This document shows positions 1 through 64,000 of a stretch of DNA of 64,000 nucleotides, piece after piece. The notes beneath the pieces were generated by a model, which did no database searches, was not told the origin of the DNA, and saw only the letters and a list, made by a program, of their open reading frames with translations. Where the stretch lies: positions 62,001 to 126,000 of the forward strand of contig DAHXKG010000004.1 in assembly GCA_027366525.1 (NCBI GenBank), given 5' to 3'. Source of the DNA: a candidate division FCPU426 bacterium. GTDB taxonomy: Bacteria > Oederibacteriota > Muellerivitia > Muellerivitales > DAHXKG01. Within the stretch, counting starts at the first letter, position 1. Every line of letters starts with the position of its first letter. The position numbers and the translations under genes are program-made.

Positions 1-72
1 GCTGAAAATGTAAAGGTGGAGATTGAGCGGGCATTTATTGAGATGGTTGAAAAGCCTAAAATAACTTCCTAG
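1..72 (+). CDS. 3' end of an unidentified gene (partial)
   Basis: An open frame enters from the left edge and ends at TAG (70-72). It encodes 23 residues, mixed acidic and basic, ending EKPKITS. The piece is too short to assign; it does not resemble the usual C-terminus of DNA polymerase I, a common neighbour of coaE. About 120 bases without a convincing gene separate it from coaE. Confidence 0.4.
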   Translation, partial: AENVKVEIERAFIEMVEKPKITS

Positions 73-192
73 GATGAGCCAAACCCATTTAAAATAGCGT
101 ATGTAGATTTTAGATGACAAGGGTGTTGGATTTAAAAACCTAGACATGACGATGGACGTCTAGACGACTCCGTTCAGGATAATACGATTAAA

Positions 193-804
193 ATGGTTTT
201 TAAAATTGGTCTGACAGGGGGCATGGGCGCTGGGAAGAGCGTAGTAATTGATTATTTGAAATCAAAGCATATGCCTGTTTTAAAACTGGATGAAATGGCC
301 CATGAACTGCTTGTGGAACCATCCATCCAGAAGCGCTTGATTAAAGCATTTGGTCAGTCGATTTTAGATACCACGACGATGCAAGTGGATCGCAAACAGC
401 TGGCCCAATGTGCGTTGCAGTCTCTGCAAACACAAGCCCGACTTCATCAAATTTTACATCCACCCATTTGGGCAAAGACGCGACAATGGTTTAACGAGCT
501 TGAATGTCGAAACGATTTGCCCGTGGCGGGTATTGTGGAAATTCCTTTGTTATTTGAAACCCAATTAGAGCATCAATTTGATTTTACGGTTTGCGTGGTT
601 GCGCCTCAGGCCGTGCGTTATAAACGATTAAAGAATCGAGGATGGGTTTATCACGAAATTGTTCGACGGGAAAAATTGCAGTGGCTTCAATCGGAAAAAG
701 CCCAACGCTCAGATTGGGTTATTTCAAATCCGGAAAGCAAGAAGAAATTACTTTTAAAAGTCGATCAATGGCTCAAGGAATTAAAAAAGGTCGTTTCAAA
801 ATGA
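193..804 (+). CDS. coaE: dephospho-CoA kinase
   Basis: Dephospho-CoA kinase phosphorylates the ribose 3'-hydroxyl of dephospho-CoA with ATP, the last step of coenzyme A synthesis, in the cytosol. The 203-residue protein has the family length. The P-loop is GGMGAGKS at residues 9-16, and the middle carries the family segment IVEIPLLFE, followed by an RL.NRG stretch typical of the lid. The ATG at 193 is the first start before the P-loop. The stop overlaps the next ATG (ATGA, 801-804), so it is probably translationally coupled to the diguanylate cyclase genes that follow, an unusual partner for coaE. Confidence 0.93.
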   Translation: MVFKIGLTGGMGAGKSVVIDYLKSKHMPVLKLDEMAHELLVEPSIQKRLIKAFGQSILDTTTMQVDRKQLAQCALQSLQTQARLHQILHPPIWAKTRQWFNELECRNDLPVAGIVEIPLLFETQLEHQFDFTVCVVAPQAVRYKRLKNRGWVYHEIVRREKLQWLQSEKAQRSDWVISNPESKKKLLLKVDQWLKELKKVVSK

Positions 805-2276
805 AGTTATCAAATCCATTTTTGAAAATTCAAAAGTTGAATTTTGAACAACGGTGGGTTCTTTATGGAATCTTAGTGTTAATTGCGATTGCCTTTTTTT
901 ATTTCTCAATTATTCAGCGCAGTTCCATTCTGGGAGCTTTTTTACTCATTTATATGATTGCGGCCATTGCTATCCCGCTCGTGGGAGGTGGTACAGCCAT
1001 CGTTACGGGGACAGTCGGGATCGCCGTTGGATTGATTTTTTTCAATGTCTTTGATGTTCAACAAAGTATTTTTTCGTGGATTTTAGTTATCGGATTGCTG
1101 CTCAATATCCTATTTTGGAATTATCTTCGACAAAACGCAGAAATTGAGAATTTTAATTATCAAAAAATATTTGAAGAATTAGAAGTCAAAATCAATTCGA
1201 TGCACGCAGAACTGGAAAAAAATCAACAAGCTTTTCAGAGCAATCAAATCAAAATTCATCGATATCGGGCATTAAATGAATTAGCCCGTAATCTGGCCAT
1301 GACGTCACGAACTACCGATGTGATCAATCTACTGATTGAAACCGTGGCCAAAACGTTTATGGTTCCCGGGGGGGTTTATGCCTTGATTTTGTTTGATAGT
1401 AGTTTAGGCAAAAGCTTACATTCAATTCGTTATGGGGTGGATACGGATCTTGAAATTCGCTTGAATCGGGATCGAATTGATCCAGATGAAGTTTTTAATC
1501 GATGGATTTTAAACCAATCTAAACCCCTGTTTGTGAGTGATCTTTCGAATGATTTCCGGTTTCAGGCCGCTGTCGGAGAAAAAAAGTTTATTGGCAGTTT
1601 AATTTCAGTCCCATTTTTAGCCGGTAATGAGATTTTGGGATTGCTTCGGATTGAAAGTTCTTCTCCGAAGGTCTTTCGGCAAGATGATGCGCGATTATTA
1701 TCGAATTTTGCGGATTTGGGAACCGTGACTTTGGAATATGCCGCTTTATATCGTCAGACGATTGATTTGGCGATAACCGATGGATTGACCGGACTGTTTG
1801 TTCAAAGGTATTACAAGGAACGAATTCGGGATGAAGTACTAAGAACAATCGAACGAAAGTATCCGGTGTCCTTAATGATGATTGATGTCGATAATTTTAA
1901 AAATTATAACGATCAATATGGGCATTTGATTGGTGACCGAGTTTTAAAAGCCATTGCTGACGTTTTAAAGAAAGCGGTTCGAACGGTTGATGTTGTTGCG
2001 CGATATGGCGGAGAAGAGTTTTCCATTTTATTACCCAAAACCGATTGGGAAGGAACCCGTCATGTGGCAGAGCGAATACGCCAAAAAGTGGCGGATTTAG
2101 AAATTTGGGTTGGCAATGATCGAACAGGGGTAACGGTGAGTATTGGCGTGGCGGAATGGGGTCCATCCATGCATGATGCGGAAGCCTTGATTCAATTAGC
2201 CGATCAAGGTCTCTATCAAGCTAAAGCCTCCGGAAAGAATTGTGTAATATTGGCCAAAGGACCGCAGAATGTCTAA
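801..2276 (+). CDS. membrane-anchored GAF-GGDEF diguanylate cyclase
   Basis: Predicted to make the second messenger cyclic di-GMP from two GTP. The frame is open further upstream inside coaE, but the ATG at 801, in a 4-base overlap with the coaE stop, gives a sensible 491-residue protein. Order: about four hydrophobic segments within residues 15-120, a short coiled-coil region, a GAF-like sensor domain (about 150-315) and a C-terminal GGDEF domain. The active-site loop is GGEEF at 403-407, an accepted form of the motif. An inhibitory-site RxxD (R394-D397) lies exactly five residues before it, so product feedback inhibition is likely. The input ligand is unknown. The gene overlaps the next, related gene by 8 bases. 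Confidence 0.88.
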   Translation: MKLSNPFLKIQKLNFEQRWVLYGILVLIAIAFFYFSIIQRSSILGAFLLIYMIAAIAIPLVGGGTAIVTGTVGIAVGLIFFNVFDVQQSIFSWILVIGLLLNILFWNYLRQNAEIENFNYQKIFEELEVKINSMHAELEKNQQAFQSNQIKIHRYRALNELARNLAMTSRTTDVINLLIETVAKTFMVPGGVYALILFDSSLGKSLHSIRYGVDTDLEIRLNRDRIDPDEVFNRWILNQSKPLFVSDLSNDFRFQAAVGEKKFIGSLISVPFLAGNEILGLLRIESSSPKVFRQDDARLLSNFADLGTVTLEYAALYRQTIDLAITDGLTGLFVQRYYKERIRDEVLRTIERKYPVSLMMIDVDNFKNYNDQYGHLIGDRVLKAIADVLKKAVRTVDVVARYGGEEFSILLPKTDWEGTRHVAERIRQKVADLEIWVGNDRTGVTVSIGVAEWGPSMHDAEALIQLADQGLYQAKASGKNCVILAKGPQNV

Positions 2277-3654
2277 TTCTTCAAAATGGATTTTAATAAT
2301 CTTAGGATTGTTTTTAGTCTTGACCTTTATTTTGGGGCTCCATCAAATCTTATGGTTGCTTTTGCCGGCTTTTTTTGCTTTTGGATTGAACCTTGTTTTT
2401 CCAGATTGGGCGGGGTATTTTACAGCGGGGTGTGTAGTAGAGTTGCTATTGGAAATGCTTGTAAAACATCAATGGCCCATGGATCTTTGGATAGAAATGT
2501 TAGTGTTAATCGGGCTTTTCTTCTTGGCGGATTTTATGGTTCAAGAAAAAAAGAATCGTCAATTCGTATGGGACTCTCAAAAAATGGAGTTAACTACGGA
2601 GTATCAGAAACTTCAGGATCAATTTCTGAGTATCACTCAAAGTAATTCTCAATTGGAAAACCAAGTCAAGGAAACTGAACAAATTTATGACATTATGAAA
2701 GAAGCGGCTTCCACGATGACCGTTTCAGAAATGCTGCAATTAATGATCAACTATCTGAAAAGAATGTTTGATTTGCCGCATTTTGTAGTTTTGTTATTAT
2801 CGGATGACTCCAAAAAATATGAGATACGGTATTCCCGCGGTTGTGAAGAATCGCTGATGCGTTCCATCAAGGTGGAAATGACCCCCGATTTATTTTTTAC
2901 CGTATTAATTGCAGAGCGTCTCCCGCGATTTGTTGCGGACGTAAAAAAGGAACCCATGTTTGCAGGGTTATCCAAGATAGCTATCAAATCGTTTTTGTTT
3001 TTACCCTTTATTACTCAAACACAGGTTATTGGATTCTTGTGTTCGTTTTCCTCGGATGACACGTGGACCATTGATCAAACAACATTTGAACGACTTCGGG
3101 CTTTTTCGAATCAGCTTTCGATTGGATTGCAAAAATCATTATTGTACGAAAAAATACTTAAGTTATCGATTACCGATGGATTGACTAAACTTTTTTCACA
3201 TCGATATTTTCAACAACGATTGGAAGAGGAATGCATTTTAGCCAAACGGTATTCATTGAATTTAACTCTGCTAATTTTAGATATTGACTATTTTAAACAT
3301 TATAATGATACCTACGGACATGTAGCTGGTGATTCGGTATTAATGGATGTCTCTCGAATTCTGAAACAGCAATCGGAAAATACTCAGATTGTGGCGCGCT
3401 ATGGTGGCGAGGAAATGGTCGTTTTAGCTCCAGAAACCCCGAAAGAATCTGGAAGGATTTTAGCTGAGAAAATAAGGGAAGCGATTGAAAAAAATAAATT
3501 TTCCGTGGGCGAGATTTCAACAACGGTTACAGTTTCGATAGGAGTAGCGACCTTGCCCGAAGATGCGCGTGATCCTGAGGAATTAATTGCCAAAGCGGAT
3601 GAGGCCTTATATAGGGCCAAGAATTTAGGGCGCAATCGCGTGATTGTTTATTAA
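2269..3654 (+). CDS. second membrane-anchored GAF-GGDEF protein
   Basis: A 461-residue protein of the same plan as its upstream neighbour: about three hydrophobic segments in residues 7-90, a coiled coil (about 100-145), a GAF-like domain (about 150-290) and a GGDEF domain. The signature is GGEEM at 379-383, with Met where Phe is usual, and the inhibitory RxxD site is missing (ENTQ at that place). The upstream substrate-binding segment DIDYFKHYNDTYGH is intact, so it may still be active but without feedback inhibition, or it may be a receptor or regulatory partner. The two genes look like an old tandem duplication whose copies have diverged. Confidence 0.83.
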   Translation: MSNSSKWILIILGLFLVLTFILGLHQILWLLLPAFFAFGLNLVFPDWAGYFTAGCVVELLLEMLVKHQWPMDLWIEMLVLIGLFFLADFMVQEKKNRQFVWDSQKMELTTEYQKLQDQFLSITQSNSQLENQVKETEQIYDIMKEAASTMTVSEMLQLMINYLKRMFDLPHFVVLLLSDDSKKYEIRYSRGCEESLMRSIKVEMTPDLFFTVLIAERLPRFVADVKKEPMFAGLSKIAIKSFLFLPFITQTQVIGFLCSFSSDDTWTIDQTTFERLRAFSNQLSIGLQKSLLYEKILKLSITDGLTKLFSHRYFQQRLEEECILAKRYSLNLTLLILDIDYFKHYNDTYGHVAGDSVLMDVSRILKQQSENTQIVARYGGEEMVVLAPETPKESGRILAEKIREAIEKNKFSVGEISTTVTVSIGVATLPEDARDPEELIAKADEALYRAKNLGRNRVIVY

Positions 3655-3678
3655 ATGAAAGGGTTATTAAAAAAGTTG

Positions 3679-3707
3679 TTGACAGTCTTTCAAAGCATGA
3701 TTAGGAT
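3679..3707 (+). promoter_or_regulatory. sigma70-type promoter for rho
   Basis: TTGACA (3679-3684), a 17-base spacer, then TAGGAT (3702-3707). The -35 is perfect and the -10 matches 4 of 6. Transcription would start near 3714, about 225 bases before rho. Confidence 0.55.
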
Positions 3708-3713
3708 AACTGT

Positions 3714-3940
3714 AACCTTCTAAGTTCAAGGCGGGTGTCTAACTGCTCTCAGTAGAAATGATTTCTAATTTGAATAATGTGGTTCTTAATAATTAAAGTG
3801 GTTTGTAAACTAATCAGCGACGAATATCCTAAAGTATCCCTTTTGAAAATCGACGGTCATGCCCAAAGTGTTTAAAAAACGATTGCGATGAAATCTTCAA
3901 TATATATATAAACCCAACTGCGAAAGGAACAAATGATTTT
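3714..3940 (+). promoter_or_regulatory. long untranslated leader of rho
   Basis: About 225 bases between the predicted start of transcription and the rho ATG hold no convincing gene. Rho is known in other bacteria to attenuate its own transcription inside such a leader; applying that here is inference. At its end, a good ribosome-binding site (AAAGGA, 3923-3928) is better spaced for an ATG at 3933, which opens a five-codon frame (MILWI) ending in TAG at 3948-3950. That frame overlaps the rho start at 3941 and could couple or dampen rho translation. Confidence 0.35.
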
Positions 3941-5200
3941 ATGGATATAGGTGAGTTGAAGAAAAAAACGATTGCAGAACTTGTGGATGTGGCGCAGGAC
4001 TTAAAATTGGAAAGTGCCAGTTCCATGAAAAAACAGGACTTGATCTTTAAAATTCTGGAAGCCCAAACTCAGCGAAACGGAGTAATTAATGCGGAGGGTG
4101 TATTGGAGATCTTGCCGGATGGGTTTGGATTTTTGCGATCTGCAAATTACAACTATTTACCCGGACCGGATGATATTTATGTTTCACCCTCTCAAATCCG
4201 ACGGTTTAATTTAAGAACAGGCGATACGGTTGCCGGACAAGTACGTTCTCCCAAGGAAGGCGAGCGCTATTTCGCCTTATTAAAAGTTGATGAAGTTAAT
4301 TTTGAATCGCCCGATGCCGCCAAACAGAAAACACTTTTTGATAATTTAACGCCGATTTATCCTAACCATAAAGTTACATTGGAAACCACCGCCGATGAAC
4401 TTTCAATGCGATTAATGGATCTTCTTATTCCATTGGGGAAAGGTCAACGGGGTTTGATTGTTGCTCCACCTCGAACTGGCAAAACCATTTTGCTTCAAAA
4501 AATTGCCAATAGTATTGTTAAAAATCATCCAGAAGTTTATTTGATTGTGCTTCTTATTGATGAACGGCCGGAAGAAGTAACCGATATGCAACGATCCGTA
4601 AAAGCCGAAGTGGTTTCATCCACCTTTGATGAACCTCCTGAACGCCATGTTTCGGTTTCCGAAATTATTATTGAAAAAGCCAAACGACTTGTTGAACATA
4701 AACGAGATGTTGTTATTTTATTGGATTCGATTACGCGACTTGGAAGAGCCTACAATACAATTGTGCCGTCGTCAGGAAAAGTTTTATCCGGTGGCGTGGA
4801 TTCAAATGCACTGCAACGCCCGAAACGTTTTTTTGGAGCTGCGCGCGATATTGAGGAAGGTGGAAGTCTTACGATTATTGCTACGGCTTTGATTGATACT
4901 GGAAGTCGTATGGATGAGGTGATTTTCGAAGAATTTAAGGGAACGGGAAATATGGAAATTGTTTTAGATCGTCGTTTAGCGGATCGGCGGGTTTTCCCGG
5001 CAATTGATATCACCCGATCGGGAACCCGCAGAGAAGAATTGTTGCTTACGGATGAAGAACTGAATAAGGTATGGATTCTTCGTAAAATATTAAATCCCAA
5101 TAATCCAGTTGAAGCCATGGAATTTCTTTTAGATAAGATCAAACGAACCAAAACGAATAAAGCATTTTTGGAATCCATGAAAGGAACCGTTTCCGAATAA
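3941..5200 (+). CDS. rho: transcription termination factor Rho
   Basis: Hexameric RNA-dependent ATPase that translocates on nascent RNA and dislodges RNA polymerase. The 419 residues match the common short form without a long N-terminal insertion. Visible parts are the Rho_N helical domain (about 1-45), the cold-shock-like RNA-binding domain with GFGFLR (about 60-125), the Walker A loop PPRTGKT (176-182), and the Walker B region around [13 protein letters not shown]. Three bases separate its stop from the next gene, so the peptidase gene is probably in the same transcript. Confidence 0.97.
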
Positions 5201-5204
5201 TCTC

Positions 5205-6134
5205 ATGAAGGGAATCGAGCGGAAGCTATATTTTTCCGTTTTTTTGATTCTAATCTTGACTTGGATTGGGATCTTTAGATGGGCCTATGAGCGGTTTAAG
5301 ACAACGCCATTTTTATCATCACCCTCGGTAGTTTCACATGTTGGCATCAATCAATACCCCGTGGTTATAAAAATTCCTCGTGTAACCATTTATGCATACA
5401 TGAGTCGTCCGGGCGATACTTTTCAGTCTATTGCGCATCAATTTGGTGTATCGGTTCAAGCTATCCGAAGCTTGAATCATGCGAATGCATCGCGGGATCA
5501 CCTGAAACCGTCAAAGATGGTATTAGTCCCATCGAAAAATGGAATTTATTATTGGGTTCAACCGGGTGTAAATCTTTCGGCGGTCGCTCACGCATATCAA
5601 GTTTCGATAAAAACGCTTTTATTGGACAATCATATCCGGAGTAACGCGAGTTTCCAATCCAGATCTATTATTTATATACCGCCAGGGCACTATCTTTCTA
5701 AAAAAAATCCACGATGGATTGTTTTAAAGCATTTGGCTCATGAGACCGGTTTTATTAAACCGGTTTCTGGATGGATCTCGGATGAATTTGGGGAGCGCAT
5801 TGATCCGATTACGCAGTTGCCGGAATTCCATGAAGGATTGGACATTGCGGCTGACGAAGGGACTCCCGTGGTGGCAGCTCAAAAGGGCATTGTTATTTTT
5901 GCCGCTTTTGATCATTGGGGCTATGGGAATTTAGTAATAATTGATCATGGGCATGGATTAATTTCTAAATATGCACATTTGTCAAAAATACTGGTCAAAA
6001 AATATCAATTGGTACAACGTGGGCAAGTCATTGGATTAGTTGGTGAAACCGGAGATGCCACTGGTCCGCATCTTCATTTTGAAATTCGATTAAATGGTAT
6101 TCCTCAAGACCCATTGATCTATTTAGCACACTAA
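5205..6134 (+). CDS. LysM-containing M23 (LytM-type) peptidoglycan endopeptidase
   Basis: A 309-residue envelope protein: an N-terminal hydrophobic segment (about 8-25, signal anchor), two LysM-like repeats that bind glycan (about 65-108 and 112-155), and a C-terminal M23 metallopeptidase domain (about 185-308). The zinc and catalytic residues are present (H209, D213 and the H289-L-H291 motif), so it should be an active endopeptidase cutting peptide cross-links rather than an inactive EnvC/NlpD-type activator. It starts four bases after rho. The membrane anchor points to a periplasmic site of action. The substrate bond is not deducible. Confidence 0.9.
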   Translation: MKGIERKLYFSVFLILILTWIGIFRWAYERFKTTPFLSSPSVVSHVGINQYPVVIKIPRVTIYAYMSRPGDTFQSIAHQFGVSVQAIRSLNHANASRDHLKPSKMVLVPSKNGIYYWVQPGVNLSAVAHAYQVSIKTLLLDNHIRSNASFQSRSIIYIPPGHYLSKKNPRWIVLKHLAHETGFIKPVSGWISDEFGERIDPITQLPEFHEGLDIAADEGTPVVAAQKGIVIFAAFDHWGYGNLVIIDHGHGLISKYAHLSKILVKKYQLVQRGQVIGLVGETGDATGPHLHFEIRLNGIPQDPLIYLAH

Positions 6135-6288
6135 TTTCTCTCAATTGGAAATGAACATGGGGTATGCGGCCGTATGGTTGATGGATAAGCAATGCCTTGA
6201 GCAAAATAAACAAATGCAGTTCATCCATCGGCTAGGGTCACATAAGCCATTGGAATTTTTAAACATTTAAAAAAACACCTGAAAAACT

Positions 6289-6449
6289 GATCGCCTAAGC
6301 GAAGAGGAATGGGCAATAGTAAAATTTTTTGAACCTTTTCTTAATCATGGCTTGGAGTTACCGATCATCCTATGCAGGCTAAAGAACTCCAAGGCACTCA
6401 GGTTTTGAATGCGTTATTATTACAGTGAATAGTGGCTTTGGGGTTTTAA
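6289..6449 (+). pseudogene. probable remnant of an IS5-like transposase N-terminus
   Basis: The roughly 400-base gap between the peptidase and rpmE holds no intact gene. Within it, 6289-6360 reads DRLSEEEWAIVKFFEPFL and continues, resembling the start of IS5-family transposases, which open with a T/SxEEW..I..FFxP pattern. After a frame change, 6399-6449 reads QVLNALLLQ, a stop, then IVALGF, resembling the following LREVLNAI...GCQW segment. Frameshift and stops make it non-functional. No terminal repeats or target duplication could be identified. The similarity is weak and short, so this is tentative; the rest of the gap shows only the rpmE promoter. Confidence 0.35.
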
Positions 6450-6460
6450 GATAAAATTAG

Positions 6461-6488
6461 TTGATTTTTTAAAATGAATATCTATAAT
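6461..6488 (+). promoter_or_regulatory. sigma70-type promoter for rpmE-prfA-prmC
   Basis: TTGATT (6461-6466), a 16-base spacer, then a perfect TATAAT (6483-6488), about 50 bases before the rpmE start. No other promoter-like site is evident between the peptidase and rpmE. Confidence 0.5.
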
Positions 6489-6538
6489 TAGATTCCCTTT
6501 TATTTTAAAACGTAGCTTAACCGCTGAAGGAGCTTATT

Positions 6539-6862
6539 GTGAAAGCAGGAATTCATCCAAAGTATTATAAAACGAAAATTACTTGTATTTGTGGGAATGT
6601 AATTGAAACCGCTTCCACAAAGGGGGAATCGTTCTCGGTTGAAATTTGTTCAGCTTGTCATCCGTTTTTTACTGGAAAAATGAAACTGGTGGATATGGCG
6701 GGACGTGTTGAAAAATTCCAGAAAAAGGCACAAACAGCAGCGCATACGCAAGCAGAAACTAAGGCTCGCCTTGAGGCCAAAGCTCTTAGTGAAGCCGCTA
6801 AGCGATCTCGTCGTATGACTTCACAACCATCTTCATCAGACACAACTCCAAATTCGCTTTGA
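6539..6862 (+). CDS. rpmE: 50S ribosomal protein L31, zinc-binding type, with C-terminal extension
   Basis: L31 bridges the two ribosomal subunits at the central protuberance. The start is GTG, chosen because AAGGAG lies 7-12 bases upstream and the family motif KxGIHPxY begins at once. Cysteines C16, C18, C37 and C40 form the zinc site of the C+ type, which implies that zinc is normally available. The protein is 107 residues, against about 70 usual. The extra C-terminal 35 residues are rich in Ala, Lys, Arg and Glu and probably helical; their role is unknown. It is the first gene of a set with prfA and prmC. Confidence 0.93.
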
Positions 6863-6911
6863 TTTTTTGAAACTGCGGGGTTAAGATTTTAAGAATTCTT
6901 GAAAGAATAGC

Positions 6912-7991
6912 ATGGATGCTCTAATTTTACGACTTCAGGAATTGGAAAAACGCTATGATGAGATTTCACAATTTTTAAGTCGCTCAGACGCTAGTCAAAA
7001 TTCGATTCAATTCCAAAAATTACTGAAAGAACATGCCGATTTACAGCCCATTGTCGACCAGGGGCGAAAATATCAAGGTTTAATTCAAGAACTATCGCGA
7101 ACGCACGAGCTCTTAGTTCATGCCGAGTCAGACTTCAAAGAATTAGCTCAAGAAGAACTGGCAACCCTTGAAGAGAAGAAACAGCATCTTGAACGAGAAC
7201 TCAAGGCTCGGATGATTCCCCAGCCGATGGAATTTCAAAAAAATGCTATTATTGAAATTCGCGCAGGAACAGGAGGCCAGGAAGCGGCTTTGTTTGCGGC
7301 CGACTTGTTTCGAATGTATAGTCGCTGGATTGAAAAACAGCGATGGAAGCTGGAGGTAATGTCACATTCGCCAGCTGAACTAGGGGGAATGAAAGAAATT
7401 ATTTTTTCGGTGATCGGGAAGGGTGCATATGGACGATTGCGCTTTGAGAGTGGAACACACCGTGTGCAACGCATTCCGCAAACCGAAACGCAGGGACGTG
7501 TTCATACATCCGCAGCAACGGTAGCCGTTTTACCAGAAGTCGAAGCTGTTGAAATTGAAATCAAGGAGACCGATTTGCGGGTGGATACTTTTTGTGCTTC
7601 GGGTCCGGGAGGGCAAGGTGTGAATACCACCTATTCCGCCGTAAGAATTACGCATTTACCAACAGGGGTAGTCGTTCAATGCCAAGATGAACGATCTCAA
7701 TTAAAAAATCGAGAGACGGCCATGAAAGTGCTTTATGCACGTCTTAAAGAAAAAATGGAGCAAGATCAGAATTCACGCATTTCTGAAAAAAGGAAAAATC
7801 AAATTGGATCCGGTGACCGCAGTGAAAAAATTCGCACTTATAATTTTCCACAAAATCGATTAACGGATCATCGAATCGGCTTAACACTTTATCAATTGGA
7901 TAAGATTGTCAATGGGAACTTAGATTTGGTTATCCAGGCTTTGGAAATGGAAGATCAGAAGCTCCGATGGAATCAAACAGAATTAGAATAA
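6912..7991 (+). CDS. prfA: peptide chain release factor 1
   Basis: RF1 reads UAA and UAG in the ribosomal A site and triggers peptidyl-tRNA hydrolysis. The 359 residues are typical. The codon-reading tripeptide is PQT, the PxT form that marks RF1 rather than RF2, in the segment [14 protein letters not shown]. The catalytic GGQ is at 233-235; the next residue is Gly (GGQG) where most release factors have His. PrmC, which methylates the GGQ glutamine, is encoded immediately downstream with a 25-base overlap, the common pairing. Confidence 0.97.
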
Positions 7992-8866
7992 AAAATTCGC
8001 AATGGACGATCGAGCAGCATCTTCAAAAAGCTCATTCTTTTTTAAAAACGCATGGAATTTTACAGCCAAGGCGGGATGCCGAATTAATTATGCGAGCAGT
8101 TTTAAAATGGGATATTGCTCAATTGATTCTCCGGTTAAAAACCTCACCGGCGCATCATCAGGCGCAAGCATTTTGGAAGGGGATTTATCGGCGTTCATTG
8201 CATGAACCCATCCAGTATATTGTTCAACACCTGGAATTTTTTGGAATTGCGTTGGCAATAAAACGCGGCATTTTAATTCCCCGTCCTGAAACTGAGTTGT
8301 TGGTTGAGGAAGCGATTCGATTTTTAGTTTCTCGCGATAGGTGGCGAAGGCCTATTTTGGATTTAGGAACCGGTAGTGGTTGCATTGCGATTAGTTTAGC
8401 CACCCGTTTATCGTCGGAGATATGGGCGGTTGATCAATCGTCAAGAGCATTGGCAATGGCTCGGATCAATGCAAAAAAAAATGTTGTTCAAGCCCGAATC
8501 CATTATCGACGGGGAAACTGGTTTGAAGCGCTACGGCAGTCTGATCCGCGTCAGTTTGAGGCGATTCTTTGTAACCCACCGTACCTTGCTTGGGACGAAA
8601 AAAACACTTTAGACCTTGAGGTGAGCTATTATGAACCCCACGAGGCACTTTTTGCTGAACGCGAGGGGTTAGAGCATTACTGGCAGTTAGCACCACAACT
8701 TTCACGATTTTTGACTGGTACCGGACGCGCTTTTTTTGAAATACATGCTTTGAAAGCGAAAGCCATTTCCATAATATTTAGAAAATATTTCAAACACGTC
8801 ACTATTTATCGGGATTTACAGGATCTTCCTCGTGTATTAATAGTTGAAAAAAAATCAAAAAAATAA
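7967..8866 (+). CDS. prmC: release factor glutamine methyltransferase
   Basis: Transfers a methyl group from S-adenosylmethionine to the glutamine of the release-factor GGQ motif. The 299-residue protein has the N-terminal helical substrate-recognition domain (about 10-90), the AdoMet loop [14 protein letters not shown], and the catalytic NPPY at 203-206. The ATG at 7967 lies inside prfA; a later start would remove part of the N-terminal domain. Last gene of the rpmE operon; no clear terminator follows before the rpoB promoter. Confidence 0.95.
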
Positions 8867-8874
8867 ACTAAGGG

Positions 8875-8904
8875 TTGACAATATTTGAAAGGAAATTATA
8901 TAAT
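8875..8904 (+). promoter_or_regulatory. consensus sigma70 promoter for rpoBC
   Basis: TTGACA (8875-8880), an 18-base spacer, then TATAAT (8899-8904), a full match to both consensus hexamers. It leaves a leader of about 100 bases before rpoB. The leader opens with a small 5-bp dyad (8915-8919 with 8926-8930) followed by a T-rich run, possibly a pause or weak attenuation site. Confidence 0.8.
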
Positions 8905-9011
8905 TAAAATCTTTAACCCTAAATTGGGTTGTTTTTCTTTTTATAACCATAGTCATGAGCAATATTTCGGCCAAGTTGAGTGTTGAATTATGAGTTTCGG
9001 GAGGGCTTTGA

Positions 9012-12000
9012 GTGAAAAAAGTGAAATTTGGACGTCGGGAGCGCATTGATTTTAGACGTATTTCAGGCATTATGGATATGCCGGATTTAATTGAATTTCA
9101 AAAAGGGTCCTATCGGGATTTTTTACAGTTAGATGTCCCACCAGAAAGTCGACAGGATTATGGTCTACAGTCCGTATTTTCAAGTGTCTTTCCCATCTGG
9201 GATTTTAATGGAGTCTCTTCCTTAGAATTTGTTTCCTATTCGTTACTGGAACCTAAATATGAAGTGCGGGAATGTCAAGAACGTGGAATGACGTATGCAG
9301 CCCCGATGAAGGTCACGCTTCGTTTGGTGATTCGAGAAGAAGATCAAGAAACCGGAACGAAAAAGGTAAAAGATATTCGGGAGCAAGAAGTGTTCTTTTG
9401 CGATCTCCCCATGATGACGGAACGCGGAACTTTTATGATTAATGGAGCAGAGCGTGTAGTGGTTTCGCAATTACATCGATCTCCGGGTGTTACTTTTGAT
9501 GAAGAAGAAGGAAAAAATTCCATTTCGGGGCATAAGCTTTATGCGGCAAGTGTTATTCCCTATCATGGTTCATGGCTAGAATTTGAATTTGATAACAATG
9601 GTATTTTGTATGCTCGCATTGACCGAAAACGCAAATTTTTTTCAACCACCTTGCTTCGCGCATGGGGGATTTCAAGTGATGAAGATATTCTGAAAAACTT
9701 TTTTGAAATAGAAACGCTGGAAACTTCTGAAAAGAAAATTCTCGGAAAAATTGCAGGCAGTGATATTGTCGATTCGTCCACTGGTGAGATAATCATGGAA
9801 ACGGGTGCGGAGTTCACAGCTGAATCCGTAGCTGTTTTTAAAGAACGGGGCATCAAACAGGTCAAAGCGGTAAGCATACCGCCGAATGAAATTTCTATTT
9901 TAGCAACACTCCGCAAAGATACAACGCACTCGACCGATTCTGCGTTGGTCGAAATCTATAAGAAGATGCGACCAGGGGATCCTCCGACTTTGGAAAATGC
10001 TAAAAATTTAATGGAAAATTTGTTTTTTAATCGAAAACGATATGATTTGGCTAAAGTCGGCCGATATAAAATAACCAAAAAACTGGGAATTAAAGCCCCC
10101 GAAGATCAACGCACCTTGACCAAGGTCGACATTTTGTCGATTGTTAAATATTTATTTGAGCTTTGCAATGATCGAGGCGAAAAAGATGATATTGACCATT
10201 TGGGAAATCGGCGAGTTCGTACGGCCGGCGAATTACTTGAAAATAAATTACGCTTGGGATTTGCTCGGATGGAACGGGCGGTTCGTGAACGTATGTCAAT
10301 TGTGGATATGGACTCCAATCCAGTCCCAAGTCATTTGATTTCAACGAAACCGATTACGGCGGCAGTAAAAGAGTTTTTTGGAACTTCTCAACTTTCTCAA
10401 TTTATGGATCAAACCAATCCATTGGCGGAGTTAACGCATAAGCGTCGATTATCGGCTTTGGGTCCTGGTGGATTAAATCGCGAACGAGCGGGATTTGAGG
10501 TGCGCGACGTTCACCATACGCATTATGGTCGGGTTTGTCCGATTGAAACACCGGAAGGGCCTAATATTGGTTTGATTGCTTCTCTTTCAACCTATGCCCA
10601 AATTAATAAGTTTGGATTTATCACAACGCCTTTAAGAAAAGTGGAAAATGGGCGTGTGACGAAAAAAATAGAATTTCTTCCTGCGGATGATGCCGATAAA
10701 TATATTATTGCGCAGGCAAATACGCCGATCGATGAAAGTGGAAAATTCACGGACGAAATTATTGCCGCTCGATACCGAGACGATTTCCCGCTGGTGAGCG
10801 CTCCCGAAGTCAGTTATATGGATGTTTCGCCACGCCAATTATTTTCAGTGGCGACGTCCTTGATTCCGTTTTTAGAGCATGATGATGCGAATCGTGCTTT
10901 GATGGGGTCGAATATGCAGCGTCAAGGGGTCCCGCTTATTAAAACCGAAGCGCCGCTAGTAGGGACAGGAATGGAATTTAAAGCGGCATATGATTCTGGT
11001 GTTTTGATCATTGCCAAGCGTGGGGGAGTGGTTGCAGGGCTTTCGGCAGATGAAATTATTATTTTTGCAGATGAAGGTGAACCGGGTGATTCCGTCGATA
11101 TTTATAAGTTAATTAAATATAAGCGCTCCAATCAGGATACGTGCATTAATCAACGTCCGATTGTCAAAAAAGGCGAGAAAGTCAAAAAAGGCGATGTTAT
11201 CGCCGATGGTCCAGCTACGGATCAGGGAGAATTGGCACTGGGTCGAAATTTGTTAGTCGCCTTTATGCCTTGGCGTGGATTTAACTTTGAAGATGCGATT
11301 ATTGTTTCCGAACGATTAGTTCGGGAAGATTATTTCACTTCTGTACATATTGAAGAATTTGAGATTGAGGCTCGGGATACCAAATTGGGAAAAGAAGAAA
11401 TTACGAGAGATATTCCTAATGTTGGTGATGAGGCTCTAAAAGATTTGGATGAAGAAGGTATTGTTCGAGCCGGGGCCGAAGTTATTCCAGGCGACATTTT
11501 AGTTGGTAAAGTTACGCCTAAAGGAGAAACCGAATTAACTCCAGAAGAAAAATTATTGCGGGCTATCTTTGGTGAAAAAGCTGGCGATGTTCGAGATGCC
11601 TCCTTGCGTGTTCCGCCGGGTGTGGAAGGCAAAGTTATTAATGTCCGCGTTTTCAAGCGTAAAGAAAAAGATGAAAAGATGCGCAGCCGGGATGCTTTGG
11701 CAATTAAAGCGATTGAAAAAGAATTTGCTCACAAGGCTCAGCAACTTCGATTAGAAACGGATATCCGTATTGAAAACTTAAAGCGGAGTGTGATGGGGCA
11801 AGCGCAAGAGGACGCTAAGGTGGATCGAGAGGCGGCCAAGGAAAAAGCGGATGATTCCATTAAAAATTTAAAAGAAGTATTAAATCGACGCTTGCAGGAA
11901 CTGGATCAAGAACGTGAAGGGGAATTAGATAAAATTAAAAAAGGAGATGAGCTTGCTCCTGGTGTAATTAAGTTGGTCAAGGTCTATGTAGCTAAAAAAC

Positions 12001-12701
12001 GAAAACTTTCTGTGGGCGATAAGATGGCTGGGCGCCATGGCAATAAGGGTGTCGTTTCAAAAATAGTGCCTTCAGAAGATATGCCCTATCTTCCGGATGG
12101 ACGTCCCATCGATATTATTTTAAATCCATTGGGTGTGCCATCGCGAATGAATGTGGGACAAATTTTTGAGACCCATTTAGGGTGGGCGGCTCATGAAGGC
12201 AACTATCATGTCGCTTCTCCGATCTTTGATGGAGCGCATGAAGACGAAATTAAAAATGCACTGCATGAGCAGGGGTTGCCTGAAGATGGAAAAAGTATTT
12301 TATATGACGGAATGACCGGTGAGGCATTTGAACAGCCTGTTACCATTGGATATATTTATATGCTGAAATTGGCCCATTTAGTCGATGATAAAATTCATGC
12401 TCGCTCGATCGGTCCGTATTCTCTGATTACGCAGCAGCCGTTGGGAGGGAAAGCTCAATTTGGCGGGCAGCGGTTTGGGGAGATGGAGGTGTGGGCGTTG
12501 GAAGCCTATGGTGCGGCCTATACCTTGCAGGAACTGTTAACTGTAAAATCAGATGATGTGCAAGGTAGAACACGCGTATATGAATCAATTGTTAAAGGTA
12601 AAAATACGCCAGAACCCGGCATTCCCGAATCATTTAATGTTTTGATTAAGGAATTGCAAGGTTTATGTTTGGATGTCAAGTTGTTAAAGAATACTAACTA
12701 A
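9012..12701 (+). CDS. rpoB: DNA-directed RNA polymerase subunit beta
   Basis: Beta subunit of RNA polymerase, forming one pincer and part of the active site with RpoC. The 1229 residues are somewhat shorter than the E. coli subunit. The start is GTG, eight bases after GGGAGG (8999-9004). The rifampicin-binding cluster begins at Q460 (QLSQFMDQ), and positions equivalent to E. coli D516, H526 and S531 are the sensitive-type residues. A lysine- and glutamate-rich helical stretch (about 880-980) precedes the conserved [16 protein letters not shown] segment. rpoC follows after 16 bases. Confidence 0.98.
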
Positions 12702-12717
12702 TTGAAGGGGTGGCAAC

Positions 12718-15700
12718 GTGAGTCAAACTACCAAGCCAGTTATTTCAGAAGAGATAAACGTTTTAAATTCTGATTTGGGTGCAGGAGTTTTCTTGGATGA
12801 TAAATCCAAAAATGCTTCTGAGGAAGTCAAAGTTGTGCCGCGATTTGACTCTATAAAAATTGGGCTTGCTTCCCCAGAAACGATTCGCTCGTGGTCCCGG
12901 GGTGAAGTTAAAAAGCCAGAAACGATTAATTATAGAACGTTTAAGCCTGAAAAAAATGGTCTCTTTTGTGAAAAAATATTTGGACCAACGAAGGACTGGG
13001 AATGTGCGTGTGGAAAATATAAAAGAATCAAACATCGTGATGTGGTTTGTGATCGATGTGGTGTTGAGGTCACACAGGCCAAAGTGCGTCGGGAAAGAAT
13101 GGGCCATATTGAATTGGCTTGTGTTGTTTCACATATTTGGTATTTAAAAGGTGTTCCCTCCCGAATTGGCTATCTTTTGGAAATATCAACTCGGAATTTA
13201 GAGCGTGTGATTTATTATGAATCCTATATTGTAATTGATCCCGGAAAGTCGTCGTTGGAAGTGGGACAGCTTTTAACCGATGATGAATATCAAAAGGCTA
13301 AAGAAGATTTTGGTTCAGTATTTAAAGCGAAAATGGGCGCAGAAGCCATTCGTGAAATAATTTCAGCGATTGATTTAAATGGATTAGACAAACAACTGCG
13401 GGTTCAACTTCAGCAAACCAATAGTGAGCAAAAGCGCAAGACAATTATTAAACGTCTTAAAATTATTGAAAGCTTTAAGAAAAGTGATAACAATCCGGCA
13501 TGGATGTTTCTCGAGGCATTGCCGGTTATTCCGCCAGAACTTCGTCCTCTGGTGCCGCTGGATGGAGGGCGATTTGCTACCTCGGACTTGAATGATTTAT
13601 ATCGTCGTGTGATTAATAGAAATAATCGTTTAAAAAAACTTTTGGAACTTAAAGCTCCGGAAGTGATTGTAAGAAATGAAAAGCGCATGTTGCAAGAAGC
13701 CGTTGATGCATTATTGGATAATGGCCGACGGGGGCATGCGGTTCGTGGTCCAGGCAATCGACCATTAAAATCGCTTTCGGATATGCTTAAAGGCAAACAA
13801 GGTCGATTCCGTCAAAATCTGCTTGGAAAGCGGGTCGACTACTCCGGACGCTCCGTGATTGTAGTAGGGCCGGAATTGAAAATCAATCAATGCGGTTTAC
13901 CGAAAAAAATGGCTTTGGAGCTTTTTAAGCCCTTTATAATCAAAAAATTAGAAGATCGCGGATATGTCCACACGATTAAAAGCGCTCGAAAAATGGTTGA
14001 ACGCGTTAAGCCGGAAGTTTGGGATATTTTGGCGGAAGTCATTCAGGATCATTATGTTCTTTTGAATCGTGCGCCTACTCTTCATCGGCAGGGCATTCAG
14101 GGATTTCAGCCAGTCTTAATTGAAGGCAAGGCGATTCAGATTCATCCCTTGGTTTGTACGGCATTTAATGCTGATTTTGATGGCGATCAGATGGCCGTTC
14201 ATGTGCCGTTATCCGCCGAAGCTCAATTGGAAGCTAGGCTGTTAATGTTGTCCACCAACAACATCAATTCTACGGCGAATGGGCGTCCAATTGTAACTCC
14301 CACTCAGGATATCGTTTTGGGATGTTATTATTTAACAAAGGAAAAGCCGAAGGCAGAAGAGAAAAATCAAATTTTCTCCAATTTAGAAGAAGTGCTTGTG
14401 GCTTATGAATCCGGATTGATTTCAACGCACGCCAAAATACAAGTTCGTATCAATCATAAGCGGATTGATACAACGGTGGGCCGAGTGATTTTCAATCGGG
14501 TTATTCCAAAAGAATTACCTTATATCAATCAAGTGATGAATAAGAAAGCCTTATCCGATTTAGTGGCATTGGCTTATGAAAAACTAGGTCAAGAACAAAC
14601 GGTCCAACTTTTGGATAGCATTAAAGAACTTGGCTTTAAGTATGCTACTCGAGCGGGCATTACGGTTTCAGTAGATGATATGTTGGTGCCGTTGGAAAAA
14701 TCAATGATTCTGAAAAAGTCGTATAAAGAAGTAGCGGATATTGAAAATCAATATAAAAAGGGCATTATTACAAGTGGAGAGCGGTATAACAAGGTCATTG
14801 ATATTTGGACGCATACGACGGATGAAATTGCAGAGGTTATGTTTGGGCGCTTAAAAGAACAGGATTATGGATTTAATCCAATTTACATGATGGCGGATTC
14901 AGGCGCCCGAGGTTCCAAAATGCAAATTCGTCAGTTGGCCGGCATGCGTGGACTGATGGCCAAACCCATTCAAAAAATAACGGGATCAATTGGTGAAATT
15001 ATTGAATCCCCAATTGTTGCAAATTTTAGAGAGGGCCTTACAGTGTTGGAATATTTTATTTCAACGCATGGGGCACGAAAAGGGTTGGCGGATACCGCCT
15101 TGAAAACTGCCGATGCAGGATATTTAACTCGCCGCTTGGTGGATGTTGCTCAAGAGGTCATTATTCATGCTGAAGATTGTGGAACCACCAATGGAATTCG
15201 AGTAGAGGCGATTAAGGAAGGCGTTGAAATTATTGAACCATTAAAAGACAGAATTGTGGGAAGAATTGCAGTCGATAATGTAGCCAACCTGCTCACATCG
15301 GAAGTGATTGTCAAAGCGGGTCAAGAAATCACCGAAGCCACTGCCCAAAAATTAGAAGATGCGGGTATCGAGCAAATACGCGTGCGATCGGTTTTAACCT
15401 GCGAATTAGCTCGTGGAGTTTGCGCTAAGTGCTATGGTGCCAATCTATCAACTGGACAACTTGTCCAGATTGGAGAAGCGGTCGGCATTATTGCGGCACA
15501 ATCCATTGGAGAGCCAGGGACTCAGTTGACCCTAAGAACTTTCCACGTGGGTGGAACTGCCAGTCGAGCCCTCGAGCAATCGAAGCTGGAAACCCACAAG
15601 GGGGGGCGCGTGCGTTTTCATGGATTGAAATTGGTTGAAAATCGTGTGCATGATTTGATTGTTTTGAATCGTAATGGCGAAATATCGATTTTTGATGAAA

Positions 15701-16932
15701 AAAGCGGCAACATGGAACATTATGTCGTTCCCTTTGGTTCAATTCTAAGAGTCCGCGAAAATACAATATCCACGCCGGGCCAACTTTTAGCTTCATGGGA
15801 TTTATATAAGATTCCCATTTTTACTGAAGTTGCCGGTGTGGTGAAGTTCCAGGATATTGTTCGAAGTGTCACCATGAGGGAAAAGATTGATGAGACCACA
15901 GGACTGAAGGAACGAATCATTATTGAGTATAAAGATGAAAATCTTTCACCACGTTGTGTCATTGTCGATCCCGAAACCAATGAAACACTCAAGGTGTATC
16001 GCTTGCCGACGGGGTCTTTGGTCAACGTGACTGATGGCGATAAAGTTTTTGCGGGTGATATTTTAGCAAAAATTCCTCGAGAAATGTCCAAGACGCAGGA
16101 TATCACTGGTGGACTTCCGAGAGTTGCCGAATTGTTTGAAGCGCGGCGACCGAGAAGTGCGGCCATTGTTTCCAAAATCAGTGGAACGATTCGATTTGGG
16201 ACGGCTTCGAAAGGTTCTCAAAAGATTATTGTTTCGAACACGGAAGGGAAAAAGGCATTTGAGGAAGAGTATGCGATCCCCTATGGCAAACATTTGAATG
16301 TGCATGAGGGAGATTTTGTGCGTGCTGGGGATGCGCTAACTGATGGTCCGGTGGACCCCCATGATATTTTGGAGGTTCAAGGCGAGGGCGCTGTTCAAGA
16401 ATATTTGATTTCTAAAGTTCAAGAGGTATACCGATTGCAGGGTGTTAAAATCAATGATAAGCACATAGAAATCATTGTTCGACAGATGATGCGTAAACTC
16501 ATGATTCTTAATGAAGGGGAGACTACCTTTTTACCCAATCAGCAAGTCGATCGTGGGATCTTTCAGCGTGAAAATCGAACTGTTATGGAAAAAAATGGAA
16601 AACCTGCAACCGCTCGGACTATTCTGTTGGGAATTACACGCGCTTCATTAGGAACGGAAAGCTTCATTTCAGCAGCTTCTTTTCAGGAGACGACAAAGAT
16701 TTTGACCGAGGCGGCTATTTCTGGAAAAGTCGATGATCTCCGCGGATTAAAAGAAAATGTCATTATGGGGCATCTAATTCCTGCTGGCACAGGTTCATTG
16801 AGCTATTTGGGAATGAAAATTGAAGTCGATGAAAGTGGGGATGAACTTCCCGTAGGTGCAACGAGCCCATTGGAAACATCACCGGGCGATTTGGAGTTTA
16901 AAGACGATATTTTTGATAAAAAAAATGCTTGA
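12718..16932 (+). CDS. rpoC: DNA-directed RNA polymerase subunit beta'
   Basis: Catalytic subunit of RNA polymerase. The 1404 residues start at GTG, preceded by AAGGGG. The N-terminal zinc ribbon cysteines are C96, C98, C111 and C114. The magnesium-binding NADFDGD is at 484-490. A second cysteine cluster ([13 protein letters not shown]) lies further on. The N-terminus is about 25 residues longer than in E. coli before the conserved [11 protein letters not shown], with an acidic low-complexity look. The promoter of the next operon starts at its last codons. Confidence 0.98.
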
Positions 16933-16957
16933 CCCTATAACAAAAGTCTTTTATATT
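16929..16957 (+). promoter_or_regulatory. sigma70-type promoter of the str operon, overlapping the rpoC stop
   Basis: TTGACC (16929-16934) overlaps the rpoC stop codon. A 17-base spacer is followed by TATATT (16952-16957). Both hexamers match 5 of 6. The start of transcription would be near 16964, giving a leader of about 200 bases to rpsL. Confidence 0.6.
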
Positions 16958-16963
16958 AGCTCT

Positions 16964-17163
16964 CCTTTGATTTATTGAGCTGGATGAAAGACAAGTCTAC
17001 ATAAGTGGTAGACTAGTAGGAGGACTTTGCTGATTCTCTTTTTGGGAGAAATTCCCTGAAGGGCTTTAAAACTAGTTTAAGGCAAAGGCACCAGTTCTCC
17101 TTTGCCTTTTTTGTTTTATGCGTTATTTTTTGAATTAGCAGGATTAGTATTAGGAGGAAAAGA
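16964..17163 (+). promoter_or_regulatory. structured leader of rpsL, candidate transcription attenuator
   Basis: No real gene fits here. In order, it holds a CTCCTTTG element (16962-16969, at the predicted transcript start), a 7-bp hairpin (16994-17000 with 17008-17014), an AGGAGG (17018-17023), a small dyad GGGA/TCCC (17044-17047 with 17053-17056), an AAACTAGTTT palindrome near 17070, an intrinsic terminator (17079-17117), and the true ribosome-binding site AGGAGG before rpsL. CTCCTTTG recurs inside the terminator loop and stem (17097-17104), so the early copy can pair with CAAAGG (17083-17088) and free the 3' arm. GGAGAA (17045-17050) can pair with TTCTCC (17095-17100). Mutually exclusive pairings of this kind are typical of attenuators. 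What would sense what is unknown. Confidence 0.5.
17079..17117 (+). terminator. intrinsic terminator in the rpsL leader
   Basis: Ten-base perfect stem AAGGCAAAGG / CCTTTGCCTT (17079-17088 with 17099-17108), a ten-base loop, then TTTTGTTTT. It sits 47 bases before rpsL and downstream of that operon's own promoter. It can therefore serve both as the rpoC terminator and as an attenuator of the str operon. Confidence 0.85.
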
Positions 17164-17553
17164 TTGCCGACACTGAATCAATTAGTGCGTTTTGGCCGAG
17201 AAATGAGCCGAAAAAAAACCAAATCCCCAGCTTTAAAAGGGTGTCCACAGCAAAGGGGTGTTTGCATTAAAGTGGCCACCATGACACCTAAAAAACCTAA
17301 TTCAGCATTGCGTAAAATTGCTCGAGTGCGACTTACCAATGGCATGGAAGTGACCACGTATATTCCGGGCGTGGGGCATAATCTACAGGAGCATTCGATT
17401 GTTTTAATTCGAGGGGGACGTGTAAAAGATTTGCCGGGTGTTCGGTACCATGTGGTTCGGGGAACTTTAGATGCAGCCGGTGTGGCTGATCGCAAGCGCG
17501 GGCGATCCAAGTACGGTATGAAACGTCCCAAAGAAGCGACTGCTAAAAAATAA
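17164..17553 (+). CDS. rpsL: 30S ribosomal protein S12
   Basis: S12 sits at the decoding centre and controls accuracy. The 129 residues begin at TTG; AGGAGG lies seven bases upstream and PTLNQLVR follows, as in the family, so no ATG start is missing. The conserved KKPNSALRK segment carries the streptomycin-sensitive lysine. First gene of the str operon; rpsG follows after 33 bases. The TTG start may limit translation of a gene otherwise behind a strong ribosome-binding site. Confidence 0.97.
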
Positions 17554-17586
17554 GATACGATTGAGATTGGAAAAGGGAGAGCGAGA

Positions 17587-18057
17587 ATGCCACGACGAAA
17601 AATTTCACCTCGGCGAGATGGATTTGGAGACGCGAAATACAACAATAAATTGGTTTCAAAATTTATCAATTGCTTAATGTATGATGGAAAAAAATCAGTC
17701 GCTTCTCAACGACTCTATGAGGCATTGAATATTTTGGCGGAAAAACATGGCGAGGGTGCCCTGAATCTGTTTAAGACGGCCATTGAAAATGTAAAACCGC
17801 TTTTAGAAGTGAAGTCTCGGCGAGTCGGTGGAGCGACCTACCAAGTGCCGGTTGAAATTAATCCGGAGCGACAGATCTCGTTGGCCATTCGATGGCTGAT
17901 TGATGCTTCGCGAGCGCGTAAAGAAAAAGGTATTTCTGAAAAATTAGCAGCTGAATTTTTAGAGGCATCCAAAAACACAGGAACGGCGATTAAGAAAAAA
18001 GAAGATACGCACAAAATGGCAGAAGCGAACCAGGCTTTTGCGCACTATCGTTGGTAA
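17587..18057 (+). CDS. rpsG: 30S ribosomal protein S7
   Basis: Primary binder of the 3' major domain of 16S rRNA and organiser of the 30S head. The 156 residues have the family length, and the motifs [13 protein letters not shown] at the start and [14 protein letters not shown] in the middle are clear. It has the ATG start with a GGGAGAG site upstream. It lies between rpsL and fusA as in the classical str operon; in E. coli S7 represses this operon, but I see no obvious S7 site in the 33-base gap here. Confidence 0.97.
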
Positions 18058-18084
18058 TTAAAGCGGTAATTTTAAAGAAAGAGG

Positions 18085-20169
18085 ATGGCTGTGCCAAGAC
18101 AAATCGCTATTGAAAAAACTCGCAATATTGGAATCATGGCGCATATTGATGCGGGCAAAACCACGTTGACAGAACGCATCCTTTATTACACGGGGCGCAC
18201 ACACAAGATTGGAGAAGTTCATGATGGGACCGCGACCATGGATTGGATGCCCCAGGAGCAGGAAAGAGGCATTACGATTACTTCGGCGGCGACCACTTGT
18301 TTTTGGAAAAATCATCGCATTAATATTATTGATACCCCAGGCCATGTGGATTTTACGATCGAAGTGGAACGGTCGTTGCGTGTATTGGATGGAGCCATTG
18401 GTGTTTTTGGAGCTGTTGAGGGCGTGGAGCCTCAGTCGGAAACAGTTTGGCGACAAGCGGATCGCTATGGAGTCCCCCGTTTGGCTTTTGTAAATAAAAT
18501 GGATCGTGTCGGCGCTGATTTTTTTGGAGCCGTTGAGCAGATGCGCAATCGTCTTCAAGCCAATGCTCATCCTATTATGTTGCCAGTTGGAATGGAAGAT
18601 AGCTTTAGCGGCATTATCGATTTGATTGAGATGAAACAATATAAATGGTTAGAAGAGGCTTTGGGAGCCAAGTTTGAAATTTTAGATATAGCAGAAGATA
18701 TGAAAAAAATATCGGCAGAGTATCAACAACAACTGATTGAGTCGGTTGCGGAATTTGATGATATCGTGATGCAAAAATATCTTGATGGAGCTCCGATTAG
18801 CAAAGATGAAATCCGATCTTGCATTCGGAAAGGCACGTTGGCCAATAAATTTACTCCGGTATTATGTGGTTCGGCCTTCAAAAACAAAGGCGTTCAACCT
18901 CTACTCGATGCGGTGTTGAATTATTTGCCCGCTCCGACAGATATCGAACACATCCGCGGCAGCGACCCTCAAACAGGCGAAGAAGAAGAGCGACAGACCA
19001 GTGATGATGCTCCATTTTCGGCCTTAGCATTTAAAATTGTTACGGATCCTCATGTGGGAAAATTGGTCTATTTTCGGGTGTACTCTGGTATGTTGACGAC
19101 GGGGTCGTATGTTGAAAATGTCAGTAAAAATTCCCGAGAACGTATTGGACGACTTCTACAGATGCATGCGAATAAGCGCGAAGAGATCAAAGAGGTTTAT
19201 GCGGGAGACATTGCGGCCACCGTGGGGATGAAGGCAGTAACAACCGGCGATACTTTGGCCGATGAAAACCATCCGATCATTTTGGAAAAAATGGTATTTC
19301 CGGATCCGGTTATTTCCGTAGCCATTGAACCTAAAACCAAAGCGGATCAGGAAAAATTAGGATTGGCGCTTCAAAAACTGGCGGAAGAAGATCCTTCGTT
19401 TCGAGTGAAAAGTGATGAAGAGACCGGACAAACAATTATTTCTGGAATGGGAGAATTGCATTTGGAAATTATTGTTGATCGGATGATGCGAGAGTTTAAT
19501 GTGCAGGCGAACGTTGGGAAACCACAAGTCGCCTATCGAGAGACGATCAAACGATCAGTTTCAGCTGAAGGAAAATATATTCGGCAAACCGGCGGCAGGG
19601 GTCAATATGGTCATGTTGTTCTAACCATTGAGCCGTTAGAACCTGGAGCGGGATATATATTTGAGAATGAAATTGTTGGTGGAGCTATTCCCAAAGAATA
19701 TATTCCAGCGGTGGAAAAGGGCATTCTCGAAGCTAAAGAATCAGGGGTTTTAGCCGGCTATCCAGTCGTGGATTTTAAAATCCAATTAACCGATGGCTCT
19801 TTCCATGAAGTCGATTCATCGGAGATTGCATTCAAGATTGCTGCGTCCATGGCTTTTAAAGAAGCGATGGGCCGGGCCACTCCAGTGCTGTTGGAGCCGA
19901 TTATGGAGGTTGAAGTGGTGACTCCGGAAGATTTTATGGGTGCTGTGATGGGGGACCTTCAATCGAAGCGTGGACGTATTGAAGGCATGGAACTGCGTGG
20001 AAAAATGCAGATTATTCGCTCTAAAGTTCCTTTGGCAGAAATGTTTGGTTATTCGACTAATTTGAGATCCATGTCACAAGGACGCGCGACCTATACGATG
20101 CAGTTTGCGTTTTATGAAGAAACACCAAAAGCTGTACAACAAACTATTGTTGAAAAGGTAAAGGGTTAG
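18085..20169 (+). CDS. fusA: elongation factor G
   Basis: Translocase GTPase of the elongation cycle. At 694 residues it has the normal length. The G1 motif AHIDAGKTT is at 19-27; DTPGHVDFT and NKMD follow, with domains II-V complete to the C-terminus. The ATG at 18085 is preceded by AAAGAGG. It is the only EF-G in this window; a paralogue elsewhere cannot be excluded. Confidence 0.97.
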
Positions 20170-20193
20170 TTCTAAATATTTTAGGAGGAAACA

Positions 20194-21384
20194 ATGGCGA
20201 AAGAGAAATTTGTACGCAGCAAACCACACGTGAATGTTGGAACGATCGGGCACGTGGATCATGGGAAGACAACCCTCACAGCGGCGATCACAACGGTGCT
20301 TTCGAAGAAGGGATTAGCGCAAGCGAAAGGCTATGCGGATATAGACAATGCTCCGGAAGAACGCGAGCGAGGGGTGACGATAAATACCTCCCATGTCGAG
20401 TATCAAACGGACAAGCGACACTATGCCCATGTGGATTGTCCAGGACACGCGGATTATATCAAGAACATGGTGACTGGGGCTGCACAAATGGATGGAGCGA
20501 TCTTGGTGGTATCCGCAGCGGACGGACCGATGCCACAAACTCGAGAACACATTCTACCGGCCCGCCAAGTAGGGGTGCCTTATATCGTAGTATTTTTGAA
20601 TAAATGTGATATGGTAGACGATAAGGAATTATTGGAATTGGTGGAAGTCGAAGTGCGGGATTTGTTAACGAAGTATGGATTTCCGGGCGATAAAACGCCG
20701 GTGGTCAAAGGGTCAGCGACAAAAGCCCTCGAAGGCGACGGAGGGGAACTGGGCGAACCGGCCATATTGAAGTTGATGGAAGCCGTGGATAGTTATATAC
20801 CGGAACCGAAACGGGATGTGGAGAAAGATTTTTTAATGGCCGTAGAGGATGTTTTTTCGATTACGGGTCGAGGGACCGTGGCAACGGGTCGAGTGGAACG
20901 TGGACGCGTGAAGGTAGGGGATGCGGTTGAGGTTGTGGGGATAAAACCGACGCGAGAGACGGTAGTCACCGGGATCGAGATGTTTCGAAAGATTATGGAT
21001 GAAGCCCAAGCTGGGGATAATATTGGAGTGTTGTTGAGAGGGATCGAGAAGAAAGATATTGAGCGTGGACAAGTTGTGGCGAAGCCGAAATCCATCACTC
21101 CCCACAAGAAATTCAAGGGCGAAGTGTATGTATTGACGAAGGAAGAGGGGGGCAGACATACGCCGTTTTTCAATGGCTATCGGCCTCAATTTTATTTTAG
21201 GACGACGGATGTTACGGGAACCATTAAGTTGCCGGACGGAGTCGAGATGTGTATTCCGGGGGATAATATTTCGATGGAGATTGAATTGATGGCGGCGGTG
21301 GCGATGGAAAAGGAAGTTCGATTTGCCATTCGCGAAGGCGGACATACAGTGGGTGCGGGTGTTGTAACCCAAATTATTGAGTGA
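20194..21384 (+). CDS. tuf: elongation factor Tu, copy 1, with Leu122 to Pro change
   Basis: EF-Tu delivers aminoacyl-tRNA to the ribosome. The 396 residues carry all G motifs (GHVDHGKTT at the start, [12 protein letters not shown]). It matches the second copy at 41507 except for one base: 20558 is C here and T there, giving CCG (Pro122) instead of CTG (Leu122) in the helix motif [11 protein letters not shown]. Leucine is the family residue (E. coli Leu121, next to kirromycin-resistance positions 120 and 124, on the helix near EF-Ts). Proline would be expected to disturb that helix, so this copy may be impaired, or the base may be an assembly error. AGGAGG lies upstream. Confidence 0.95.
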
Positions 21385-21399
21385 GGATGAGGATTTATA

Positions 21400-21720
21400 A
21401 TGGCCACGGCAACAACAAGTCAAAAAATCAGGATTAAGTTAAAGGCATATGATCATCGACTTCTGGATCGATCAACACAGGAGATTATTGAAACGGTTCG
21501 AAGAACGGGAGCGGTGGTTTTAGGCCCGATTCCATTGCCAACGAATATCAACCGATATACGGTATTGCGAAGCCCTCATGTGGATAAAAAATCAAGAGAG
21601 CAGTTTGAAATTCGCACACACAAGCGGTTGATTGATATTGTCAATCCGAACCAAAAAACCATTGATTCGTTGATGAAGTTGGATTTGCCGGCGGGCGTTG
21701 ATGTTGAAATAAAACTGTGA
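21400..21720 (+). CDS. rpsJ: 30S ribosomal protein S10 (NusE)
   Basis: Ribosomal head protein that also links NusG to the ribosome and joins NusB in antitermination complexes. It has 106 residues, and [15 protein letters not shown] and the GPIPLPT loop are clear. It begins 15 bases after tuf1 with no promoter or terminator between, so the str and S10 operons are probably one transcript. Confidence 0.97.
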
Positions 21721-21733
21721 TGGGAAAACGAAA

Positions 21734-22402
21734 ATGAGTATGGATACGTTAATGTTACTGGGTAAAAAGGTTGGACAATCCACCTTTTTTGAAGATAGTG
21801 GTCGTGCAATGCATGTAACCATACTGCAAGTTGGTCCTTGCGTGGTCATTCAAAAAAAGACCAATGAAATCGATGGCTATAGTGCTTTGCAATTGGGTTT
21901 GGATGAACGTAAAGAAAAACGCACATCGAAACCACTTCAAGGACATTTTAAAAAAGCAGGCGCTACCCCAAAACAATTTTTGGGTGAAATGCTTATTACC
22001 AATCCGGATCAATATCAAGTGGGACAGTTATTGACGGTGGAAAATTTTAAGGATGTCATATTTGTTGATGTTGCTGGAATTTCAAAGGGTAAGGGCTTTC
22101 AAGGTGTTGTTCGGCGCCATGGATTTCGCGGTGGACGTAATTCTCACGGTAGTATGTTTCATCGTGCTCCGGGAGGTATTGGAGCTTCATCCGATCCGTC
22201 ACGTGTTTTCCCAGGAACGCGAATGCCGGGGCGTATGGGTAATCAAAAAACAACGATCTTGAATTGTCGTGTATTAAAGGTGGATATTGATAATCATTTG
22301 CTCTTTGTAAAGGGCCCCGTTCCCGGTGCAAACCAAGGATTGGTATGGATTCGTCCCAGCATCAAAAAAACTCCAAAAGAACAGGGTGTAAAAAATGCCT
22401 AA
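21734..22402 (+). CDS. rplC: 50S ribosomal protein L3
   Basis: Early 50S assembly protein whose long loop reaches the peptidyl transferase centre. The 222 residues are slightly longer than in E. coli (209). The loop region with GRMGN and the glycine-rich [12 protein letters not shown] are visible. The first ATG of a cluster (21734) is chosen; ATG at 21740 is an alternative. The end overlaps rplD by 8 bases. Confidence 0.96.
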
Positions 22403-23030
22403 AGCAATTCAATATAGTGAAGATGGACAAGTTAAAACCGAAGTGGATCTGCCCAATGAGATTTTTGGAATGCAAGTTCGGTCGCATCATTTGTGGCGCG
22501 GGGTTACAACCTATTTATCTAATCAGCGATTAGGAACTTTGAAAGCGAAAACGAAGGGAGAAGTTTCTGGTGGTGGGAAAAAACCTTTTCGTCAAAAAGG
22601 GACAGGCAATGCACGCCAAGGATCGATTCGGGCTGTTCAAATGGTGGGTGGGGGCGTTTCCCATGGTCCAATTCCTCGAGATTTTTCAATGGCGTTGCCT
22701 AAAAAAATGAAACAACAAGCCTTATGTGAATCGCTTTCAGACAAAGCCAGTTCTGGGAAGGTGATTTTGGTTGAAAAATTGCAATTTGCGTCTCCCAAGA
22801 CCAAGGAGGCGGTATCTTTTCTTAAACGGTTGGGATTGGAAAACCAGAAAGTTCTAATTGTATTGAAGGCATCAGACTTACCAACGATGAAGAGTTTCAA
22901 AAATCTCTTTCGCGTCACCGTTATCCCCAAGAATAATTTAAGTATATTTTTGGTTTTAAAACATGAGGTGGTTCTTTTTGCCAAAGAAGCAGTAGCGGAA
23001 TTGAATTTTTTTAAAGAGGCGATCCAGTGA
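22395..23030 (+). CDS. rplD: 50S ribosomal protein L4
   Basis: Lines the exit tunnel and, in enterobacteria, represses the S10 operon. The 211 residues contain the tunnel-loop segment KPFRQKGTGNARQGS. The ATG lies inside the rplC end (8-base overlap), and the stop overlaps the rplW start by 4 bases, so translation is coupled on both sides. Confidence 0.96.
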   Translation: MPKAIQYSEDGQVKTEVDLPNEIFGMQVRSHHLWRGVTTYLSNQRLGTLKAKTKGEVSGGGKKPFRQKGTGNARQGSIRAVQMVGGGVSHGPIPRDFSMALPKKMKQQALCESLSDKASSGKVILVEKLQFASPKTKEAVSFLKRLGLENQKVLIVLKASDLPTMKSFKNLFRVTVIPKNNLSIFLVLKHEVVLFAKEAVAELNFFKEAIQ

Positions 23031-23320
23031 AATATAGAGATGTAATTATTCGACCACTAGTAACGGAACATAGTGCAAAATTGAAAGAGGAAGGTAAGTA
23101 TTTATTTGAAGTCCACCTCAAAGCCAATAAAAATGAGATAAAAAAAGCCATTGAATCAATTTTTATAAAAGACAAAGTCCGCGTGAAACATGTTCGCACC
23201 GCAGTGGTTCCTGGGAAAATTCATCGCTTGGGTCGGAATGTCTCAAAACCCTATCGATGGAAAAAAGCGATTATTACTTTACAAGCGGGCCAAAAAATTG
23301 AAATTTTTGAAGGAGCATAA
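23027..23320 (+). CDS. rplW: 50S ribosomal protein L23
   Basis: Sits at the tunnel exit and docks trigger factor and SRP. The 97 residues begin at GTG in a GTGA overlap with rplD. Family segments [27 protein letters not shown] and [10 protein letters not shown] are present. Only two bases separate it from rplB. Confidence 0.96.
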
Positions 23321-23322
23321 TC

Positions 23323-24147
23323 ATGGCGATTCGGTCTTATAAACCTACTTCACCCGGCCGACGGGCTATGACAACAGTTGTCAAGGAGGGGTTATCGAAA
23401 GTTTCTCCTCAGAAATCTTTGTTGGTACCCTTGAAGGGGACTGGCGGAAGAAATGTTTATGGGCGGATCACGAGTCGGCACCGCGGCGGAGGACATAAAC
23501 GACGTTATCGTATTATCGACTTTAATCGCACGAAAATTGGCGTAGAGGGAACGGTAAAGTCGCTTGAGTATGATCCCAATCGGTCGGCGCGTATTGCCCT
23601 TATTCAGTATCGCGACGGACAAAAAAGCTACATTTTGGCTCCCGAGGGTCTGAAAGTTGGTGATCAAGTTTTAGCAGGATCTCAGGCCGATGTGAAACCG
23701 GGTCACGCAATGAAATTAAAAGATATTCCGTTGGGCATGATGCTGCATAACATTGAAATGAGTCCTGGAAAAGGAGCTCAAATTGCTCGATCTGCAGGTA
23801 CTCAAGTTCAGCTAATGGCACGTGAAGGGGAGTATGCTACTTTAAAAATGCCATCAGGTGAAATGCGGAAAATTCATGTTGAGTGCATGGCCTCAATAGG
23901 TCAAGTTGGAAATTTAGATCACTTTAATATAAGTATTGGAAAAGCGGGAAGAATGCGATGGCTTGGGGAACGGCCTCAATCGCGAGGCGTGGTAACCCGA
24001 CCTGGGGATGGGCATCCTATGGGAGGAGGCGAAGGTAAGTCGTCGGGTGGACGACATCCAACAACTCCGTGGGGAAAGCCAACTAAGGGATATAAAACTC
24101 GGCATAACAAATATACTGAAAAGTTTATTGTTAAGCATCGCCGATAA
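23323..24147 (+). CDS. rplB: 50S ribosomal protein L2
   Basis: Essential for subunit joining and peptidyl transfer. The 274 residues match the family. The [17 protein letters not shown] segment and the C-terminal glycine-rich loop with [16 protein letters not shown], including its conserved histidine, are intact. The SD (AGGAG) lies in the end of rplW. Confidence 0.97.
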
Positions 24148-24170
24148 TTGAAATTGAATGGAGTTGATTT

Positions 24171-24458
24171 ATGAGTCGATCATTAAAAAAGGGACCGTAT
24201 ATTGATCTTAATTTATTGAAGGCTATCGAAAAAATGAATAAGTCGGACGACAAGCGGGTTATTAAAACTTATGCAAGGCGTTGTACGGTTTATCCGGATA
24301 TGGTTGGACATACCTTGGCCGTACATAACGGAAAAAAATTCATTCCGGTTTTTATTACAGAAAATATGGTGGGGCACAAACTGGGTGAGTTTGCACCGAC
24401 GAGAACTTTTAAGGCACATGGCACAGTTAAAACTGAAAAAGCAGCTCAATTAACGTAA
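24171..24458 (+). CDS. rpsS: 30S ribosomal protein S19
   Basis: Head protein that contacts S13 and the A-site tRNA. It has 95 residues, beginning [12 protein letters not shown] as in nearly all bacteria, with [11 protein letters not shown] and [13 protein letters not shown]. It lies 23 bases after rplB and 14 before rplV. Confidence 0.97.
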
Positions 24459-24472
24459 TCGGGTGGAATAAT

Positions 24473-24877
24473 ATGCAATCACAAGCTACTTTGAAATTTA
24501 CACAAGTTACGCCTCGAAAGGCTCGACAAGTAGTCAACTTGATTCGAGATAAACGAGTTGAAGAGGCGTTGAATATTTTAGCATTTACAAAAAAGCATGC
24601 AGCAGAAGTCATCTCCAAGGTGATTAAATCGGCCATTGCCAACGCGAATCAATTTAAACGTGTCGACATTGAAAATTTACGTTTTGAAAAAATTGAAGTG
24701 GATCCAGGACCCATGTTGCGCAATGCCAAGCGATTTATTCCGCGCGCGATGGGCCGAGCTAGTCTAATCCATCACCGAACCAGCCATATCCGTGTGGTGG
24801 TGTCAGATGAAAAAGCAGGCAAGAAAACAAGCGTTAAAGGTAACCAAAAGGAGGTTGCTCTTGGGACAAAAAGTTAA
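24473..24877 (+). CDS. rplV: 50S ribosomal protein L22
   Basis: Its beta hairpin lines the exit tunnel next to L4. The 134 residues exceed the usual 110 or so through a basic C-terminal tail ([19 protein letters not shown] and onward) that also encodes the ribosome-binding site and start of rpsC in another frame. The hairpin segment [16 protein letters not shown] is conserved. Confidence 0.95.
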
Positions 24878-25601
24878 TCCCATTGGTTTGCGGTTAGGTA
24901 TTGTTCGTGACTGGGACTCCATTTGGTATTCTTCCAGAAAAAAGAGCTATACGGAGCAACTGCTTCAAGATGTGGAAGTTAGAGATTTTGTTAAAAAACG
25001 ATTAATTCATGCTGGGGTAGCTCGAATTGTTTTAAAACGGAAGTCTGACACACTTGAAGTTGATATTTATGCTTCTCGACCTGGAATTGTGATTGGGAAA
25101 AAGGGATCCGAAGTTGATCGACTCAAAGAAGAGTTGCAACGTATGACCAATCATGATGTGCGAATTAACATTAATGAAGAAAAAAGTCCGGAGTTGTGTG
25201 CACAATTAATTGCAGAGAATGTTGCATCACAATTGGAAAAACGCGTTGCGTTTCGCCGGGCCATGAAAAAAGCAGTTCAAACGGCAATTCAATCGGGCGC
25301 TAAGGGAATTAAAATTATGTGTTCGGGAAGATTGGCGGGTGCTGATATTGCTCGAACGGAGTGGTATCGGGAAGGACGAGTTCCTTTGCATACGCTCAGA
25401 GCCGACATTGACTTTGGAATTGGTGTCGCCAGGACCACGTATGGAGTCCTAGGGGTTAAGTGCTGGATTTTTAAAAAAGAAATTTTTGAGGGCAAGGATA
25501 ATCAAGCCTTGTCAGAGGAAACAAAGTTGAAAAAAAATCTGGACAAGAAAAATAGTGTTAAGACTGAAAATCAAGAAACTAAAACTGAAGCCAAAGGGTA
25601 A
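24861..25601 (+). CDS. rpsC: 30S ribosomal protein S3
   Basis: Forms part of the mRNA entry channel with helicase activity. The frame is open further upstream inside rplV, but the real start is TTG at 24861: GGAGG stands six bases before it and [12 protein letters not shown] follows, the family N-terminus. This gives 246 residues and a 17-base overlap with rplV. The KH motif [12 protein letters not shown] is present. The last 33 or so residues form a charged Lys/Glu/Asn/Thr tail. Confidence 0.95.
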
Positions 25602-25606
25602 TTACA

Positions 25607-26029
25607 ATGCTCATGCCGAAACGTGTAAAATATAGAAAACTTCATAAAGGCCGCATGCGAGGCAAAGCTCGTAGTGGATATTTTCTCGTAAATGGTGAAT
25701 ATGGTTTACAGGCAACGTCTTCTGCTTGGATTACGGATCGTCAAATTGAAGCAGCACGCGTGACGATTAATCGGCACATGAAACGTGTAGGGAAGTTGTG
25801 GATAAGAATATTTCCGAGCAAACCTGTTACTAAAAAGCCGGCTGAAACTCGAATGGGCGGGGGCAAAGGAGCGCCGGACCATTGGGTGGCGGTAGTCAAG
25901 CGAGGGAGGATTTTGTTTGAAATCTCAGGATGTCCTGAGCCCCTTGCCAGAGAGGCGTTTGAGCTAGCTGGGCAAAAACTTTCGGTGCATACGCGCTATG
26001 TGATGCGTGATCAGATGGGAGGAAATTAA
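25607..26029 (+). CDS. rplP: 50S ribosomal protein L16
   Basis: Binds near the A site and the central protuberance. The 140 residues begin [11 protein letters not shown], matching the family MLxPKR start. The segment [21 protein letters not shown] is conserved. The stop and the rpmC ATG share a base (TAATG). Confidence 0.97.
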
Positions 26030-26244
26030 TGAAAGCTAAAGAACTTCGAGAACTAACAGTTGATGAAATTAAGCAACATATGGTTACTAGTGAAGAAGAG
26101 CTTTTTAATTTAAGAATGCAAATGGCAACTCAAAAATTAGAAAACCCCATGAAAGTTCGTCAAGCTAGACGCAATATTGCACGGCTTAAGTTTATTTTAA
26201 AACAAAAGGAAAAGAAACAGAATCATGACCGAATCCAAAAATAA
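26029..26244 (+). CDS. rpmC: 50S ribosomal protein L29
   Basis: Small two-helix protein near the tunnel exit. The 71 residues contain LRELTVDEI, LFNLRMQMATQKLENP and RRNIARLKFILKQK. The coding end overlaps rpsQ by 20 bases in another frame. Confidence 0.95.
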   Translation: MKAKELRELTVDEIKQHMVTSEEELFNLRMQMATQKLENPMKVRQARRNIARLKFILKQKEKKQNHDRIQK

Positions 26245-26515
26245 AGCTTCAAATGCTAAAACAAGGGTTGGACAGGTAGTTAGTCGAAAAATGAGCAAAA
26301 CCGCGATTGTGGTGGTCGAGCGCACGGTCAAACACCCCTTTTATCATAAATTGGTTCGAAAACAAACCAAACTTAAAATGCATGATCCCAAAGATGAGAC
26401 GCAAAGTGGGGACACCGTTTTAATGATTGAAACACGACCGATTAGCTCTCAAAAACATTGGCGGTTGGTTAAAATTTTGAAAAAGGCAGTCAAGGTGGAG
26501 GAGGCGCAGGTATGA
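26225..26515 (+). CDS. rpsQ: 30S ribosomal protein S17
   Basis: Primary 16S rRNA binder of the 30S body. It has 96 residues, with the RNA-binding beta segments [33 protein letters not shown] and [16 protein letters not shown]. The ATG at 26225 is inside rpmC. It shares an ATGA overlap with rplN. Confidence 0.96.
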
Positions 26516-26880
26516 TTATGCCGCAAACATATTTGAATGTAGCTGATAATAGTGGTGCAACACAGATTCAGTGTATCCATGTTTTGGGTGGGACGCGTCG
26601 TCGTTATGCAACGATCGGTGATATTATTGTTGCCGCGGTCAAAGAAGCTATTCCTGGCGGGGGCGTAAAGAAGAGTGAAGTTGTTAAAGCCGTAGTGGTC
26701 CGCCAAAGACGAGTTTTTTCAAGGCCGGATGGTTCACAAATCCGCTTTGATGACAATGCAGCAGTTATTATTAATGATCAATTAAATCCTCGTGGAACTC
26801 GAATTTTTGGGCCTGTGACTCGAGAATTGAGAGAGAAAAATTTCATGAAAATTATTTCATTGGCACCGGAGGTTTTATAG
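26512..26880 (+). CDS. rplN: 50S ribosomal protein L14
   Basis: Contributes to an intersubunit bridge and binds the silencing factor RsfS. The 122 residues begin [16 protein letters not shown], close to the family MIQxxT start. [28 protein letters not shown] closes the protein. Coupled to rpsQ by ATGA. Confidence 0.97.
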
Positions 26881-26883
26881 ATT

Positions 26884-27204
26884 ATGCATGTTCATCGGGA
26901 TGATACAGTTTTAGTATTAGCAGGCAAGGATCGAGGCAAGAAAGGCCGCGTGATTAGAGTTTTCCCAAAGGGCCAGAAAGCTTTAGTGGAAAAAATCAAC
27001 ATGGTTAAACGCCATATGCGTCCGACACAAGAAATGCCGCAGGGCGGAATTGTGGAAAAGGAATCGCAAATTCATTTATCCAATTTACAAGTTATTTGTA
27101 GAAAATGCGAAAAGCCGACACGCATTGGTGTTCGAATATTACAAAACAAGCAAAAAGTTCGTGCGTGCAAAAAATGTGGTGAGATTTTAGATAAGGAAAA
27201 ATAA
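26884..27204 (+). CDS. rplX: 50S ribosomal protein L24
   Basis: Assembly initiator of the 50S subunit. The 106 residues carry an N-terminal KOW motif ([18 protein letters not shown]) and a C-terminal pair of CxxC motifs (CRKC and CKKC), a zinc-ribbon-like arrangement kept in many bacteria but lost in E. coli. Three-base gaps lie on both sides. Confidence 0.96.
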
Positions 27205-27207
27205 TTT

Positions 27208-27762
27208 ATGGCAACAACGCTCCTAAAAGAAAAATATCAAAAAGAAATTATTTCAAAGCTTCAAAAGAAGTTTAATATTCAAAATGTGATGCGGATTCCT
27301 AAGGTCGAAAAAGTCGTGATCAATATCTGCGTTGGAAAAGCGGCATCTGAAAATAATATTAAATTGCTCGATGCAGCGGTTGAAGAGTTGTCTTTAATTA
27401 CGGGGCAAAAACCGGTTATTACTCGATCGAAAATTGCTATTTCTAATTTTAAGCTAAGGGCGAACCAACCGTTGGGATGTAAAGTGACATTGCGGGGCGC
27501 TAAAATGTACCAATTTTTAGAGCGGTTATTTATGGTGGCCCTTCCGCGTATTCGGGATTTTCGGGGTGTTTCGACACGATCGTTTGACGGCAGAGGCAAT
27601 TACACCTTGGGCATTAAAGAGCAAATTGTTTTTCCGGAAGTCAATTTTGATAATGTGCAGTCCATCCATGGAATGGATGTTACGTTTCAAACTTCAGCTC
27701 GAACGGATGAAGAAGCAAAAGAGTTATTGACGCTTCTTGGTATGCCGTTCCGAAAAAATTAA
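27208..27762 (+). CDS. rplE: 50S ribosomal protein L5
   Basis: Binds 5S rRNA and contacts the P-site tRNA. The 184 residues contain [20 protein letters not shown] and [19 protein letters not shown], both diagnostic. Length and start (ATG at 27208) are as expected. Confidence 0.97.
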
Positions 27763-27778
27763 GAAAGAAAGGCATGGA

Positions 27779-27964
27779 ATGGCAAAGAAATGTTTAATTA
27801 ATAAACAAAAGCAAATTCCAAAGTTTAAGGTTCGATTTTATCATCGCTGTAATCGCTGTGGTCGTTCACGTGGTTTTTTAAGACGATTTGGAATGTGTCG
27901 AATTTGCTTCCGACTATTGGCGGATGATGGACAAATTCCTGGTGTTGTGAAAGCAAGCTGGTAA
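27779..27964 (+). CDS. rpsZ: 30S ribosomal protein S14, zinc-binding type Z
   Basis: Late-binding head protein. The frame opens within rplE, but the family start [10 protein letters not shown] at ATG 27779, preceded by AAGAAAGG, gives the normal 61 residues. The zinc ribbon CNRC...CRIC is complete, so this is the short zinc-dependent form rather than the long cysteine-free form. Confidence 0.96.
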
Positions 27965-27978
27965 GTGGAGGAAATACT

Positions 27979-28380
27979 ATGTCAATGACAGATCCAATTT
28001 CAAGTATGTTAACGTGCATTCGAAATGCCAACCAAGTTTATAAAGAAAAAGTGGACATTCCATTTTCAAAAATAAAATTGGAAATTGTTCGCATTCTGAC
28101 TGAAGAAGGATTTATTCAAAATTATAAGGTGGTTGAAGAAAAGGGACGTCGGGATCATATACGGATTACCTTGCGATATGGTGGACGACGTGAACGAGTC
28201 TTGGAGGCGTTGAAAAGAATCAGTCGGCCGGGGAAACGCGTCTACGTTCGATATGAAGGTATTAAACCGGTTTTGGGGGGGACGGGGATTTCCATCCTTT
28301 CAACCTCGAAGGGTATTTTAACTAATAAGCAAGCCAAAAAGCAAAAAGTGGGCGGAGAAATACTTTGTACGATTCAATGA
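27979..28380 (+). CDS. rpsH: 30S ribosomal protein S8
   Basis: Central-domain 16S rRNA binder; in E. coli also the translational repressor of the spc operon. The 133 residues begin MSMTDPISSMLTCIRNA and end with the conserved segment GILTNKQAKKQKVGGEILC. GTGGAGG lies upstream. Confidence 0.97.
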   Translation: MSMTDPISSMLTCIRNANQVYKEKVDIPFSKIKLEIVRILTEEGFIQNYKVVEEKGRRDHIRITLRYGGRRERVLEALKRISRPGKRVYVRYEGIKPVLGGTGISILSTSKGILTNKQAKKQKVGGEILCTIQ

Positions 28381-28417
28381 TCAATTTAAAAAGTTTTAGG
28401 TTTAAAAGGAATTAGTT

Positions 28418-28984
28418 ATGGCTCGAATAGCAAAAAAACCAATAAATCTTTTGCCGTCAATTAAGTTGCGTCAAGAGGGAAATGTCCTATATGCCGAAGG
28501 GCCCAAGGGAAAATTATCCCTTACGGTTCCTGAGGGAATTAAGATTACGATTACTGATAAGAGTCTACTTGTCGAAATAATTCCGGATTCATTGAATTCA
28601 CGAGAATTAAATATTCGCCACGGGTTGAGCCATGCGCTGATCCAAAATATGGTTCAGGGTGTTTCTGCTGGTTTTGAAAAAAAACTAGAGATTCGTGGTG
28701 TTGGGTATCGTGCCACCTTTGAAAAAGGAAAGTTGACAATGAGTTTAGGTTTCAGTCATCCAATTGTTTTAGACATGCCAGCAGGAATTGTGGTTGATGT
28801 CGAAAAGCAAACCTTGTTGACGGTTAAAGGCATTGATAAATATCTTGTGGGCGAAATGGCAGCCAAAATAAGGAAAATAAAACCTCCTGAGGTTTATAAA
28901 GGAACAGGAATTCGATATTTGAACGAATTTGTTCGACAAAAAGTTGGAAAAACAGCGGCAACTAAAGGTGCGGGTGCTAAATAA
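28418..28984 (+). CDS. rplF: 50S ribosomal protein L6
   Basis: Two-domain protein near the factor-binding site. It has 188 residues. The C-terminal signature KIRKIKPPEVYKGTGIRY is typical, followed by an Ala/Gly-rich tail. The 37-base gap before it is one of the longer ones in the cluster and shows no promoter or terminator. Confidence 0.96.
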   Translation: MARIAKKPINLLPSIKLRQEGNVLYAEGPKGKLSLTVPEGIKITITDKSLLVEIIPDSLNSRELNIRHGLSHALIQNMVQGVSAGFEKKLEIRGVGYRATFEKGKLTMSLGFSHPIVLDMPAGIVVDVEKQTLLTVKGIDKYLVGEMAAKIRKIKPPEVYKGTGIRYLNEFVRQKVGKTAATKGAGAK

Positions 28985-29013
28985 ATTCTAATAGTGAAGA
29001 GGTGGGTTGAATA

Positions 29014-29382
29014 ATGAAACAAGCGGAAATTCGACATTCTCGGCGGCAGCAACGGCATCAACGTATTCGAGAAAAAGTCAAAGGGACGACGCAACGGCCA
29101 AGATTGGTTGTTTTTCGGGGGATCAGTAATATTTCTGCCCAAATTATTGATGATACGCAAGGATGCACTTTGGTATCGGCCTCTAGCTTTGAAAAACGAT
29201 TGAAAGGCGCGATTAAATCGGGCGGGAATGTTGAGGCGGCGCGATTAATTGGGAAACAAATAGCGGAATTAGCAAAAGCGAAATCGATCCATACGGTTGT
29301 TTTTGATCGAGGTGGTTATGTTTATCATGGGCGTGTTAAGGCATTAGCTGAAGCCGCTCGTGAAAATGGACTTCAATTTTAG
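29014..29382 (+). CDS. rplR: 50S ribosomal protein L18
   Basis: Binds 5S rRNA with L5. The 122 residues contain [20 protein letters not shown] and [29 protein letters not shown] stands before the ATG. Confidence 0.96.
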
Positions 29383-29392
29383 AGAGGAATTC

Positions 29393-29905
29393 ATGGTACG
29401 ATTTGATGCTTCAAAATTAGAAATGAAAGAAAAAGTTGTTTACATTAATAGAGTGGCCAAGGTTGTGAAAGGCGGGAGGCGATTTAGTTTTTCGGTTCTC
29501 GTTGTTGTTGGCGATGGTAATGGGCATGTGGGCGCTGGTATTGGTAAAGCGAGTGAAGTTCCGGATGCCATTCGAAAAGCGGTCGATGATGCTAAAAAAA
29601 ATGTGATTGAAGTGCCATTGAAAAATTACTCACTTTATTATCCGATTATTGGTGAATTTAAAGCATCACGTGTGGTTTTAAAACCGGCCTCTCCGGGGAC
29701 GGGTATTATTGCGGGAGGCGGAGTCCGAGCAGTTTGTGAGTTGGCGGGGATCCGTGATATCTTGACCAAATCGATTAAATCAGATAATGCTTTTAATGTT
29801 GTTCGCGCCACATTGCAGGGATTTTCGAAAATTCGTTCGCCGCAGGTGATTGCGACATTGCGTGGAAAAATAGTAACTGAATCAAACGAAGCGGTGAAAT
29901 CATGA
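29393..29905 (+). CDS. rpsE: 30S ribosomal protein S5
   Basis: Shapes the mRNA entry channel and decoding fidelity. The frame opens inside rplR, but GAGGAA directly before ATG 29393 and the motif [19 protein letters not shown] place the start there, giving 170 residues. The C-terminal domain with [18 protein letters not shown] is intact. ATGA overlap with rpmD. Confidence 0.96.
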
Positions 29906-30093
29906 GTGCACAAGTTAAAATTCAACTCAAAAAAAGCCTTCAGGGTCGACTTCCGCAACATCAGCGAATTGCGTATGCTTTGGGCTTAAGAAAAATTCGT
30001 CAAGAAGTCGTCCGTCCGGATACACCCATTATTTGGGGTATGATCAAAAAAATTGAATATCTAGTTGAAGTGAAAAAAAGTAACGAAGGATAA
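29902..30093 (+). CDS. rpmD: 50S ribosomal protein L30
   Basis: Small 50S protein of 63 residues. [27 protein letters not shown] is the family pattern, here with phenylalanine- and glycine-poor spacing. Coupled to rpsE by ATGA and followed by rplO after 11 bases. Confidence 0.94.
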
Positions 30094-30104
30094 AAGGTAA
30101 GAGT

Positions 30105-30542
30105 ATGAAACTTTCAGAAATTAAGCCGGTTCCTCATGCGACTAAGCGACCTAAGATTGTTGGGCGTGGTCCTGGCTCAGGACATGGAAAAACATCCACA
30201 CGGGGCAATAAAGGACAAAATGCCAGAACCGGTGGTGGCGTTCGATTGGGATTTACGGGTGGACAAACCCCTTTGGTACAAACTATTCCTCACCGTGGAT
30301 TTAATCATCCCAAAAAAATCAAAGTTGAAATTATTAATGTGGGTTCATTATCGCGGTTTTCTGAAAATACCACTGTTACTCCCGAGGAATTGAAAAAAAT
30401 GGGATTAACGAAAAAAAGTACTTTTGTTAAGATTTTGGGAGGCGGTGAGTTGAAGATAAAGTTAGTAGTTCGAGCTCATGCCTTTAGCGATCAAGCACGG
30501 CAAAAAATTGAATCAGCAGGTGGGCGGATGGAGGTTCTTTGA
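30105..30542 (+). CDS. rplO: 50S ribosomal protein L15
   Basis: Assembly protein with a long unstructured basic N-terminus. The 145 residues show GRGPGSGHGKTSTRGNKGQN and GFTGGQTPLVQTIPHRGF. The stop TGA shares a base with the secY ATG. Confidence 0.96.
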   Translation: MKLSEIKPVPHATKRPKIVGRGPGSGHGKTSTRGNKGQNARTGGGVRLGFTGGQTPLVQTIPHRGFNHPKKIKVEIINVGSLSRFSENTTVTPEELKKMGLTKKSTFVKILGGGELKIKLVVRAHAFSDQARQKIESAGGRMEVL

Positions 30543-31870
30543 TGTTTTCAGCATTCTCAAATATTTTTAAAGTTCCAGAACTTAAAAAGCGGGTTCTTTT
30601 TACGTTGGCCATGCTTTTGGTCTATCGAGTGGGCTGTCACATACCCACCCCGGGTGTAAATACCGTTGCGCTTTCCAATTTTTTTGCAAGTCAGAAATCA
30701 GGTATTCTGGGTTTCCTGAATCTCTTTTCAGGTGGTGCCTTGAGCATGTTTTCTATCTTTGCTTTAGGTGTGATGCCATATATTAGTATGGCGATTATTT
30801 TACAGTTATTAACTGCTGTTGTCCCAGCACTTGAAAAATTATCAAAAGAAGGGGAGATGGGACAACGAAAAATGACCCAATATACCCGATACGGAACGGT
30901 GGGTCTTTGTGTTATTCAAGGGACCGGAACCACCTATATGCTCAAGTCATTTGGAACCAATTTTATTTATCATTGGGGTATTGGATTTCAAGCCATGACA
31001 GTTCTTACGTTAACAGCTGGAACGATTTTTATTATGTGGATTGGTGAACAAATAACGGAGTATGGTGTGGGCGAGGGAATGTCACTGATTATCTTCGCTG
31101 GAATTGTTGCCAGTCTCCCAAGTGAGTTTTTCAATACCTATCGGCTCTTTCGTGTAGGTCAATTAAGTCTGTTTAGTTTGGCTTTTTTCACGGTGTTTAT
31201 GTTGGCGATTGTCGTTTTTATTGTCATACTACAACAAGGGGCTCGGAAGATTCCGGTTCAATATGCGACGCGTGTTGTTGGTCGACAGGTGATGCGTGGT
31301 CAATCAACGCATCTTCCACTTAAAGTAGATTATTCAGGAGTTATTGCCGTCATTTTTGCTTCGTCGATTTTGATCTTTCCAACGCAAATTGCTAGATATA
31401 TCCAATCGGTTTCGCCGGCCAATGGAATTATTTTTAATGTTATGAATTTTATTACCCAAAATTTTTCACCGGGCGATTTTGCTTACTATGTTATCTATGG
31501 TTTTCTCATTTTGTTCTTTTGCTATTTTTATACAGCGATTGCCATTAACCCAAATGATTTATCAGAGAATATGAAAAAATACGGCGGGTTTATTCCTGGA
31601 ATTCGACCCGGAAAACCGACAACAGAATTTATTGATCGTACATTAACCCGAATCACGCTATGGGGAGCCATTGCCGTTTGTGCGATTGCGATTATTCCGG
31701 AAATTTTGACACAGCAAATGCATATTCCGGTTTATTTTGGAGGAACCTCGTTACTAATCATTGTGGGTGTTGCTTTAGATACGATGAAACAAATTGAATC
31801 CCATTTGATCATGCGCCACTATGATGGGTTTATGAAAAAGGGCCGGCTTAAAGGGAAAGGGGCTTTTTAA
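30542..31870 (+). CDS. secY: preprotein translocase channel subunit SecY
   Basis: Pore of the Sec translocon with SecE (encoded at 43001). The 442 residues form ten hydrophobic segments. Typical pieces are HIPTPGVN in the first loop, LNLFSGGALS in the plug/TM2a area, and PGIRPGKPT near the cytoplasmic C5 loop. I start it at ATG 30542, seven bases after GGAGG; an adjacent TTG at 30539 is possible but closer to the SD. It ends in a TAATG overlap with adk. Confidence 0.97.
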   Translation: MFSAFSNIFKVPELKKRVLFTLAMLLVYRVGCHIPTPGVNTVALSNFFASQKSGILGFLNLFSGGALSMFSIFALGVMPYISMAIILQLLTAVVPALEKLSKEGEMGQRKMTQYTRYGTVGLCVIQGTGTTYMLKSFGTNFIYHWGIGFQAMTVLTLTAGTIFIMWIGEQITEYGVGEGMSLIIFAGIVASLPSEFFNTYRLFRVGQLSLFSLAFFTVFMLAIVVFIVILQQGARKIPVQYATRVVGRQVMRGQSTHLPLKVDYSGVIAVIFASSILIFPTQIARYIQSVSPANGIIFNVMNFITQNFSPGDFAYYVIYGFLILFFCYFYTAIAINPNDLSENMKKYGGFIPGIRPGKPTTEFIDRTLTRITLWGAIAVCAIAIIPEILTQQMHIPVYFGGTSLLIIVGVALDTMKQIESHLIMRHYDGFMKKGRLKGKGAF

Positions 31871-32526
31871 TGGCTCTGCGAATCATTATATTGGGTGAGC
31901 CCGGTGCTGGTAAAGGAACCTATTCTGCAGAATTGGTCAAACATTATCAAATTCCTCAGATTTCAACTGGCGATATGCTGCGAGCAGCTATTAAAATGAA
32001 CTCACCGGTTGGATTGAAGGCACAGGAATACATGAAGCAAGGGGCATTAGTTCCAGATTCGGTGGTCATTGAATTAATTCGTCAACGCGTCAAAGAACCC
32101 GATGCACAGCAGGGATTTATCTTAGATGGTTTTCCGCGCACGCTAGTTCAAGCTGAAAGTTTGGACGAATTACTCAAAGCTAATGGTATTCCACTTACGC
32201 TTGTTGTTAAGCTTGATATTTCTAGGGAAATTTTGATCCAGCGATTAACTGGCCGAAGAATTTGTCAAACCTGTGGTTCGGTATTTAATGTATTTACAAT
32301 GAAGCCCAAAAAAGAAGGTATTTGTGATAAATGCAACGGCGAATTAATTCAACGTCCGGATGATCAAATGGCGACTATTGAAAATCGATTAGAAGTGTAT
32401 CAGAAGCAAACGGCTCCATTGATTCACTTTTATGAAGGTAAGGGAATTTTAGAACATCTGCAGGCTGAGAATTCAATCGAAAACGTTTTTCGGAAATTTT
32501 TAAGTATTATAAATGAGAGATTATAA
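31870..32526 (+). CDS. adk: adenylate kinase with zinc-binding lid
   Basis: Interconverts ATP + AMP and two ADP. The 218 residues begin with the P-loop GEPGAGKGT (9-17). The lid contains C132, C135, C152 and C155, the structural zinc site seen in Gram-positive and many other bacteria but absent in E. coli. DGFPRT is intact. It sits between secY and map, a widespread arrangement. Confidence 0.97.
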   Translation: MALRIIILGEPGAGKGTYSAELVKHYQIPQISTGDMLRAAIKMNSPVGLKAQEYMKQGALVPDSVVIELIRQRVKEPDAQQGFILDGFPRTLVQAESLDELLKANGIPLTLVVKLDISREILIQRLTGRRICQTCGSVFNVFTMKPKKEGICDKCNGELIQRPDDQMATIENRLEVYQKQTAPLIHFYEGKGILEHLQAENSIENVFRKFLSIINERL

Positions 32527-32532
32527 TTTAAA

Positions 32533-33282
32533 ATGATCATATTGAAGTCAAAATCAGAATTGGAATTAATGCGCAAAAGTGGGCGAATTGTTGGGCAAGT
32601 TTTATTAGAGCTTGAAAAACGAATAAGGCCAGGAGTGAAAACTCGAGATCTTGATAAGATTTCATATGAACTATTTATTGAAAACGGCTGTGTGCCAGCT
32701 TTTCTTGGATATCATGGATATCCGGCAACGATTTGTAGTTCAATTAATGAAGAAGTTGTCCATGGCATACCGGGGGATCGCGTTCTTGAAGAAGGAGATA
32801 TTGTTGGAATTGATATTGGAGCATATTATAATGGGTACTGTGGGGATGCTGCAAGAACCTTTCCAGTTGGGAAAATATCGAAATCTTTGGAGCGGTTATT
32901 AACAATAACCTTTCAAGCGCTCAATATTGGAATTCAACAGTGCCATGCGGGGAATCATATATCCGATATTGGATATGCGATTCAATCCTTTGTTGAACAG
33001 CAGGGATATTCAGTTGTTAAAGATTACGTTGGGCACGGGATAGGTAAAGCGATGCATGAAGATCCCCAAGTCCCCAATTATGGTGAACCCCATGTTGGTT
33101 CGGAAATTTTAGATGGAATGTGTTTGGCATTAGAGCCTATGGTAAATGAGGGCACGGATGCTGTTAAGGTTCTCGAAGATGGATGGACTGTAATCACTGC
33201 GGATGGAAAATATTCTGCTCATTTTGAAGATACAGTGGGAATTATTGACGGGCAGGCAGAGAATTTAACAAGAATTAAATAA
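32533..33282 (+). CDS. map: methionine aminopeptidase, type I
   Basis: Removes initiator methionine from nascent proteins. The 249 residues form the pita-bread fold with two-metal ligands visible in [48 protein letters not shown] and the final HFEDT. It lacks an N-terminal zinc-finger extension (type Ia). The first ATG is used; six bases after adk. Confidence 0.97.
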
Positions 33283-33304
33283 AAAGATGAGGACTTGTAA
33301 TATA

Positions 33305-33523
33305 ATGCCAAAAGAGGAAGCCATTTCAGTCGACGGAACTGTTATTGAGGCACTCCCCAATGCCAGTTTTCGTGTCGAATTGGAAAATAAACATGTTGTA
33401 CTCGCACATGTTTCTGGAAAAATGAGAATGAATTTTATTCGTATTCTTCCAGGAGACCGCGTTACGATAGAATTATCCCCGTATGATCTTTCTCGGGGAA
33501 GAATTATGTATCGATTTCGATAA
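33305..33523 (+). CDS. infA: translation initiation factor IF-1
   Basis: Occupies the A site during initiation. The start is ATG 33305, giving [20 protein letters not shown] and the usual 72 residues. An upstream in-frame ATG at 33287 would add six unrelated residues and use up the SD region. OB-fold segments and the end [12 protein letters not shown] are standard. Confidence 0.96.
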
Positions 33524-33545
33524 GTGATTTTTAGGAAGGAATGCA

Positions 33546-33659
33546 ATGAAAGTTAGAGCGTCAGTAAAACCTATTTGTGCAAAATGCAAAGTGATTCGAC
33601 GTCGTAGGGTTGTGAGGATTATTTGTTCAAATCCCAAACATAAGCAACGGCAAGGTTAA
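33546..33659 (+). CDS. rpmJ: 50S ribosomal protein L36, zinc-binding type
   Basis: A 37-residue protein, [16 protein letters not shown] at the start. C11, C14, C27 and H32 form the zinc site. AGGAA precedes the ATG. It lies in the conserved place between infA and rpsM. Confidence 0.96.
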
Positions 33660-33668
33660 GGAGAAGAT

Positions 33669-34055
33669 ATGGCAAGAATTTCTGGAATTGATTTACCCCG
33701 CGAGAAGCGAATTGAGGTGGGGTTAACATATGTTTATGGAATTGGCTCTGCACTCGCTAAAAGAATATTAAAAAAAGCTAACGTCAATCCAGATATTCGG
33801 GTTAAAAACTTGAAGGATGATGAGCTTGGAAGAATTCAAAATGTCATTAATCTTGACAATGTTAAAGTCGAAGGCGATCTGAGACGTGAAACTTCGATGA
33901 ATATCAAGCGGTTGATCGATATTGGAACCTATCGGGGCCAGAGACATCGCAAAGGGCTCCCAGTAAGAGGGCAACGAACTCGAACTAATTCGAGAACTCG
34001 AAAGGGGCCTAAAAAAACAGTTGGAAGTGGCCGTCGCAGTGAAGAGAAGAAGTAA
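33669..34055 (+). CDS. rpsM: 30S ribosomal protein S13
   Basis: Forms head-to-50S bridges and contacts the P-site tRNA. The 128 residues begin [21 protein letters not shown]; the C-terminal [18 protein letters not shown] is diagnostic, followed by a basic tail ending [10 protein letters not shown]. Confidence 0.97.
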
Positions 34056-34080
34056 ATTTTAATTCTTAAGGGAGAGGCAA

Positions 34081-34518
34081 GTGGTGGAGGACTCAGAAGT
34101 TAATATAAAAGGTTCAGAAAGCGCAACGGATGCCAAATCCGTAGCAGCAAATTCGCGAAAGTCAAAGCGGGCCTCGCGTAATGGAATTGTCCATATACAA
34201 TGTACATTTAACAATACCATTGTTACGGTGACGGATATGCAAGGCAGTACTTTAACATGGGCGTCTGCGGGCGCTTTAAACTTCAAAGGGAGTCGAAAAT
34301 CCACTCCGTTTGCAGCTCAAATTGCGGCTGAAACTGCGGGGAAAAAAGCAGTTGATTTAGGTGTCAAAAGCGTAGAGGTTTATGTGAAGGGGCCAGGATC
34401 AGGCCGGGAAGCTGCTATTCGATCCATCCAAACAAGTGGACTACAAATTTTGTTAATTAAGGATGTAACACCGATTCCGCATAATGGATGTCGTCCGCCG
34501 AAGCGACGTAGGGTCTAA
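34081..34518 (+). CDS. rpsK: 30S ribosomal protein S11 with N-terminal extension
   Basis: Platform protein next to the E-site mRNA. The start is GTG 34081, or the adjacent GTG 34084, after GGGAGAGG. The 145 residues are about 15 longer than usual, from an acidic, Ser/Ala-rich N-terminal stretch before the conserved [20 protein letters not shown]. The end [16 protein letters not shown] is standard. No later start fits the ribosome-binding site. Confidence 0.95.
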
Positions 34519-34535
34519 TTTTAAGGAGAAAATGA

Positions 34536-35162
34536 ATGAGCCGACAGCTTTTATCAGTTTGTAAGCTTTGCCGTCGTGAAAACATGAAATTGTATTTAAA
34601 AGGAACACGATGTGAATCCGAGAAATGCGCATTTGACCGGAGGGGCTATGCTCCCGGCCAACATGGAATCAAGCGACGGAAAGATACGGAATACGGATTA
34701 CAATTGCGAGAGAAACAAAAAGTGAAACGAATTTACGGGCTTTTTGAAAAGCAATTTCGACGATATTTTGTGATTGCGTCACGTAAAAAAGGTGTTACAG
34801 GTGAAACGTTGCTTCAACTGTTAGAGCGACGTTTAGATAATACGGCCTATCGCCTAGGATTTGGAGAATCGAGACAACAAGCAAGGCAATTAGTGCGCCA
34901 TGGACTCATTTTAGTTAATGGCAAGAAGGTCAATATACCTTCCTATACCTTGGCTGCTGGGGATTCGATTTCTGTTCGAGGTGAATTTAAAGAAAATGTA
35001 ATGCTGAAACGATCAATAGAAAATTTCAAAAAACGAGGAACACCCGATTGGCTGGAATTGGATGCAACGACGCTTACTGGGAAATTTAAAAAAATTCCGA
35101 GCAAAGAAGAAATTGCATTGCCAGTTCAAGAACAGTTAATTGTGGAATTATATTCGAAATAA
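34536..35162 (+). CDS. rpsD: 30S ribosomal protein S4, zinc-binding type
   Basis: Initiates 30S body assembly and, in several bacteria, represses its own operon. The 208 residues carry the N-terminal cysteine cluster CKLC...CESEKC (zinc-binding form), the R-G-Y-x-P-G-Q-H-G segment and an S4 RNA-binding domain (about 97-157). ATG 34536 is used; an ATG four bases earlier is out of frame. Confidence 0.96.
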
Positions 35163-35212
35163 ATTTTTAAATTTTTCATAGTTGTGGGAGTTATTTTAAA
35201 GTGGGAGGAAAC

Positions 35213-36229
35213 ATGCAAATAGGGAACGTGCAAATTCCAAAATTTTTGGATTATGAGAAAGAAACATTAACATCAACTTATGGAAAATTCATTGCGGAAC
35301 CATTTGAACGGGGGTATGGGCATTCGATTGGAAATTCACTAAGACGAATTCTGTTATCGTCGATTCCTGGTGCAGCTGTTACCACAGTTAAATTTGAAAA
35401 TGTACCGCATGAGTTTTCTTCAATTCCAGGGTTGGTTGAAGATACAACCGAAATTCTTTTAAACTTGAAAGAACTGAAAGTTAAATTGTTAAATGGTTCT
35501 TCTAAGGTTATTCGACTTTCGGTGAAGGGCGAAAAAAATATTACTGCTGGTGATTTGCAGGTTGATGCCGATGTTGAAGTTTTAAATCCAACTCTGCATT
35601 TGGGCACTTTAACAGAAGCCGATGCTTCGTTAGAGATGGAGATTGAAATTGCCGAAGGACGTGGATATGCTCCAGCTGACCGCAATAAACGTGAAGGACA
35701 GCCGATTGGAGTTATCCCGATGGATTCCATTTTTACTCCGGTAACTCAAGTGCGGTATTCGATTGAAGCCGCACGTATTGGACAAATGACGGATTATGAT
35801 AAGCTCATTATGGAAATTTGGACGGATGGGCGCGTTAAGCCGGAAGATGCAATGGCTCAGTCTGCTCGCATTTTAAGAGATTCGTTGCAGATCTTTATTA
35901 ATTTTGAAGAAGAACCGGTTCCAGTGGATAATTCAGTAAGCGAGGAAGAAGAGCGCTTGCGAGAAATTCTTAATGAAAGCGTTGAGGAACTTGAATTATC
36001 AGTTCGATCGGCAAATTGTCTTAAAACGGCCAATATTAAAACAATCGGTGATTTAGTTAAGCGTACCGAAGCGGACATGCTAAAGTACAAAAATTTTGGT
36101 CGAAAATCCCTTAATGAAATTAAGGAAATTTTGGGAAGCATGCAACTATCTTTTGGAATGGATGTTGATTCCATTTTGCATCGAGAGAAGAAAGAACCAG
36201 CATCGATCTGGTCCGAAGCAAATATTTAA
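35213..36229 (+). CDS. rpoA: DNA-directed RNA polymerase subunit alpha
   Basis: Dimer scaffold of RNA polymerase with a C-terminal DNA- and activator-binding domain. GGGAGGA is followed by ATG 35213; an upstream in-frame GTG at 35201 overlaps that site and is rejected. The 338 residues include the assembly segment GYGHSIGNSLRRILLSSIPG and the C-terminal domain with LELSVRSANCLKTANIKTIGDL and GRKSLNEIKEIL. Confidence 0.97.
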   Translation: MQIGNVQIPKFLDYEKETLTSTYGKFIAEPFERGYGHSIGNSLRRILLSSIPGAAVTTVKFENVPHEFSSIPGLVEDTTEILLNLKELKVKLLNGSSKVIRLSVKGEKNITAGDLQVDADVEVLNPTLHLGTLTEADASLEMEIEIAEGRGYAPADRNKREGQPIGVIPMDSIFTPVTQVRYSIEAARIGQMTDYDKLIMEIWTDGRVKPEDAMAQSARILRDSLQIFINFEEEPVPVDNSVSEEEERLREILNESVEELELSVRSANCLKTANIKTIGDLVKRTEADMLKYKNFGRKSLNEIKEILGSMQLSFGMDVDSILHREKKEPASIWSEANI

Positions 36230-36252
36230 TTTTATTTAATTGAGGAGTTTTT

Positions 36253-36708
36253 ATGCGGCACGCCAGAAATCATGGTCATTTAGGCGTTCAACCAGCACAT
36301 CGTCGAGCATTGATTCGGAATATGGTAACCTCTCTTTTTAAACATGAACGAATTGAGACGACGAGAGCTCGTGCGAAAGAGGCTCGACGGTATGCAGAAA
36401 AAATGATTACACTTGCTAAAAAGGAAACGCTAGCGTCTAAGCGGCTTGTGCTTGGATTTGTTCGTGAACGAGAAGTTGTTCATAAATTGTTTTCAAATCT
36501 AATTTATCGGTATGCCAATCGGCATGGTGGCTATACAAGGATTTTAAAGTTGGGAGCACGCCATGGCGATCGAGCGGAAATGGTTTTTCTGGAGTTAATG
36601 GATCGGCCCATTGTTCCTGAGGTTGATAACAAAGCCAATAAAACTGCAGTAGAAGCTTCGAAAGAAGAAAAAAGCAAATCAAAAGTAGCTGCTGCTGGAA
36701 ATTCATAA
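36253..36708 (+). CDS. rplQ: 50S ribosomal protein L17
   Basis: Lies at the tunnel exit. The 151 residues begin with MRHARNHGHLGVQPAHRRAL. The last 30 or so residues are a Lys/Glu/Ala-rich tail beyond the conserved core, which usually ends near residue 120. Last gene of the alpha cluster; no intrinsic terminator is visible after it. Confidence 0.96.
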   Translation: MRHARNHGHLGVQPAHRRALIRNMVTSLFKHERIETTRARAKEARRYAEKMITLAKKETLASKRLVLGFVREREVVHKLFSNLIYRYANRHGGYTRILKLGARHGDRAEMVFLELMDRPIVPEVDNKANKTAVEASKEEKSKSKVAAAGNS

Positions 36709-36734
36709 TATTTCTTTTGACGGGATATAATGAA

Positions 36735-37280
36735 ATGTTTAAAATGTACATTATGTATTTAAATCGTTTCAAGCTCATTTTACTAGTGGTTTTTTTAAGT
36801 GGAGTTGTTTTGTCTCCTCTAAAGGCTCAAGCACAAAATTTTACAGGGCTTACTGGAGGGTTAGTTTCTACGCAGCATACGCGATTTTATAAAGATCCAA
36901 CGAATGCATTTTTGTTAGCTTTTTTCCCGGGTATTTTAATACATGGCTTTGGGAGTTTTTATGCCCAAGATCCATTGATGGGCACAAGTTTGTTGACCGG
37001 TGAAGTTATTTCACTGATCGGAGTTACGTTTGGAGCGATCATCCATAGCAACCCATCCAATTATACAGGTACATTTCTGGGGCCATCATCAGGAACTGTT
37101 AAAAACAATGGAGCGAATATGATGCTCTATGGTGGGCTGTTGTTTGGAATTACCTGGGTCGTGGATATGGTTCATGCCCCGATTGCAGCGCGTAGTTATG
37201 ATGAAAGAAATAATTTGCAACCCATTGCTTGGATTTCTCCTCAAGGGACGCCAATGCTTGCAATGAATTGGAAATTTTAA
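36735..37280 (+). CDS. exported membrane-associated protein of unknown function
   Basis: A 181-residue protein from ATG 36735; ATGs at 36744 and 36753 also keep a good signal peptide, and SD support is weak for all. The hydrophobic segment LILLVVFLSGVVLS is followed by AQAQ, a likely signal peptidase site. The mature part has two or three further hydrophobic segments and the phrase FFPGILIHGFGSFYAQDP, which recalls small P13-like membrane proteins in spirochaetes and other diderms. That resemblance is weak. The C-terminus ends in Phe. The position between the ribosomal cluster and a porin suggests an envelope role. Confidence 0.6.
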   Translation: MFKMYIMYLNRFKLILLVVFLSGVVLSPLKAQAQNFTGLTGGLVSTQHTRFYKDPTNAFLLAFFPGILIHGFGSFYAQDPLMGTSLLTGEVISLIGVTFGAIIHSNPSNYTGTFLGPSSGTVKNNGANMMLYGGLLFGITWVVDMVHAPIAARSYDERNNLQPIAWISPQGTPMLAMNWKF

Positions 37281-37462
37281 TCACTTCAAGTTTTATTTCC
37301 CATTTGTATACGGTCATCAATAAAATAACAATTTAAAATCGACGCGATTACCAGCATGGCGATTTCAAAATATCGTGATGACAGGTTAATAATTAAGTTT
37401 TAAATTTTTTTTAAGTATGCAGAATTCCAAAAATGTATTTTTCTATTGAAATCAACGAGCAT

Positions 37463-37522
37463 TATTCATGCTATGGTATTTTTGTATGAGTGCTATCATA
37501 CAAAAATACCATAACATGAATA
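37463..37522. repeat. 27-bp inverted repeat with 6-base loop
   Basis: Arms 37463-37489 and 37496-37522 are complementary at 26 of 27 positions, with a GTGCTA loop. No T-run follows on either side, so it is not a typical intrinsic terminator. The surrounding gap (37281-37665, about 385 bases) holds no plausible gene. A second, smaller dyad (CGACATT/AATGTCG, 37549-37555 with 37564-37570) lies between it and the porin-like gene. It could be an RNA structure in a leader, a protein-binding dyad, or a relic of a small mobile element. No second copy was noticed in this window. Confidence 0.85.
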
Positions 37523-37665
37523 CACTGGTAATGGATGTTTAAGTTGGTCGACATTTATTTTTGAATGTCGCAATGTCGGTTTGTATTTTAGCAGTAAGAT
37601 TTGCGATTCATTGAAAGAGTAGCTATTGTAGATTCTTGAAAATGAAATCTCTTGGAGGAGATATT

Positions 37666-39054
37666 ATGAAAAAGTTACTTGGATGGGTAGGTTTTCTTTT
37701 TTTATTGCTAGGAACAACAATACCTGCTTTTTCAGCAGAAATTGTTAACACTCCAAATTTAACATTGAATTTGGGTGGCCGATTTCAGCTATTAGGCGAG
37801 CTGGAAGGGATTATTCCGGGTGCAGCGATTCGTAATTTTAATCGAATTTATCTGTTCAATTCAGAAGATCGATTATTTGCAAACGGAAATTATAATGACG
37901 TTCAGTTTTATTTTGAAACCGCCATGGGTGGTGAGGCTTTGAATTCTTCTAATAATCAAATTAACCTTTTGGAATTTAATGCATCCGTACCAATCCACGA
38001 TACGACCTTGATTGTAACTGCTGGACAATTTAAAGTTCCAGTTAATCTTGAAAGTGCCGATTATGATGGAAATATGCTCTTTGCAGAAAAATCACCGCTT
38101 ATGCAACTGTTTTTTAATACAGGGTATGATACGGGTATTGCGCTCAGAGGTACGAGCGGGAATTTTGATGCCCTTATTGGAACGATTAGCGGGGCTCCCG
38201 ATTTACCTCAGCGCTATTTGCCTGAAATCATGAAATTCCCTCCTATGGTTATGGCACGAATTGGTTATTCCGATGGGATTGCGTATCATCCCTTTCATCC
38301 CAAACAAATGGGATTCAAAATGCCTAAAAAAAGTGCGTTTGCCATTCACCTCAATGGGGAATATATTAATGATAGCAATGCAGGTCATGCCACTGACTTA
38401 GCACTCCAGAACGGATATAGTTCTGTTGCCGATTACAATTCTTATTATGGGAATGCACTTCTCAATTCTGCGTTTAATCCCTTTTTAGGAAAAACCGCAG
38501 CTGGTTTTGGACCGGTTGATGCCACCTATTGGCAGACAAGTGTAGATTTGCAATATAGAGCTCCGCTGGATGGAACAGTATTTACACTTCAGGCTCAGGC
38601 CAATGTTGCGAAATTTAGCGCCAGAAATTTTACACCCGTAATAATTCAGAACGGAACCACCACCACGGGCAATATTGGCGTAGAAGGTGCTGAAATTCAA
38701 GCATCTGTTGGAAATAATCCATGGATCGTGGCAGGACGATTTGCAGTAGTGGATCCGTCAAATTCATTGATGACGTCGGTAGTTTCTGGTGGCGTAACAA
38801 TGATGGTACAAGCAACTGGAACCGAACCCATTTATGAAGTAACGTTCCCATCCATCACCTGGAATATCAATTCAAGTACCAAAATTATTGCAGAAGGCAT
38901 GGGCCTAATTGATACGCCAGTGATTAATTCCAACGATGGAACTTATATCATGACGGAAATGCCATCAGAAATTTCTGCGGGTATTAATACGAGTGCGATT
39001 CATCGAGCAAGTTTTATTCCGGTTGGAAGAATGATGTTCCAGTTTAGCTTCTAA
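37666..39054 (+). CDS. outer-membrane porin-like beta-barrel protein
   Basis: GGAGGAG stands just before ATG 37666 and a signal peptide follows (MKKLLGWVGFLFLLL, cut near FSA-E). The 462-residue product shows alternating-hydrophobicity segments and ends MMFQFSF, the terminal Phe typical of barrels inserted by the Bam complex. The N-terminal part (LNLGGRFQLLGELEG, then FYFETAMGG, TLIVTAGQFKVPVN) resembles phosphate-selective-porin-like (OprO/OprP type) proteins. The solute is unknown. It is a single-gene unit, with a structured upstream gap and a perfect hairpin right after the stop. Confidence 0.72.
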   Translation: MKKLLGWVGFLFLLLGTTIPAFSAEIVNTPNLTLNLGGRFQLLGELEGIIPGAAIRNFNRIYLFNSEDRLFANGNYNDVQFYFETAMGGEALNSSNNQINLLEFNASVPIHDTTLIVTAGQFKVPVNLESADYDGNMLFAEKSPLMQLFFNTGYDTGIALRGTSGNFDALIGTISGAPDLPQRYLPEIMKFPPMVMARIGYSDGIAYHPFHPKQMGFKMPKKSAFAIHLNGEYINDSNAGHATDLALQNGYSSVADYNSYYGNALLNSAFNPFLGKTAAGFGPVDATYWQTSVDLQYRAPLDGTVFTLQAQANVAKFSARNFTPVIIQNGTTTTGNIGVEGAEIQASVGNNPWIVAGRFAVVDPSNSLMTSVVSGGVTMMVQATGTEPIYEVTFPSITWNINSSTKIIAEGMGLIDTPVINSNDGTYIMTEMPSEISAGINTSAIHRASFIPVGRMMFQFSF

Positions 39055-39063
39055 GGTTTAAAT

Positions 39064-39104
39064 GAGTAACCTTCATGAAAATTAATTTTTCATGAAGGTT
39101 ACTC
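39064..39104 (+). terminator. 18-bp perfect hairpin after the porin-like gene
   Basis: Arms 39064-39081 and 39087-39104 pair perfectly with a five-base loop, beginning nine bases after the stop. Flanking TTTAAAT/ATTTAAA can extend the stem past a three-base bulge. There is no long T-run after the stem, so termination may be Rho-independent but weak, or the hairpin may protect the transcript's 3' end. Confidence 0.65.
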
Positions 39105-39180
39105 TAGATTTAAAAATTGCAATGAGTTAAAAATTGAACGAAAATAGGATTTTGAATGCATCTCCATTTGATACAAAACA

Positions 39181-39816
39181 ATGAGCGAGAAGGAAATCGG
39201 TTTGAATCTCAAACGTGTAGCAATATTTTTGATTTTAGCTATATTATGGCCCGCAATGAGTTTTGCGGCCTCTCCGATTTCTGTTGTTTTTTTTGAAAAT
39301 CATAATTGTTATCAAATTGAAGGGTGCTTTTCGATTTCAGCAAACCGGTATGTGATTTGGAAAGTACTGACCAACTACAATCATATTTCTGACTTTGTTC
39401 AAAACATGAAATTTAGTCATGTGAAAATCCAAAAAGGTAATAATCTTCTTTTAGAACAAAATGCAGTAGAGGGTTTTTTGTTTTTTACTAAAACCATTCG
39501 AGTGCTTTTAGACGTTCATGAAGTCCCCGAAAAATTCATTTATTTTAGGGATGTTAACTATAAAGATTTTAAATTCTATCAAGGATATTGGGCGATAAAA
39601 TCCGCTGGAGCATCCAAACAAGTTTTTTATAGTTTGGCTGCACAAGCTAATTTTTCTGCGCCGGCATTTTTATCAGGAGGGATTGCGGAGGGCAGCGTGC
39701 TGCAACTTTTGAAATCAGTTCGAAAAGAAATTTTAGTTCAACAAACAATTTCGGAAAAGAAAACCATAGAGACGGTATCGATGATGCCAATACACACTCA
39801 GCTCAAAAAAAAATAA
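39181..39816 (+). CDS. secreted SRPBCC (polyketide cyclase/COQ10-like) protein
   Basis: A 211-residue protein with an N-terminal signal sequence (KRVAIFLILAILWPAMSFA) and one lipid-binding-type START/SRPBCC domain. Typical phrases are RYVIWKVLTNYNHISDFVQNM, TKTIRVLLDV and FYQGYWAIK. The fold binds hydrophobic ligands; the ligand here is unknown. ATG 39181 lacks an SD, whereas TTG 39202 has AAGGAA six bases upstream and still leaves an intact signal peptide, so the true start may be 39202. It follows the porin-like gene's hairpin. Confidence 0.7.
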   Translation: MSEKEIGLNLKRVAIFLILAILWPAMSFAASPISVVFFENHNCYQIEGCFSISANRYVIWKVLTNYNHISDFVQNMKFSHVKIQKGNNLLLEQNAVEGFLFFTKTIRVLLDVHEVPEKFIYFRDVNYKDFKFYQGYWAIKSAGASKQVFYSLAAQANFSAPAFLSGGIAEGSVLQLLKSVRKEILVQQTISEKKTIETVSMMPIHTQLKKK

Positions 39817-39893
39817 AGAGACCGTTTTGTTCATTGTCAACTAATGCTATGATGAATCTAGTGTCCGCGAAAATTAAATTAAGGAGTCGTTTA

Positions 39894-41312
39894 GTGAAAT
39901 ATCGACTTGAGCATGATTCAATTGGAGATTTGGAAGTTCCTCTCAATGCTTTATATGGTATTCAAACTCGACGAGCAGTTTTGAATTTTCCTATTAGTGA
40001 ATTACGACAGCACACCTCATTCATTTTTTCTATCGTTCAAATTAAGAAGGCCGCAGCCCGATTTCACCAGAAAGTTGGTTGGCTCGATTCTAAAAAAGCG
40101 ACTCAGATTATTCGTGCCGCTGACGAAATTTTGTTAAAATATCAGTGGTTAGATCACTTCGTTGTTGATGTCTATCAAGCTGGTGCAGGAACAAGTTGTA
40201 ATATGAATGTCAATGAAGTTTTGGCCAATCGCGCGATTGAGCTTCTTGGTGGGAAACGGGGACAATATCATTTGATCCATCCGAATGATCATGTTAACAT
40301 GGGTCAATCGACAAATGATGTTATCCCAACTGCCATGCGATTATCTACATTGGCGTTGCTTTCCCAGTTTATCCCGACATTGCAGAAACTTTCTCAAACT
40401 TTTTTGAAAAAATCCAACGAGTTCAAACGTGTTTATAAATCCGGACGCACCCATCTTCAAGATGCGGCACCAGTCACTCTCGGTCAAGAGTTTGCGGCGT
40501 ATGCCGAATCTTTGAAAAACCATGTTCAGCGTATTATTCAAGCTCAGAAAGATCTTTTTAATTTAGGTATTGGTGGGACCGCAGTGGGAACGGGATTAAA
40601 TACACATCCGGATTATCGACAGCACATGGTTAAGTTTCTGAGTGAACAAACGAAGTTCGCATTTCATGTGCATCCCAATACATTCGAGGCGATGCAAAGC
40701 ATGGCTCCTTTTGTTCAAGTTTCTAATGCAATCCGAAACTTAACATTAGATCTGATTCGCATTGGAAATGATTTGCGATTAATGACGAGTGGACCCACAA
40801 CGGGATTTGAAGAAATTATACTTCCGGCATTACAACCTGGATCATCAATTATGCCCGGCAAAGTTAATCCTTCTATGGTAGAATGTTTAAACATGGTGGG
40901 TTTTCAAGTTTTAGGACATGATGCAACTATTGCAATGGCTTCTCAAGCGGGACAGTTAGAGTTAAATGTAATGATGCCAGTGTTATCTTACAATTTACTT
41001 CAAGAAATATCGATTTTAACGAATTTGATCAAAGTTTTTGATGAAAAATGTGTTCAAGGTATCCAAGCCAATGTCCACCGGTGTTTAGAATATGCAGAAA
41101 AAAGCGTGTCGATTGCAACGGCTTTAAATCCTGTCATTGGATATGAAAAAGCTGCAGAAGTGGTAAAAAGTGCTTTAAAAGAAAGGAAAACAATTAAACA
41201 AATTGTATTAGAACGGCAAATTTTAAAGGAAGAACAATACCAACAAGTTGTCCAATTGCAAAAATTAGTAGATCCTTTGAATAAATCTTTTAAAACGCTT
41301 AAGAAAAAGTAG
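39894..41312 (+). CDS. aspA: aspartate ammonia-lyase
   Basis: Interconverts aspartate and fumarate plus ammonia. The start is GTG 39894, after AAGGAG with a seven-base gap and directly before YRLEHDSIGDLEVP, the family N-terminus; the frame is open 20 codons further upstream without similarity. The 472 residues contain GAGTSCNMNVNEVLANRA, HPNDHVNMGQSTNDVIPT and the superfamily signature GSSIMPGKVNP. The Y..E.DS.G start, GAGTS and HVNMGQST favour aspartase over class II fumarase, but fumarase is not fully excluded. Confidence 0.85.
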   Translation: MKYRLEHDSIGDLEVPLNALYGIQTRRAVLNFPISELRQHTSFIFSIVQIKKAAARFHQKVGWLDSKKATQIIRAADEILLKYQWLDHFVVDVYQAGAGTSCNMNVNEVLANRAIELLGGKRGQYHLIHPNDHVNMGQSTNDVIPTAMRLSTLALLSQFIPTLQKLSQTFLKKSNEFKRVYKSGRTHLQDAAPVTLGQEFAAYAESLKNHVQRIIQAQKDLFNLGIGGTAVGTGLNTHPDYRQHMVKFLSEQTKFAFHVHPNTFEAMQSMAPFVQVSNAIRNLTLDLIRIGNDLRLMTSGPTTGFEEIILPALQPGSSIMPGKVNPSMVECLNMVGFQVLGHDATIAMASQAGQLELNVMMPVLSYNLLQEISILTNLIKVFDEKCVQGIQANVHRCLEYAEKSVSIATALNPVIGYEKAAEVVKSALKERKTIKQIVLERQILKEEQYQQVVQLQKLVDPLNKSFKTLKKK

Positions 41313-41320
41313 CTTTGTTC

Positions 41321-41348
41321 TTGACATGATTGTTTTCGAACGTAAAAT
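41321..41348 (+). promoter_or_regulatory. promoter of the tRNA-Thr / tuf2 / secE cluster
   Basis: TTGACA (41321-41326), a 16-base spacer, then TAAAAT (41343-41348). It starts 8 bases after the aspA stop, and the tRNA gene begins about 22 bases downstream. Confidence 0.65.
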
Positions 41349-41369
41349 ACCTAAGCTTTAGACTTTCTT

Positions 41370-41445
41370 GCCCAAGTAGCTCAGTTGGCAGAGCACTTCC
41401 TTGGTAAGGAAGAGGTCACCGGTTCAATCCCGGTCTTGGGCTCCA
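41370..41445 (+). tRNA. tRNA-Thr (GGT)
   Basis: Acceptor stem GCCCAAG/CTTGGGC, D-arm GCTCAGTTGGCAGAGC, anticodon stem CTTCC/GGAAG with loop TTGGTAA (anticodon GGT), T-arm with GGTTCAATCCC, encoded CCA. It is 76 bases and lies directly upstream of tuf2, as threonine tRNAs do in other bacteria. Confidence 0.97.
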
Positions 41446-41506
41446 TGGTTGAGGCTTTAGACTTGGGTTAAGCTAAAAGGCAAGTGTAATTGAGGAGAGT
41501 AGAACA

Positions 41507-42697
41507 ATGGCGAAAGAGAAATTTGTACGCAGCAAACCACACGTGAATGTTGGAACGATCGGGCACGTGGATCATGGGAAGACAACCCTCACAGCGGCGA
41601 TCACAACGGTGCTTTCGAAGAAGGGATTAGCGCAAGCGAAAGGCTATGCGGATATAGACAATGCTCCGGAAGAACGCGAGCGAGGGGTGACGATAAATAC
41701 CTCCCATGTCGAGTATCAAACGGACAAGCGACACTATGCCCATGTGGATTGTCCAGGACACGCGGATTATATCAAGAACATGGTGACTGGGGCTGCACAA
41801 ATGGATGGAGCGATCTTGGTGGTATCCGCAGCGGACGGACCGATGCCACAAACTCGAGAACACATTCTACTGGCCCGCCAAGTAGGGGTGCCTTATATCG
41901 TAGTATTTTTGAATAAATGTGATATGGTAGACGATAAGGAATTATTGGAATTGGTGGAAGTCGAAGTGCGGGATTTGTTAACGAAGTATGGATTTCCGGG
42001 CGATAAAACGCCGGTGGTCAAAGGGTCAGCGACAAAAGCCCTCGAAGGCGACGGAGGGGAACTGGGCGAACCGGCCATATTGAAGTTGATGGAAGCCGTG
42101 GATAGTTATATACCGGAACCGAAACGGGATGTGGAGAAAGATTTTTTAATGGCCGTAGAGGATGTTTTTTCGATTACGGGTCGAGGGACCGTGGCAACGG
42201 GTCGAGTGGAACGTGGACGCGTGAAGGTAGGGGATGCGGTTGAGGTTGTGGGGATAAAACCGACGCGAGAGACGGTAGTCACCGGGATCGAGATGTTTCG
42301 AAAGATTATGGATGAAGCCCAAGCTGGGGATAATATTGGAGTGTTGTTGAGAGGGATCGAGAAGAAAGATATTGAGCGTGGACAAGTTGTGGCGAAGCCG
42401 AAATCCATCACTCCCCACAAGAAATTCAAGGGCGAAGTGTATGTATTGACGAAGGAAGAGGGGGGCAGACATACGCCGTTTTTCAATGGCTATCGGCCTC
42501 AATTTTATTTTAGGACGACGGATGTTACGGGAACCATTAAGTTGCCGGACGGAGTCGAGATGTGTATTCCGGGGGATAATATTTCGATGGAGATTGAATT
42601 GATGGCGGCGGTGGCGATGGAAAAGGAAGTTCGATTTGCCATTCGCGAAGGCGGACATACAGTGGGTGCGGGTGTTGTAACCCAAATTATTGAGTGA
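41507..42697 (+). CDS. tuf: elongation factor Tu, copy 2
   Basis: Same 396-residue protein as the copy at 20194 except Leu122 (CTG, changed base at 41871), the conserved family residue. Similarity between the copies drops off right before the ATG and about 17 bases after the stop, so the identical block matches the gene and its immediate downstream GAGGAT. Such sharp limits suggest frequent gene conversion. The context, tRNA-Thr before and rpmG, tRNA-Trp and secE after, is the classical tufB position. Confidence 0.98.
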
Positions 42698-42709
42698 GGA
42701 TAAGGATTC

Positions 42710-42859
42710 ATGAGGGAGTTGATTACATTAGCTTGCAGTGATTGTAAGCGTCGGAATTATAATAGTACGCGTGATAAGAAAAAAAACACGACCAAGTTGG
42801 AAATAAAAAAATATTGTAAATGGTGCCGAAAACATACATTACATAAAGAGACCAAGTAA
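42710..42859 (+). CDS. rpmG: 50S ribosomal protein L33, zinc-binding type
   Basis: A 49-residue protein, [17 protein letters not shown] at the start. C9, C12, C36 and C39 form the zinc site. AAGGA precedes the ATG at 42710, and the end is HTLHKETK. It sits between tuf2 and tRNA-Trp, as in many bacteria. Confidence 0.95.
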
Positions 42860-42869
42860 ATTGTTTAGT

Positions 42870-42945
42870 AGGGCAGTAGCTCAATTGGTAGAGTTGCGGT
42901 CTCCAAAACCGCCGGTTGCAGGTTCAAGTCCTGCCTGCCCTGCCA
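42870..42945 (+). tRNA. tRNA-Trp (CCA)
   Basis: Acceptor stem AGGGCAG/CTGCCCT, anticodon stem GCGGT/ACCGC with loop CTCCAAA (anticodon CCA), T-arm with GGTTCAAGTCC, encoded CCA end. It has 76 bases, starting ten bases after rpmG. Confidence 0.97.
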
Positions 42946-43000
42946 TTGACTTAATCAAAAATAAAGTTTTGGACTGAAAGGATTGGGGTAAGACGCGATT

Positions 43001-43186
43001 ATGTTTCAAGCTCTCAAACAGTTTTTAGCAGAAGCTCGTGCTGAATTTAAAAAAATTTCTTGGCCGAATCGTGATGAAATTCGTGGATCGACTCTGGTAG
43101 TTTTGTTTTCAGTTTTTTTTATATTGTTAGTTTTGCTTTTATATGATGTAGTGATAAACAAGTTATTAAGTTTTGTGATGAAATAG
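43001..43186 (+). CDS. secE: preprotein translocase subunit SecE
   Basis: Small clamp subunit of the SecYEG channel. The 61 residues show the amphipathic helix FLAEARAEFKKISWPNRDEI and one transmembrane segment (about 30-52), the short single-span form. The ribosome-binding site is weak (GGGGTAAG at some distance). nusG follows after 15 bases, the standard pairing. Confidence 0.95.
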   Translation: MFQALKQFLAEARAEFKKISWPNRDEIRGSTLVVLFSVFFILLVLLLYDVVINKLLSFVMK

Positions 43187-43201
43187 GAGGATGGAAGTTC
43201 C

Positions 43202-43732
43202 ATGGCAAAGCGTTGGTATGTTATTAATACGTATTCAGGTTATGAAGCAAAAGTAAAGACGAATCTAGAAAATCGAATTAAAAGTATGAATATGGAAGAT
43301 AAAATTTTTCAAATACTCATCCCATCTGAAGAAGTTACAGAAACACGAGCAGGTAAAAAAAGAGTGGTGAATAAAAAATTTTTTCCAGGCTATATCTTGG
43401 TAGAGATGGATATGGATGAAAATTCATGGTCCGTTGTCCGTAATACACCTAAAGTGACCAGCTTTGTTGGATCCGGCAACCATCCCACACCGCTTCCCGA
43501 AGAAGAGATTACAGCTATTTTGGAGCATATCGGGAAACGGCGTGAACGAAGAGCCATGAAAAGTCAATTCGAAAAAGGGGATTTGGTTAAAGTAATGGAT
43601 GGCCCATTTGCGAATTTTTCTGGGTTGGTTGATGAAATTAACCCGGAGCGGGAACGCGTTAAAGTTATGGTAACTATTTTTGGTCGACAAACTCCGGTGG
43701 AACTAGAATTCCATCAGGTTGAAAAAGAATAA
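43202..43732 (+). CDS. nusG: transcription elongation factor NusG
   Basis: Binds the RNA polymerase clamp and couples it to Rho or to S10 on the ribosome. The 176 residues hold the NGN domain (WYVINTYSGYEAKVKTNLENR at the start, about 1-115) and a C-terminal KOW domain (FEKGDLVKVMDGPFANFSG, about 122-176). AGGAGG precedes ATG 43202. Confidence 0.97.
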   Translation: MAKRWYVINTYSGYEAKVKTNLENRIKSMNMEDKIFQILIPSEEVTETRAGKKRVVNKKFFPGYILVEMDMDENSWSVVRNTPKVTSFVGSGNHPTPLPEEEITAILEHIGKRRERRAMKSQFEKGDLVKVMDGPFANFSGLVDEINPERERVKVMVTIFGRQTPVELEFHQVEKE

Positions 43733-43750
43733 TTAGTAAACGAGGGTATC

Positions 43751-44176
43751 ATGGCAAAAGAAATTTCAGCAGTGGTCAAACTCCAAATTCCGGCGGGCAA
43801 AGCCAATCCAGCTCCTCCCGTGGGGCCGGCGTTGGGACAACATGGAGTTAATATTATGGAATTTTGCAAGCAGTTTAATGCTGCAACGCAATCTCAAGAA
43901 GGATTGATTATTCCAGTAGTGATTTCAATCTATAAAGATCGGTCATTTACATTTATTACCAAGACTCCCCCGGCGGCTGTGTTGTTAAAACGCTCGGCGG
44001 GTTTGGCTAAGGCCTCGGCCATTCCTAACAAAACTAAAGTGGGGAAGGTGACAGCCAAACAAGTGGAAGAAATTGCGAAAACTAAATTTCCAGATTTAAA
44101 TACCATTAAATTGGATTCGGCTATTCGGATGGTGGAAGGTACAGCTCGAAGCATGGGAATTGAAATTCAAAAATAA
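43751..44176 (+). CDS. rplK: 50S ribosomal protein L11
   Basis: Base of the L7/L12 stalk and site of thiostrepton action and stringent-response sensing. The 141 residues show [20 protein letters not shown] and the C-terminal RNA-binding domain ending [11 protein letters not shown]. Family length; GAGG upstream. Confidence 0.97.
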
Positions 44177-44230
44177 ATTTGAATAAATATGGGAGTCGAT
44201 TTTTCGACGTTAGAACCATAGGAGGTAATT

Positions 44231-44947
44231 ATGGCAAAGTATATCAGTAAACGACATCAGCAGAACCTTAAGGCGATTGATCGAACGAAAAAGTATTCTG
44301 TCGATGAAGCTGTTGCACTTCTGAAAAAAGTTTCAAATGCCAAGTTCATTGAAACATTAGAGTTGCATGTACGGCTCGGTGTTGATACCAAAAAAGCAGA
44401 TCAACAAATTCGGGGAACGGTTCTGTTACCGAGCGGAACTGGGAAAACTTTGAAAGTGGCGGTTTTAGCCAAGGGTGAAAAAATTAAAGAAGCAGAAGCA
44501 GCCGGTGCCGATATTGCTGGCGATAATGATTTGGTTGAAAAAATAGCGGCTGGTTTTATGGATTTTGATGTATTGGTTGCAACGCCCGATATTATGCGAG
44601 AAGCTGGGCGTTTGGGAAAGGTTCTTGGGCCTCGGGGATTGATGCCGAATCCCAAAGCCGGAACAGTTACTTTGGAAATCGGAAAAGCGGTAAAGGAAAT
44701 CAAAGCGGGGAAAGTGGAATACCGAGTTGATGAACAAGGTATTTGTCATTTGGGAATTGGAAAAATGAATTTTACAGAAGCCCAAATGTCTGAAAATGTT
44801 AAAGTGGTTATTCAGGCGTTATTAGGCGCAAAACCATCTTCCGCTCGAGGAACCTATTTGATATCGGGATTTTTAACTTCAACCATGGGTCCGAGTATTT
44901 CATTGGATTTATCTGAATTTCTAAAGAGTGATAAGGAAGAAATATAG
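44231..44947 (+). CDS. rplA: 50S ribosomal protein L1
   Basis: Mobile L1 stalk protein at the E site; in many bacteria it also represses the rplKA mRNA. The 238 residues contain PSGTGKTLKVAVLAKGEK and GPRGLMPNPKAGTVT. AGGAGG lies just before the ATG, 54 bases after rplK. Confidence 0.97.
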   Translation: MAKYISKRHQQNLKAIDRTKKYSVDEAVALLKKVSNAKFIETLELHVRLGVDTKKADQQIRGTVLLPSGTGKTLKVAVLAKGEKIKEAEAAGADIAGDNDLVEKIAAGFMDFDVLVATPDIMREAGRLGKVLGPRGLMPNPKAGTVTLEIGKAVKEIKAGKVEYRVDEQGICHLGIGKMNFTEAQMSENVKVVIQALLGAKPSSARGTYLISGFLTSTMGPSISLDLSEFLKSDKEEI

Positions 44948-44974
44948 TAAAATATTGATAAGTCAAAAGAATGG

Positions 44975-45110
44975 AAAGTCGAAGACAGCAGGTGTTCTAA
45001 CAGAACTTAATAAGGCCTGCCGAGACGTTTTTGAATGATTCGTTGAGTTTACTCAAACCCTTTATTCGAGCGTTTCGAATAAGGGGTTTTTAGTTTTATC
45101 AAAGTACTTA
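44975..45110 (+). ncRNA. L10 leader (ribosomal protein leader of rplJL)
   Basis: The segment around 44977-45025 has the conserved L10-leader pattern: GAAGACAGCAGG, a GTTC/GAAC hairpin, then TTAATAAGGCCTGCCGAG. The GCAGG/CCTGC stem closes the structure. In other bacteria L10(L12)4 binds this element and controls expression. An intrinsic terminator follows before rplJ, preceded by a small TTGAGT/ACTCAA dyad, so the control here is probably by attenuation. Confidence 0.85.
45055..45093 (+). terminator. attenuator terminator in the L10 leader
   Basis: A 15-base stem (45055-45069 with 45075-45089, one G-T wobble), loop GCGTT, then a T-rich tail. It ends about 32 bases before the rplJ start. Confidence 0.85.
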
Positions 45111-45124
45111 AGGAGGTGATTTTT

Positions 45125-45655
45125 TTGAAAGCAGCACAAGAGCCTAAACAAGATAAAGTTCAAGCAATTGAAGCTTTGGTTCAAACCTTTCAAAAATCGA
45201 AATCAACGGTTTTGACGGGATTTTCCGGGTTGACGGTTGAAGAAGTAACTCAGCTTCGAATGCAACTTTCGAAACAAAAAGTTGAATACCAGGTGGTAAA
45301 AAACAATTTGGCGCGCCTTGCTTTAAATCGGGTTAACGTAATGGACTTGGATGATTTATTTACAGGACCTACGGCGATAGCTTTTTCCATGGACGATGCA
45401 TTGGCATCGGCTCGAATTCTTTCTAAGTTTTCGAAAGACCATGAGAAATTATCGATTAAAGGTGGTTGGATGAGTGGAAAGAAGCTTACCTCTCAGGATG
45501 TCAAAGCTTTAGCCCTTCTTCCATCAAGAGAAGTATTGATAGCTCAATTACTTGGCAGTTTGCAATCGCCTATTCAAGGATTGACAGTCGTCCTGTCTGG
45601 AGTTCTACGAAAGTTCGTAATTGCGCTTAATGAAGTCGCTAAACAAAAAAAATAA
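45125..45655 (+). CDS. rplJ: 50S ribosomal protein L10
   Basis: Anchors the L7/L12 stalk. The start is TTG 45125, eight bases after AGGAGG (45111-45116); the in-frame GTG at 45116 overlaps that site and is rejected. The 176 residues show KSTVLTGFSGLTVEEVTQLR, VVKNNLARLAL and a C-terminal helix that binds L12 dimers. Confidence 0.95.
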   Translation: MKAAQEPKQDKVQAIEALVQTFQKSKSTVLTGFSGLTVEEVTQLRMQLSKQKVEYQVVKNNLARLALNRVNVMDLDDLFTGPTAIAFSMDDALASARILSKFSKDHEKLSIKGGWMSGKKLTSQDVKALALLPSREVLIAQLLGSLQSPIQGLTVVLSGVLRKFVIALNEVAKQKK

Positions 45656-45681
45656 ATTAATAAAATTTCAGGAGGATGGAG

Positions 45682-46065
45682 ATGGGAACAGTAACAAAAG
45701 ATGAATTGATTAATGCTATTGAACAAATGAGTGTTTTAGAGTTAAGCGATTTAGTAAAAACGCTCGAAAATAAGTTTGGTGTATCGGCTGCAGCACCAGT
45801 TGCAGTGGCGGTTTCAGGTGGTGCGGCTGCAGGAGCGGCGGTTTCCGAAGAAAAAACAGGGTATGATGTAATATTAAAATCAGCTGGTGGAAATAAAATT
45901 TCCGTGATCAAAGTTGTTCGAGAAGTGACTGGATTGGGTTTGAAAGAAGCCAAAGACTTAGTCGATGGCGCTCCCAAACCGATTAAAACAGGCGTTTCGA
46001 AGTCTGAAGCTGATGAAATTGCAGGGAAGTTCAAAGAATCCGGTGCTGAGTTGGAAATCAAGTAA
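45682..46065 (+). CDS. rplL: 50S ribosomal protein L7/L12
   Basis: Multi-copy stalk protein that recruits translational GTPases. ATG 45682 lies six bases after GGAGG; an ATG at 45676 touches the SD and is unlikely. The 127 residues have the N-terminal dimer domain, an Ala/Gly/Val hinge (about 38-58) and the C-terminal domain with [23 protein letters not shown] (cited in part). The downstream 68 bases before tmk show no terminator. Confidence 0.97.
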
Positions 46066-46133
46066 CTCTAAATTTAAATTAGATTATGATCATTGGATTT
46101 GCTTGTGAATCTGATAAATGATGAAGATAGGTA

Positions 46134-46790
46134 ATGTCACAATTATTTAAAAAACAAGGCGGACTTATTACTTTTGAAGGTCCGGAGGGTGCAGGTAAAA
46201 CGACTCAGCTCGAGCGGCTGTTTAATTACTTTAAAGCCCAGAAGATTCCTTGTATTAGAACTCGGGAACCCGGTGGGGCTCAGTCGGTTTCTAGGCTTCG
46301 CAAGCAAATTCTTCATGAATTAAAAAAACCTTTATGTCAGGAGACGGAACTTTTTTTCTTTTTGGCTGATCGATCACAACATGTAAATGAGCTTATTCAG
46401 CCAAATTTAAAAAAAGGTAAGTGGATTTTATGTGATCGATATACCGATTCGACATTAGCTTATCAAGGTGGGGGTAGGGGTTTTGACCTAAACGATTTGA
46501 GGATCATGAATCGTATTTCATCCAAAGGTATTCAGCCCACCATAACGATTTTGATGGATATTAAGGCTCAAGTGGGACTTCAACGAGTTCAAAAGCGAGG
46601 AAAGCAGGATCGTCTGCAAGATCGTATGGAAAGAGAAGCCCTTTCATTTCATAATCGGGTGAGGCAAACGTACCGCCAGTTAGCGCAGAGTGAGCCGCAA
46701 CGGTTTATTGTTTTAAATGCATCCAAAAGTCCTGATGAAATTTTTGATAACCTTTTGAAACAGTTACGGCAACGACGTTTCCTGGATTGA
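46134..46790 (+). CDS. tmk: thymidylate kinase
   Basis: Phosphorylates dTMP to dTDP. The 218 residues have the P-loop EGPEGAGKTTQ (G16-T23), the TREPGG motif and DRYTDSTLAYQGGGRG. It heads a tightly packed group with holB, metG and tatD, a common grouping in bacteria. Confidence 0.96.
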   Translation: MSQLFKKQGGLITFEGPEGAGKTTQLERLFNYFKAQKIPCIRTREPGGAQSVSRLRKQILHELKKPLCQETELFFFLADRSQHVNELIQPNLKKGKWILCDRYTDSTLAYQGGGRGFDLNDLRIMNRISSKGIQPTITILMDIKAQVGLQRVQKRGKQDRLQDRMEREALSFHNRVRQTYRQLAQSEPQRFIVLNASKSPDEIFDNLLKQLRQRRFLD

Positions 46791-46794
46791 AGGC

Positions 46795-47853
46795 ATGAAA
46801 TTAGAATTGAACCATCACATTACGATTCCTAAATTATCCCAATTAATTTTAGCTGACGAAAGTCGTCTGTTTTTAATGCAGACTATTCAGAATCCTGGGT
46901 CGATCACTTTTTTATTCGTCGGTCCAGAAGGCTCTGGAAAGAAAACCGCTGCTTTTGCCATGATTCGTTCTCTCTTCTGTCAGACGCCTCATGAAGTATC
47001 CCCGTGTCGAATTTGTCAACAAGTATTGAATAAGGTTCATCCAGATATGGTTTGGGTCGAAAATGAAGAAGGAAAAAACAAGTTAACCGTTGAGCAAGTC
47101 CGCGGTTTGCAGAAAAAAATAAGTGTTTTACCGTTAACCGCGGATTTCCATGTGGTTGTTATACCAGAAGCGGAACTTCTGAATTTAGAGGCACAAAATG
47201 CACTGTTAAAAACGCTTGAGGAGCCTCCTGCCAATACGATCACGATCTTAATTTCCAAGCAAACGGGATCGCTTTTACCAACTGTGTTATCGAGGTGTCG
47301 TATGGTTCGTTTTCGACCTTACACCGTGGCGGAACTCAAAAAAATTCTCATGACTCATTGGAATTGGAATGAATCAGAAGCCCAACAAGCAGCTTCGCAA
47401 TGCAATGGAAATTTATTGTCAGCTTTACAATTTTCTGATTCCCGATGGGACGATTTTTCAACGAAAGTTGTTGCTGATTTTGATCGTTCATTGTCCAGCC
47501 ACGCTGCTCTTTTTATCGCATGCATTCATGAATATGAACAATGGGAACCGGACATTTTGGAAATTTCAGGCGTTACGCCGACTCAACGCAAATCCCGAGT
47601 ATTTCAAACGGCGCTTCAAGTTTATTCTCGAATTTGGGAACGTCGGTTGCGAGGCGAAGAATCGATCCCAGCATCCTTGGATTTACTTGCCCCGATTTTT
47701 GTTTTAGAATGCCTTCAACAACATATCGATTTACTGGAAACGTATTTGTCTCCAAGGATGATTATTGACCATTTTTTTATCACTCTTCGTAATGGATTTC
47801 AAACGGGTTATTTGGAAAAAAAATCTTTATTTGATTGGGTAGCTCAACTTTGA
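46795..47853 (+). CDS. holB: DNA polymerase III delta' subunit (clamp loader)
   Basis: AAA+ family clamp-loader subunit. The 352 residues hold the P-loop GPEGSGKKT (43-51), a small cysteine cluster (CQTP...CRIC), VVIPEAELLNLEAQNALLKTLEEPP and LPTVLSRCRMVRF. A DnaX tau/gamma protein is usually much longer, so delta' fits the length and the tmk neighbour. It starts five bases after tmk. Confidence 0.88.
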   Translation: MKLELNHHITIPKLSQLILADESRLFLMQTIQNPGSITFLFVGPEGSGKKTAAFAMIRSLFCQTPHEVSPCRICQQVLNKVHPDMVWVENEEGKNKLTVEQVRGLQKKISVLPLTADFHVVVIPEAELLNLEAQNALLKTLEEPPANTITILISKQTGSLLPTVLSRCRMVRFRPYTVAELKKILMTHWNWNESEAQQAASQCNGNLLSALQFSDSRWDDFSTKVVADFDRSLSSHAALFIACIHEYEQWEPDILEISGVTPTQRKSRVFQTALQVYSRIWERRLRGEESIPASLDLLAPIFVLECLQQHIDLLETYLSPRMIIDHFFITLRNGFQTGYLEKKSLFDWVAQL

Positions 47854-47863
47854 ACAGGGAACA

Positions 47864-49414
47864 ATGATGCAAGAAACAAAAAAGAAATTTTATGTGACCA
47901 CACCCATTTATTATATTAACGATGTTCCGCATATCGGACATGCCTATACGACGATTGGAGCTGATGTTTTGGCGCGATTTAAGCGTATGGATGGATGGGA
48001 TGTTTTTTTTCTGACCGGCACGGATGAGCATGGGCAGAAAATCGAAAAGGCCGCCAAAGAACGAGGCTTAACTCCCCAGCAATTGACTGATCAAATTGTG
48101 GTCCGATTTCAAGAAGCATGGAAAAAACTCGGTATTACGTATAGTCGGTTTATTCGAACTACTGAAATCAGTCACAAACGGGCCGCTCAAATGTTTTTTG
48201 AAAAAGTTTTTAAAAATCAATTTATTTATAAGGGACACTACGAAGGATGGTATTGTTTGCCCGATGAAAAATTCTTACTACCTTCAGAAGTGATCAATGA
48301 AAAATGCCCGGATTGTGGTCGTCCGGTAGAGCGCTTAAAAGAAGAAAATTATTTTTTTTCGATGTCCAAATTTCAAAATGCGTTAACGCAATATTTGGAA
48401 GAGCATCCAGAATTTGTTCAGCCCTTGAGTCGAAAAAATGAATTGGTTAATAACTTTATTAAACCGGGATTAACGGATGTGTGTATTACGCGTTCATCCG
48501 TTCAATGGGGTATTGCGGCACCGGTTCCAGAAAAGTCCATTCTATATGTCTGGTTTGATGCGCTCATTAATTACTTGAGTGGGATTGGATGGCCCGATGA
48601 CTTGGAAACGTTTCATCGATACTGGCCAGCCGATGTTCATTTGATTGGGAAGGATATTCTGCGATTTCATGCAACCCTTTGGCCAGCTATGTTATTGGCG
48701 GCGGAAATTCCACTTCCGAAAAAAGTTTTTGGAACAGGGTTTATTACCATGAATGGACAAAAAATGTCCAAAAGCTTAGGAAACGTAATTGATCCACTTG
48801 CCATTGCAGACCAGTATAGTCCAGATGCACTGCGATATTTTTTATTGCGGGAGATTCCATTTGGCGTGGATGGCGATTTTAGTATGGAGTCGTTTCAATT
48901 GCGATTTAATGGGGATTTGGCCAATGATTTGGGCAATTTGATTCATCGAAGCTTAAGCATGCTGGAAAGATATTTTGACGGGGTGATTCCTGAAAATCCG
49001 AATCCCTCACCAGCCGAGACCGAACTAAAAACCCTTGCCACGCAATATGCAACTCAAGCACGTCTTCAAATCGAGGAAATGGCTTTTCCAGCGATATTGA
49101 CACTCATTTGGACTTTGGTCAAACGAGCGAACAAATATATTGAGGACAGTGCTCCCTGGAAGGTTGCGGCGGATTCTGCTCAACGAGCAAGATTGCAAAC
49201 GATTCTTTATACGTTGATGGAAGTTCTCCGCGTGGTTGCACTAGCGTTGGCTCCTTTTATGCCATTTACAGCGGAATCCATTTGGAGTCAATTGGGATTT
49301 TCAGATTCAATTTTTAATCATGGACTGGAAGAAACCGAAGAGTGGGCTAAAATTCCTTCAGGACAAAAAATTTCTAAAAAAAATCCCTTATTTCCTAGGA
49401 TTGATCGATCGTAA
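47864..49414 (+). CDS. metG: methionyl-tRNA synthetase
   Basis: Charges initiator and elongator tRNA-Met. The 516 residues include HIGH at 23-26 and KMSKS at 300-304. The connective peptide keeps only part of the zinc knuckle: GWYC is followed by LPDEK rather than a second cysteine, then CPDC, three cysteines in all. The C-terminal tRNA-binding (EMAP-like) domain of longer forms is absent. It starts 11 bases after holB. Confidence 0.96.
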   Translation: MMQETKKKFYVTTPIYYINDVPHIGHAYTTIGADVLARFKRMDGWDVFFLTGTDEHGQKIEKAAKERGLTPQQLTDQIVVRFQEAWKKLGITYSRFIRTTEISHKRAAQMFFEKVFKNQFIYKGHYEGWYCLPDEKFLLPSEVINEKCPDCGRPVERLKEENYFFSMSKFQNALTQYLEEHPEFVQPLSRKNELVNNFIKPGLTDVCITRSSVQWGIAAPVPEKSILYVWFDALINYLSGIGWPDDLETFHRYWPADVHLIGKDILRFHATLWPAMLLAAEIPLPKKVFGTGFITMNGQKMSKSLGNVIDPLAIADQYSPDALRYFLLREIPFGVDGDFSMESFQLRFNGDLANDLGNLIHRSLSMLERYFDGVIPENPNPSPAETELKTLATQYATQARLQIEEMAFPAILTLIWTLVKRANKYIEDSAPWKVAADSAQRARLQTILYTLMEVLRVVALALAPFMPFTAESIWSQLGFSDSIFNHGLEETEEWAKIPSGQKISKKNPLFPRIDRS

Positions 49415-49435
49415 GATTTAAGCAAGGAATTTATA

Positions 49436-50236
49436 ATGGAACTGATTGATACACATTGTCATTTATATGATCTGCAATTTTCGTCGGATCGTGAAGAAGT
49501 CTTGAATCGGGCTTGGGCCGCTGGAATCAAAAAGCTGGTTGTAATCGGAACGGCATATGACACGTCGAAGGCCGCATATCAACTCGCCCAACAAGATCCT
49601 TCCAGAATTTTTCATACCATTGGAATCCATCCGACCGATATCGAAGGATGGGGATCATCGGATTTTTGCCAATTGACGGATTTGATTGATGCGACACACC
49701 CAGTTGCGATTGGGGAAATCGGGTTGGATTATTTTCATGATTCCGATCCAATCCAACAGCGACACGTGTTTATTCAAATGCTTCAATTGGCTGAGCAAAA
49801 AAATATTCCAGTAGTCATTCATGCACGGGAAGCTCATGAAGATCTATATGCCATTCTTAAAGAACATCAAAAACTGCTACAAGGCATTCTGCTTCACTGT
49901 TATTCGTCGGGTCCCAACTGGGTAGAATTGTTTTCGGAATTAGGATGTGTTTTTTCTTTTGGAGGACCAGTCACTTTTAAAAATGGAGAACAACATCGTG
50001 AAGCAGTTCGGCGCGTTCCGTTAAATCGAATTGTTCTGGAAACCGATGCACCCTATTTAGCACCACATCCGCACCGGGGCAAACGAAACGAACCCTCTTT
50101 TATTCAATGGACAGCTCAAACCGTGGCTCATGAAAAATCCATGACATTGGAGGAGTTGGCTTTGATCACCTCCAAAACGGCTCGAATTTTTTTTAAATTA
50201 CCTGAGGGTTTAAATAAAAAGGAAATAGCCTCATGA
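49436..50236 (+). CDS. tatD: TatD family metal-dependent DNase
   Basis: A TIM-barrel hydrolase of 266 residues, probably a 3'-5' nuclease in DNA repair. DTHCHLYD near the start, GEIGLDYFHD, VVIHAREA and LETDAPYLAPHPHRGKRNEP carry the metal ligands. The genomic link with metG and holB is common. Its ATGA overlap with trpD joins it to the tryptophan genes. Confidence 0.92.
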   Translation: MELIDTHCHLYDLQFSSDREEVLNRAWAAGIKKLVVIGTAYDTSKAAYQLAQQDPSRIFHTIGIHPTDIEGWGSSDFCQLTDLIDATHPVAIGEIGLDYFHDSDPIQQRHVFIQMLQLAEQKNIPVVIHAREAHEDLYAILKEHQKLLQGILLHCYSSGPNWVELFSELGCVFSFGGPVTFKNGEQHREAVRRVPLNRIVLETDAPYLAPHPHRGKRNEPSFIQWTAQTVAHEKSMTLEELALITSKTARIFFKLPEGLNKKEIAS

Positions 50237-51258
50237 TTCAAGAAGCGTTGCGAAAATTAGTTCAATCGTCCCCGTTGAATGCAAACGAGGCGGAGCAGGT
50301 GATGATGGAAATTTTAGAGGGGCAGGCCACGCCAGCTCAAGTCGGAGCCTATCTTTCCTTATTATCCCAGCGTGGAGAAACGCGCGATGAATTACTAGGC
50401 AGTTTGCGCGTGATGCGACAAAAGATGGTTCGTTTTTTTGAAGTGGATGAAAATGTTTTAGATGTGTGTGGTACGGGAGGCGACCATGCCGGCACATTCA
50501 ATATTTCGACTGCGAGTGCCATTGTATTAGCCGGAGGGGGTGTTCGAGTGGTTAAACATGGCAATCGAGCGGCTTCAAGCCAATGTGGGAGCGCGGAAAT
50601 TTTGCAAACATTAGGATTTAATTTGGATGCAAAGTTGGAAGTACTTCACCAATGTTTGGTGCGCACGGGGATTACTTTTTTATTTGCCCCCAATTTTCAT
50701 CCTGCTATGAAGAGTGTTGCGACTTACCGCAAGGAAATTGGTATTCGTAGTATTTTTAATCTTTTGGGCCCTTTGGCTAATCCTGCTCAAGTGAAAAAGC
50801 AGCTAGTAGGAGTTTTTGATGCCTCTAAAGCACAATTACTGGGTGAAGTTTTGATTCAATCCGGTAGTCGGCATATCCTAACGCTTCACAGCGAGGATGG
50901 GTTGGATGAAGTGTCGTGTGCGGGCATGACCCGTATTTTTGAATATCAAAAGCAAGAAGATGAATCCATCCACAAAAAGGAATGGACGGTTGAACCGGCG
51001 ACATTTGGATTTTCCGCTAAACCACTTTCATGTATTCAGGGGTATAGTCCTTCTGAAAATGCCAAAATCCTTTTGAATATTTTAAAGGGTGAAATAAGCC
51101 CCTATCGTGAAGTTGTTATCAGCAATGCAGCATTAGGGTTTTATTTGTCGGGAAAGGGTCTGACCTTGAAAGAAGGTGTAAAGATGGCGCAAGACTCCTT
51201 AGATTCCCAACGCGCATATCAAGTCCTTCAACACCTGATTGAGACGTCTCAATCATGA
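50233..51258 (+). CDS. trpD: anthranilate phosphoribosyltransferase
   Basis: Second step of tryptophan synthesis: anthranilate plus PRPP gives phosphoribosylanthranilate. The 341 residues contain CGTGGD at 79-84, the NISTAS loop, KHGNRAASSQCGSAE and GPLANPA. No trpE or trpG is in this window, so the first enzyme is encoded elsewhere. It overlaps tatD and trpC by four bases each. Confidence 0.96.
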   Translation: MIQEALRKLVQSSPLNANEAEQVMMEILEGQATPAQVGAYLSLLSQRGETRDELLGSLRVMRQKMVRFFEVDENVLDVCGTGGDHAGTFNISTASAIVLAGGGVRVVKHGNRAASSQCGSAEILQTLGFNLDAKLEVLHQCLVRTGITFLFAPNFHPAMKSVATYRKEIGIRSIFNLLGPLANPAQVKKQLVGVFDASKAQLLGEVLIQSGSRHILTLHSEDGLDEVSCAGMTRIFEYQKQEDESIHKKEWTVEPATFGFSAKPLSCIQGYSPSENAKILLNILKGEISPYREVVISNAALGFYLSGKGLTLKEGVKMAQDSLDSQRAYQVLQHLIETSQS

Positions 51259-52034
51259 ATATTTTAAATCAAATTGTTGAAACTAAACGATTAGAAATTG
51301 ATGCTTTAAAGAAACAACGAACCTTGCACTCCTTAAAAGAAGAAGCAATGCATCAACCGCAATCCCGAAATTTCAAGGCAGTAATCATTCAAAAATCGAA
51401 ACTTGCAATTATTGGAGAACTTAAGCAAGCCAGCCCCTCTCGAGGTCTAATTCGGGATACATTGGATGTCAAACAATTTGCAAAATCGTACGAAGAGGCC
51501 GGCGTTCAAGCATTATCGGTTTTGACGGATGCAACATACTTTCATGGCCAATTGAGCTTTCTCCGTCAAGCTAAAGAGGCATGTCATCTTCCTGTTTTGC
51601 GAAAGGATTTTATTCTCGATGAGTATCAAGTCTATGAATCGAAAATTGGGGGAGCCGATGCAATTTTATTGATTGTTTCAATATTATCAGAAGAACAACT
51701 TAAATATTTAAACCAACTCGCCTCAACGTTGGGCATGGTGGCTCTCATCGAAATTCATAATTCCAAAGAATTAACCCAAGCGCTTCAAGCGTCGCCCGAG
51801 ATATTGGGTATTAACAACCGGAATCTCGCAACGTTTCAAGTGGATTTGAAAATTTCTGAGGATCTGATTCCGCAGTGTCCCAGGAACATTCCAGTGGTTA
51901 GTGAAAGTGGCATTTTTAATGGGCACGATGCGCGGCGTATGAAGCAAGCTGGAGCCGCGGCTCTTCTCGTGGGCGAAGCGATGATGACGGCTGCGGATTT
52001 AAGATCCTTGGTGCCGCAACTTCAAGTTGAGTGA
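51255..52034 (+). CDS. trpC: indole-3-glycerol phosphate synthase
   Basis: Fourth step of tryptophan synthesis. The 259-residue barrel has GELKQASPSRGLI, LSVLTDATYFHG, LRKDFILDEYQVYES, GINNRNL and VSESGI, with catalytic Lys and Glu in place. Stand-alone enzyme, not fused to trpF as in E. coli. Confidence 0.96.
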   Translation: MNILNQIVETKRLEIDALKKQRTLHSLKEEAMHQPQSRNFKAVIIQKSKLAIIGELKQASPSRGLIRDTLDVKQFAKSYEEAGVQALSVLTDATYFHGQLSFLRQAKEACHLPVLRKDFILDEYQVYESKIGGADAILLIVSILSEEQLKYLNQLASTLGMVALIEIHNSKELTQALQASPEILGINNRNLATFQVDLKISEDLIPQCPRNIPVVSESGIFNGHDARRMKQAGAAALLVGEAMMTAADLRSLVPQLQVE

Positions 52035-52040
52035 AATTAC

Positions 52041-52676
52041 ATGTTCCGAATTAAAATTTGTGGAATTACTCGCATGGAAGACGTGTTAGCCGTTGTCCAT
52101 TCAGGAGCAGATGCAGTCGGCTTTCAAATGTCTTGTGGACCTCGGAAAATTTCCAAAGGGGTAGCTCGACAATTAACTAAAAAACTTCCACCGTGGATAA
52201 CGCCCGTTGGAGTTTTGGTCAATGAATCGCTTTCCACCGTTCGCATGTTGGTTCGATTTTGTAACTTTCAGGTCATTCAACTACATGGACAAGAATCTTC
52301 TGAATTTTGTTCGAAAATTCACGTCCCCATTTTAAAAGCTATTCGGATGGAACATTCTCAATCCTATCAGCCCTTTCGGGAGTTTCCAATTGCTGCTTTT
52401 TTGCTAGATAGTTATAATAAATATCAGGTCGGGGGTACGGGTCGATTATTCAACTGGCGTTGGGTTCAAACCGCTAAAAAGAGATTGCCAAAGCCGATTA
52501 TGCTAGCGGGAGGGTTGACGCCAGGGAATGTGAGACGAGCGATTCATATTGGTCGACCATTTGGTGTGGATGTGTCTTCTGGTGTTGAAATTCACCCGGG
52601 TCAAAAAGATCATCGACTCATTTCACTTTTTGTTAAAAGGGCCCAAGCCCAATTTTTAAAAATGAATAATGGATAG
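52041..52676 (+). CDS. trpF: phosphoribosylanthranilate isomerase
   Basis: Third step of tryptophan synthesis. The 211 residues show KICGITR with the catalytic cysteine, VQLHG-like QVIQLHGQES, LLDSYNKYQVGGTGRLF with the catalytic Asp, and LAGGLTPGNV and GVDVSSGVE. The second loop is unusual (GFQMSCGPRKIS where GFxFxxxSPRxI is common). It starts six bases after trpC. Confidence 0.94.
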   Translation: MFRIKICGITRMEDVLAVVHSGADAVGFQMSCGPRKISKGVARQLTKKLPPWITPVGVLVNESLSTVRMLVRFCNFQVIQLHGQESSEFCSKIHVPILKAIRMEHSQSYQPFREFPIAAFLLDSYNKYQVGGTGRLFNWRWVQTAKKRLPKPIMLAGGLTPGNVRRAIHIGRPFGVDVSSGVEIHPGQKDHRLISLFVKRAQAQFLKMNNG

Positions 52677-52682
52677 AATAGG

Positions 52683-53252
52683 TTGAACACAACAGATCCA
52701 AAATCAATTTATCGAAAATTAGCTCTTATTTTCTTTCAGACTGGAAATTGGAGTAAAGCCATTGTTGAATATGAAAAATTAATCACCTTTGATCCCAATG
52801 ATTATAATCTCCATAGCATCTTAGGTGACCTTTTTCGAAAAGTTGGAAATTTTGACCGTGCGTATCAGGAATATGAAATTGCTGCCAAGGGATTTAAGGC
52901 AGAGCGGAACGAACGTAAAGCTAGTGTTGTCTATCGTGAACTGACAACGCTCATTCGTGATCATATTGAACCACAGGATAGCCATCGCGCCATCGAGCTC
53001 TATAATCAGATTTTATCGGAGATGCCTGAAACCGTAGAGGCTTTAGAAAATTTAAGAAATTTGAAATATCAAAATGGAGAAAATCAAGAAGCGCTTCAGT
53101 TGACGATTCATCTAGGCAATCTATACAATAAATTGGATTATATTGATAAGGCCAAGGCAGAGTTTCTGAAAGCCCTGCAAATGGATCCGCAGAACGAAGA
53201 AGCCAATCAAAAATTAACGGCCCTTATTAATGAAATGGAAAAGTTGAAATAA
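52683..53252 (+). CDS. TPR-repeat protein inside the trp operon
   Basis: A 189-residue protein, all helical, with about four tetratricopeptide repeats: near 5-38, 39-72, 100-130 and 133-180. Typical phrases are ALIFFQTGNWSKAIVEYEKLITFDPND and AKAEFLKALQMDPQNEEA. The start is TTG 52683, six bases after trpF, with a poor SD. There is no signal peptide, so it is cytosolic. TPR domains bind partner proteins; the partner is unknown. Its place between trpF and trpB with tight spacing suggests co-expression with the tryptophan enzymes. Confidence 0.75.
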   Translation: MNTTDPKSIYRKLALIFFQTGNWSKAIVEYEKLITFDPNDYNLHSILGDLFRKVGNFDRAYQEYEIAAKGFKAERNERKASVVYRELTTLIRDHIEPQDSHRAIELYNQILSEMPETVEALENLRNLKYQNGENQEALQLTIHLGNLYNKLDYIDKAKAEFLKALQMDPQNEEANQKLTALINEMEKLK

Positions 53253-53269
53253 TTAGGAATGGAAACTGA

Positions 53270-54454
53270 ATGAAATTTGAACCAAATCACCAAGGTTTTT
53301 TTGGCTATTATGGCGGACAATATGTTCCCGAAACCTTAATGGCTGTATTGAAGGAACTCGAAGCGGTTTATTTAAAAATTCGAAACGATAGGCAGTTTCA
53401 TCAAGAAGTCCAATATTATTTAAAAAATTATTCGGGGCGTCCGACACCGCTGACCTTTGCAGCCAATATTACTCGCAAATGGGGTGGAGCCAAAATTTAT
53501 TTAAAACGCGAAGACTTGAATCATACGGGGGCGCATAAGATTAATAATTGCTTGGGCCAAATATTGCTGGCGAAGCGCATGGGGAAAAAAAGGATCATTG
53601 CGGAGACAGGCGCGGGTCAACATGGAGTTGCTACGGCGACGGTTTGTGCTTTATTTGGATTGCCTTGTGAAATTTATATGGGAGCACAGGATATTCAACG
53701 TCAAGCCTTGAATGTTTTCCGAATGAAGCTTTTAGGTGCTCAGGTTCATTCGGTTTCATCTGGGACCCAAACCTTAAAAGATGCAATGAATGAAGCGATT
53801 CGTGACTGGGTGACTAATGTCAAAACTACGTATTATTTAATTGGATCAGTTGCGGGTCCACATCCCTACCCATGGATTGTTCGAGATTTTCAAAAAATTA
53901 TTGGGATAGAAACCAAAATGCAGATTTTGAAACAAGAAAAAAAATTACCAGAAGCCCTGGTCGCATGCGTGGGCGGCGGATCGAATGCGATGGGCTTTTT
54001 TTATCCATTTTTGAAAAACACTCGGGTCAAATTATTTGGCGTTGAAGCTGCGGGCAAGGGCCTAAAAACGTCCCATCATGCGGCAACGCTCTCGAAAGGG
54101 ATGCCTGGAATTTTGCACGGCAGTCGCAGTTACGTGTTGCAGGATCATTATGGACAGATTTTGGAAACGCATTCCATTTCTGCGGGATTAGATTACCCCG
54201 GTGTAGGGCCTGAACATAGTTTTTTAAAAGATCTCAAACGAGTTCAGTATACTACTGCTACGGACCAGGAAGCTTTAGATGCGTTTTATTTGTTAACTAA
54301 ACTTGAGGGTATCCTGCCGGCTTTGGAATCCGCTCATGCAGTGGCATTTGCTAAACGACTTGCTAAACAATATTCGTCCCAGGCCATCTTGATCATTAAT
54401 CTTTCCGGCCGCGGGGACAAAGATGTTCAGACAGTGTTAGAAAAATTAAACTAG
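53270..54454 (+). CDS. trpB: tryptophan synthase beta chain
   Basis: PLP enzyme that joins indole and serine. The 394 residues begin with [13 protein letters not shown]. The cofactor lysine is K90 in [22 protein letters not shown] and GGGSNAMG follow. This is the TrpB1 type that pairs with TrpA, encoded ten bases downstream. Confidence 0.97.
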
Positions 54455-54464
54455 GGACAATAAA

Positions 54465-55292
54465 ATGGGCAACAAGTCTACCCAAATTCAAACATTGTTT
54501 TTTCAAGCCAAACAAACGCACACCTCGCTTTTTTTTCCATACATTTGCCTTGGATATCCCAGTTTTGAAAAGTCACTTGAAATTGCTGAAACCGCATTGA
54601 CGCATGGGGCTCATGGTTTGGAAATTGGCGTGCCGTTTTCTGATCCGATCGCGGATGGTCCAGTTTTACAAAGAGCCAACTTTTATTCGTTGCAAAAAGG
54701 AACACGTCCGCAAGATGCTTTTCGATTTATGAAAATTCTAAGGAGTCGAGGATTTCAGCAACCCTTGTTGTTAATGAGTTATGCCAATCCAATGGAGCAC
54801 TTGGGCTGGAAGGTCGTAGCTCAAGGATTATCCAAGGTTCAGGCTCAAGGTATTATTGTTCCCGATTGGCCATTGTCGCAAATTCCACCAATTCAAAATA
54901 TTTTTAAACCGTATCAATTGAAAGTGATTCCGTTCTTATCGCCAACTTCTGACGTGCATCGCCAAAAGCAAGTGGATGCCCTGCAGGCCCCATTTTTGTA
55001 TTATGTTTCAGTAACCGGGGTAACTGGGGCTCGAAAGTCCATTTCAAAAAATTTAATTTTTCAATTGCGCCGCCTAAACCAATCTATGAAAACTCCGATT
55101 GGGGTTGGATTTGGTATTTCAACACCTCAACAAGCCCAGCGAATCGGGCAAGTGGCTCAAGGTATTATTATTGCGAGTGCGTTGATTGAATTAATTGAAA
55201 AAGCTTCTGCCGGTCAAATAGTGCCAATAGTAAAAGATTTTTGCAGAAAAATTTCAGTGGCAATTCAAAAATCTCCAGTGGAAAGGATTTAA
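54465..55292 (+). CDS. trpA: tryptophan synthase alpha chain
   Basis: Cleaves indoleglycerol phosphate and channels indole to TrpB. The 275 residues contain the catalytic segments LEIGVPFSDPIADGPVLQRA and YYVSVTGVTGAR, and GFGIS. The catalytic glutamate (in LEIG) and aspartate (in DPIADG) are present. Confidence 0.96.
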   Translation: MGNKSTQIQTLFFQAKQTHTSLFFPYICLGYPSFEKSLEIAETALTHGAHGLEIGVPFSDPIADGPVLQRANFYSLQKGTRPQDAFRFMKILRSRGFQQPLLLMSYANPMEHLGWKVVAQGLSKVQAQGIIVPDWPLSQIPPIQNIFKPYQLKVIPFLSPTSDVHRQKQVDALQAPFLYYVSVTGVTGARKSISKNLIFQLRRLNQSMKTPIGVGFGISTPQQAQRIGQVAQGIIIASALIELIEKASAGQIVPIVKDFCRKISVAIQKSPVERI

Positions 55293-55294
55293 CG

Positions 55295-56137
55295 ATGGCT
55301 TTGTTTTCAAAAGAAAAAAAGACAGTGACTAAACCCATCATCCAAAAAACAGTTCAAGTTCCTGAGGGGCTATATACGAAATGTCTGGGATGTTCGGTGA
55401 TTCTTTATAATAAAGACCTGGACCATCATTTAAAGACATGTCCGCATTGTGGATATCATTATCAATTATCGGCAATCGAACGGGTCTATTTGATGATGGA
55501 TTCGGGGAGTTTTCAAGAATACGATGCCGATTTAATCTCCAAAAATCCGCTGAACTTTCCCGAGTATTCTGAAAAATTAAAAAAAGGAATGGAACGAACA
55601 CAATTGTCGGATGCCGTTTTAAGTGGAATTGGGAAACTGCAAGCGATTCCCGTTTCGATTGCAGTGACTGATTTTAAATTTATGGGCGGGAGCATGGGGA
55701 GTGTGGTGGGCGAAAAAATTACAAGATCAATTGAACGGGCGATTGCTCGCAAGTTACCCATGATTATTGTTTCGGCTTCCGGCGGAGGCGCTCGCATGCA
55801 GGAAGGGATGTTTTCATTAATGCAAATGGCCAAGATTTCTTCAGCACTATCTAAATTAAGTGAGAATCGACTCCCTTATTTTTCCATTTTAACCGATCCA
55901 ACGGCCGGAGGCGTTACTGCGTCATTTGGAATGCTGGGAGACTTGAATATTGCGGAACCTGGCGCCATGATTGGATTTGCGGGGCCGCGGGTCATTGAGC
56001 AAACGATTCAACAAAAACTTCCGCATGGATTTCAACGATCTGAATTTTTACTCAAGCATGGGTTTCTCGATATGATTGTTCCTCGACATCAATTGAAAGA
56101 AACTTTGGGAAGACTTTTAAAGTTTTTTAAAAAATAG
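55295..56137 (+). CDS. accD: acetyl-CoA carboxylase carboxyltransferase subunit beta
   Basis: Part of the enzyme making malonyl-CoA for fatty acid synthesis. The frame opens inside trpA, but ATG 55295, two bases after the trpA stop and after GAAAGGA, gives the family N-terminus and 280 residues. The zinc ribbon is C30, C33, C49, C52. MGGSMGSVVGEKI and SASGGGARMQEG form the CoA site. The trpA-accD-folC order is widespread. accA is not in the window. Confidence 0.96.
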   Translation: MALFSKEKKTVTKPIIQKTVQVPEGLYTKCLGCSVILYNKDLDHHLKTCPHCGYHYQLSAIERVYLMMDSGSFQEYDADLISKNPLNFPEYSEKLKKGMERTQLSDAVLSGIGKLQAIPVSIAVTDFKFMGGSMGSVVGEKITRSIERAIARKLPMIIVSASGGGARMQEGMFSLMQMAKISSALSKLSENRLPYFSILTDPTAGGVTASFGMLGDLNIAEPGAMIGFAGPRVIEQTIQQKLPHGFQRSEFLLKHGFLDMIVPRHQLKETLGRLLKFFKK

Positions 56138-57426
56138 TGAATACATCAATTGCGGATCTTAATCGTCTAGAACGCTTTGGATGGAGACTTGGTTTACAAA
56201 CCATGCATAAGCTCTTGGATCATTTAGGCCATCCTGAGCGGCAATTGCGTTATATTCATATTACGGGAAGCAATGGCAAAGGGTTTACGGCATTTTTTTT
56301 GGCTTCCTATTTGACGCAATTAGGTTATCGGACGGGTCTCTATACATCACCCCACTTGTGTGATCTCCGCGAACGATTTCGCATGAATGGACACTGGATT
56401 GATAGTTCAGTATTGAATCAATTGGCCAAAGAAGTCGTCACAATTTGTCATTGGATGTACCGCCATCAAGGCATACAACCGACGCATTTTGAGGCATTAA
56501 CGGCCATCGGTTTTTTGTGGTTTGCCCAACAAAAGGCCGATTGGGTAGTATTGGAAGTGGGTTTAGGCGGCCGATTGGATGCGACGAATGTGATTCCGGC
56601 ATCGAATATTTGTTTGTTTTCATCGATCAGCTTAGAGCATCAAGATGTTCTTGGAAAAACGATTGAAAAAATTGCTTGGGAAAAATCGGGCATACTCAAA
56701 TATAACAACTTGGCGGCGGCCCTTCAGGTTCATCCTCGTGCATTGCAAATTTTAAAGCAAAGGGCTAAACAAGTTCACTGTTTATTATGGAGTTGTCCGA
56801 ATGATTTTAAATTTCAGATTCAAGGTTCTAAATTAGCGTGGGAGGGACCGCATTTTAAGGTTAAGTTGGACAACCCACATCGAAATTCTTTGGAGGCTTG
56901 GAATGCGTCACTAGTTTTGGCTGGAATTTCTTTATTGGCAGCTAAGGGGGTGGTTTGGGACGAATCACAATTTCAAACGCTTTGGGAAAAAAAGTTATGG
57001 CCAGGGCGATTTGAGTATTTATCACCGGGTTTCAATATTCTCATTGATGGAGCACATAATCCGGAGGCCGCTTGGACCTTAAATCGAATTTTAGCCCAAA
57101 AATATCCTCAAAAAAAATGGATTATTTTAAACGGATTTCTAAGAGATAAAAATTATGATCGGTTTATACGTCATATTTACTCGCGCATCGCTTTGTCGGT
57201 AGTTACTCAGGTTCCAAGCTCTCGCTCACATGATGGCGAAGCGATTGTTGAAGCTTGGGAAAAAATGAAAATTCGAACTCTTTATATTCCTGACTGGAAG
57301 CAGGCGTTGACGCTCGTGAAAGCCAAGGCTTCGGAGTCAACGCCTGTTCTTATAACCGGATCTATTTATTTGATTGGAGCTTGTCGACAGGCACTCGTCG
57401 GACTTCAAGGTCTCTCACGTATTTAA
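56137..57426 (+). CDS. folC: folylpolyglutamate / dihydrofolate synthase
   Basis: Mur-ligase-family enzyme that adds glutamate to folates. It starts at GTG 56137 in a TAGTG overlap with accD. The 429 residues have the ATP loop TGSNGKG (G44-G49), YTSPHL, EVGLGGRLDATNV and LIDGAHNPEA. Its last 12 bases overlap the end of the gene on the opposite strand. Confidence 0.94.
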   Translation: MNTSIADLNRLERFGWRLGLQTMHKLLDHLGHPERQLRYIHITGSNGKGFTAFFLASYLTQLGYRTGLYTSPHLCDLRERFRMNGHWIDSSVLNQLAKEVVTICHWMYRHQGIQPTHFEALTAIGFLWFAQQKADWVVLEVGLGGRLDATNVIPASNICLFSSISLEHQDVLGKTIEKIAWEKSGILKYNNLAAALQVHPRALQILKQRAKQVHCLLWSCPNDFKFQIQGSKLAWEGPHFKVKLDNPHRNSLEAWNASLVLAGISLLAAKGVVWDESQFQTLWEKKLWPGRFEYLSPGFNILIDGAHNPEAAWTLNRILAQKYPQKKWIILNGFLRDKNYDRFIRHIYSRIALSVVTQVPSSRSHDGEAIVEAWEKMKIRTLYIPDWKQALTLVKAKASESTPVLITGSIYLIGACRQALVGLQGLSRI

Positions 57427-58599
57427 CAAGGTTGAAGTCAAGGTGGGATCTGCTTTCCTCCACAAGCCAACCTGTAGTCCGAGTAAAAAATACTGCGTAT
57501 ACATAAATTGTTGGCTAAACGTATATTCGGTAATGCCCCAAACCAGACTTGCCAGCATGAAACAGGTGATAAAAAAATTTAATTTCTTGCCTAAGATGTC
57601 GGCGGGGGCCCATCGAATACTTGAATAAAAATAAGTTAGTAAAAAGAGTAAATAGAAAGTAAAACCCACCCATCCATTCTGGACAAGAATTTGCATAAAG
57701 TTATCGTGAAGATGCGGTTCGGTTGCTTCGGTTGCTAAAGGATTTTTATATTTCGGATAAATATACATCAAGTTTCCTTGCCCAATTCCAAACACGGGAT
57801 ATAGTTGACTAATCGTCCAGCCAGATTCCCACATATAAATTCGGTTTCGAATCGAATAATAAGAGGCTGTTTTTTTAAAATGGTTGAAATCCCAGATGCT
57901 TTTAGCTCGATTTTTTAAGGAAGTTGGAAGGCAAAGATAAAGCAGGGCTAGTGAAATGATTCCGGCAAGAAGGATTTTTTTATTTAAAATAAAAGTAATA
58001 ATGAAAAGTCCAACAAAACATCCTAGCCAAGCGCCACGCGTTTGAGTTAACAGGAGTCCAAGGCTTAAAATAATAAAGCATATCCAATAAATAGGTTTTT
58101 TAGGACTCTTCATTAAAAAGTGAATCAAAAGGATGATGGCGGACATGAGCAGTCCTCCCATCACCATATAATCTCCACAAAACGAATTGATTCGATTTTC
58201 AAATCCCAAAAAATGTTTTGAAATTCCATAAACGGAACATAGGGTTGCTCCAAAAATAAAACTTAAAAGGAGCTGTTCAACTTCTAAACTGGTCCAAGCC
58301 ATGGCGGCAATAGGAAAAAGAATCAATAGCGTTGCATATTTGTAGACCGTTTGGAAACTAATACCAGGATTAATGCCCAAAATCGAACTTATAAAAAAAG
58401 TTGCCACAAAGATTATGAAAAAAATTCCAAAAATATCGAAACGCCAGTTTATTTTTTTCTTTGCCTTGTATTGGAAATTGATCCAAGCCGCTAGAACCAG
58501 AAAAATAAAATTTTGAAGCGCAATGGAGGCCACACAAATAGCGGCATAGCCCATTAAAAGCTGCAAATATGTTTTTCGATTATTGAGTGATAATTTCAT
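57415..58599 (-). CDS. O-antigen ligase/polymerase (Wzy/WaaL family) membrane protein
   Basis: The only clear minus-strand gene. The 394 residues form about ten hydrophobic segments. A large loop holds the family motif HLHDNFMQILVQNGWVG at about residues 295-312, and an arginine-rich QTRGAWLG turn lies earlier. Such proteins move or polymerise lipid-linked glycans at the periplasmic face. Whether it ligates O-antigen to lipid A or polymerises repeats cannot be told from sequence. Sugar-nucleotide genes nearby (61714, 63260) agree with a surface-glycan role. It converges on folC with a 12-base overlap. Confidence 0.85.
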   Translation of the reverse strand: MKLSLNNRKTYLQLLMGYAAICVASIALQNFIFLVLAAWINFQYKAKKKINWRFDIFGIFFIIFVATFFISSILGINPGISFQTVYKYATLLILFPIAAMAWTSLEVEQLLLSFIFGATLCSVYGISKHFLGFENRINSFCGDYMVMGGLLMSAIILLIHFLMKSPKKPIYWICFIILSLGLLLTQTRGAWLGCFVGLFIITFILNKKILLAGIISLALLYLCLPTSLKNRAKSIWDFNHFKKTASYYSIRNRIYMWESGWTISQLYPVFGIGQGNLMYIYPKYKNPLATEATEPHLHDNFMQILVQNGWVGFTFYLLFLLTYFYSSIRWAPADILGKKLNFFITCFMLASLVWGITEYTFSQQFMYTQYFLLGLQVGLWRKADPTLTSTLLNT

Positions 58600-58609
58600 A
58601 AAGCGTTTT

Positions 58610-58639
58610 ATTATATATTAGGGTTATAAAATATACCAA
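58610..58639 (-). promoter_or_regulatory. possible promoter of the O-antigen ligase-like gene
   Basis: On the minus strand, TTGGTA (complement of 58634-58639), an 18-base spacer and TATAAT (complement of 58610-58615). It lies so close to the ATG at 58599 that the mRNA leader would be only a few bases, which weakens the call. Confidence 0.3.
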
Positions 58640-58772
58640 CTAGTGATTTTGATTTTTTCCCATTTTGTGGAGGGAAGAGGGAAAATCACAAACTTTTTAT
58701 GTTCAATTGATTTAATAATAGGTATACTAAAATTCATGAGAACATTGATCAGGGGTTGAAGAAAGGATTGAT

Positions 58773-59351
58773 ATGGTTGCAACGAATTCTGCCATGGTTC
58801 AATTAGGGACGAAAATTCCATTATTTTCTTTAAAAGAAGTTACGACCCACGAAGAAATTACGGTTCATACGTTTGACGGCAAAAAGGGCCTTTTAGTCAT
58901 GTTTATATGTTGTCATTGCCCGTATGTTAAGCATGTTCAAGAAGAGCTTTCAAAAATAGGAAAGGATTTTGAAAATGCTGGCTTAGGTATATTAGCAATT
59001 AATTCCAACGATACAATCCAATATCCCGATGATTCGCCTCAAAATATGAAGCAAATGGCTAAAAATTTAGATTTTAGATTTCCTTATGGCTATGATGAAA
59101 CACAAAAAGTAGCCCAAGCTTTTCAGGCAGTTTGCACTCCTGATTTTTTCCTTTACGATGACCAGCGATGCCTGGTTTATCGTGGGCAGTTGGATGATAG
59201 TCGTCCTGGTAATGGGAAGCCTGTTACGGGTAAAGAGTTGCGGGAAGCCATTCAGGCGTTATTATCCGGTAACTCGATTAATTCAAATCAAAAGCCTAGC
59301 TTGGGATGTAGTATCAAATGGAAATCAAGTGAGGTATCCATATTTCATTAA
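58773..59351 (+). CDS. thioredoxin-fold peroxiredoxin-like protein (PRX-like1 type)
   Basis: A 192-residue redox protein. The phrase FICCHCPYVKHVQ carries cysteines at 46, 47 and 49, where the family usually has FICxHCPYVKH, so one extra cysteine is present. TPDFFLYD, YRGQLDDSRPGNGKPVTG and QKPSLGCSIKWK are characteristic. These proteins are related to AhpC/TSA; their exact substrate is not established. It probably reads divergently from the O-antigen ligase-like gene. Confidence 0.88.
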   Translation: MVATNSAMVQLGTKIPLFSLKEVTTHEEITVHTFDGKKGLLVMFICCHCPYVKHVQEELSKIGKDFENAGLGILAINSNDTIQYPDDSPQNMKQMAKNLDFRFPYGYDETQKVAQAFQAVCTPDFFLYDDQRCLVYRGQLDDSRPGNGKPVTGKELREAIQALLSGNSINSNQKPSLGCSIKWKSSEVSIFH

Positions 59352-59433
59352 AATTATTGATTTGCCAAATTTTGATGATGGTGGATCTCAGTGGAAAACT
59401 GAGCGAGAAAGGGAGTTTAAGTATCTTTGCTCG

Positions 59434-59462
59434 TTGACAGTCGTTTGTTTCAATGTTTTAAT
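59434..59462 (+). promoter_or_regulatory. promoter of the sugar-ABC ATPase gene
   Basis: TTGACA (59434-59439), a 17-base spacer, TTTAAT (59457-59462), matching 5 of 6 at -10. It lies in the 207-base gap between the thioredoxin-fold gene and the ATPase gene; nothing else was seen there. Confidence 0.55.
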
Positions 59463-59558
59463 AAGACGTTTTTTAAAATTACTAAACTAATTTAGTTCTG
59501 GAAATTTCCTAAAGTGCTTATTGGATCGGAATTTTCGGATCTGCAAAGCGAGGGGTTT

Positions 59559-60665
59559 ATGGCGCAGGTCGTATTAAAAAATATTTTTAAAACGTATAGC
59601 AATAATATTGTTGCAGTTAATAATGTGAATATTGAAATTCAGGACAAAGAATTTCTTGTTCTTGTTGGGCCCTCGGGTTGCGGAAAAACAACCACATTAC
59701 GAATGATTGCAGGGTTAGAAGAGTTAACGAGCGGAGAAATTTGGATTGACAACACTTTAGTGAATGATATTCCACCAAAGGATCGGGATATTGCAATGGT
59801 TTTTCAAAATTATGCTCTTTATCCGCATATGACGGTGTTCGATAACATGGCTTTCGGGCTTAAAATTCGAAAATATCCTAAAGAAGAAATCAAGCAAAGG
59901 GTTTATGAAGCCTCAAATATTCTAGGAATACAGGAGTTGCTGAATCGGAGACCAAAGGAGCTTTCAGGCGGGCAACGGCAACGGGTGGCTTTGGGACGAG
60001 CGATTGTTCGTAAGCCTAAAGTATTTTTATTTGATGAGCCCTTATCGAACTTGGATGCGAAGTTGAGGGTCCAAATGCGTGCGGAAATTTCAAAATTGCA
60101 TACGCGCCTTCAAGCAACCATGATTTATGTTACGCACGATCAATTAGAGGCTATGACCATGGGCGATCGCATTGTGGTTATGAAAGATGGATTAACTCAA
60201 CAAATTGCGAATCCGATTACCCTATATGAGCGTCCGGTCAATAAGTTTGTGGCTGGTTTCATCGGAACGCCTTCGATGAATTTTATGGAAGGGACCTTGA
60301 ACCGCAAGCGGACCGGGATTTATTTTAATGAAGAGAATTTTGAGATTCGTGTTCCAGATAGTATGATTCCACAAGTGGAACCGTATGTTGGCCGAGATGT
60401 TATCTTAGGGATCCGACCGGAAGATATTCACGATAAAATGGATGCGGCTAATGCAAGCCCGGAGAGTACCATTAGCGCTACGGTAGAAGTTATTGAACCC
60501 TTAGGGGCGGAAGCCTTTTTGTATTTAACGACCGGAAAAAGTCCATTTATTGCCAAAGTTTTCTCATATGAACAAATTGAAGTGAATCAAGATATTGAAT
60601 TGGTGTTTAATATTCAAAAAGCACATATTTTTGATAAAGAAACCGAGCGGTGTTTAACTAACTGA
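59559..60665 (+). CDS. carbohydrate ABC transporter ATPase (MalK/UgpC/MsmK family)
   Basis: The 368-residue ATPase starts at ATG 59559 (AGGGG just upstream); the frame is open 15 codons earlier without similarity. Walker A GPSGCGKTT starts at residue 37, and the signature ELSGGQRQR and FLFDEPLSNLDAKL follow. The C-terminal third is the OB-fold regulatory domain of sugar importers. No permease or binding-protein gene is adjacent, so it may serve several importers, as MsmK/UgpC-type ATPases do. Confidence 0.9.
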   Translation: MAQVVLKNIFKTYSNNIVAVNNVNIEIQDKEFLVLVGPSGCGKTTTLRMIAGLEELTSGEIWIDNTLVNDIPPKDRDIAMVFQNYALYPHMTVFDNMAFGLKIRKYPKEEIKQRVYEASNILGIQELLNRRPKELSGGQRQRVALGRAIVRKPKVFLFDEPLSNLDAKLRVQMRAEISKLHTRLQATMIYVTHDQLEAMTMGDRIVVMKDGLTQQIANPITLYERPVNKFVAGFIGTPSMNFMEGTLNRKRTGIYFNEENFEIRVPDSMIPQVEPYVGRDVILGIRPEDIHDKMDAANASPESTISATVEVIEPLGAEAFLYLTTGKSPFIAKVFSYEQIEVNQDIELVFNIQKAHIFDKETERCLTN

Positions 60666-60699
60666 TGCTCAGTAAATGCGCTGATCGATTGGATGATCG

Positions 60700-61680
60700 A
60701 TGTCACAAAAGCTATCATTGGGGATTGATCTGGGAGGGACCAATACTTCATTAGGTATTGTTTCGAGCCAAGGTCAAGTCCTTCAATTTATGAGTTTTGA
60801 ATCTTGTGTGGGACAAGGACCTCAGGACTGGATTGAACGTGTGAGCGGACAGATTCATCAATTATTGTTGAGCGCTAAGACTCCGCCGAAGTCGATTCAC
60901 GGGATAGGAATCGGGGTGGCCGGATTAGTTGATCAAAGTAAAGGCAGTCTCCTCTATTCGCCTAATTTCCCGAGGTGGGATCATACATCGATTGCCACGC
61001 TTTTAAGTCAGCGTATGAAAATTCCAGTTTCCGTTGATAATGATGTGAATGCAATGGCTTTGGGGGAAATGCTTTTTGGTTCAGCTCGAGGTCTTAAAAA
61101 TGTTATTTGTATGACATTGGGCACTGGTGTTGGAGGGGGAATTATTCTTGATGGTAAGATTTATCGAGGCGAACAGTTTTCGGCGGGTGAAGTGGGACAC
61201 ATGACGTTGTTTCCTTATGGTCCCCGCTGTAGTTGCGGGAATCGAGGATGTATTGAAGTCTATGCTTCAAGCCGGGGTATACTGCGCAAGGCCAAAGAGC
61301 AACTGCGTCGAGATACCCATTCGTTACTTTCTAAAAAGCTGCAACAGGAAGAATTAACCGTTAAACTGATTTCAGATTGTGCGAAGCAGAATTGTTCGGT
61401 TTCAAAGATGATTTTAGGTAAAACCGCAGAGTATTTGGGTATTTTTATTGCAGGTCTGGTCAATGCATGGAATCCTTCGGCGATTGTGATTGGTGGCAGA
61501 ATTGCTCAAGCGGGTGACAATCTTTTCCGACCCTTGAAATTGACGGTAAAGCAACGAGCAATGGAGGTTCCTTTTCGCGGTGTACGAATTGTTCCTGCTG
61601 GGCTGAAGTTCAAGGCAGGTATTGTTGGGGCAGCCATGCTTCCGATGGGGTTTGCAAAAGTTTTTCATCGTTTCCATTGA
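60700..61680 (+). CDS. ROK-family sugar kinase (glucokinase-like)
   Basis: The 326 residues begin with the phosphate loop GIDLGGTNTSLG. The catalytic segment VDNDVNAMALGE, TLGTGVGGGII, and the ROK zinc motif CSCGNRGCIE are present. There is no N-terminal helix-turn-helix, so it is a kinase rather than a repressor. Glucose is the likely substrate by family and by its neighbours (ATPase, UDP-glucose dehydrogenase), but other hexoses are possible. Confidence 0.88.
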   Translation: MSQKLSLGIDLGGTNTSLGIVSSQGQVLQFMSFESCVGQGPQDWIERVSGQIHQLLLSAKTPPKSIHGIGIGVAGLVDQSKGSLLYSPNFPRWDHTSIATLLSQRMKIPVSVDNDVNAMALGEMLFGSARGLKNVICMTLGTGVGGGIILDGKIYRGEQFSAGEVGHMTLFPYGPRCSCGNRGCIEVYASSRGILRKAKEQLRRDTHSLLSKKLQQEELTVKLISDCAKQNCSVSKMILGKTAEYLGIFIAGLVNAWNPSAIVIGGRIAQAGDNLFRPLKLTVKQRAMEVPFRGVRIVPAGLKFKAGIVGAAMLPMGFAKVFHRFH

Positions 61681-61713
61681 TAAATGATATGAATTCAACC
61701 TAGGAGTACCATC

Positions 61714-63027
61714 ATGCGTATTACCATCATTGGCGTTGGATATGTTGGATTGGTTACGGGAGCTTGCTTTGCGGATATGGGGAATCGAATTGTGTGTGCC
61801 GATGTGGATAAAAAGAAAATCCAGCTTTTATCCAAAGGAACGATTCCAATTTTTGAACCCGGGCTTGAAGAAATTGTTCGTCGCAATTTGAACCATCGAC
61901 TTTTTTTTACCAATAATATTGGACATGCAGTTCGAGAATCGGACTTCATTTTTATTGCAGTTGGAACTCCGTCGAAACAAAACGGACAAGTTGACATTAG
62001 CTATATCGAAAAGGCAGCTCGCGTTATTGCGGCTCATCTGGATCAATATAAAGTAATTGTTAACAAAAGTACGGTTCCCATTGGAATGGGATATTTGGTT
62101 GCTCGGATTATTCAAAAATATTCGACCGGACAAACGCCATTTGATGTTGTTTCAAATCCTGAGTTTTTAAGAGAAGGGTCTGCTGTTAAAGATTTGCTGA
62201 AACCACATCGCGTAGTAATTGGAGCGGATCGTCGAGAAATTGCTCAAAAAGTTTCTGAAATTTATGAACCTTTGCATTGTCCTATTTTATTAACGGATTT
62301 AAAAAGTGCGGAAATGATTAAATATGCCTCCAATGCATTTTTAGCCTGTAAAATTTCATTTATTAATGAAATTGCGAATATGTGTGATCAAGTGGGTGCC
62401 GATATTCATCAAGTCACCCAGGGCATTGCTTTGGATCCAAGAATAGGCGATCAGTTTTTAAATGCGGGTCTGGGATTTGGCGGAAGTTGTTTCCCGAAGG
62501 ATGTGTCGGCGTTAATCCAGATGGGGAAAAAACATGGATACCAATTTAAAATTTTACCGGAAATCTTGGAGGTCAACCAATTTCAACGCAAATGGTTTAT
62601 TTCTAAAGTTAAACAGACGCTTGGCGTTTTAAAAGGAAAAACGATTGCCATTTGGGGTATCTCATTCAAACCCGATACGGATGATCTTCGGGAAGCGCCT
62701 TCCTTGGAAATTATTCCAGCTCTTCAGAAAGCTGGAGCTCACGTCAAATTGTATGATCCCGTTTGCACTTTAGCGGCCAAGCAAATTTTCAAGAACGTTC
62801 AGGTTTGTAAAACGGCGTATGAAGCAGCTAAAAATGCGGATGCGTTAGGGCTTTTAACCGATTGGAATGAATTTAAACAAATTGATTTTAAATATTTAAA
62901 GTCCATTTTGAAGTCTCCCATTATTATTGATGGAAGAAATATTTATGATCCCCATGAGATGTTAGAAAACCAATTTATTTATCAAGGAATGGGGCAAGGA
63001 ACCCGACTCTACTCATTGGACCAATAA
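61714..63027 (+). CDS. ugd: UDP-glucose 6-dehydrogenase
   Basis: NAD-dependent oxidation of UDP-glucose to UDP-glucuronate for surface glycans. The 437 residues show the Rossmann motif GVGYVGLVTGACFAD, VNKSTVPIGMG, NPEFLREGSAVKD, the catalytic cysteine C259 in GFGGSCFPKD, and SFKPDTDDLREAPS. A related UDP-sugar dehydrogenase (for example UDP-ManNAc) is less likely because the FLREG and GGSCFPKD forms match the glucose enzyme. AGGAG precedes the ATG. Confidence 0.92.
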   Translation: MRITIIGVGYVGLVTGACFADMGNRIVCADVDKKKIQLLSKGTIPIFEPGLEEIVRRNLNHRLFFTNNIGHAVRESDFIFIAVGTPSKQNGQVDISYIEKAARVIAAHLDQYKVIVNKSTVPIGMGYLVARIIQKYSTGQTPFDVVSNPEFLREGSAVKDLLKPHRVVIGADRREIAQKVSEIYEPLHCPILLTDLKSAEMIKYASNAFLACKISFINEIANMCDQVGADIHQVTQGIALDPRIGDQFLNAGLGFGGSCFPKDVSALIQMGKKHGYQFKILPEILEVNQFQRKWFISKVKQTLGVLKGKTIAIWGISFKPDTDDLREAPSLEIIPALQKAGAHVKLYDPVCTLAAKQIFKNVQVCKTAYEAAKNADALGLLTDWNEFKQIDFKYLKSILKSPIIIDGRNIYDPHEMLENQFIYQGMGQGTRLYSLDQ

Positions 63028-63259
63028 ATTCAAGGTAAGCTTTGATCTGAATTTTTAAACCTGTAGTTTAAGTTGATCAGGTTTTGGAAATCGATTTCAT
63101 CGATTTAAAAGCCCAATGCCCCAAAAAAATTCAACGAACCCTGTCTAGGAGTTCTAAATGGTGTTATTCTTATTTTGAAATATATAAATGAATCTAAAAA
63201 TCGAGTATTGTATTTATGATCGATGGAAGCATAAACTTTTGACAATAAGGTATTAACAC

Positions 63260-64000
63260 TTGAGTTTTAAAATATTACTTTTAGGTGCATCCGGTCTTTT
63301 AGGTTCTCAAATGGACATCGCTTGTAAAAATGAAAAATATTTTGTTTTATGTCCTAATCATCAAACCCTGGATTTAGAAAACCCAAAACAGCTAAATCAA
63401 TATTTTGATGAGCATCCCGTGGATATTGTCATTAATTGTGCAGCCTGGAGTCGGGTTGATGATTGTGAAAAGCCAGATTTGTATCCCCAAAGCCAGTGTA
63501 TTAATGGCACGGCGGTGGGATGGTTAGCCGATATCTGCATGCGAAAAGATATTCTATTAATCCATTTTTCCACTGACTATGTTTTTAATGGGCGCAAGCA
63601 GGGATATTATAATGAAACCGATAGCGTTGATCCGGTGAATGCTTATGGAAGAACAAAATTGATGGGTGAACAACAGCTCATGCAAACGCATTCCAAATAT
63701 TATTTAATTCGAACATCTTGGCTTTTTGGGTGTGGTGGGAATAATTTTGTAAAAACGATAGTACATCTTTTAAAAACACGGCCTCAAATTCAAGTTGTGA
63801 ATGATCAGTGGGGGAGTCCAACCGCTACCGTGGATTTGGCAGTGTGGACGATGCGATTTTTAAAAGAAAAGCCACCGTTTGGCATTTACCACTTTTCAAA
63901 TTCAGGGTATACCAATTGGTATGAGTTTGCTCGCGAAATTCAGAATCAGATTTGTGAATTTCAAGCTGAAATCCAGCCCATATCGAGTGCGCTTTTTAAA
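63260..64000 (+). CDS. rfbD: dTDP-4-dehydrorhamnose reductase (partial, runs off the window)
   Basis: The last step of dTDP-L-rhamnose synthesis. The frame has a stop just upstream (63254-63256), so it starts at TTG 63260 with AAGG nine bases before it. The 247 visible residues include the NAD(P) loop GASGLLG, VINCAAWSRVDDCE, STDYVFNGRK, the catalytic YGRTK, and NDQWGSPT. Only about the last 40 residues lie beyond the window. The 232-base gap before it holds two small dyads (one AAATCGAT/ATCGATTT at 63088-63106) but no clear promoter. Confidence 0.9.
   Translation, partial: MSFKILLLGASGLLGSQMDIACKNEKYFVLCPNHQTLDLENPKQLNQYFDEHPVDIVINCAAWSRVDDCEKPDLYPQSQCINGTAVGWLADICMRKDILLIHFSTDYVFNGRKQGYYNETDSVDPVNAYGRTKLMGEQQLMQTHSKYYLIRTSWLFGCGGNNFVKTIVHLLKTRPQIQVVNDQWGSPTATVDLAVWTMRFLKEKPPFGIYHFSNSGYTNWYEFAREIQNQICEFQAEIQPISSALFK

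Follow-up and report, generated by a model that had tools for sequence, protein, structure and literature searches.

The dyad and its locus

What role, if any, is played by a long, near-perfect inverted repeat that lies between a ribosomal-protein operon and a gene for a porin-like outer-membrane protein? We addressed this question within a window of 64 kb, the whole stretch of DNA that was analysed, which corresponds to positions 62001-126000 of one contig in a genome assembly of 2.02 Mb (2,022,204 bases in 33 contigs, 97.5% complete). The features of the locus are collected in Table 1.

Table 1. Features of the porin locus, in window coordinates.
Feature	Position	Strand	Basis
187-aa ORF that ends the ribosomal-protein operon; its stop opens the dyad spacer	36717..37280	+	ORF; 7/7 same-order stretches
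Three sigma-70-like promoter matches (37297-37326, 37364-37393, 37378-37406)	37297..37406	+	Matches to the E. coli consensus
Near-perfect dyad, 27-bp arms, 1 mismatch, 6-nt loop	37463..37522	.	Sequence, hairpin scan, shuffles, RNA fold
Further, small stem-loop of the porin leader, stem of 9 bp and loop of 4 nt	37549..37570	+	RNA fold
GGAGGAG, likely ribosome-binding site of the porin	37654..37660	+	Sequence
Porin-like outer-membrane protein, 462 aa	37666..39054	+	Weak Porin_O_P match; 8 homologous loci
Perfect 18-bp hairpin, 5-nt loop, without T-run, after the porin	39064..39104	.	Hairpin scan, RNA fold, relatives
SRPBCC / polyketide-cyclase-like gene, next after the porin	39181..39816	+	Domain match, relatives' gene order

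A first-pass annotation of the sequence had described a dyad at 37463-37522 with 27-bp arms, one mismatch and a six-base loop, and this geometry proved exact: the arms, at 37463-37489 and 37496-37522, are 27 nt each and 96% complementary. Its description of a 385-base gap before the porin-like gene was also borne out, with the spacer extending 385 nt from the stop of the 187-aa ORF (37280) to the porin ATG (37666). The dyad begins 183 nt past that stop and ends 143 nt before the ATG, and its stem is AT-rich, with G or C at 7 of the 27 arm positions. In the excerpt considered here, a study of 1565 bacterial genomes counted inverted repeats of 6-30 bp (PMC10434271), which makes arms of 27 bp long yet inside the described range. 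According to the excerpted text of PMC6060812, E. coli has an excess of inverted repeats in three kinds of place: ~20-45 bp before start codons, within promoter regions and near gene ends. The distance of 143 nt places the dyad outside the first of these zones.

Chance is not the explanation of the dyad. Using a scorer that adds 1 per pair and subtracts 2 per mismatch, we obtained a score of 24 for the dyad, compared with a best of 13 in 2000 dinucleotide shuffles of the 385-nt spacer and a best of 15 in 20 shuffles of the 64-kb window. A hairpin census that covered 919,060 of the 2,022,204 bases (45%, window included) ranked the dyad as the top hairpin; sixteen hairpins in these bases score at least 14, and the maximum in one order-1 Markov copy of them was 14. 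We also infer that the dyad is not a fold-back assembly artefact, because its flanks are unrelated and its arms differ by one base.

As RNA, the 74 nt around the dyad are predicted to fold at -33.6 kcal/mol on the + strand (z -8.0) and at -38.2 kcal/mol on the - strand (z -10.1), and 0 of 200 shuffles were as good in either orientation. The single mismatch reads C.A in + strand RNA and G.U in - strand RNA, and the predicted folds agree with this reading of the sequence. No Rfam family reached its gathering score in the spacer. A relaxed threshold returned 14 hits, all below gathering and all rejected; 13 were to microRNA families, which we discounted because long stems tend to resemble such families, and one was to lysM-TM7. 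Elsewhere in the window, positions 44961-45101 match the Rfam L10 leader, a known ribosomal-protein leader, above the gathering score.

Absence of a T-run and the question of termination

Like an intrinsic terminator, the dyad is a hairpin between two transcription units. Unlike one, it is followed by no T-run on either strand: the + strand continues with CACTGGTAAT and the - strand with ATGCTCGTTG, which confirms what the first-pass annotation had said of the T-run and led us to reject an intrinsic terminator. A T-less terminator or insulator, perhaps helped by Rho, would be a related alternative, which would stop transcripts of the ribosomal-protein operon, the 187-aa ORF included, from running into the porin gene. 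The location of the dyad in the spacer after the operon's end is consistent with this role, as is a Rho match over the cut-off in the genome. We surveyed 270 gene ends with a spacer of at least 60 nt, using five base shuffles of each (1350) for comparison. Hairpins of score 8 were absent from 229 of the 270 gene ends and from 1291 of the 1350 shuffles, and T-less hairpins were in excess after gene ends (30/270 versus 47/1350), which again agrees with T-less termination. However, terminators that do have a T-run also occur in this genome (11/270 gene ends versus 12/1350 shuffles), and a T-run terminator directly follows the 187-aa ORF in two of seven relatives. Furthermore, the dyad stands far into the spacer, 183 nt after the stop, with an AT-rich stem, which is unlike an intrinsic terminator as well. 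We consider termination or insulation at the dyad improbable.

A rearranged position of the porin gene

The window porin matches Porin_O_P at an E value of 0.0076, below the cut-off, and its homologue in one relative (G018) matches above the cut-off. Eight other genomes carry the porin, six of which belong to the window's order, and the aligned homologues share 43-53% identity. The genomes searched for the porin or with the spacer DNA included none other from the window's family. In contigs of named records, a single-protein search for the porin returned 0 loci and an alignment-based search returned 7, which are relatives already in the porin set, and no porin was found in viral contigs. The 187-aa ORF at 36717-37280 has a weak match of its own to the P13 porin family (19.7 bits, cut-off 100).

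The gene order map-rpsM-rpsK-rpsD-rpoA-rplQ-187-aa ORF is complete in six of seven same-order stretches; the remaining one, from G007, begins within rpsD and retains everything from there to the 187-aa ORF. The porin is absent from all seven of these operon stretches, each of which extends several kb beyond the 187-aa ORF. In all four relatives' stretches that were compared (G001-G004), an SRPBCC homologue comes next after the porin, and the two genes are found together at another place. The gene before the porin there is YceI-like in G002, and in G001 and G004 an ORF of comparable size occupies that position; a single search for this YceI-like neighbour in the window's genome found no match, a result that is uninformative alone. 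Because the relatives' operon stretches lack the porin and the pair is located elsewhere, the window's gene order represents a rearrangement with respect to these relatives, with the dyad in the apparent junction spacer where the porin pair moved behind the ribosomal-protein operon. None of the 8 relatives has a counterpart hairpin of score at least 9 in the interval from the preceding gene or contig end to the porin (in G018, this interval is 50 nt only).

Further copies and second sites

Among the options in the first-pass annotation was a miniature mobile element, with the proposal to look for further copies in the genome and its relatives and for target-site duplications. Apart from the shape of the dyad, we found nothing in favour of such an element or its remnant. 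A DNA search of the 97.5%-complete genome recovered only the dyad and its own reverse, with no second copy, and a MITE and a REP-like repeat were both rejected for want of copies. Among the matches listed for the spacer DNA, none in the 44 other genomes of the phylum was strong; in this search of 45 phylum genomes, the matches listed besides the locus itself and the dyad against itself were short and low-scoring, and the best of them had an E value of 4.2e-4 and lay in an AT-rich part outside the dyad. Searches of 50,697 phage and 72,556 plasmid records were likewise negative, and the flanks of the dyad contain no exact target-site duplication of 2-12 bp. Without a target-site duplication or a further copy, a mobile origin is very improbable.

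The annotation had also suggested a binding dyad, which we keep as a less likely alternative. Such a DNA-level site, whether an operator for a porin regulator or a cruciform, would act untranscribed. The AT-rich dyad upstream of a gene, with a predicted fold of -21.9 kcal/mol as single-stranded DNA, is consistent with this possibility. However, usual operators are far shorter than 27-bp arms. Moreover, beyond the dyad's own arms, an 18-base arm pattern with at most 3 mismatches occurs at 6 places in the genome, all with 3 mismatches, compared with 3 places for the reversed pattern, which argues against a second site. We give a DNA-level site little credence.

A T-less hairpin after the porin gene recurs in relatives

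The other spacer of the porin gene also contains a hairpin, which starts nine nt beyond the porin stop and has a predicted RNA fold of -26.9 kcal/mol. A hairpin is present in the post-porin spacer at seven of nine porin loci, namely the window (G000), G002, G003, G004, G005, G006 and G018. The arms of these seven are 11-20 bp long with 0-3 mismatches, a T-run follows none of them, and each has a score that was reached by at most 1 of 500 shuffles of 110 nt. At the other two loci, G001 and G012, a likely start codon, identified by reading, comes only ~31 and ~16 nt after the porin; the best hairpin of the 110 nt lies further on, with scores of 10 and 11 that were equalled by 3/500 and 1/500 shuffles, respectively. 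The post-porin hairpins of the relatives are at L004:2455-2496, L005:1416-1444, L007:2953-2990, L008:1635-1675, L009:2987-3029 and L011:2989-3027.

Judged from the separate stem of each locus, pairing is retained while the sequence of the stem differs between loci. Because the hairpin recurs in seven of nine loci with changed sequence, it is probably functional, and these comparisons suggest that it is probably a conserved RNA element.

The dyad as a candidate leader hairpin of the porin mRNA

Our best reading, which we hold tentatively, is that the dyad acts as RNA, as a hairpin of the porin leader that serves to shield the mRNA or to process it. The leader that contains the dyad would be transcribed either from a promoter located in the first half of the spacer or by polymerases that run on past the end of the ribosomal-protein operon. 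Once folded, its 27-bp stem would act as a block to ribonucleases or as a guide for them. One option is that the stem shields the 5' end against an RNase J-type nuclease working 5'-to-3'; another is that RNase III cuts the stem and thereby parts the porin mRNA from the upstream transcript. With the T-less post-porin hairpin at its other end, the porin message would be enclosed between two strong stems, which would tune its abundance against that of the adjacent genes. Within this reading, we infer both transcription through the dyad and every nuclease step.

The main support for this tentative reading is indirect: the dyad stands opposite a position-conserved stem at the gene's other end. Among 206 spacers of 100-700 nt in the 919 kb scanned, the porin's upstream spacer holds the best hairpin (score 24) and its downstream spacer ties for second (score 18) with a spacer of contig C1, a coincidence that we noted post hoc. 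Contig C1 has a perfect 18-bp hairpin with an 8-nt loop at C1:39554-39597 (L080:19554-19597). It is separated by 12 nt from the start of a short ORF, presumably for an ArsR-type regulator, and has no T-run toward that ORF.

The promoter-like matches in the spacer also bear on a leader. Using the E. coli consensus, we found three + strand matches upstream of the dyad and none between the dyad and position 37653; in 1000 shuffles of the upstream part, the mean was 0.53 matches and 2% reached three. The count falls short of significance when the whole spacer is considered (P 0.109). A fourth + strand match, at 37636-37665, overlaps the ribosome-binding region. A promoter model of the host itself was rejected, as an EM fit to 115 upstream regions drifted to A/T-rich blocks, with some random seeds near in likelihood. 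Downstream of the dyad, positions 37540-37575, which contain the small leader stem, fold as RNA at -10.6 kcal/mol (z -4.0). The motif AATGTCG occurs twice in the leader, at 37564-37570 and 37572-37578, and the first copy closes the small stem with CGACATT at 37549.

We next considered the ribonucleases encoded in the genome. RNase III processing stems are long, nearly uninterrupted double strands of ~20 bp or more. The dyad is of this kind in its predicted fold, with 27 bp and one mismatch, and RNase III is encoded in the genome (TIGR02191, 246.9 bits, cut-off 166.25). A protein matching TIGR00649 (named MG423), which we take to be the RNase J family, is over its cut-off as well. No match was found in the 97.5%-complete genome for RNase E/G (PF10150; the control search hit 6 of 14 genomes, 6 over the cut-off) or for RNase Y (12 of 14 genomes, 6 over the cut-off), although any single enzyme absence in an incomplete assembly is provisional.

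Several observations count against a leader hairpin: the dyad has no counterpart in the 8 relatives, its mismatch is an unpaired C.A in the + strand RNA and a G.U in the - strand RNA, and ORFs elsewhere in the genome contain long perfect hairpins as well. Of the three options in the first-pass annotation, an RNA leader structure nonetheless emerged as the best supported, through the promoter-like matches upstream and the T-less hairpin kept after the porin, and it remains putative.

A template-switch scar as the main rival

The main rival is that the dyad is a functionless scar. A template switch during replication would have used one arm as the model for the other, or would have turned an older quasi-palindrome into a perfect one, and a single later change would have produced the mismatch. 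The switch would have occurred in the spacer formed by the move of the porin pair behind the ribosomal-protein operon. Template switching makes or perfects stems, as described in the excerpted parts of PMC8794818 and PMC7202029. Like the quasipalindromes perfected in this way, the dyad is a near-perfect, isolated stem in a genome with other long perfect stems, two of them in ORFs; for the dyad, such an event is putative.

The hairpins inside ORFs are perfect stems of 21 bp (C2:49615-49663) and 17 bp (C11:8607-8645), both well within the coding sequence, and three order-3 Markov copies of the 919 kb contained no perfect arm longer than 16. This comparison indicates that something makes stems where regulation is unlikely. 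Two more perfect arms of 16 bp were counted as coding; by reading, they lie at an ORF end or in an apparent false N-terminal extension. The 21-bp and 17-bp hairpins (L085:9615-9663 and L086:8607-8645) are themselves possible traces of template switching.

In E. coli, SbcCD cuts DNA hairpins. A search for SbcD found no match in the 97.5%-complete genome, and the control search hit 13 of 14 genomes, 8 over the cut-off. The first-pass annotation had held that a palindrome this long is unstable unless selected, recent or mobile, a statement that is too strong for a genome with perfect 21-bp and 17-bp hairpins in ORFs and no SbcD match. The location of the dyad in a rearrangement junction, with none seen in the 8 relatives, also fits a scar. 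However, the gene beside the dyad carries a position-conserved hairpin in its other spacer. Long perfect hairpins are more frequent per base in spacers than in ORFs, which is expected from selection or from relaxed constraint alike. We regard a functionless scar as rather unlikely, and an origin by template switching may also be compatible with a present function.

Comparison with known mRNA stabilisers

If the dyad is a leader hairpin, it would resemble known cases of selective RNA processing and stabilisation. In the cip-cel operon, intergenic stem-loops serve as cleavage signals and make the processed transcripts more stable at both ends, according to the excerpt of PMC10311766. The porin locus is like such systems (PMC10311766, PMC10667835, both as excerpted) in that strong stems lie between cistrons or at their ends. 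A role of the dyad in cleavage or stability is predicted here from sequence alone, unlike that of the cip-cel stem-loops as excerpted. At -26.9 kcal/mol, the post-porin stem comes close in stability to the stable stem of an E. coli reporter (-25.4 kcal/mol) in the excerpt of PMC10667835; unlike that reporter, whose effect needed an RNase E site, the genome here has no RNase E/G match.

The E. coli ompA leader offers a further comparison. The stem of the dyad is much longer than the ompA stem. The two are alike in that a stem lies upstream of an outer-membrane protein gene, as the ompA 5' leader stabiliser is described in the excerpt of PMC2777011, although the leader location of the dyad is putative. 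They differ in that the ompA stabiliser protects against RNase E, and the genome here gave no RNase E/G match. A fuller proposal, which we consider speculative and distinctly unlikely as a whole, is that a bracket of two hairpins, one in the leader and one after the stop, fixes the lifetime of the porin mRNA. This bracket would be an ompA-like stabiliser that evolved independently against a different nuclease, with a leader stem possibly born by one template switch when the porin moved.

If this proposal were true, it would show a possible means of protecting a porin message in a bacterium without an RNase E/G match, and would provide a testable case of a leader hairpin that arose at the junction of a rearrangement. 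Irrespective of the nature of the dyad, the post-porin hairpin, which is present at seven of nine loci, represents a candidate RNA control element of a candidate phylum.
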